This document shows positions 1 to 32,726 of a stretch of 32,726 nt of DNA, piece after piece. Position numbers and translations under genes: made by a program. This DNA comes from Dysgonamonadaceae bacterium (GTDB taxonomy: Bacteria > Bacteroidota > Bacteroidia > Bacteroidales > Azobacteroidaceae): assembly GCA_031270075.1 (NCBI GenBank), contig JAISYG010000031.1, forward strand, positions 1-32,726, in the 5' to 3' direction. How positions within the stretch are numbered: position 1 is the stretch's first letter; every line of letters begins with the position of its first letter. The notes beneath the pieces were generated by a model. That model saw only the letters and a list, made by a program, of their open reading frames with translations. It did not search any database and was not told the DNA's origin.

Positions 1-1922
1 CCGGAGGCCTTAAATACCAATTCTCCGGACTTCGGCAGGTCGCAGGTAGGCTGTTTCGTTTGGGCTGCATTAACTTTAACACCCAGCGGGTCGGCATCTT
101 CTGCACTCAAAGTAACTTCGACTTCGGCGGGAACCAGAGCAGCGCAGTCCAAGTCGATGACTACTACTTTGTAATGCCCTGCCTCCAGTTTCGTGAAAGT
201 ATTGCTGGTCACATTAGTATTACCTAAGATAGAACCGTTTTTCCAAAGAGTGTATCTATATTTGGGGGAATCTGTACCTCCGGTGACCTCAAATACCAGT
301 TTGCCGGAATCCGGCTTGTCGCAGGTAGGCTGTATCGTTTCTAATTCAGTAACGCTAACAACCAGCGGGGAGGCATCGGTTGCACTCAAAGTAACTTCGA
401 CTTCGGCGGGTGCCAGGGCAGCGCAGTTATTGTCGGTTACGACTACTTTGTAATGACCTGCCTCCAGACCCGTGAAAGGAACGCCAATAACAGAACCAGA
501 CGTCTTGGTACCTTTGATAGAACCGTTATTCCAAAGGGTGTATGTATATTGGTGGGGTGTTGTACCTCCGGTGGCAACAAATACCAGTTTGCCAATAGTC
601 GGCTTGTCGCAGGTAGGCGGTATCGTTTGGCCTACATCAACGCTAACACCCAGCGGGATGGCCTCGCCTGCACTCAAAGTAACTTCCACTTCGGCGGGAA
701 CCAGGGCAGCGCAGTCCAAGTCGATTAGGACTACTTTGTAATGCCCTGCATCCAGACCCGTGAAAGTAACGGGATTAGCAGACGTCTTGGTTTGTAAGGA
801 AAAACCGTTTTTCCAAAGGGTGTATTCGTATCTGGGAGTTGCTGTACCTCCGGTGGCAGCAACTTCCAGTCTGCCGATAGTCGGCTTGTCGCAGGTAGGC
901 ATTATCGTGTCGGTAACGCTAACACCCAGCGGGGTGGCATCGGTTGCACTCAAAGTAACTTCGACTTCGGCGGGGATCAGGGCTTCGCAGTCCCTGTCGA
1001 TTACGACTACTGTGTAATGACCTGCATACAGACCCGTGAAAGTAACGGGAGTAGTAGCCTGCGCAGCAGAAGGATTCTTGGTATCTTTGATAGAACCGTT
1101 TTCCCAAAGGGTGTAGCTATATCTGGGGGTTGCCGTACCTCCGGTGGCCAAAAAGGACAATTCTCCGGAATCCGGATCGTCGCAGGTAGGCTGTTTCGTG
1201 TCGGTAACGCTAACACCCAGGGGGATGGCCTCGCCTGCACTCAAAGTAACTTCGACTTCGGCGGAAACCAGGGCAGCGCAGTCCCTGTCGGTTACGACTA
1301 CTTTGTAAAGACCTGCCTCCAGACCCGTGAAAGTAGCGGTATCAGTAGCATTCGCAGCAGAAAAATTCTTGGTGCCTTTGATAGAACCGTTATTCCAAAG
1401 AGTGTAGCTATATCTGTGGTTTGCTGTACCTCCGGAGGCCAAAAAGGACAATGTTCCGGACTTCGGCAGGTCGCAGGTAGGCTGTGTCGATGCGGTCACT
1501 TTAACACCCAGTGGGGTGGCCTCGGTTGCACTCAAAGTAACTTCGACTTCGGCGGGGACCCGGGTTGCGTCCTTATAGTCGGTTACGACTACTTTATAAT
1601 GACCTGCATCACGGTTTTTGAAAGTATAGGTATCAACACCATTACCAGTCGTCCTGGTATCTATGGTAAAACCGTTTTTCGAAAGAGTGAATGTATATCT
1701 GACGGGTGTCTGACTACTTCCGCTGGCCTTAAAGGTCAATGTGCCGGTATTCGGTTTGTCGCAGGTAGGCATTACCGTGTCGGTAACGCTAACACCCAGC
1801 GGTGTCGTTTGCGCCGCCGCATTCCCGAAGGAACACAGCCAAAGGAGCAGTATTCCCATCAGCGAGGAATACCATCGGAAGTTTCCTCCCGTTTGTTCTT
1901 TTCTTCTTGCTTTTCTTTTCAT
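1..1922 (-). CDS. Large secreted SprB-like repeat protein, 5' part only (runs off left edge)
   Basis: On the minus strand one reading frame is open from the ATG at 1920-1922 to position 1, giving about 640 codons without a stop, so the C-terminus lies outside the window. This explains why the ORF track does not list it. The N-terminus is a basic stretch (MKRKARRKEQ) followed by a hydrophobic core (MGILLLWLCSFG) and a likely cleavage site after NAAAQ, a signal peptide. The mature protein consists of tandem domains of 93-97 residues. Each has a PTCD start, an ATGGT-x-YxYTLW segment, GL-x-AGHYKVVV-x-D-x-C, and PAEVEVTLSA; six are complete and a seventh is cut by the edge. This pattern resembles the SprB repeat of Bacteroidetes surface adhesins, which are normally exported by T9SS (known for the family). 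Adhesion is inferred. Any T9SS sorting domain would be at the missing C-terminus. Confidence 0.85.
   Translation of the reverse strand, partial: MKRKARRKEQTGGNFRWYSSLMGILLLWLCSFGNAAAQTTPLGVSVTDTVMPTCDKPNTGTLTFKASGSSQTPVRYTFTLSKNGFTIDTRTTGNGVDTYTFKNRDAGHYKVVVTDYKDATRVPAEVEVTLSATEATPLGVKVTASTQPTCDLPKSGTLSFLASGGTANHRYSYTLWNNGSIKGTKNFSAANATDTATFTGLEAGLYKVVVTDRDCAALVSAEVEVTLSAGEAIPLGVSVTDTKQPTCDDPDSGELSFLATGGTATPRYSYTLWENGSIKDTKNPSAAQATTPVTFTGLYAGHYTVVVIDRDCEALIPAEVEVTLSATDATPLGVSVTDTIMPTCDKPTIGRLEVAATGGTATPRYEYTLWKNGFSLQTKTSANPVTFTGLDAGHYKVVLIDLDCAALVPAEVEVTLSAGEAIPLGVSVDVGQTIPPTCDKPTIGKLVFVATGGTTPHQYTYTLWNNGSIKGTKTSGSVIGVPFTGLEAGHYKVVVTDNNCAALAPAEVEVTLSATDASPLVVSVTELETIQPTCDKPDSGKLVFEVTGGTDSPKYRYTLWKNGSILGNTNVTSNTFTKLEAGHYKVVVIDLDCAALVPAEVEVTLSAEDADPLGVKVNAAQTKQPTCDLPKSGELVFKAS
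39..1769 (-). repeat. In-frame tandem repeats encoding SprB-like domains
   Basis: The anchor gtcgcaggtagg (encoding PTCD on the minus strand) recurs at about 39, 318, 606, 888, 1179, 1470 and 1758. The spacings are 279, 288, 282, 291, 291 and 288 bp, all multiples of three. Long stretches between copies are nearly identical, for example the segment encoding PAEVEVTLSA. This suggests recent duplication or gene conversion between units. Confidence 0.85.
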
Positions 1923-2001
1923 TGGATAAAAAATTAATGAAACTATTTATAATTATGTTACTATTTTATTTATTTCAGTGTATTTTATATCTATTAGCTT
2001 G

Positions 2002-2009
2002 CAAATATA
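2002..2009 (-). promoter_or_regulatory. Candidate -7 element for the SprB-like gene
   Basis: Minus-strand TATATTTG matches the Bacteroidetes -7 consensus TAnnTTTG and lies about 80 nt upstream of the ATG at 1922. No TTTG sits at the standard 19-21 bp upstream distance, so the call is tentative. The rest of the 400-nt gap to susR is very AT-rich on the left (1923-2090). Apart from the susR promoter I see nothing else in it. Confidence 0.35.
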
Positions 2010-2267
2010 TAAAATAAATTAAAACAAATGTATCTATTTTTCACAAAATTTTATATTTATAAGTATAATATTTTAAATAATGTATTTTAAGTAGTGTAGC
2101 CCTTGTCGGAAAACAGCATCTAACAGGCAAACTAATAGATACTTCCCCAACTTCTCTCTCGCTTGGTTCCCCGGTAAAGGCGTTGATGCTTTTTTCCTGA
2201 AATTCCGGCTATTAGGCCCGGTTTCCCCCGGATTTCCCGGCGGAATGCGAATCGGCTGTTGCATGCG

Positions 2268-2299
2268 TTTGGAAATCATCAGATTTTCATTTAATTTTG
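2268..2299 (+). promoter_or_regulatory. Bacteroides-type promoter of the susR-like gene
   Basis: TTTG at 2268-2271, a 20-bp spacer and TAATTTTG at 2292-2299 match the Bacteroides sigma factor consensus (TTTG, 19-21 bp, TAnnTTTG). Transcription would start near 2305, giving a leader of about 17 nt before the ATG at 2322. Confidence 0.7.
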
Positions 2300-2321
2300 T
2301 GGTATCATTGTTTCTTTTAGA

Positions 2322-3986
2322 ATGAAAAAACTTGTTACATTGTTTTTGCTGGCCTTATTCGCTACCCATCAGGCAAATGCCCGGTCTGAAAACGATTCCG
2401 TTCTCCAGGTTTTGGAATACGAATTGAACCGAAAAGAAATTTATACGCAGGAAAAAGAAAAAACAATCCGGGAAATCAAGCAAATGTTGAACATTCCGGG
2501 ATTGATGCCGCATCAGCGTTATGCCATCAACCGGCAGATTTATACGCAATACAAAGCCTACCAGACGGATTCGGCGCTCCGTTATTTGCAAAACAATGTA
2601 GCGATTGCCCGGCGCTTGCAGCATGAAACCTATATCTACGAAACCCAGTTGGATATATCGTATTTGTATTGGCAATCCGGTAAATTTTTCGAATCGATTC
2701 AGAATTTGGAAAGCCTCGACCGGAGTCGGTTCCGGGATCTGCCGGTGGCCTTGTTGCAGAGCTATTATGAAGCCTACAAACAGGTGTACCGCTATTATGC
2801 CAATTCGCAGGCAGACAAGCAAAATACCTACTATTCCCTGAGCAATCTGTACCGCGATTCGTTGTTGCAGATTGTCCCCCGGGATTCCAAATCGCATCAA
2901 GTATTGACGGCCGAGAAATTAACGGATGCAAACCGGACGCAGGAAGCCGCGGCCCTCTTGCTCGACCTGTTGGCTCAATCGACAAAGGAAGACCATGAAC
3001 GGGCGATTTTTGCCAATATTCTCGCTAATATCTATCAAAAAGAGGGTCGGTTGGAAATGCAGAAAAAATATTATACCCTTTCGGCTATCTGCGATATTAA
3101 AAATGCCGTCAAGGAAAATACGTCCATGCACGCACTGGCTTTGATTTTGTATCAGGAGGGGAATATCGACCGGGCCTACCGGTATATTCAATCGTCGATC
3201 GACGATGCGGTCTTTTGCAACGCCCGTTTCCGGAGTTATGAAATCACCAAAATTTTCCCGATTATCGACAGCGCCTATCAGGAGAAAGCCCTGAAACAGA
3301 AAAAGGAATTGAAACGCTACCTCTTGTGGGTCAGCGTTTTGTTGTTGTTTTTGATTGTAGCGGTCATTTATGTCTACCGGCAAATGCGCCGGATTGCCAA
3401 AATACGAAAAGAATTGTACCATGCCAATCTGAAATTGCAAAAGCTGAATACGGATTTGCAAAATTCCAATAGCCAATTGCATGATTTGAACAACGAATTG
3501 ATGCATGTGAACCGGAAATTGTCGGAAACCAATCTGGTAAAAGAAACGTATTTGGGTAAATTTATCGACCTTTGTTCCAATTATATTGAGAAATTGGACA
3601 ATTACCGCCGCAATCTCAACCGGATTGCCGGGGCCGGCAAGGTGCAGGAACTGTATGCCGCCCTGAAATCGACCCAATACATCGACACGGAATTAAGCGG
3701 GTTTTATGCCAATTTCGATGAAACTTTTCTCCGGCTCTATCCGACGTTTATCGAAAATTTCAATGCTTTGTTTCCGGAAGAAGAAAAACAATATGTCAAA
3801 TCGGGCGAGTTGCTGAATACGGAACTGCGGATTTATGCCCTTATCCGGTTGGGCATTCATGATAATACCCAAATTGCCCTGTTTTTACGTTGTTCGATCA
3901 CGACCATTTATACTTACCGATCGAGAATCCGGCATAAATCGCTTTTCAAAGATTCGCTGGACGAGCAAATCCTGAAAATCGGATGA
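2322..3986 (+). CDS. susR: SusR-like membrane-spanning transcriptional regulator
   Basis: 554 aa, close to the length I recall for SusR of Bacteroides thetaiotaomicron (about 550). The order is: signal peptide (about 1-20, ending HQANA), a helical TPR-like periplasmic region (about 25-325, tyrosine-rich helices such as YLYWQSGKFFESI), one transmembrane helix (about 332-352, LLWVSVLLLFLIVAVIY), a coiled coil rich in Leu/Asn (about 360-400), and a C-terminal domain. That last domain ends in a helix-turn-helix-like segment (about 500-545, ELRIYALIRLGIHDNTQIA then TTIYTYRSRIRHK). SusR-type regulators sense maltose/maltooligosaccharides in the periplasm and activate sus genes (known). The gene lies directly upstream of, and is co-oriented with, susC, with its own promoter, which supports a local activator role. 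I believe the C-terminal part is the family NCBI calls DUF6377, but that is from memory. Confidence 0.8.
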   Translation: MKKLVTLFLLALFATHQANARSENDSVLQVLEYELNRKEIYTQEKEKTIREIKQMLNIPGLMPHQRYAINRQIYTQYKAYQTDSALRYLQNNVAIARRLQHETYIYETQLDISYLYWQSGKFFESIQNLESLDRSRFRDLPVALLQSYYEAYKQVYRYYANSQADKQNTYYSLSNLYRDSLLQIVPRDSKSHQVLTAEKLTDANRTQEAAALLLDLLAQSTKEDHERAIFANILANIYQKEGRLEMQKKYYTLSAICDIKNAVKENTSMHALALILYQEGNIDRAYRYIQSSIDDAVFCNARFRSYEITKIFPIIDSAYQEKALKQKKELKRYLLWVSVLLLFLIVAVIYVYRQMRRIAKIRKELYHANLKLQKLNTDLQNSNSQLHDLNNELMHVNRKLSETNLVKETYLGKFIDLCSNYIEKLDNYRRNLNRIAGAGKVQELYAALKSTQYIDTELSGFYANFDETFLRLYPTFIENFNALFPEEEKQYVKSGELLNTELRIYALIRLGIHDNTQIALFLRCSITTIYTYRSRIRHKSLFKDSLDEQILKIG

Positions 3987-4058
3987 CCGATAGAAGCGCG
4001 TCGCGCCGCGTTGCTGCTGAGATGGCGCTTTGATTTTTCGTTGTATCGGATAGCCTTA

Positions 4059-4090
4059 GTTTATTTACAATAAACACATTAACCGTTTAT
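4059..4090 (+). promoter_or_regulatory. Candidate SusR operator: inverted repeat plus third half-site
   Basis: GTTTATT (4059-4065), TAC, AATAAAC (4069-4075) form a perfect 7-bp inverted repeat. A third half-site GTTTAT follows at 4085-4090. The cluster lies about 50-80 bp upstream of the -7 element of susC, a usual place for an activator site. Assignment to SusR is inference from position. Confidence 0.4.
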
Positions 4091-4116
4091 CCCGTTTTGA
4101 TTTTTCTTTGATTGTT

Positions 4117-4147
4117 TTTTTCATTAACGTTTTGATATATACTTTTG
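4117..4147 (+). promoter_or_regulatory. susC promoter with weak -33 element
   Basis: TACTTTTG at 4140-4147 is a full match to TAnnTTTG. At the right spacing upstream there is only TTTT (4117-4120) instead of TTTG. A strong -7 with a poor -33 fits an activator-dependent promoter. The predicted start is near 4154. Confidence 0.55.
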
Positions 4148-4188
4148 CGTAAGTTAATATAATTTATTTACTTTAAATGATTTGTATC

Positions 4189-7164
4189 ATGAGAAAGAAG
4201 AAAAAACTATTTGTGTGGGGATTTCAACGGGCTTGTATATTCTTTACAGGTGTATTGATTTCCTTGAATGTATGTGCGCAGAATGCATACCGGGTTTCCG
4301 GTACGGTAAAGGATGCTGCCGGTGAACCGGCCATCGGGGCTACGGTGGCTGTGAAAGGCGCTGCAACCGGTACGGTTACGGATATCGAAGGACATTTTCA
4401 ATTACAGGTGACGGACAACGCGGTATTGGTCGTTTCGTATATCGGATATGCGACCCAGGAAATACCGGTAGCCGGGAAGTCGGTGATTGATGTGGTGATG
4501 AAGGAAGACAATCAACTGCTGGATGAATTGGTGGTGATTGGGTATGGAACGATGAAAAAAGGCGATTTGACCGGTTCGATTACGGCTATCGGGGAAAAAG
4601 ATTTTCAGAAAGGATTGATTACCAATTCCAGTTCGTTGATTACGGGGAAGGTGGCCGGTGTGCAAATTACCTCCAACAGCGGTCGCGCCGGCGACGGGAA
4701 CCGCATCCGTATTCGCGGCGGGGCTTCACTGAATGCCAGCAACGATCCGTTGATTGTAGTGGACGGCGTGCCTTTGGATAATGCAGGGATTAGCGGACAA
4801 ACCAATCCCTTGGCCAGCATCAATCCGAACGATATCGAATCGATGAACATTTTGAAAGATGCTTCGGCTACCGCTATTTATGGTTCTCGCGCCTCGAATG
4901 GGGTGATTATTATTACGACCAAAAAAGGCGCTGCAGGACAAGCCTTGCAGGTGAACCTGTCTTCTCAACATTCGATTGCTACTATTGCTAAACGGGTGGA
5001 TGTTTTGTCGGCAGATGAATTTCGGGAGGTGGTTCAAAATAATCCTTATACTTCTCCAAAGTATATTGGTTATTTGGGGAATGCGAATACCGATTGGCAA
5101 GATGAAATTTTCCGTAACGCTTTCACAACGGATAATAACTTGAGCGTAAGCGGTAGTGTCAACGATTTTCTCCCTTATCGTGTTTCGGTGGGATTTATCA
5201 GTCAAGACGGTATTCTGGATACGGATAATATGAAACGTACCACAGCTAATATTAGTTTCAATCCGTCGTTATTTGATAAGCATTTAAACATCAATGTGAA
5301 TTTAAAAGGAACTTACACGCATTCGCGTTTTGGCAATGGTGATGCTATCAGCGCTGCTATTCGTATGGATCCCACTCAACCGGTTTATGGGGAAGGCGCT
5401 GCGTATGAAAAGTTCAATGGTTATTGGAATTGGTTGAGTTCGGATGGTACGTTTAATTCAATGGCTACTAAAAATCCGATGGTATTGTTGTACAGCAAAG
5501 ACGATCAGGCCCATGTTTATCGCAGTATCGGTAATGTTCAATTGGATTATCAATTGCATTTCCTGCCCGATATGCGGGCGAATGTGAATATGGGTTATGA
5601 TGTTTCGCAAGGGAAAGGGGAAGTGTATTATCAAAAATGGTCGTTGGAAAGGTTGGGAACCGGATCTTTTTCACAGTATGATCAGAAAAAGCAGAATGTG
5701 TTGTTTGAATCTTATTTGAATTACAGCAAACAACTGAATCCGGCGAATCGGTTGGAAGTGATGGGGGGTTATACCTATCAGGATTTCAAGATAACCGATA
5801 AGACTTTTCCTTTGATGGATCTGGACAAGCAAAACGAGCTTTCTCCGGCAGGCATACCCAGCGCTCCCCGTAATACCTTGATCTCTTTTTACGGTCGCTT
5901 GAATTACAATTTGTCGGAAAAGTATTTGCTTACTACTACTGTTCGTCGGGACGGTTCTTCCCGTTTCAGCACAGAAAATCGTTGGGGTACTTTCCCTTCG
6001 GTTGCACTTGCCTGGCGTGTGAGTGAAGAAGATTTTCTGAAGAATATAGAAGCGCTTTCCAATTTGAAACTTCGTTTGGGCTGGGGTATCACCGGCCAAC
6101 AGGAAGGGATCGGCGACTTTGAACACATTGCCCGTTATGCTTTAAGCGAGGAAACCGCTCAAGTGCAATGGGGCGATCAGTTTTATTCTGCCTGGCGTCC
6201 GGCCGGTTATGACCCTGCCCGTAAATGGGAACAGACCACCACGAGTAATATCGGGCTGGATTGGGGATTTTATAACAATCGGCTGTACGGTTCGATCGAC
6301 TTGTTCAAAAAAGACACCAAAGACTTGCTTGCGGAAATTGATATCCCTATGGGAAGCAATTTTATCAATCGGATAATCAAAAACATTGGAACGATGAATG
6401 CCCAAGGCGTGGAATTTTCCATGAATGCCATTCCGGTTGATACCAAAGATTTGCGTTGGGAATTGGGAATCAATGCGACCACTACCCAAACCGAAATTAC
6501 CAACCTTGCTTTGCCCGGAGGGAATCCGACGACACTGGTGGGCGATATTTCGGGAGGTACAGGCGCAAAAATACAGGCGCATACCGTCGGTTATGCACCG
6601 TCGTCGTTCTTTGTTTACGAACAGGTTTACGACGCAGCAGGCAAGCCGATAGAAGGTTTGTTCGTGGATAGAAACCAGGATGGCCAACTGGATGCCAAGG
6701 ATAAATATCATTATAAAACCCCGGATCCATTGGTTTTTATCGGATTCAATACTTCCCTGAATTATAGACAATGGACATTGGCAACCGCTTTGCGTTCCAA
6801 TATCGGTCATTATGTCTATAATAACGCCTATTCCGATAACGGGAATTATGCGTTGGTGTTGAACACCAATAATTACTTGCAAAATTCCGTGCGGGATATT
6901 CAAAACACGGGCTTTTTTACGCAGCAATTGATGTCGGATTATTACGTACAAAATGCTTCTTTCCTGAAAATGGATTATATGCAATTGATGTACGATTTCG
7001 GAAAAATAGCTAAACAGCTGGAACTAAGAGTCAATGCGACGGTTCAAAATGTATTTACGCTAACGAAATACCAGGGGATTGATCCTGAAATTGCGGGAGG
7101 GATTGATCGGAATTTTTATCCGAATCCAAGAACTTTCAGTGTGGGTTTCAATCTGAATTTCTAA
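4189..7164 (+). CDS. susC: SusC-like TonB-dependent outer membrane maltooligosaccharide importer
   Basis: The ORF opens at 4177 (995 aa), but the in-frame ATG at 4189 (MRKKKKLF) is the more typical start. The order is: signal peptide ending in CAQ, a carboxypeptidase-regulatory-like domain (about 38-105; VSGTVKDAAGEPAIGATV), a TonB-box/plug junction (DELVVIGYGTMKKGDLTGSI, about 115-135), the plug (SINPNDIESMNILKDASATAIYGSRASNGVIII), and a 22-strand-type barrel ending in NPRTFSVGFNLNF with terminal Phe. These are hallmarks of the SusC/RagA family, which imports oligosaccharides with SusD as a lid. It is the first gene of the structural operon, 22 nt before susD. Its length matches B. thetaiotaomicron SusC (about 1000 aa). 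The starch assignment rests on the amylase, GH97 and SusE neighbours. Confidence 0.92.
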   Translation: MRKKKKLFVWGFQRACIFFTGVLISLNVCAQNAYRVSGTVKDAAGEPAIGATVAVKGAATGTVTDIEGHFQLQVTDNAVLVVSYIGYATQEIPVAGKSVIDVVMKEDNQLLDELVVIGYGTMKKGDLTGSITAIGEKDFQKGLITNSSSLITGKVAGVQITSNSGRAGDGNRIRIRGGASLNASNDPLIVVDGVPLDNAGISGQTNPLASINPNDIESMNILKDASATAIYGSRASNGVIIITTKKGAAGQALQVNLSSQHSIATIAKRVDVLSADEFREVVQNNPYTSPKYIGYLGNANTDWQDEIFRNAFTTDNNLSVSGSVNDFLPYRVSVGFISQDGILDTDNMKRTTANISFNPSLFDKHLNINVNLKGTYTHSRFGNGDAISAAIRMDPTQPVYGEGAAYEKFNGYWNWLSSDGTFNSMATKNPMVLLYSKDDQAHVYRSIGNVQLDYQLHFLPDMRANVNMGYDVSQGKGEVYYQKWSLERLGTGSFSQYDQKKQNVLFESYLNYSKQLNPANRLEVMGGYTYQDFKITDKTFPLMDLDKQNELSPAGIPSAPRNTLISFYGRLNYNLSEKYLLTTTVRRDGSSRFSTENRWGTFPSVALAWRVSEEDFLKNIEALSNLKLRLGWGITGQQEGIGDFEHIARYALSEETAQVQWGDQFYSAWRPAGYDPARKWEQTTTSNIGLDWGFYNNRLYGSIDLFKKDTKDLLAEIDIPMGSNFINRIIKNIGTMNAQGVEFSMNAIPVDTKDLRWELGINATTTQTEITNLALPGGNPTTLVGDISGGTGAKIQAHTVGYAPSSFFVYEQVYDAAGKPIEGLFVDRNQDGQLDAKDKYHYKTPDPLVFIGFNTSLNYRQWTLATALRSNIGHYVYNNAYSDNGNYALVLNTNNYLQNSVRDIQNTGFFTQQLMSDYYVQNASFLKMDYMQLMYDFGKIAKQLELRVNATVQNVFTLTKYQGIDPEIAGGIDRNFYPNPRTFSVGFNLNF

Positions 7165-7186
7165 CTTATTAAATAGAAGATACAAA

Positions 7187-8830
7187 ATGAAAAAATATAG
7201 ATTCATAACAAAAATGATATTCGCAGTGATGTCTGTATGCTTACTGCCATCCTGTGTGAGCGATTTGGATCGCTTTCCGGAAAATGAAACAACTTCCAAA
7301 AATGTATATTCTACTTTTGATGGATACAAAGGCGCTTTAGCCAAAGTGTATGCGGCTTATACGCTGTCGGGCAATCAAGGCCCCGCCGGAAAACCGGATA
7401 TTGTAGGTTTGGACGAAGGTCAAAATGCGGATTTCCTGCGTTGTTGGTTCAATCACCAGGAGATGCCCACCGATGAAGCCCATTGTTTGTGGAACGATCC
7501 GGGTATTCCTCAGTTGAATAATATTAATTTCTCATCGAATCCCAGCAATTCGGGATTCTCCATAGGGCTTTACTCCAAATGCATTATGCAGGTCATGTAT
7601 GCGAATGAATTTTTGCGTAATTCGGCCGATAAGGGTGAAGGCAAAGGGTTTAGCGGTGAGCAGGTAACGGAAATTAACTATTTCCGCGCCGAAGCGCGTT
7701 TTTTGCGTGCATTTGCTTATTGGGTATTGATGGACGTTTTTGGAAATCCCCCTTTTGTAACCGAAAACAGTGTAATGGGCGACTTGCCTCCTCAGATTAA
7801 ACGCGCCGATTTGTTTGCTTATATCGAATCGGAATTGCGTGATTTGACCGACAATCAGTTATTGAAAGCGGCGCGTACCAACGACTACGGAAGAGCGGAT
7901 ATCGCTGCCGGTAATGCTTTGCTGGCTCGCGTCTACTTAAATGCTGAAGTTTATGCAGGCACTCCGCACTGGAATGATGCGCTTACTTACGCTAAAAAAG
8001 TGATTGATGCGGGTTATGGTCTAAAAGATCATTACGAACATTTGTTTCTGGCCGATAATCATCTGAATAACAACGAAGTCATTCTCTCCATCAATTACGA
8101 CGGCAAGTATACGCGACTGTATGGTGGGGTTACTTTTCTGATCAATGCCCCCGGTAATAAGGAATATCAAGTTACATACAAAGAGAAGTTGATACATTGG
8201 GGTATTTGGAACGCCGATCGGTTTGGTTGGTCAGGCTACCGGGTAAGAAAAGAATTTGTCGACAAATTTGAAAGGGAAACCGACAAACGGTTCTTATTTG
8301 TAGGTGAAAAGAACGCCTTGGGAGATGATCCGAATGAGTTTACGAATGGTTTAAGTACGTATAAATACCGTAATATCACGTCGGCGTCAACGGTCGATAA
8401 TCCGATTTTTGGTTCGGATCCGACGGGAGAATATGCGGATACCGATTTTCCTTTGTTCCGTTTGGCTGAAATGTATTTGATTTATGCCGAAGCGGTTACT
8501 CGTGGCGCTACCAACGGTACCACCGGTGAAGCCATACAATATATCAATGCATTGAGAACAAGAGCGTTCGGAAATACCAATCATCAGGTAAGCACTATCA
8601 CCCCGCAGTTTGTTTTGGATGAGCGCGCCCGTGAATTGTACTGGGAATGTTTCCGTCGTACCGATTTGATTCGGTTCGGACAATTTACTACTGCCGATTA
8701 TTTGTGGGAATGGAAGGGGGGAATACAAGCCGGCAAAGCGGTTGATTCTCACTTCAATATTTATCCCATACCCGATTCGGATAAAAATGCGAACGTCAAT
8801 TTGGATCAAAATCCGGATTATGGCAACTAA
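7187..8830 (+). CDS. susD: SusD starch-binding outer membrane lipoprotein
   Basis: 547 aa, near the usual 551 of SusD. The signal peptide has a lipobox (CLLPSC, Cys23). An N-terminal SusD-like region is followed by the TPR-rich RagB/SusD core (FRAEARFLRAFAYWVLMDVFGNPPF, about 165-190) and the C-terminal signature LFRLAEMYLIYAEAVTRG, then ERARELYWECFRRTDLIRFG. Trp102 in the segment LWNDPG lies about where B. thetaiotaomicron SusD has its starch-stacking W98; this correspondence is by position, not alignment. It caps SusC and binds starch helices at the cell surface. It lies between susC (22 nt) and susE (34 nt), so it is co-transcribed. Confidence 0.92.
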   Translation: MKKYRFITKMIFAVMSVCLLPSCVSDLDRFPENETTSKNVYSTFDGYKGALAKVYAAYTLSGNQGPAGKPDIVGLDEGQNADFLRCWFNHQEMPTDEAHCLWNDPGIPQLNNINFSSNPSNSGFSIGLYSKCIMQVMYANEFLRNSADKGEGKGFSGEQVTEINYFRAEARFLRAFAYWVLMDVFGNPPFVTENSVMGDLPPQIKRADLFAYIESELRDLTDNQLLKAARTNDYGRADIAAGNALLARVYLNAEVYAGTPHWNDALTYAKKVIDAGYGLKDHYEHLFLADNHLNNNEVILSINYDGKYTRLYGGVTFLINAPGNKEYQVTYKEKLIHWGIWNADRFGWSGYRVRKEFVDKFERETDKRFLFVGEKNALGDDPNEFTNGLSTYKYRNITSASTVDNPIFGSDPTGEYADTDFPLFRLAEMYLIYAEAVTRGATNGTTGEAIQYINALRTRAFGNTNHQVSTITPQFVLDERARELYWECFRRTDLIRFGQFTTADYLWEWKGGIQAGKAVDSHFNIYPIPDSDKNANVNLDQNPDYGN

Positions 8831-8864
8831 GGTTTATGTAAAATGAATTTCAAAATAAAAAGAT

Positions 8865-9923
8865 ATGAATATGAAAAAGATATTAAAAGGAATCGTACTG
8901 TTGGTAGCAACAACGATGTGCTTCTCTGCTTGTGAAGATGCGAAAGATCCTGTTTTGACGGGTTCGGAAAGTAATCCGGAAATACTGTCATCGTTGGAGC
9001 CTGTGGTGATTAGTAAAGACAATATTAACTCCGGCAACCTGTCGATTGATTACCATGCAGGGGTTTATAACGTCGCACTGGGAATGGCGAGCCAACTGGA
9101 AATAGCGAAAGCAGGCACGCATTTCTCCCCGGCGATTGCTCTCGGACTGCCGGTGGATGGAAAAGGGAAGAATACGTTTGAAATCACCTACAAGGTGTTG
9201 AATGCTGCGCTGACGGCACTTGAATTGGCGCCCAATGTGGTCGCTAATCTGGAAATCAGAGTTAAAACGTATGGCAAAGCCGATTTAAACGGAGTGGTAG
9301 GCGAGATTATGCCTGTTTATTCTTCGCCTCTTGCTGTAACGGTAACTCCATTTGAGCCTCAAGCGTCTTATTTGTATACTGTTGGCGAATTTAACGGATG
9401 GAATAATGCGAACGGTCCTACATTGATTTCACCGATAGATAATGGCATCTATGTGGGATATCTTTCTTTTCCGAATGCTCATTCCGAATTTTTGCTTCTG
9501 CCTGTTTCCGGTTCTTGGGATCATAAATGGGGTAGCGACGACAATGTCAACCTGATTGTGGATGGTGGGGCTAATATAAAGTCGCCCGGAGCCGGTTATC
9601 ATCAAATCACGGTCAATCTACCGGAACTGAGCATTCAAATGGTTCCTTATTCCTGGGGAATCATCGGCTCTGCAACGCCTACCGGTTGGGATAGCGACAC
9701 CGATTTGACTTGGAATCACGAAACACTGCGATGGGAAATAACCCTTCCATTGAAAGGAGGAGAAGCGTTTAAACTTCGCTTAAACAACGCTTGGGATGTC
9801 AATTATGGTATCACAGAGGGTGTTGTTACGGCAGGGGGCAACGATATTTCTGTAGCCGAAGATGGAACGTATTTCGTTACTTTCGACGAAGAAAATCTGG
9901 TCATTCTCTGGACTAAACAATAA
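8865..9923 (+). CDS. susE: SusE-like surface starch-binding lipoprotein
   Basis: 352 aa with a lipoprotein signal (lipobox FSAC near residue 24, in-frame starts at 8865 and 8871). An N-terminal immunoglobulin-like domain (about 30-155) precedes two similar carbohydrate-binding units. One starts at YTVGEFNGWNNA (about 172) and the other at WGIIGSATPTGWDSDTDLTW (about 264). Both have the GxFNGW/TPTGWD pattern of SusE/SusF modules, which hold starch at the surface without catalysis. B. thetaiotaomicron SusE (387 aa) also has two binding modules while SusF has three, so this protein is closer to SusE; no separate SusF follows. The gene is directly followed by a hairpin terminator. Confidence 0.85.
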   Translation: MNMKKILKGIVLLVATTMCFSACEDAKDPVLTGSESNPEILSSLEPVVISKDNINSGNLSIDYHAGVYNVALGMASQLEIAKAGTHFSPAIALGLPVDGKGKNTFEITYKVLNAALTALELAPNVVANLEIRVKTYGKADLNGVVGEIMPVYSSPLAVTVTPFEPQASYLYTVGEFNGWNNANGPTLISPIDNGIYVGYLSFPNAHSEFLLLPVSGSWDHKWGSDDNVNLIVDGGANIKSPGAGYHQITVNLPELSIQMVPYSWGIIGSATPTGWDSDTDLTWNHETLRWEITLPLKGGEAFKLRLNNAWDVNYGITEGVVTAGGNDISVAEDGTYFVTFDEENLVILWTKQ

Positions 9924-9930
9924 CTATGGA

Positions 9931-9970
9931 AAAGAGAAACGGTAAGCCACCGTGTTTACCGTTTCTCTTT
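9931..9970 (+). terminator. Strong intrinsic terminator between susE and the GH13 lipoprotein gene
   Basis: AAAGAGAAACGGTAA (9931-9945) and TTACCGTTTCTCTTT (9956-9970) form a perfect 15-bp stem with a 10-nt loop, ending in a T-run. It starts 8 nt after the susE stop. It probably ends or attenuates most susCDE transcripts. The stem's symmetric A/T ends mean it could work in either direction. Confidence 0.85.
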
Positions 9971-9988
9971 TTATCAAAAAAAGAATCC

Positions 9989-11863
9989 ATGAAACACGTA
10001 TTCTATTCATTCTTATTATTGTCCGGGCTGTTGTTCGCCTGTCATGAATCGGGGGCATTGCCGGATACTCCGTCATCTCCATTGCCGGCCCATCTGCGCG
10101 ACGGCATCACCCGTATCAGCGACGATTCCCTGGCTTTCGTCCTTTTCGCCCCGAAAAAACAATCGGTGTACCTTATCGGCGATTTCAACGACTGGACGGT
10201 TTCGGAGGCGTACAAAATGGACAAAGACGGCGACCGTTTCTGGATTCAAATCGGTAATCTCGACCGCAACAAAGCATACGTTTGCCAATACTTGATTGAC
10301 CAGACCATCCGCATTGCCGACCCTTACGCCCATACCATCGCCGACCCGTGGAACGATAAGGATATTCCGTCGGCTATCTACCCTAATATGATTCCCTATC
10401 CCACAGGCCAAACTACGGAAATAGCTATGGTCGTTACCACCCAACCGGATCAGTATTCTTGGAAAATACCCGATTACACCGTCAACAACCCCCAAAATAT
10501 AGTTATCTACGAAATCCTTATCCGCGATTTTACGGAACAGCGTTCGATAAAGGGCGTTCAGTCCAAACTGCCCTATCTGAAAGCCTTGGGCGTGAATGCT
10601 ATCGAACTGATGCCTTTCAACGAGTTTGAAGGGAACGACAGTTGGGGCTACAATCCTTCGTTTTATTTCGCCACCGACAAAGCGTACGGAACGAGCGACG
10701 ATTACAAAGCCTTTATCGACGCCTGCCACGAAAACGGTATGGCCGTCATCATGGATATGGTCTTGAATCACAGCTACGGACAAAGCCCGATGGTGCGGAT
10801 GTACTCAGGCGCCAACGGCAATCCTTCGGCGGATAATCCGTGGTACAATGTTTCGTCGCCCAATACCAGCTATTCGTGGGGATACGATTTCAATCACGAA
10901 AGCAAACATACCGAAGCGTTTGTCGACAGCGTTTGCGCCTACTGGCTGAAAGAATACAAAATCGACGGCTTCCGTTTCGATTTTACCAAAGGCTTTACCA
11001 ATACGCCGGGCGACGGTCAGGCTTACGACGCCAGCCGTATCCGCATCCTCGAACGCATGGCTTCCGAAATTTGGAAACGGAAAAGCGACGCCCTGGTTAT
11101 CTTGGAGCACCTGACCGACAACAGCGAGGAAAAAATTTTAGCCGATTACGGCATGTTGCTTTGGGGCAATCTCAATTACAATATGAATGAAGCTACTATG
11201 GGCTGGGGCGAAGAAATCGGCAGCGGTTCCAAAAAAGGCGATATTTCCTGGGGTTCCTACTCCCAGCGGGGCTGGACAAAACCCCACCTTGTGGCCTATA
11301 TGGAAAGCCACGATGAGGAACGCTTGATGTACAAAAACGAACAGTGGGGCAAAGAATACAACGGTTACAATGTGAAACAAATGCCCGTCGGATTGCAGCG
11401 GACGGCCGCCGCCGCGGTGATGCTGTTGGCTCTTCCGGGGCCGAAAATGATTTGGCAATTCGGTGAGCTGGGCTACGATTACCGGTTAGGCTCGTCGATG
11501 GAGGACGGACGTTTGGATAAAAAGCCCATCCGTTGGGATTATTACGAAAACCCCGACCGGAAAGCCCTGCACGATGTCTATACAAAAATGATAGACCTGC
11601 ATCAAACAAAAGCCGTTTTCTCTACATCCGATTATACCATCGACCTGGTCAATCATTTCAAAACCATTGTTTTGAAAGGGGGCGATGAAACGGCGGTCGC
11701 TATGGCCAATTTCGATGTGGTGGAACAAACAAAGAGTGTTCCTTTCTCGAAAGCCGGAACCTGGAAAGACTGTTTTTCCGGCAACGAACTGACAACGAGT
11801 GTAACAACAGAAAGTATAACATTAGCTCCCGGTGAGTACCGGTTGTATTTTAGTCAACAATGA
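9989..11863 (+). CDS. GH13 alpha-amylase, outer membrane lipoprotein with N-terminal CBM48-like domain (SusG role)
   Basis: The track starts at 9926, but those first 21 codons are the terminator hairpin. The real start is MKHVFYSFLLL at 9989 (624 aa), with lipobox LLFAC (Cys18). An E-set/CBM48-like domain follows (FAPKKQSVYLIGDFNDW, about 45-60), then the GH13 barrel. The barrel has region I DMVLNH (about 256), region II GFRFDF (nucleophile D331), region III VILEHL (acid E373) and region IV ESHDEE (D442). Region IV has SHD where most amylases have NHD. As a lipoprotein in a sus cluster it would cut starch at the cell surface, like SusG. However, it lacks an obvious inserted CBM58, and the N-terminal E-set is unlike SusG, so I give no symbol. 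Its stop overlaps the start of the next gene (ATGA). Confidence 0.85.
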   Translation: MKHVFYSFLLLSGLLFACHESGALPDTPSSPLPAHLRDGITRISDDSLAFVLFAPKKQSVYLIGDFNDWTVSEAYKMDKDGDRFWIQIGNLDRNKAYVCQYLIDQTIRIADPYAHTIADPWNDKDIPSAIYPNMIPYPTGQTTEIAMVVTTQPDQYSWKIPDYTVNNPQNIVIYEILIRDFTEQRSIKGVQSKLPYLKALGVNAIELMPFNEFEGNDSWGYNPSFYFATDKAYGTSDDYKAFIDACHENGMAVIMDMVLNHSYGQSPMVRMYSGANGNPSADNPWYNVSSPNTSYSWGYDFNHESKHTEAFVDSVCAYWLKEYKIDGFRFDFTKGFTNTPGDGQAYDASRIRILERMASEIWKRKSDALVILEHLTDNSEEKILADYGMLLWGNLNYNMNEATMGWGEEIGSGSKKGDISWGSYSQRGWTKPHLVAYMESHDEERLMYKNEQWGKEYNGYNVKQMPVGLQRTAAAAVMLLALPGPKMIWQFGELGYDYRLGSSMEDGRLDKKPIRWDYYENPDRKALHDVYTKMIDLHQTKAVFSTSDYTIDLVNHFKTIVLKGGDETAVAMANFDVVEQTKSVPFSKAGTWKDCFSGNELTTSVTTESITLAPGEYRLYFSQQ

Positions 11864-13695
11864 AAAAATTAGTCGGAATAATGGTAGTATGGATCTTTTC
11901 GTTGTCCGTTTCGGCCATCGAAATATCCCGGATAGAACCCGCCTGCTGGTGGGTAGGCATGCAGAATCCCGAACTGCAACTGATGGTTTACGGCAAAGAC
12001 ATCGGTCGGGCCAGTGTGCAACTCGACTATCCGGGCGTACACCTGAAAGAAATCAACAAGGCAGACAGTCCCAATTACCTGTTTATTTATTTGGAGATTA
12101 CCTCAACCGCCCCACCCGGAACCATTGCTTTAACATTCAAAGAAGGCAAAAAGAAACAGGTTATTTCCCTGGAGTTAAAACCCCGTGCTACTTCTATCGG
12201 CGCACAGGGTTTTTCTCCTGCGGATGTGCTCTACCTGATAATGCCCGACCGTTTTGCCAATGGCGACCCCTCGAACGATGTTTGGGACAATGAACCGATC
12301 GACCGCAACGATCCGTTCGCTCGGCATGGCGGCGACTTTGCCGGCATTAATCAACACCTGGATTATATCAACGACTTGGGCGTAACTACGGTTTGGCTCA
12401 ATCCGGTGCTGGAAAACAAAATGCATCAGGCCGGTTACCAGAGTTATCATGGTTATGCTACTACCGATTTTTACCGGGTCGACCCGCGTTTCGGTAGCAA
12501 CGACGACTATTGCCGGCTGATCGACCATATCCACCACCAAGGCATGAAAGTGGTTATGGATATGATTTACAACCACTGCGGCAGCCTCCACCGTTGGATG
12601 AACGATTTACCTTGCAAGGACTGGCTCAATCATCCGGAAGGGTTTGTGCCGAGTTCGCACAATCTCTATTCTATCATGGACATTCACGCCCCGCCATCGG
12701 AAATCACAGCCATGACCGACGGTTGGTTTGTGGAAGCCATGCCCGATTTGAACCAGCGAAACCGGCATTTGTCTACCTATCTGATTCAAAACAGTATCTG
12801 GTGGATTGAATATGCCCGCATCGACGGCATCCGCCATGATACGCATCCGTATGCCGACCGGGATTTCCTGTCGCGTTGGTGCAAAGCGATTTTGGACGAA
12901 TACCCCGGTTTCAATATCGTCGGCGAATCCTGGTATCTGAATACCGCGCCCCTGGCCTGGTGGCAAGCCGGATCGAAATGGAGCGATAAGCAAAGTTACC
13001 TGAAAACCGTGATGGATTTCAATCTTATGAATGCCTGCAATCAATACTTTTCGGTAGAAAGCAAAGCAAACAATCCCTTGCGCGGTATCTTTGAAGTGCT
13101 TGCGCAGGATTTTCTGTACGAAGATGTCAACAATCTTTTGGTTTTCTTGGATAACCACGATTTAAGCCGCTTTTTCAAACAGGGCGAAACGAATCTCGAT
13201 CGCTACAAACAGGCTTTGACGCTGCTGCTCACTACAAGGGGCATTCCCCAACTTTACTACGGCACCGAAATAGGGATGTACGGCGAGAAAAAAGACGGCG
13301 ACGGCAACCTGCGGAAAGATTTTCCGGGCGGCTGGCCGGGCGATCCCGTCCATGCTTTTACGTCCGAAGGACGGACGGCGTTGCAAAACGAAGCCTTCGA
13401 TTTCCTGCGGCGGTTGTTGCAATGGCGGAAAACCAATCCGGCTGTCGATGGCGGAAAACTTATCCATTATATGCCCGACTGGGAAACGGAATGTTACGTC
13501 TACGCCCGAATCAAAGAGAACAACCGAATATGGGTTATTTTGAACGGTTCCAACAAGGAGCAATCGTTATCGCCGGAAAAATATGTTGAAGTGATTGGCG
13601 ACAACACCTCCGGACGGGAAATCCTTTCGGGGAAAACCCTGAATTTGAAGGAAAGAATAACAATTCCCGCCAAAGGAGTTTATATAATTGAATGA
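11860..13695 (+). CDS. susA: SusA-like periplasmic neopullulanase/cyclomaltodextrinase (GH13)
   Basis: 611 aa (SusA is 617). There is a signal peptide (about 1-19, SLSVSA) without a lipobox, so it is periplasmic. An N-terminal cyclomaltodextrinase-type beta domain follows (about 20-110; IEPACWWVGMQNPELQLMVYG). The GH13 barrel has region I DMIYNH (about 234), GIRHD (nucleophile D327), VGESW (acid E356) and LDNHD (D434). A C-terminal beta domain begins near residue 520. The DRFANGDPSND calcium-type motif is present. It hydrolyses maltodextrins, cyclodextrins and pullulan imported by SusC. Its ATG overlaps the previous stop by four bases, so the two GH13 genes are translationally coupled. Confidence 0.9.
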   Translation: MKKLVGIMVVWIFSLSVSAIEISRIEPACWWVGMQNPELQLMVYGKDIGRASVQLDYPGVHLKEINKADSPNYLFIYLEITSTAPPGTIALTFKEGKKKQVISLELKPRATSIGAQGFSPADVLYLIMPDRFANGDPSNDVWDNEPIDRNDPFARHGGDFAGINQHLDYINDLGVTTVWLNPVLENKMHQAGYQSYHGYATTDFYRVDPRFGSNDDYCRLIDHIHHQGMKVVMDMIYNHCGSLHRWMNDLPCKDWLNHPEGFVPSSHNLYSIMDIHAPPSEITAMTDGWFVEAMPDLNQRNRHLSTYLIQNSIWWIEYARIDGIRHDTHPYADRDFLSRWCKAILDEYPGFNIVGESWYLNTAPLAWWQAGSKWSDKQSYLKTVMDFNLMNACNQYFSVESKANNPLRGIFEVLAQDFLYEDVNNLLVFLDNHDLSRFFKQGETNLDRYKQALTLLLTTRGIPQLYYGTEIGMYGEKKDGDGNLRKDFPGGWPGDPVHAFTSEGRTALQNEAFDFLRRLLQWRKTNPAVDGGKLIHYMPDWETECYVYARIKENNRIWVILNGSNKEQSLSPEKYVEVIGDNTSGREILSGKTLNLKERITIPAKGVYIIE

Positions 13696-13720
13696 TAACG
13701 TGCAAAGTATAAATAAATAA

Positions 13721-15910
<2,190 letters not shown>

Positions 15911-16018
15911 ATTGGCCGCTGATAGGTGATATCCCTATTTGCATATATCGAAAATTTTTTCTTGCTTTGTAAAATATTTTTAGACACTACGTATTAATTT
16001 TTTAATTGGATAAATAGG

Positions 16019-16195
16019 ATGATAGTAAGGAATGTGTACAGTGAGTCGATGCAAAAGGAGTTACAGATATTGGAAAGGGAACTGCTTGCAATGGAAAGGG
16101 AGCTGCGGATATGGGAAAATTCGGAAGAGTTTTTAGAAAGTATTCCGAGTGATTGGGACAAGCCTGATGCGGAAACGAATGTAACTCCATTATGA
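16019..16195 (+). CDS. Possible small acidic coiled-coil protein, 58 aa
   Basis: A plus-strand ORF below the track's apparent length cut-off: MIVRNVYSESMQKELQILER, then ELLAMERELRIWENSEEF, ending in NVTPL. The centre is a Glu/Leu-rich amphipathic helix with a duplicated segment (LERELLA / MERELRI), and the composition is acidic. It lies about 110 nt after susB and ends 36 nt before a terminator hairpin, consistent with a real last gene. I see no good promoter of its own (TTTG at 15966-15969 lacks a matching -7 box). No function recognised. A 75-aa ORF on the opposite strand covers the same bases but looks less protein-like. Confidence 0.4.
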   Translation: MIVRNVYSESMQKELQILERELLAMERELRIWENSEEFLESIPSDWDKPDAETNVTPL

Positions 16196-16230
16196 AAGAA
16201 TTTACACTTCAATAACAGCAAAAAACAAAA

Positions 16231-16280
16231 GAGAACCGGAAAACAAAAAAAGTCCGACTTTTATCCGTTCTCCGGTTCTT
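16231..16280. terminator. Bidirectional terminator between sus operon end and LRR gene
   Basis: AGAACCGGA (16232-16240) pairs with TCCGGTTCT (16271-16279). Inside the loop a second hairpin, AAAAGT-CCG-ACTTTT, forms. A- and T-rich flanks on each side suit termination of both the plus-strand sus side and the minus-strand LRR operon, which ends at 16315. Confidence 0.6.
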
Positions 16281-16314
16281 CATTTTACCTGTTTAGCGAA
16301 GGCGCCTTTCTTTC

Positions 16315-17541
16315 TTACCGCTTTACGACCTTCAACGTCTTATCGCCGGCACAGACAAGGTATATACCCTTCGGAAGATTACCGACTGCGACAGATTCAC
16401 CAGCTTCGACGGTTTGCTGTAATACAATGCGACCACTGAGATCGGTTACCGTTACCTCTGTCGGAGCAGTGATGCCGTTGATGCGGAAACTTTCCGTGAC
16501 AGGATTCGGATAAACGTTTATACTGCTTCCTACTGCCGGTGATTCGATTGCCGAAGGAATATATGCCTTAATCTCTTTGAAATCCTTCCATATTGCTGCG
16601 GCTGTGTAATCTTCAATGGATTCGGAGGGAACGTAAAGCGTGACGTTACTCAAAAAAACATAGTAAAATACATAGCTGTTTATGCTTTGCGGCACCGGGT
16701 TAAGATTGGTAACGGAAGTCAGACTGATGCAATCGTTAAAAGCCCCATCTCCAATGCTTGTTACACTGTTTCCAATGGTAACGGAAGTCAGTCCGCGGCA
16801 CCAGGAAAAAGCAGATTCTCCAATACTTGTTACACTGTTGGGAATGGTAACGGAAGTCAGTCCGCTGCAATAGGAAAAAGCCCTATTTCCAATACTTGTT
16901 ACATTGTTTCCAATAGTAACGGAAGTCAGACTGATGCAATCGTTAAAAGCCCCATCTCCAATACTTATTACACTGTTTCCAATGGTAACGGAAGTCAGTC
17001 CGCTGCAAGAGGAAAAAGCCCCATAACCAATACTTGTTACACTGTTTCCAATGGTAACGGAAGTCAGTCCGCTGCAAGAGGAAAAAGCAGAATCTCCAAT
17101 ACTTGTTACACTGTTGGGAATAGTAACGGAAGTTAGTCCTCTACAATAGTGAAAAGCCCAATCTCCAATACTTATTACACTTTCCGGAATGGTAACGGAA
17201 GTTAATTTCTCGCAACCTATAAAAGCCCCATAACCAATACTTGTTACACTGTTTCCAATGGTAACGGAAGTCAGTCCGCTGCAATAGTAAAAAGCCCAAT
17301 CTCCAATACTTGTTACACCATCCCCAATTACGACCGTTGTAATTGAAGAATTGTAAAATAACCATGGAGCATAATCAAGAGTGGAATAATCCGGTATCGC
17401 CCCTGTACCGCTAAAAGTTAGCGTACCATCATCCGAAAGCGTCCACGTACAATCTCCGGTTGTGCCGGAGTCTATGATTTCCGCCAAACCCGTTGCGCTC
17501 AACAGGAAGAGCGCGGTCATTATTAAAATAAATTTTCGCAT
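16315..17541 (-). CDS. BspA-like leucine-rich-repeat surface protein with T9SS sorting domain
   Basis: 408 aa. The signal peptide is about 1-20 (LLSATGLA). A short domain (TTGDCTWTLSDDGTLTFSGTG, common before BspA-type repeats) is followed by nine 23-residue repeats (residues about 67-273, consensus LTSVTIGNSVTSIGDGAFSSCSG) of the BspA/LRR_5 type. A Ser/Ala linker leads to a C-terminal sorting domain of about 70 residues (SINVYPNPVTESFRI, then NLPKGIYLVCAGDKTLKVVKR), the T9SS type A signature. The protein should be exported by T9SS and either anchored to or released from the surface. BspA-type LRRs often bind host or cell-surface proteins (known for relatives; inferred here). It lies 18 nt after the DUF6261-like gene on the same strand, so probably the same transcript. 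Confidence 0.88.
   Translation of the reverse strand: MRKFILIMTALFLLSATGLAEIIDSGTTGDCTWTLSDDGTLTFSGTGAIPDYSTLDYAPWLFYNSSITTVVIGDGVTSIGDWAFYYCSGLTSVTIGNSVTSIGYGAFIGCEKLTSVTIPESVISIGDWAFHYCRGLTSVTIPNSVTSIGDSAFSSCSGLTSVTIGNSVTSIGYGAFSSCSGLTSVTIGNSVISIGDGAFNDCISLTSVTIGNNVTSIGNRAFSYCSGLTSVTIPNSVTSIGESAFSWCRGLTSVTIGNSVTSIGDGAFNDCISLTSVTNLNPVPQSINSYVFYYVFLSNVTLYVPSESIEDYTAAAIWKDFKEIKAYIPSAIESPAVGSSINVYPNPVTESFRINGITAPTEVTVTDLSGRIVLQQTVEAGESVAVGNLPKGIYLVCAGDKTLKVVKR
16723..17343 (-). repeat. Nine 69-bp tandem repeats encoding the LRR array
   Basis: The unit (for example ccaatggtaacggaagtcag on the plus strand) repeats every 69 bp, equal to 23 codons. Several copies differ at only a few positions, so slippage or recombination could change the copy number without shifting the frame. 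Confidence 0.85.
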
Positions 17542-17559
17542 GATTGTAATTATTAATGT

Positions 17560-18285
17560 TCAATTATTCTTCGCCTTCTTACGACCCTTTTTCTGAGCCT
17601 GAATAAGCCTGTAACGTTCAAGCACAGCATTCAACTCACGGATAAAGTCCCTGTAAGCGTCGATACCGTTTACCATGACAAGGGCTTCGATCAGATAGAT
17701 GATGTCATAGAGAGCCTTATCCGTATTCTTGCGGGCAGCCTTCATATTGACCGGGGGACGCTGAGAGGTTTCAAGGTAACGGTCGGACATCAAATCCTTG
17801 AACTTCTGGTTCTCGACGTTAAGTTTCGTCAGCCAATCGTTTATCTGAAGAGCATTCACCAGCGAAGGATAATCGCCGGACGCAAGTTCGCGGAGCAGAT
17901 CGTCAATCGCGGCAGTCTCTTCGTCGTAGGTCTTGACGGAAAGATTGCCGTAATGTTCCAACATTACCTCAATTGTTGACGCCGCTTCACATTTGTCAGG
18001 GTCAAAATGATGCAGTGAAGACTGAACCGTATCCACAAAGCCGCGAAAAATACGGTCGCGATAATGATCCTGTTCCTGTATCTCGGCAGTGTAGTCGCTT
18101 TTGCGAATCAGGTCAAGCACGGCAATTTCATCCTCTAACGCGCTATTATAGACCACGTACTGAGGAGAAATGCCGAGTGTTTCGGGGTTATGCTTCGCGA
18201 GAATACGCTTCGCATTTTCGTTCAACTCTACATGCGTTTCATTACGGAGATTGGGATAATCCAATCGGATAATTAAATTGTTCAT
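17560..18285 (-). CDS. DUF6261-like cytoplasmic protein of unknown function
   Basis: 241 aa, no signal peptide or membrane segment, mostly helical and charged, ending in a basic tail (AQKKGRKKAKNN). Recognisable segments include MNNLIIRLDYPNLRNETHVE, then DHYRDRIFRGFVDTVQS and NVENQKFKDLMSDRYLETS. The size and pattern match what I recall as DUF6261, a Bacteroidetes-specific family with many copies per genome; this is memory, not a search. It precedes the LRR gene by 18 nt, and a 43-bp tandem repeat lies in its leader. Function unknown. Confidence 0.6.
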   Translation of the reverse strand: MNNLIIRLDYPNLRNETHVELNENAKRILAKHNPETLGISPQYVVYNSALEDEIAVLDLIRKSDYTAEIQEQDHYRDRIFRGFVDTVQSSLHHFDPDKCEAASTIEVMLEHYGNLSVKTYDEETAAIDDLLRELASGDYPSLVNALQINDWLTKLNVENQKFKDLMSDRYLETSQRPPVNMKAARKNTDKALYDIIYLIEALVMVNGIDAYRDFIRELNAVLERYRLIQAQKKGRKKAKNN

Positions 18286-18344
18286 CTTGTAAAAAATTTA
18301 TGGATTAATATAAAGTTTTGCATTGCTTGAAAGTAGCAGCGAGC

Positions 18345-18531
18345 GCTTGCGGACGGCGCCAAGTGGCACTTGATGTCGCAAACGAGGGTTCGGAGAGGGT
18401 AGCAAGTAACACTTGATGTCGTAAACGAGGCTTCGGAGAGGGTAGCAAGTAACACTTGATGTTGTAAACGAGGCTTCAGAGAGGGTAGCAAGTAACACTT
18501 GATGTCGTAAACGAGGCTTCGGACAGACCAC
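18345..18531. repeat. 43-bp tandem repeat, four copies, in the DUF6261 leader
   Basis: The anchor cacttgatgt recurs at 18367, 18410, 18453 and 18496, an exact 43-bp period. The plus-strand unit runs cttgatgtcgtaaacgaggc, then ttcggagagggtagcaagtaaca. The copy nearest DUF6261 is the most diverged and the others differ by one or two bases. Each junction holds CAAGT-AAC-ACTTG, a small inverted repeat. 43 is not a multiple of 3, so the array is not coding. The remaining leader (18286-18345 and 18531-18620) has only a weak CCCAA-ATC-TTGGG hairpin near 18543-18556. Confidence 0.85.
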
Positions 18532-18626
18532 ATAGAGCTAATCCCCAAATCTTGGGAGTTAAAAAACGATAATGAAAGAAAGCTCTTTTTTGTCATTGCT
18601 TGCGTTCTTGATTAAGAGTAACGGTA

Positions 18627-18657
18627 CAAAAGTAGTAAGTATTTGTTATTATGCAAA
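18627..18657 (-). promoter_or_regulatory. Promoter for the DUF6261-LRR operon
   Basis: On the minus strand TTTG (18654-18657), a 19-bp spacer and TACTTTTG (18627-18634) match the Bacteroides consensus. Transcription would start near 18620, leaving a leader of about 330 nt that contains the 43-bp repeats. Confidence 0.6.
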
Positions 18658-18676
18658 AAAACAGGCAAAATCTTTT

Positions 18677-18709
18677 TTTGAAATGCTATTGATTTTTTTT
18701 GTATTTTTG
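18677..18709 (+). promoter_or_regulatory. Promoter for the DUF3127 gene
   Basis: TTTG (18677-18680), a 21-bp spacer and TATTTTTG (18702-18709). It is back to back with the minus-strand promoter, their -33 elements about 20 bp apart. Confidence 0.65.
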
Positions 18710-18768
18710 CGATGGCAAAATAAAACCGTTAAGAAAACAATAAATAATTATAAAAAGTTTTGAAGCAG

Positions 18769-19143
18769 ATGCAATTAACAGCAAAATTAGTGGAAATCCT
18801 TCCTGCGGAATCGGGGATGGGGAAAAACGGTGAATGGAAAAAGCAAAGTATTATCGTAGAAACCGAAGGACAATATCCTAAGAAAGTATGCATTACGGTT
18901 TGGGGCGATAAGATAAACAGCGCACAGTGGCAACCGGGCTTGTCGTTAACCGTTGATTTCGACATCGAAAGCCGGGAATTTAACGGACGCTGGTACACCG
19001 ATGTAAAAGCATGGAAAATCGAACCGGCCGGCATTCCGCAACCGCAACCGGAAACTCAGGCGCCCGAACCGCCGGTCGATTATATGCTTTCCGAGCCGCA
19101 GCCACCGGAACCGGCTTCTCCTTTTGACGATTTGCCGTTCTAA
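18769..19143 (+). CDS. DUF3127 (OB-fold-like) protein
   Basis: The track begins at a TTG (18760); the ATG at 18769 gives MQLTAKLVEILPAESGMGKN, 124 aa, the usual family start. The core (KKQSIIVETEGQYPKKVCI, then TVWGDKI and W-x-PGLSLTVDFDIESREF) is the typical DUF3127 beta-barrel pattern. It is followed by a Pro/Glu-rich linker and an acidic-aromatic tail, FDDLPF, like the DDDIPF tip of single-stranded DNA-binding protein. A nucleic-acid-related role is inferred from that resemblance only. Its stop overlaps the stop of the convergent HhH gene by four bases (CTAA). Confidence 0.8.
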   Translation: MQLTAKLVEILPAESGMGKNGEWKKQSIIVETEGQYPKKVCITVWGDKINSAQWQPGLSLTVDFDIESREFNGRWYTDVKAWKIEPAGIPQPQPETQAPEPPVDYMLSEPQPPEPASPFDDLPF

Positions 19144-19877
19144 AATTCAAGATAAGGCGTCATGCGTATCCAATCTTCCGGGGTAAATTCTTCCAACAGT
19201 TGCAGATCTTCGATGCCGTTTAAGCGTCCTTTCTGCTTTCGGAGTTCCACGATGGCTTTCGCCTGGTAAAAATTGATATAAGGATGTGATTTCAATTTAT
19301 CCAAAGACGCGCTGTTCACGGGGATGCGCGTGATATTTGCGGGATTTATTTCTAAATAAGGGATAATCCGGGTATAAAGTTCTTCGTACATACCGTATAC
19401 TTCCTGCAACTGTTCGATACGATGATATCCTCCCAGGATATTGCGGTAACCGGTAATGCGTTTGGCAAAAGACGTGCCGATGCCCGGTATGTGCATTAAA
19501 GCCGTGGTATCCGCTTCGTTCAATTCAATCACGGTTCCTTCCGGAAATTTTTCCGTTTGAGGCGATCGGGGTGTTGTGGATTGGACAACCGGCTCTTTTT
19601 CCTGCACGTAATAGGTTCTTTTCTGTTCCTGACGCCGGTTATTAGCGCGTTGCCGGTCGTTAGTATATACAGGTGTATAGGCCGGAGGTTGGGATGTGTC
19701 CGATGGAGTTGCTCTTTGGGAAACGGCCTCTTCCGGTACTAGTGATTCATTGAGCGGTTGAGGTTTTCCAGGTGAAAAAATCCATTTCCCTGCAAAAACC
19801 CCGGCGATAAAAACAAGTAATAACAAGATTCCTTGTTTTTCGCGGCGCGAGAAATAAAAAAAGTCTTTCCACGACAT
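19140..19877 (-). CDS. Membrane-anchored helix-hairpin-helix (ComEA-like) protein
   Basis: 245 aa. There is a short cytoplasmic start (MSWKDFFYFSRREKQG), one transmembrane helix (about 17-34, ILLLLVFIAGVFAGKWIF), a Pro/Gln/Thr-rich linker (about 35-110), then two HhH units. They are ELNEADTTALMHIPGIGTSFAKRI (about 117-140) and PVNSASLDKLKSHPYINFYQAKAIVELR (about 185-215). The fold binds DNA in ComEA-type uptake proteins. In Bacteroidetes such proteins are common, and a direct uptake role here is not shown. It lies 24 nt downstream of the LolD-like gene, so the two are likely co-transcribed. Confidence 0.8.
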   Translation of the reverse strand: MSWKDFFYFSRREKQGILLLLVFIAGVFAGKWIFSPGKPQPLNESLVPEEAVSQRATPSDTSQPPAYTPVYTNDRQRANNRRQEQKRTYYVQEKEPVVQSTTPRSPQTEKFPEGTVIELNEADTTALMHIPGIGTSFAKRITGYRNILGGYHRIEQLQEVYGMYEELYTRIIPYLEINPANITRIPVNSASLDKLKSHPYINFYQAKAIVELRKQKGRLNGIEDLQLLEEFTPEDWIRMTPYLEF

Positions 19878-19901
19878 AGTTATGAGTGATGAATAATGAT
19901 A

Positions 19902-20552
19902 CTATACTATTTGTCCATCCCGCATAGGGATAATTCTGTCTGTAAGTTTTGCCAAATTTTCATCGTGCGTTACAATCACAAACGTTTGATGAAAGCGATC
20001 GCGCAAATCGAAAAATAACCGGTGCAATTCCTCCTTGTTTTGTGTATCCAAACTCCCCGAAGGCTCGTCGGCAAAAATAACGGAAGGCCGATTGATCAGT
20101 GCACGCGCCACCGCCACCCGTTGCTTTTCGCCACCGGAAAGCGCCGCCGGCTTGTGTCCGGTACGCTCCGACAGTCCCATAAGATGGAGTATTTCGCTGG
20201 CATTCTTTTCCGCTTTCGAATAGTTGACATTCCCTATCAGGGCCGGTATCATGACATTTTCCAAGGCCGTAAATTCCGGTAACAACTGGTGAAACTGAAA
20301 TACAAAACCGATGCGCTTATTCCTGAACGCAGCCAATTCTTTATCTCTTAGTTGATTGATGTAGGTGTTTTCGTAAAAGATTTCACCCGAATCGGGTTTA
20401 TCCAGTGTTCCCATCACTTGAAGCAGGGTCGTTTTCCCCGCTCCGCTCGGCCCGACAATCGCGACAATTTCACCTTGCGAAACCGTCAAATCAATCCCTT
20501 TCAAGACTTGCAGGTCGCCGAAACTCTTTGTTATATTTTTGCATTGAATCAT
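19902..20552 (-). CDS. lolD: LolD-like ABC transporter ATP-binding protein
   Basis: The track extends to 20618, but [19 protein letters not shown] at 20552 is the family start (216 aa), and a -7 box lies just upstream. Walker A is GPSGAGKT (about 37), Q-loop [16 protein letters not shown], signature LSGGEKQR, Walker [10 protein letters not shown] and switch His in IVTHD. This is the MacB/LolD/FtsE-type subfamily, with closest likeness to LolD, which powers release of lipoproteins from the inner membrane with LolC/E. No permease gene is adjacent in the window, so the partner must lie elsewhere and the symbol is tentative. Confidence 0.75.
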
Positions 20553-20571
20553 CGCTTTGTCAATCGTTCCG

Positions 20572-20579
20572 CAAATATA
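20572..20579 (-). promoter_or_regulatory. Candidate -7 element for the lolD-like gene
   Basis: Minus-strand TATATTTG fits TAnnTTTG, 20 bp from an imperfect TTTC (20600-20603). It suggests lolD and the HhH gene can be transcribed independently of the hmu operon. Confidence 0.4.
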
Positions 20580-20604
20580 AGGAAAGATAATGACAAATCG
20601 AAAT

Positions 20605-20940
20605 TTATTCCGGCACATAAATAATTTCGCCGTTTTCCAGTTCGTATGCTACGCCCACGCGTTTCCCTTTTGCTTTTCCCGATGACTGTTCATCGGAAGG
20701 CGTGTAGCGGTTGATCTGGTTGCCTTCCTTCGTGATGATTTCCATATTGTCTTTTCCGGGATTTTTCACGATAGTAAAGTCTTCCTTGGTAAATACTTCC
20801 GTCAGATTCAGGTGCATCACCATCGCTACCATCAGGGCGACGGCAAATACCATCGCTACATCGAACAGATTGACGACTACGCTCAGCGGGTCGGTGTCTT
20901 CTTCCTTGAAGAATCTGCCGGAACGTCTGCTATTTCTCAT
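20605..20940 (-). CDS. hmuV: HmuV-like DUF2149 membrane protein
   Basis: 111 aa. A basic N-terminus ([20 protein letters not shown]) leads into one transmembrane helix (about 22-43, [20 protein letters not shown]), then a small soluble domain ending [16 protein letters not shown]. This is the DUF2149 pattern, like an ExbD/TolR arrangement, and the protein overlaps the ExbB-like gene by 11 bases. In Porphyromonas gingivalis the last gene of hmuYRSTUV is of this kind. It probably couples proton flow through the HmuU channel to haem uptake (inference). Confidence 0.8.
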
Positions 20941-21529
20941 GGTTGCTGTTTACTATCCGTGATACATATTCCAGACTGTAAATGTCTTTGGCATACCAGC
21001 GTTGCTTGAACTGCAAAGTGACTAATCCCACAGCACTGACAACCAGCCCGACAACGGTTGTCGCAAACACGACTTGCATATTGTAGGCCATGCCGGAAAT
21101 ATCGCCGGTCGACAGTCCGACCAAGGCCGGACTCATCGCTATCAGCGTGCCGATAAGTCCCAATACAGGTCCCATTTTGGCCAGCAACTTGGAGAGCGAT
21201 AGGTCTTTATCCGCTTCATTCTCCAGATTCGAGAGGAGATAATCCGAATAAGCTTCGCCGGACGGGGAAGTCAACAGGTCGCGCAGATATTTCACAAACA
21301 GGGAATTGTCTATTTCCGGTAACAGGGATTTTAATTCATCGACCGTTGCGGGCGACAATTCTTTGATTTTTTTGCCAAACAGTGCGTCGTTGCGACGTTT
21401 CACCATCATCTGGTTGTAAAAACTTCCGGTGAGCAGCAACGATCGTCCGAAAAGAATTAGGAGAAGAATAATATCGGGGATTAACAGGCTGTTTGCTACC
21501 CAGAATAGTGATTTAGAGATGATTTCCAT
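20930..21529 (-). CDS. hmuU: HmuU-like MotA/TolQ/ExbB proton channel protein
   Basis: 199 aa with three hydrophobic segments: about 10-32 (VANSLLIPDIILLLILFGRSL), about 120-140 (MGPVLGLIGTLIAM) and about 155-178 (MQVVFATTVVGLVVSAVGLV). The GPVLGLIGTLIAM segment and the Thr-rich third helix are typical of the MotA/TolQ/ExbB family. It overlaps hmuT by 17 bases and hmuV by 11, a tight translational unit. It probably forms the inner-membrane motor for the haem system, possibly independent of the housekeeping ExbB (inferred). Confidence 0.85.
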   Translation of the reverse strand: MEIISKSLFWVANSLLIPDIILLLILFGRSLLLTGSFYNQMMVKRRNDALFGKKIKELSPATVDELKSLLPEIDNSLFVKYLRDLLTSPSGEAYSDYLLSNLENEADKDLSLSKLLAKMGPVLGLIGTLIAMSPALVGLSTGDISGMAYNMQVVFATTVVGLVVSAVGLVTLQFKQRWYAKDIYSLEYVSRIVNSNHEK

Positions 21530-22220
21530 TTTTGCTCTTATTGTTTTTAAAAGTCCATTTATATTTGTTACCTAATATTCCCAGTATAAAAAACAGGATA
21601 AACAGTCCTGACGACAGCAGTATGGCGTTGATATTCACCGGTTCTTTTGCAGCAGAGTAAGTGGTGTTGCCGTTTACGGTCGTTATCAGTCCGGTGATGC
21701 AAACGAACAGATTGACCAGGAAGTAGACTTCCAAGCGCAATTCCCGTTCGGGACAGAGGTATTTAAGAAGAAAACTCAAAAGGGGCAATGCCAAAAAAAC
21801 CACAGCCGCAAGCAGGTACGAAAGCAAAGCAAAACCGGTTCCGGGCATCCCGAAAATCAACTGTGTTTGCAGGTAAAACAGGACGGGAAACACCAGCAAT
21901 CCCGGATACCGGTTGAGCAGCGGTTTCCACCCTCTTTCTTTTTTTACGCCGAACATTGCTTGAAGTTCCGCAAAGCAAAAGGCAAAACAAAGCGCCGCTT
22001 CGATGGTTATCAGTACGGCGGCGTCCTGCATTATTTTTGTATTGCCGAGAAAATCCGCGAGTTGCGTTTTGGACTGCAAAACAGCCCAGCGGCAGGTTCC
22101 GATAATAAAAACGGCGCACAGCAAACCGAAGAGAACGGTCTGCCACGGTTTCCAGAAACTGAGTTTCAACAGGGTGCTTATCAGGATAAAGAGGATTAGT
22201 ATTTGGAAGATATATTGCAT
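21513..22220 (-). CDS. hmuT: HmuT-like polytopic membrane protein
   Basis: 235 aa with about seven hydrophobic helices (for example FQILILFILISTLLKLSF, VLFGLLCAVFIIGTCRWAV and LLSYLLAAVVFLALPLLSFL). It has no recognised catalytic motif. Its place before the ExbB-like gene, after hmuS, matches hmuT of the P. gingivalis hmu operon. Family assignment rests on position and topology rather than a motif. The KilA-N gene separates it from hmuS by 864 nt. Confidence 0.65.
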   Translation of the reverse strand: MQYIFQILILFILISTLLKLSFWKPWQTVLFGLLCAVFIIGTCRWAVLQSKTQLADFLGNTKIMQDAAVLITIEAALCFAFCFAELQAMFGVKKERGWKPLLNRYPGLLVFPVLFYLQTQLIFGMPGTGFALLSYLLAAVVFLALPLLSFLLKYLCPERELRLEVYFLVNLFVCITGLITTVNGNTTYSAAKEPVNINAILLSSGLFILFFILGILGNKYKWTFKNNKSKNGNHL

Positions 22221-22238
22221 ATTCCGGAACAGTTCAAC

Positions 22239-23063
22239 TTATTTCAATGCTTTCAGATTTTTGTTTTCTACCAGCGATCGCATTTGCGTAATGGCTACCT
22301 TATTGAGTTGCACTAATCGCTCGCCTTGCGGAAGTCCCTGACGAATAAGCAAGGCGTTGATGCTTTCCATATTCGAGAGCACAACCAACTGTTCCAAAGT
22401 GGCATAATCGCGAACATTGCCTTTTGATTCCGGATTTGCGTCGCGCCATTGCTTTGCCGTCATTCCAAACAGAGCCACATTCAGCAAGTCGGCTTCTTCG
22501 GCATACGTGTAAGAAATTTGTTCTTTGGTAACGATATTTGGGATAATATGCTCTTTAATAGCATCGGTATGAATACGGTAATTGATTTTTGAGAGTGTGC
22601 GTTGGAGGTTCCATTCGAGGGATTTTGTACGTTGCTCGTCTTCTTTGAGGCGTTGAAACTCCTTGATAAGATAAAACTTAAATTCGGAACTTAACCACGA
22701 AGCAAATTCAAAAGCAATATCCCGGTGAGCGTAAGTTCCGCCGTAGCGTCCTGTTTTAGAAACAATACCGATGGCATTGGTCGTTTCAATCCATCTTTTG
22801 GGAGTTAAAGCAAAGCTATTGGAGCCTGCCATATTTTTAATTCCATCGAATTCGATGGAATTAAAATTAGGATTGTTAAACAATTCCCAAAGTCCGATAA
22901 ACTCAATGGTACTGCGGTTTCTCATCCAGTTTTGCAAGATGTAATCGCTTCTCTCGCTGTCCCTGTAACGCGCAATATCGGTTATGGAAATATAATCACC
23001 TTTCATTCCTTCGTAGAGAATTATTTCCGTTCCCTGCACGGTAATGGTTTCCTTTTTGTTCAT
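22239..23063 (-). CDS. KilA-N domain protein inserted in the hmu operon
   Basis: 274 aa, soluble. The KilA-N fold covers most of the first 145 residues (GDYISITDIARYRDSERSDY, then WMRNRSTIEFIGLWELFNNP and GRYGGTYAHRDIAFEFASWL), followed by a helical C-terminal part. KilA-N proteins are DNA-binding domains typical of phages and large DNA viruses, and solitary copies are common in Bacteroidetes chromosomes. It has its own possible -7 box and lies between hmuS (39 nt) and hmuT (18 nt). Its cellular target is unknown. I see no integrase, att site or inverted repeats beside it. Confidence 0.85.
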   Translation of the reverse strand: MNKKETITVQGTEIILYEGMKGDYISITDIARYRDSERSDYILQNWMRNRSTIEFIGLWELFNNPNFNSIEFDGIKNMAGSNSFALTPKRWIETTNAIGIVSKTGRYGGTYAHRDIAFEFASWLSSEFKFYLIKEFQRLKEDEQRTKSLEWNLQRTLSKINYRIHTDAIKEHIIPNIVTKEQISYTYAEEADLLNVALFGMTAKQWRDANPESKGNVRDYATLEQLVVLSNMESINALLIRQGLPQGERLVQLNKVAITQMRSLVENKNLKALK

Positions 23064-23093
23064 ATCTTTTTTTTACTTAGGTTCAATAATTGA

Positions 23094-23101
23094 CAAAGAT
23101 A
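23094..23101 (-). promoter_or_regulatory. Candidate -7 element for the KilA-N gene
   Basis: Minus-strand TATCTTTG is a full match to TAnnTTTG, 31 nt upstream of the KilA-N ATG. No TTTG is found at the usual upstream distance. Confidence 0.4.
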
Positions 23102-23102
23102 C

Positions 23103-26100
23103 TTATTTTCCCATTCCCTTTTCTTTTTCGTTATAGAACTTTTTTCGCTTTTGCCGTAACACAATAAACAACACAATAAACACAATCAGCACGGCAACGG
23201 CAACAAACAGTCCGTTAAGCACATTGTTTTCACCCGTTTCCTTTTGATTTCCTTCGTCCTTTTTCAGCACCATACCGTTTGGGGTATTATTATCAACAGC
23301 TGTTTGCATCTTCCGGATTTGTTGCCGGTATTCGTTTGCTTTTGCGGAACTGACTTTTGCTGCAATAAAATCCTGTAATTTCGCATTGTTTCCTGCAAAT
23401 CCCGAACCGCTCGAACCAAATTCTTTCACCAATTCCGTATGCAATGCCGCAATATCGGCCAACTGCTGTCCGGTGGCTTGCCACATTCCTTTGCGGACGG
23501 TTTCGAGCATCACGGCAGTAATCTCCTGCAATGCCTGCGGATTTTCGCGACGGAAGAACGCTTCCGTTCCCAGTTTGTACTCGTCTTTTACATACACGTC
23601 GTAGAGTTTGTCCCACATTTCGCTGTCGATGGCGTCCGGCTTCATTACATTCCACCCGTAAGTATTGGTAACGGCTTCCGTAATTTGCCCGGCGCTGGAA
23701 GCATTGCCTTGCATTACTTCCCGGATATATGCCGGATTGAAGAGGGTTGAGCGAGCTTCCACACCGATAGCTTCTTTCAGTTCCTGCATTCGCATATGGT
23801 TGCGGTTACGGTAATCGGCAAAATAGGCTTCGGGGTCTTTGCCCGTTACATTACGGACAGCCAGATTCAGTCCACCCATAAATTCATAAACGTGGTCGAG
23901 GCTCAATGCGCCCCATGTATTGCTCTGGCGGGGTTGAATCACAACGTCCGTATGATGCAGTGCGGCGCGAAGCAATCCGTCGTGATATTGTCCCCAGTTT
24001 TTGTCGCTGCCATACACTGCGCCCATATTGTGCATGTAAGTGTCGGCAATTTCTTTCTCCGATTCCCAGCGGTCGCCGCTTATAACCATCCCTTGAATGC
24101 CTGTGCCGTACATGCCGTTCATGCCGCCGAAAATACGCTGGAAAGACATTTCACGGGCATCTTTGGGCGAAACGCCCTGTTCGACCAACAGCCGTTCGGT
24201 TTCGACAACGCTTTCCGAAACACGGTTGTCGTAGGCATCGTCTTTGGCCGAAGCAGCCATTTCTACGGCGCGACTAAGCAAAGCAAGGCGGGAAGCGGCC
24301 AAATCGCGGAATTGTCCGGAGGTTTGGACGACTACGTCTATGCGCGGGCGATTCAGTTTTTCGGAAGGAATTAATTGCAGGTCGGCCACACGACCGAATG
24401 CATCGCGTACCGGCTCAACACCCAGCATATAGAGCGCTTGTGCAATCGTTGCACCTTCACTTTCGATAAATTCGCTGCTCCAGAACGTGTAACTCACTTT
24501 GCGGGGATAATCGCCGTGCTGTTTCCGGTACTGTTCCATTGTAGCGTTAACCAAGGCAACACCTTTGTCCCATGCCGTTTCGGAAGGCGTGGCTTCGGCA
24601 TTGATGGAATAGAGATTCCGTCCGGTGGGCACAGCCTTGGGATTGGCAACGGCGTCGCCTCCCGACGAAGGAGCAATGTATCCGCCGGCAAGCGCATTGA
24701 GCAGGGATTGAAATTCTTGTTCGGGACTTTCTTCCAGCGCTTTTTGGTAGGTCGTAATGTTGCGCAGGGTGCGTTCGATTTCCGCAATGGCGCGGGCGCG
24801 GTTCTTTTTCAAATCGGAAGATACGACAGCCGGCATTCCCCGGCGGGGAGGTGTGAGTATCGCTTTTACCTCTTCCAACTCTTTGGGCGTAATACGGGCA
24901 ATGGAGCATATCAATTCACTACTTATGGTTTTACCGTCGATGATTTGTTTGACCAACGTTTGTGCCGGTTCCAAATATTTTTGGGTGAAAAAGGTTTTAT
25001 TTTTCAGTTGCTTTTCGCTTATTGTTCCGTTTAACCTGTCTACGTTTGCCAGACTGTATGCAATAGGGTCGGCGCTCATGGCCAGTACGGTGGAGCGGAT
25101 TTTTTCCCGGCTGTAAGGCATGCCGGAAGTATATAAATGTCCCGTCATCTTTTCATTGGCGATTTCTTCGGCGAAGTTTTCGATGCGTTCGATGTCTTCG
25201 GAAGTATAGGCGTTTGTCCATACACTATCTAATTTCAGATCGCGGTGCAATCCCATTCGGACAGCGATTTTCTTCACTTCCAGCGAGGCCTTTGCTTGAG
25301 CCTGCCCTTCCGATTTATAGTACTGTTGTATCTTGTCTTGCAATGTTTTGAACTGCGAACGCATTTCGGTTTCCATAAAGGCCGGGGTGAGATAGGAAAT
25401 CGTGGTGGCGTACGAACGCCGTTTCGCCATCATGCTTTCGCCGATATTGCCGATGGTGTAATAGTAGAAATGCGGGACATTGCCGACCAGACGATCCGGC
25501 CAGTCGTAAGGGCTGAGTGCCACTTGCTTTTGCGGCGTAAATTCCAGACTTCCGTGCGTACCGAAATGCAGCAGTGCATCGGCTTTGAAAGCATATTGCG
25601 ACCAGAGGTAGGAGGCTATATAGGGGTGGGGCGGAGCGGATTTCGTTCCGTGAACAATGGCGAAAGCATCATTGCCCAAGCCGGCCATCGGTTGCGGAAG
25701 CAGCACGATATTACCTAATTGAATGCGCGCTACGGCCAGGTAGGATTTTTCGTCTTCCCGCACGGCCATGTATTGCCCGGGAGCTTCGCCGTAAGTATGT
25801 ACCACATCGGCATAAAGGTCTTGGGGTAATGCTTGCGCAATCCACGATTCGTATTCGTTTTTTTCCACGAGGGCGGGACGTTCCTTGTGCAGGAAATCAT
25901 CGAAAGCGCCTTCGGCATACGTACTGAATACAGCTCCTTGTGTCATCAACATTTTTTCAAAATCCTTGATGTTGGCGGGAAGATTAGCTACGTTGTATCC
26001 TTCGGCTTTCAGGCGTTGGAGGAAATGGTAGAGCGAAGGAACCGTTTCCAGTCCCTGTGCGGTCAGCGTAGATTGTCCGGCGCCTTTGAAATAATAGATG

Positions 26101-27197
26101 GCGAGTTTCTTCTCCGCATTGTTTTTCCGTTTCAATGCAGTGAAGTTGCTTACTATCTGCGTGAAATTCTTCAGGCGTTCGGGAATTGCCTTAAACAGGT
26201 ACAAGCCGTCTTTGTCTATTTCCTGCATATTCAGCGTGTAAGGATAAATGCTACCGTCGAGTTCGGGCATAACGATGCTTTGCGAGAAGAATCCGCCGAA
26301 CATACCCATCGGGTCTGCCTGCCATTCTTCCTGCGTTTGCAACAAGGAAAGCGGCGCAAACAGCGGGATATTGCGTTGTTTCAGCCAGTCGACAGTAGCA
26401 TCGGCCTGTCCCATAGCCAATCGTCCATGGGCAAAGTAAATGACCGCGTCGGGTTGTATCTCCCGGAGGAAATCCAGTCGTTTCATGAAGGAAGATACCG
26501 GATAGACATTCATTCCTGCGCGTTGCAGGGCGACTATCAGGCTGTCGATATTGTCGCGGTTGCCGCTGAAAGGGTCGTTCAGTCCACCGACAATGGCTAT
26601 TTTGGGCGCCTGTTCCGTATAGAAGCGGTTGCGTTTCAAATAATCATCATACGATGCTTTATCCTTGAATACAGCTTCTTCGTCTAAATGATACAGTACA
26701 TCGGTTTCGCTTTTCACTGCACTGTCGGGCGCATTGATGAAAAACGTTTTCCGGTCGATGTCCCGGCGAATATACCGCGCAAGGCTTTGATAGTTCTTTT
26801 TATTGCCGTTGCTGAGGTACTCTTCTACGGTTTTGCGCTGTACGCTGTCGAGGTTGCAGATATTGTTTTCGGGATTGGTTGCCCCGTAAATAAGGACAGG
26901 CGTGCCCCTGTCGGCCGTCCGCTGGATCTGCGCCCGCTGTTCGGCGGTGATATTCATACCCATACCGAATCCGAGGACAAAATCGGAAGACCGAAGCCCG
27001 CTTAATTTCTCAAAAGGTATTTCTTTAAACGTAACAAACCGGTCGGAGCCGGATTGCACTATGCTTGCCGTTTGAAAAGCTTGAAAATTGACTAATGCAA
27101 TTTTTGTGGGGGAAGCCAGCTTCCCCCACAAAATCCAAACACTACACAAAATCAGGGCAGTAACAACGATTATCGCCCCCTGTTTTTTCTTTGTCAT
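23103..27197 (-). CDS. hmuS: HmuS-like CobN/magnesium-chelatase family protein
   Basis: 1364 aa. An N-terminal signal anchor (about 8-27, AIIVVTALILCSVWILWGKL) precedes the long CobN domain, with landmarks such as HGRLAMGQADATVDWL, DALLHFGTHGSLEFTPQK, AFGRVADLQLIPS and RIFGGMNGMYGTGIQGM. A C-terminal transmembrane helix (about 1328-1352, GLFVAVAVLIVFIVLFIVLRQK) is followed by a basic tail. Most of the protein would lie in the periplasm between the two helices. CobN is a cobaltochelatase subunit; HmuS of haem operons is reported to act in the opposite sense on haem (removing metal). The hmuY/hmuR context favours HmuS over cobalamin synthesis, and no other cob genes are nearby. Its ATG overlaps the previous stop (ATGA). 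Confidence 0.88.
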   Translation of the reverse strand: MTKKKQGAIIVVTALILCSVWILWGKLASPTKIALVNFQAFQTASIVQSGSDRFVTFKEIPFEKLSGLRSSDFVLGFGMGMNITAEQRAQIQRTADRGTPVLIYGATNPENNICNLDSVQRKTVEEYLSNGNKKNYQSLARYIRRDIDRKTFFINAPDSAVKSETDVLYHLDEEAVFKDKASYDDYLKRNRFYTEQAPKIAIVGGLNDPFSGNRDNIDSLIVALQRAGMNVYPVSSFMKRLDFLREIQPDAVIYFAHGRLAMGQADATVDWLKQRNIPLFAPLSLLQTQEEWQADPMGMFGGFFSQSIVMPELDGSIYPYTLNMQEIDKDGLYLFKAIPERLKNFTQIVSNFTALKRKNNAEKKLAIYYFKGAGQSTLTAQGLETVPSLYHFLQRLKAEGYNVANLPANIKDFEKMLMTQGAVFSTYAEGAFDDFLHKERPALVEKNEYESWIAQALPQDLYADVVHTYGEAPGQYMAVREDEKSYLAVARIQLGNIVLLPQPMAGLGNDAFAIVHGTKSAPPHPYIASYLWSQYAFKADALLHFGTHGSLEFTPQKQVALSPYDWPDRLVGNVPHFYYYTIGNIGESMMAKRRSYATTISYLTPAFMETEMRSQFKTLQDKIQQYYKSEGQAQAKASLEVKKIAVRMGLHRDLKLDSVWTNAYTSEDIERIENFAEEIANEKMTGHLYTSGMPYSREKIRSTVLAMSADPIAYSLANVDRLNGTISEKQLKNKTFFTQKYLEPAQTLVKQIIDGKTISSELICSIARITPKELEEVKAILTPPRRGMPAVVSSDLKKNRARAIAEIERTLRNITTYQKALEESPEQEFQSLLNALAGGYIAPSSGGDAVANPKAVPTGRNLYSINAEATPSETAWDKGVALVNATMEQYRKQHGDYPRKVSYTFWSSEFIESEGATIAQALYMLGVEPVRDAFGRVADLQLIPSEKLNRPRIDVVVQTSGQFRDLAASRLALLSRAVEMAASAKDDAYDNRVSESVVETERLLVEQGVSPKDAREMSFQRIFGGMNGMYGTGIQGMVISGDRWESEKEIADTYMHNMGAVYGSDKNWGQYHDGLLRAALHHTDVVIQPRQSNTWGALSLDHVYEFMGGLNLAVRNVTGKDPEAYFADYRNRNHMRMQELKEAIGVEARSTLFNPAYIREVMQGNASSAGQITEAVTNTYGWNVMKPDAIDSEMWDKLYDVYVKDEYKLGTEAFFRRENPQALQEITAVMLETVRKGMWQATGQQLADIAALHTELVKEFGSSGSGFAGNNAKLQDFIAAKVSSAKANEYRQQIRKMQTAVDNNTPNGMVLKKDEGNQKETGENNVLNGLFVAVAVLIVFIVLFIVLRQKRKKFYNEKEKGMGK

Positions 27198-28183
27198 CTT
27201 ACGATTATTTTTTGCGTCCGGCTTTCTTTATCGGAATGAATTTGGACAATGTAAATGCCTTTTTCCCAACCGGAAACAGGTATAGCCCTGTTGCCCGATG
27301 GTGCTTTCACTCGTTTTACCGGTAATCCGGCGAGGTTATAGATCGCCACTTCCGCACTTTCGGGTAGATAAATATCCAGGGTTTGCGATGCGGAATTAAC
27401 ATATACTGTCGACGGACAAGTATCTGTAACAGGAATACCGTTGGTTCCGGCCAAAGGAATAAATTGATAATCGAATTTCAAGAATCCGGGCTTACCTTCC
27501 GCATTGATAAATTGTTTCAAATACATTTTGACATATTTTCCCGATGTGGTTTTCAGTAAGATAATCATCGGATTATCGGTAGCTCCTCCCGACATTGCCA
27601 AGGTAGAAAAGTCGGCGGATGCCCCTGTTGCGCCATTGGCGGCTTTACGGGTAACGGTATTGACGGAAAGGGAAGTAGCGCGTAAAGGCGGCATTCCTTT
27701 CGTCAAATCAAGGTAGAATATACCGGTTACAACGGCATCGGCATTGTAAGTGATTGCCGGCGCTTCCGTTAATGCGCCGTATACGGCATCCAATGGGGTT
27801 TCTGCTGCGGAAACAGCATCGGCAATAAAAATTGCGCCTGCATTTCCGTTGCCGGCTAAGCCGCTATTCGTCCGAAAATCGTAGGCATGGAAAGCGAAAT
27901 CCCAATCGGTGCGCGCCTGCCATTCGGTGTTGATTTTTTCCGTGCCTGCATTACCGACTACATTCTCCAGTTCAAAAGGGCTTGTCCCCCGGAATAGCAC
28001 GCCTTGTGTTTCGTCGAAAGCGAAATAGTGCCATTTGCCGAAATCGGGTAATTCCATCGGAACACCCATTATATTTACCGTACCGGCATACAAATCGTTG
28101 TATGTGTATTCGTCGGCTTTAACATTCATGCTCATTATGGAGCACAGGATCAACATTACAGAGGTAATTTTCTTGAAATTCAT
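27194..28183 (-). CDS. HmuY-like haem-binding protein with T9SS sorting domain
   Basis: 329 aa. The signal peptide is about 1-23 (ending NVKA) with no lipobox. A HmuY-like domain (about 30-245) shares the motif RTDWD-x-AFH-x2-D-x2-TNSG (here residues 91-108) with the neighbouring HmuY lipoprotein, and also G-x-Y-x-K-x-YLK-x-F near its end. The last 70 residues (VYVNSASQTLDIYLPESAEV, then GWEKGIYIVQIHSDKESRTQKIIVR) form a T9SS type A sorting domain. HmuY family members are otherwise lipoproteins, so this copy probably reaches the surface or medium by T9SS. It lies 27 nt after hmuY and overlaps hmuS by four bases. Haem ligands are not assigned; His99 is a candidate. Confidence 0.8.
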   Translation of the reverse strand: MNFKKITSVMLILCSIMSMNVKADEYTYNDLYAGTVNIMGVPMELPDFGKWHYFAFDETQGVLFRGTSPFELENVVGNAGTEKINTEWQARTDWDFAFHAYDFRTNSGLAGNGNAGAIFIADAVSAAETPLDAVYGALTEAPAITYNADAVVTGIFYLDLTKGMPPLRATSLSVNTVTRKAANGATGASADFSTLAMSGGATDNPMIILLKTTSGKYVKMYLKQFINAEGKPGFLKFDYQFIPLAGTNGIPVTDTCPSTVYVNSASQTLDIYLPESAEVAIYNLAGLPVKRVKAPSGNRAIPVSGWEKGIYIVQIHSDKESRTQKIIVR

Positions 28184-28210
28184 AATAAAATCGTTTGAAA
28201 TTGTTTATAA

Positions 28211-28894
28211 TTAATCTTCTTCTTGTTTTACATCCAAATGAGTTGTTTTATCGGGTTGATAAACATATTGCATCGTTACTGTTCCCGAAGCCCCGGCATC
28301 GCTTTTGAAGTTTTTCAAATAGATTTTAGCGTATTTGCTGTCGGCGGTGCGAACAACGAATACTTTTTGGGCATACACCCATTTGCTGTTCATCATATCT
28401 TCCAAAACCGCCCATTTTTTTGTCGGTTGGGCAAGGCCGGTATGAATATAACCGATTTTTCCCTGCATCATCTGGCTCATATCGTAGATGATGGAATCGG
28501 GTTCATCAACCGCATAACCGGTGCCGGGAGCAACCGTTACAAGGTCGAAATGAAAGTCCTTCCCGTTGAAATCATATGCGAGTATTCCACCTTTGCCGGT
28601 TCCCGATTCGCCGCTGTTCGTTTTTACATCCTGACGATGAAAAGCTAAGTCCCAGTCGGTGCGTTTGCGCCATGTTTCATTGTCCGTTTCATTGCCGGCA
28701 TCGCAAGTTCCAATGATTTCCCCTTTGGCAAAAGAGAAGAAATTCCATTGTGTATAGCTGCTGCAATCCAATATAACCAGGCCTTCTTTCGGTTCACTTT
28801 TTTGAAACAAGTCGTCTTTGTTATCACAGGAAAAGAAACCAACCCCGCTCAGCAGGATAAGCACGAACAATTGAAAAGTTTTTTGAATGTTCAT
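28211..28894 (-). CDS. hmuY: HmuY-like haem-binding surface lipoprotein
   Basis: 227 aa (HmuY is about 216). The lipobox is GFFSC (Cys23), followed by acidic residues (DNKDD) of the sort that direct surface export in Bacteroidetes. The HmuY core has YTQWNFFSFAKGEIIG (about 47-62), RTDWDLAFHRQDVKTNSG (79-95), and YAKIYLKNFKSDAGASGTVTM-x-Y near the C-terminus. HmuY takes haem from host haem proteins and hands it to HmuR (known). Ligands differ in the family (His-His, His-Met, Met-Met); His86 and the MMQ/MM methionines near residues 145-170 are candidates, not proven. It lies 19 nt downstream of hmuR. Confidence 0.85.
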   Translation of the reverse strand: MNIQKTFQLFVLILLSGVGFFSCDNKDDLFQKSEPKEGLVILDCSSYTQWNFFSFAKGEIIGTCDAGNETDNETWRKRTDWDLAFHRQDVKTNSGESGTGKGGILAYDFNGKDFHFDLVTVAPGTGYAVDEPDSIIYDMSQMMQGKIGYIHTGLAQPTKKWAVLEDMMNSKWVYAQKVFVVRTADSKYAKIYLKNFKSDAGASGTVTMQYVYQPDKTTHLDVKQEED

Positions 28895-28913
28895 ATTTGT
28901 TTTTATATTAAAA

Positions 28914-30845
28914 TTAAAATCGTATGCTTAAACTGGTGAAAAAAGTTCTGCCGGGATTATAGGATGCGAAATCCTTATTGATGTAATCCAACAGATTGTT
29001 GATACCGAACTGAAAATGACCTTTCAAATCCTTGTAAATAGGGAAATGCTGGGTATAGATACAATTGGCAATGTAATAATTGCCTGTGGCTACTTCCGTT
29101 ACCTGTCCGTTGTTTTCCGAATAAACCGTTCGGGGCGACATCACCCGGCCCGACAACAGCAGGCTGTACGACCATTGGGTAGAAGATGGCAGGAAAGGTA
29201 AATGCTTTTGAAGAAACTGCAAATGCATCGTTGCCGTGTGTTTGCTGTTGCCCGATAATTGCCGGTAAGTCTTTTTGTCGATGGCATTGGTAAAGGCATA
29301 TCCACTCCGCAAGCGGAAATATTTCAGAAATGTATATTGCAGGGATACCTCCATGCCTGAAATCTGCGCTTCTTCCACGTTTTCGTATCGCATTTCCGTG
29401 CGGCCTTCGGTTTCATTGGTAATTGCCAGCGTATTGATTTTGTTTTGAATGGCGTTATCATAAACCGTAACCGAAGCGTTGATGTCCTTCACGATATATT
29501 CTGCCGAAACGGCTTTATACCATGATTTTTCGGGAGATAACCCGGGATTGCCGATGACCCAGAAAGGCAGGTTTTCCCCGATATAATGTGGAAATTCCAT
29601 ATACATTTCTTTCAATGTAGGCGTTTTGTAGCCGTTGCTGATATTTCCCCGGAAACGAAAATGTTCAAGGCGATACATCAACGAAAGATTGGGCGCCAGA
29701 TATCCCCCGAATTGGGAATGGTGGGTATATCGCGCTCCCAACAAAGCTTCCCACCCTTGGGTAATCTTACATTCTCCTTGGACAAACCCGTTGTAATTGG
29801 ATGCGTATTTCCGTTCTTGCGAGTCAAACTGATTGTAACTGAATACATTTTCTAAGTTCAGTTCTACCCCGCCGACCAGTTGAATAGAGGGCCTTGCATT
29901 CCATGCATCCATTAATTTAAAAGAATTGTATTGCGCTCCGTTTGCGTAAAGCCTGGGGTCGTTGGTTAATTTATAGGTCAGATGGCCTTGATAATTGTCG
30001 CTGTGTCCGCTCAATGTCAATGTATTTTGGGGCGAAAAAACATAATTCCATTTGCTTCCGATGGTGTAATTCTCGTCGGTGCGTGTCTGATATTTTTGTA
30101 AAAGCCAGTTTTCCTGGTTGTAATAATTGCCTTTCAGTTCGGCGCTGAATTTTTTTGCTTGATATTTGAAGGTCTGCGAGAGGCTGTAGTCTTCGTAAGG
30201 ATCTGCCGTGTAGGAAGTCCCTTTGACTTCGTAGGTTTGCATATCTTTCCGCGAAAAAGAAGTTTTGGAAGAAAACGATTGCATCTTGAATCCTACATTA
30301 GCGTCATACACACTCAGGTAATTGGACCATCGGGCGCGGGCGTCGCCTTGAAAAGCTTTATCCACATTGTTTGTAATGATATTGATAACGGAACCGATGG
30401 CGTTCGACCCATACAGCACAGCCGATGCGCCGTTGACAATTTCCACTTGCCGGATATCGGCGGTATTGAGGCGCGAGAGATTGACTTTTTCGGTACGTTC
30501 GCCCACCAAACGTTCGCCGTCGATAAGTATCAAAATGTATTTATTGTCCAGTCCTTGTATTTGAATATTGTCGCCCATGGCCTGATTGGGGTCAAAACTA
30601 ACTCCCGGTATGAAATTTTCCAAGGCTTCGACCAGCGTTAACGCTCCCGATTCACGAATATCGTTGCCTGAAATGACTTTGGTGAGCACCGGCGTATTTT
30701 TCAGCGAGCGTGGCGTAAAAGTTCCGGTAACGACCACTTCCGACAAAATCCGGGAGGTATCCGTTTCGGAAACAGCATGTTGCGCTCGAAGCGAAACATT
30801 CCACAAGAGTAAAGCAAAGACCCATCCAACGCTATGTTTAACCAT
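28914..30845 (-). CDS. hmuR: HmuR-like TonB-dependent outer membrane haem receptor
   Basis: The track starts at 31016, but the extra 57 codons cover the promoter. MVKHSVGWVFALLLWNVSLRAQ at 30845 is the signal peptide (643 aa). A plug follows (LSEVVVTGTFTPRSLKNTPV, then ILIDGERLVGE and VEIVNGASAVLYGSNAIGSVINIIT) and then the barrel, ending in Phe (FTSLSIRF). The family's haem-receptor box YRAP...NPDL appears here as YKTPTLKEMY...GNPGLSPEKS, with a histidine (EFPHY) between, where HmuR has its conserved haem-ligating His. It imports haem delivered by HmuY with TonB energy. It is first in the operon, 127 nt downstream of the LuxR-type gene. Confidence 0.88.
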   Translation of the reverse strand: MVKHSVGWVFALLLWNVSLRAQHAVSETDTSRILSEVVVTGTFTPRSLKNTPVLTKVISGNDIRESGALTLVEALENFIPGVSFDPNQAMGDNIQIQGLDNKYILILIDGERLVGERTEKVNLSRLNTADIRQVEIVNGASAVLYGSNAIGSVINIITNNVDKAFQGDARARWSNYLSVYDANVGFKMQSFSSKTSFSRKDMQTYEVKGTSYTADPYEDYSLSQTFKYQAKKFSAELKGNYYNQENWLLQKYQTRTDENYTIGSKWNYVFSPQNTLTLSGHSDNYQGHLTYKLTNDPRLYANGAQYNSFKLMDAWNARPSIQLVGGVELNLENVFSYNQFDSQERKYASNYNGFVQGECKITQGWEALLGARYTHHSQFGGYLAPNLSLMYRLEHFRFRGNISNGYKTPTLKEMYMEFPHYIGENLPFWVIGNPGLSPEKSWYKAVSAEYIVKDINASVTVYDNAIQNKINTLAITNETEGRTEMRYENVEEAQISGMEVSLQYTFLKYFRLRSGYAFTNAIDKKTYRQLSGNSKHTATMHLQFLQKHLPFLPSSTQWSYSLLLSGRVMSPRTVYSENNGQVTEVATGNYYIANCIYTQHFPIYKDLKGHFQFGINNLLDYINKDFASYNPGRTFFTSLSIRF

Positions 30846-30871
30846 TATTTTACTATTAAAAAAGGACAATG

Positions 30872-30903
30872 CAAAGGTCGGGGTTTTGTCGAGATGGGAC
30901 AAT
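30872..30903 (-). promoter_or_regulatory. hmu operon promoter
   Basis: On the minus strand ATTG (30900-30903), a 20-bp spacer and GACCTTTG (30872-30879) approximate TTTG-N20-TAnnTTTG with one mismatch in each box. The start would be near 30865, about 20 nt before hmuR. Confidence 0.5.
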
Positions 30904-30972
30904 ACCAAGATTTGGGGAAACGGGTGGGAGTTTGAATAAGATGTATCACTAATTGTAGGGATAAAAAACAGC

Positions 30973-31581
30973 CTAAAGCAAATCGTCCTGCGATACGAGA
31001 TTGTTGAAAACGGCATAAACGGTTAAGCCGGAAACCGTCTTGATGCCGGTTTTTTTGGTAATGTTCTTGCGGTGCGAGATAACCGTGTGAATGGAAATGC
31101 AATGTTTGTTGGCGATTTCTTTATTCGTCAACCCTTTCGCTACCGATACAAGGATTTCTTTTTCCCTGTCGGATAAATCAATATTGTCGACGGCATTTCC
31201 ATTGTGTTGAACAAATGTTTGGGCTATCCGTTGCAATTTTTTCCGCATTTTGGAACTATCATCATAAATATTCAGCACGCCGGCGAAATCGTCAAGCGTT
31301 CCGCTATGAACATATCCGTAATGGATAGCCACAATGATAGCATCGAGGTAATCGGAAAACAAATCCCTCACGGAAAACGGCCGGTGAAAGTTGATAATAG
31401 CGGGATTGAGCAGGATAATATCAAACGGTTTATCTTCCGTTTTGTTTTGGAACGCCTGAAAATCGCAATACATACCGCTTACCGCAAATTCGGTATTTTC
31501 TTCGAGTATTTTCTTCATGCCCTGCCGGATAACGGGCGATGGCTCGATAATAATTATCCGGTTCTTATTGGAACAGTTCAT
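30973..31581 (-). CDS. LuxR-family regulator with degenerate receiver domain
   Basis: The ATG at 31581 (MNCSNKNRIIIIEPSPVIRQ) gives 202 aa; the track uses a TTG one codon upstream. An N-terminal receiver-like domain (about 6-125) lacks the expected residues: Glu-Pro where the acidic pair stands, and Asn59 in FDIILLNPAII at the phosphoacceptor Asp position. A C-terminal LuxR HTH (about 137-195, LSDREKEILVSVAKGLTNKE, then CISIHTVISHRKNI) should bind DNA. So it is likely controlled by something other than phosphorylation. Its ATG overlaps the stop of the hemerythrin gene (TGATG). It is placed to regulate the hemerythrin gene or the adjacent hmu promoter (inference). Confidence 0.82.
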   Translation of the reverse strand: MNCSNKNRIIIIEPSPVIRQGMKKILEENTEFAVSGMYCDFQAFQNKTEDKPFDIILLNPAIINFHRPFSVRDLFSDYLDAIIVAIHYGYVHSGTLDDFAGVLNIYDDSSKMRKKLQRIAQTFVQHNGNAVDNIDLSDREKEILVSVAKGLTNKEIANKHCISIHTVISHRKNITKKTGIKTVSGLTVYAVFNNLVSQDDLL

Positions 31582-32270
31582 CAAAGAGTCTTTTCAATTT
31601 GTTCGACCAAAGCAATTAATATTTGGTCTTCCAGTAAAGTATGCTTGCTTAAATCCGATTCAAATAAAAACAAATCAATCAAAACATTCCGGCATTTTTC
31701 AATGGCGCATTCCGGTGGAAGGTACTTGATGATGATATTTTTCAAATCACTCAACGCCGCATTGAGATTGCTGTGATTCCGTTCGTATTCTTTGATTTTG
31801 TATTGCCCGGTTTTTCCTCCTTCAAGCAATTTCTTGATATATGGAAATACGATTTGTTCTTCATAATCAAAATGGGTAATCAGTTCCTGACGGTATTTTC
31901 CGCAAAATTCCATTAACATTTTGCCGTGTTTCACTTGACTGGTATCGGTCAGATTCAGCACTTGCGCGATTACTTTGGGCATTCGGTTATTGAGATAATC
32001 CTGGTGCGCATTGCGTAAATACTGCATTAAGTCGTTCAGCGGAAGTTGCATCAAAATAGATGCATCGGGGAAATAGTTTTCAAATGTGTATAAGTTACAA
32101 ACCAGCAGGAACAGAGAAACCGAAATACCGTTTTTTTCGCACACTTGTTTTACCGTACTTTCTCCTAAACCAAGACTCAAACCAAAACACGGGAAAACAT
32201 ACAGCAGCCGGTAATTGGTAAGCACCAAGTCCGCTACTTTCATTTTTTCGGAGAATACACCGTGATTCAT
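31581..32270 (-). CDS. Hemerythrin-domain protein (RIC/YtfE-like di-iron family)
   Basis: 229 aa, no signal peptide. An N-terminal region (about 1-80, VFPCFGLSLGLGESTVKQVC) resembles the DUF542-like/ScdA-type start, followed by a four-helix hemerythrin domain. Candidate iron ligands are His in RNAHQDYL (about 89), His and Glu in LITHFDYEEQIVFPYI (about 132-140), His in YERNHSNLNAAL (about 163) and His in LSKHTLLEDQ (about 210). RIC-type proteins repair iron-sulfur clusters damaged by oxygen or NO, while other hemerythrins bind oxygen (known). It is translationally coupled to the LuxR-type regulator and next to the hmu operon, which suggests a link to redox or iron state (inference). Confidence 0.82.
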   Translation of the reverse strand: MNHGVFSEKMKVADLVLTNYRLLYVFPCFGLSLGLGESTVKQVCEKNGISVSLFLLVCNLYTFENYFPDASILMQLPLNDLMQYLRNAHQDYLNNRMPKVIAQVLNLTDTSQVKHGKMLMEFCGKYRQELITHFDYEEQIVFPYIKKLLEGGKTGQYKIKEYERNHSNLNAALSDLKNIIIKYLPPECAIEKCRNVLIDLFLFESDLSKHTLLEDQILIALVEQIEKTL

Positions 32271-32297
32271 ACTGTTTTAATTGAAGATAATTGAACG

Positions 32298-32305
32298 CAA
32301 AGGTA
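32298..32305 (-). promoter_or_regulatory. -7 element of the hemerythrin-regulator operon
   Basis: Minus-strand TACCTTTG is a full TAnnTTTG match, 28 nt upstream of the ATG at 32270. No good -33 TTTG is found at the proper spacing, which fits an activated promoter. Confidence 0.5.
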
Positions 32306-32376
32306 AGAAAAATAGTTGAAGAAATGTATTTAATTCAAACTTTTCTACCGCGCGCTGTAAAAAGTTTGGTACAAAA

Positions 32377-32407
32377 TTTGATATACTAAAAAAAAGAATT
32401 ATCTTTG
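32377..32407 (+). promoter_or_regulatory. Promoter of the small right-edge transcription unit
   Basis: TTTG (32377-32380), a 19-bp spacer and TATCTTTG (32400-32407) match the consensus in both boxes. The start would be near 32413. Confidence 0.6.
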
Positions 32408-32485
32408 ACCCGTAAAAATCGCTTAATAACAGCGAATTATATAAAACATTTTACAATAACAGTTACAAAAGAAACGCAAGAAAGC

Positions 32486-32650
32486 ATGTACGGAAACAAG
32501 AGAAATAGGTATATCGGCAGGGGGATACACTCCCGGGTCGTCGTGCGGGATAACCGGATGAAGCTGCCGACACCCCCTAATTTAATTGCGATTAAGCAAG
32601 TTGTGCGAAAATATCTCTGCTTCAATCGATTGAAGCAAGTGAAGGAATAG
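32486..32650 (+). CDS. Possible small basic protein, 54 aa
   Basis: The track ORF 32405-32650 begins at a TTG inside the promoter; the first ATG after the predicted start is at 32486. The product (MYGNKRNRYIGRG, then VVVRDNRMKLPTPPNLIAIK) is rich in Arg/Lys, has no signal peptide and no family I recognise. The foldable GC-rich bases lie inside it. It ends 9 nt before the terminator stem. It competes with the ncRNA reading, and both could be true. Confidence 0.3.
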   Translation: MYGNKRNRYIGRGIHSRVVVRDNRMKLPTPPNLIAIKQVVRKYLCFNRLKQVKE

Positions 32651-32658
32651 CAATAAGT

Positions 32659-32706
32659 CCGTTCGGTATTCTTCCTGTTGGGAAGCAAAACCGGACGGTT
32701 TTTTTT
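32659..32706 (+). terminator. Rho-independent terminator at the right edge
   Basis: CCGTTCGGT (32659-32667) pairs with ACCGGACGG (32690-32698) with one G-U pair, followed by eight T residues (32699-32706). An inner hairpin CTTCC/GGAAG sits in the loop. Confidence 0.85.
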
Positions 32707-32726
32707 ATGAACAATTTAACACCTAA

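Follow-up and report, generated by a model that had tools for sequence, protein, structure and literature searches.

Two HmuY-type proteins, a lipoprotein and a T9SS sorting-domain protein, encoded beside one TonB receptor in an hmu operon of a gut Bacteroidota bacterium

The window, a stretch of 32,726 nucleotides, comes from a gut-dwelling relative of Candidatus Symbiothrix. The draft genome of this bacterium, of the metagenome-assembled type, comprises 2.43 Mb in 157 contigs and is 84.7% complete. Reading of the open reading frames together with Pfam searches revealed an hmu haem-uptake operon extending from 20605 to 30848, with all genes co-directional on the minus strand and separated by short gaps. 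The genes are arranged in the order TonB receptor, HmuY lipoprotein, T9SS-tailed HmuY, CobN, KilA-N, HmuT, HmuU and HmuV, followed by an ABC ATPase gene (Table 1). At its stop, the T9SS-tailed HmuY gene overlaps the start of cobN, and the two HmuY genes of the operon are the only ones in the genome. The receptor also matches the NCBIfam haem/haemoglobin receptor family TIGR01785 at 5e-36, which is under the cut-off of that family; its open reading frame stays open upstream as far as 31016. No match to the HmuT-like protein was obtained in Pfam and NCBIfam.

Table 1. Features of the hmu operon, with the matches on which each assignment rests
Feature	Position	Strand	Evidence
TonB-dependent outer-membrane receptor, HmuR-like	28914..30848	-	Pfam Plug 9.4e-22, TonB_dep_Rec_b-barrel 4.4e-35
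HmuY lipoprotein	28211..28894	-	Pfam HmuY 3.5e-27; 227 aa
HmuY protein carrying a Sec signal peptide and a T9SS type A sorting domain	27194..28183	-	Pfam HmuY 8.9e-18, Por_Secre_tail 2.4e-08, TIGR04183 6.3e-11; 329 aa
T9SS type A sorting domain, residues 260-329	27197..27406	-	TIGR04183; E 2.1e-11 in genome search
CobN/Mg-chelatase-like protein, HmuS position	23103..27197	-	Pfam CobN-Mg_chel 1017.8 bits
KilA-N domain protein between cobN and hmuT	22239..23063	-	Pfam KilA-N 6.4e-20
HmuT-like membrane protein	21513..22220	-	Orthologues in the corresponding position of L064 and L066 (E about 1e-83)
HmuU-like MotA/TolQ/ExbB channel protein	20930..21529	-	Pfam MotA_ExbB 2.5e-10
HmuV-like DUF2149 protein	20605..20940	-	Pfam DUF2149 1e-34

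The gene content resembles that described for the hmuYRSTUV operon of P. gingivalis (PMC10434189), which likewise comprises an HmuY lipoprotein (PDB codes 3h8t and 6ewm), a TonB receptor, the CobN-like HmuS, HmuT, the ExbB-like HmuU and the DUF2149 protein HmuV. In contrast with the P. gingivalis operon, the window carries a KilA-N gene and a second HmuY and presents the receptor gene first, whereas hmuY precedes hmuR in P. gingivalis. The latter has one HmuY, and none with a T9SS domain, so that the arrangement is indeed unlike the P. gingivalis operon, as the earlier note on this DNA had remarked. The KilA-N protein probably does not belong to the haem system; in L064 and L066 there is no KilA-N gene at the corresponding place, the end of CobN and the start of HmuT being 4 bases apart.

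The two HmuY-like proteins proposed from the sequence to lie in tandem are encoded by adjacent minus-strand frames and share a motif, which reads RTDWDFAFHAYDFRTNSG for the T9SS protein and RTDWDLAFHRQDVKTNSG for the lipoprotein. Both score above the Pfam HmuY (PF14064) cut-off of 27 bits, with 65.3 bits for the T9SS form and 95.9 bits for the lipoprotein, and they align with 26% identity over 204 columns (E 1e-15). The two proteins differ in their anchors, as the earlier note had described. The lipoprotein displays the lipobox GFFSC|DNKDD, read by eye from the sequence, while the N-terminus of the T9SS form, also read by eye, comprises KK, a hydrophobic stretch and VKA|DE, corresponding to an ordinary Sec signal peptide that is found in its orthologues as well. 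A usable lipobox is missing from the T9SS form; in its place there is a sorting domain, which passes the cut-offs of both Pfam (PF18962, 34.6 bits; cut-off 27) and NCBIfam (TIGR04183, 42.1; cut-off 23), the match extending to the last residue. A lipid anchor is typical of characterised HmuYs and lies outside the Pfam family definition; only the lipoprotein possesses one here. Surface exposure of the lipoprotein is likely, because DNKDD is similar to the K-(D/E)2 signal for lipoprotein export in Capnocytophaga (PMC5080379), placed one position later than the optimum reported there.

In both HmuY genes, the tail included, nonsynonymous change is far below synonymous change, revealing purifying selection, with dN/dS values for close pairs of about 0.10 in the HmuY domain and 0.30-0.46 in the tail. 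A chance open reading frame or a spurious tail is ruled out by the curated cut-offs, the purifying selection and the orthology of the tails described below.

Structural comparison agrees with these assignments, both HmuY domains matching solved HmuYs and the tail matching T9SS C-terminal domains. The AlphaFold model of the lipoprotein has a pLDDT of 87.8, and all of its significant Foldseek matches in the PDB are HmuY-family proteins (6ewm, E 1.5e-15 and TMt 0.80; 8b6a, TMt 0.88-0.89). The model of the T9SS form has a pLDDT of 69, with residues 154-202 below 50. HmuY-family chains head its Foldseek list and make up nine of the top 11 matches (8b6a, 1.1e-6; 3h8t, 6.1e-6), with TMt values of only 0.38-0.57 for this model. 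The tail matches the T9SS-bound NucA substrate (8glk_D; TMt 0.80) and the C-terminal domain of mirolase (8qb1; TMt 0.70).

A working T9SS is expected in this bacterium, since its genome encodes SprA (2634 bits), PorU (1105 bits), PorV (406 bits) and PorZ (625 bits) together with 52 sorting-domain matches. Type A tails usually lead to attachment at the cell surface by PorU, and the anionic LPS used in this attachment is delivered by PorZ. Surface attachment of the T9SS form is thus predicted, given its type A tail and the presence of both PorU and PorZ. No ferrochelatase was found in the 84.7% complete genome, an absence that fits a dependence on outside haem, within the limits of an incomplete assembly.

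Taken with the layout of the operon, these observations are probably best explained by an hmu system in which two HmuYs of the haem-binding type are presented by two routes around one receptor. The lipoprotein would reside on the outer membrane, probably facing outward and docked on the receptor in the manner of P. gingivalis HmuYR. The T9SS form would cross the inner membrane via Sec and the outer membrane via the SprA channel, would be processed by PorU and would most likely become attached to surface lipopolysaccharide. Displayed in this manner, it could capture haem or porphyrin at a greater distance from the membrane and might hand it to the lipid-anchored HmuY or straight to the receptor, a relay that is entirely our conjecture. 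Uptake would then proceed via the receptor, energised by the HmuU-type protein and with the CobN-like protein taking part.

The fate of the T9SS form after export admits a different reading, in which PorU cuts the protein and releases it as a diffusible haemophore, the lipoprotein acting as its receiver. Some T9SS cargo is known to be released, and the HmuY of F. columnare is described as T9SS-secreted and predicted to be located at the outer membrane or extracellularly (PMC9618737). However, the type A tail and the sortase PorU with PorZ count against such a haemophore, and no feature of the protein sequence indicates release. This reading is therefore considered unlikely, and the earlier proposal that the protein is released to scavenge haem at a distance gives way to the prediction of surface attachment.

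For the T9SS form, haem binding is uncertain, because its nearest solved relative lacks iron ligands, a porphyrin contact is changed and the loop at the expected site is modelled with low confidence. By both sequence and fold, the closest solved relative is BfrB/HmuY-Bf-2, for which no iron-coordinating residues are reported (PMC12106395); the same source reports that some HmuYs bind without iron ligands. The porphyrin-binding pair Arg88/Tyr89 of BfrB aligns with Ala and Tyr in the T9SS form and with Arg and Gln in the lipoprotein, and the replacement of the porphyrin-contact Arg by Ala extends throughout the T9SS group. The enlarged loop of the T9SS form, comprising residues 154-202, occupies the expected ligand region. 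In the alignment to solved structures His134 and His166 of P. gingivalis could be located, and the lipoprotein is Met-rich at the corresponding places. Met residues are found in both proteins at plausible positions for axial ligands, the loop of the T9SS form aligning too poorly for ligands to be named.

The changed Arg, the enlarged loop and a nearest subtype without iron ligands would all suit a T9SS form that no longer binds haem and has another surface role, whether in holding haem-protein donors such as partly digested haem proteins, in binding another tetrapyrrole of the porphyrin or cobalamin type, or as a structural partner of the receptor. Against this stand the Met residues that recur across the T9SS group in this loop region, at MPP and AM/SM/GM positions among others, and an HmuY domain held at a dN/dS of about 0.1 beside an operon of the haem type. 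Such a loss of function is judged somewhat less probable even than release, and two HmuYs of the haem-binding type around one receptor remain the preferred reading.

The pair is not confined to the window. A protein-pattern scan of genome contigs, which detects close relatives only, yielded a single true relative, the T9SS HmuY of a Candidatus Symbiothrix metagenome-assembled genome (JAISWY010000027.1; 65% identity), and the survey consequently rests on whole-genome profile searches. The order receptor, lipoprotein HmuY and T9SS HmuY is kept in four further genomes of the genus (G007, G008, G014 and G029), and thus in five with that of the window; in G007 and G008, which have longer contigs, CobN, HmuT, HmuU and HmuV come next. 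HmuY is not universal in the genus: it is absent from most of the 36 relatives scanned, several of these being near-complete. The plasmid records searched provided no match.

Outside the genus, an analogous module was identified in seven genomes, in which a receptor is accompanied by a T9SS protein and a lipoprotein that each contain two HmuY domains. These components are co-directional in G041, G043 (in two copies), G049 and G050, from other families of the order, whereas G155, G270 and G386, from the same class, have the T9SS protein oriented divergently to the receptor and lipoprotein. Both the HmuY and the T9SS domains are confirmed by curated models in G041, G043 (both copies), G049 and G155; the HmuY match of G050 falls right on the cut-off; G270 and G386 were recognised by the custom profiles of this analysis only. 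In one copy of G043 (C21), the lipobox of the partner, read by eye, follows an upstream in-frame start. Three genomes (G218, G222 and G389) encode a T9SS HmuY with no lipoprotein HmuY within the examined stretch. Pairing is therefore common but not universal among the genomes examined, which form a non-random sample chosen for long HmuY frames. The recurrent linkage of the pair to one receptor argues for a joint function.

A tree built from individual HmuY domains groups the T9SS-type proteins in one clade (100/100) and the operon lipoproteins in another, the two paralogue groups of the genus being sisters with modest support (81/84) on long branches. It is plausible that an old duplication took place in this lineage, and the split between the paralogues predates the radiation of the genus, so that the pair is not a recent tandem copy. 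The notion of a recent duplication in a single strain, in which one copy gained a tail fortuitously and drifts without a durable function, has in its favour adjacent genes of one family with a common motif, but is highly improbable and is refuted by the 26% identity, the tree, the order kept with orthologous tails in five genomes of the genus, and the purifying selection on domain and tail.

The T9SS-type clade includes three untailed proteins with a lipobox (G012, G030 and G032), nested with the protein of the window, and a constraint uniting the five tailed proteins was rejected (AU p 0.010). Tail-to-tail scores range from 151 to 281, compared with at most 107 for any other tail of the window's genome, which fits mutually orthologous tails and one old capture. 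Since the tails match each other best, the data argue for a single capture followed by later tail loss and lipobox gain, although two captures from one source, or recombination, may have occurred instead. The nesting of three untailed lipoproteins inside the T9SS clade suggests that the HmuY anchor switched at least once. The duplication and subsequent tail capture put forward previously are supported only in part: the sister groups and the orthologous tails fit them, but the paralogues are old and the nested lipoproteins point to a change in the reverse direction as well.

Comparison with known systems places several elements of the locus. The HmuY of F. columnare (C6N29_01035) resembles the T9SS form of the window, since the available text of PMC9618737 reports both PF14064 and TIGR04183/PF18962 domains and T9SS secretion, and the novelty that had been implied for an HmuY with a sorting tail is reduced by this precedent. 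The same text presents a single HmuY and reports neither a lipoprotein partner nor hmuSTUV; it also describes wild-type-like growth of an hmuY mutant in the media tested, an observation that counts against the proposed pair model. As in the window, hmuY has as its neighbour a gene whose product bears a T9SS type A sorting domain in P. endodontalis (POREN0001_0445, co-transcribed within the hmu operon; PMC11208336) and in P. intermedia (where the gene is strongly iron-regulated; PMC10434189); that T9SS protein is described as β-barrel-like and is not called HmuY-like by its authors. Two or three HmuYs per genome are reported for P. intermedia, B. fragilis and some Porphyromonas, in a source whose available part mentions no T9SS-tailed HmuY in these species (PMC12106395). 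HmuY-T9SS fusion and multiple HmuYs are thus already known, while the pairing of a lipid-anchored and a T9SS HmuY around one receptor in an hmu operon was not found described in the open literature, which is weak evidence of absence as subscription journals are largely missing from it.

HmuY studies have so far dealt mainly with the lipoproteins of pathogens from the mouth and gut, with T9SS-exported HmuY known in one fish pathogen. The pairing of both forms around one TonB receptor in several lineages suggests layered haem capture at the Bacteroidota surface. A general two-tier arrangement in this phylum, in which an outer T9SS HmuY would pass haem to an inner lipid-anchored HmuY at one TonB receptor, with anchors that can be switched in evolution, is put forward tentatively, and the paired loci constitute a concrete test set for it. 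Lipoproteins nested in the T9SS clade provide a natural case of a secreted protein that would have changed its export route, and the recurrence across lineages together with this apparent anchor switch is of more interest than the single locus.

Within the hmu operon, a KilA-N domain gene lies between cobN and hmuT, genes that at the corresponding place in two relatives (loci L064 and L066) are spaced by 4 bases. The genome carries one copy of this domain gene, which therefore looks like a one-off insertion that left the operon open. The operon of G007, a genome of the same genus, is split by a stretch of approximately 4.2 kb that separates the HmuY-T9SS gene from cobN and includes two RhuM-like proteins, identified by eye, and a methyltransferase-like protein.

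Features of the window and of compared loci
Feature	Location	Strand	Remarks
KilA-N domain gene	window 22239-23063	(-)	between cobN and hmuT, co-directional with hmu operon
Opposite-strand gene stretch, ~4.2 kb	L064:6862-11077 (G007)		between HmuY-T9SS gene and cobN
Single open frame, TonB-receptor-like part + HmuY part	L070:7373-10144 (G018)		924 aa
Leucine-rich-repeat-like protein with terminal T9SS sorting domain	window 16315-17541	(-)	TIGR04183, E 2.8e-11
LuxR-type regulator and hemerythrin-domain protein, together	window 30973-32270	(-)	upstream of haem locus
LuxR-type regulator and hemerythrin-domain protein, together	L079:5666-7022 (G049, another family)	(-)

Many Bacteroidota HmuY proteins comprise two tandem HmuY domains, a form found in both lipoproteins and T9SS proteins (loci L076-L080 and L114-L119). 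The TonB-receptor-like and HmuY parts, which are two separate genes in genome G022 (L071), occupy one frame in G018, reflecting either a true receptor-HmuY fusion or the loss of a stop codon. In the window, a T9SS sorting domain also ends a leucine-rich-repeat-like protein.

The window and G049 copies of the LuxR-type regulator and the hemerythrin-domain protein, situated upstream of the haem locus in both, are clearly similar (E values of 3.5e-23 and 2e-44), and the pair perhaps constitutes a linked sensor and regulator.
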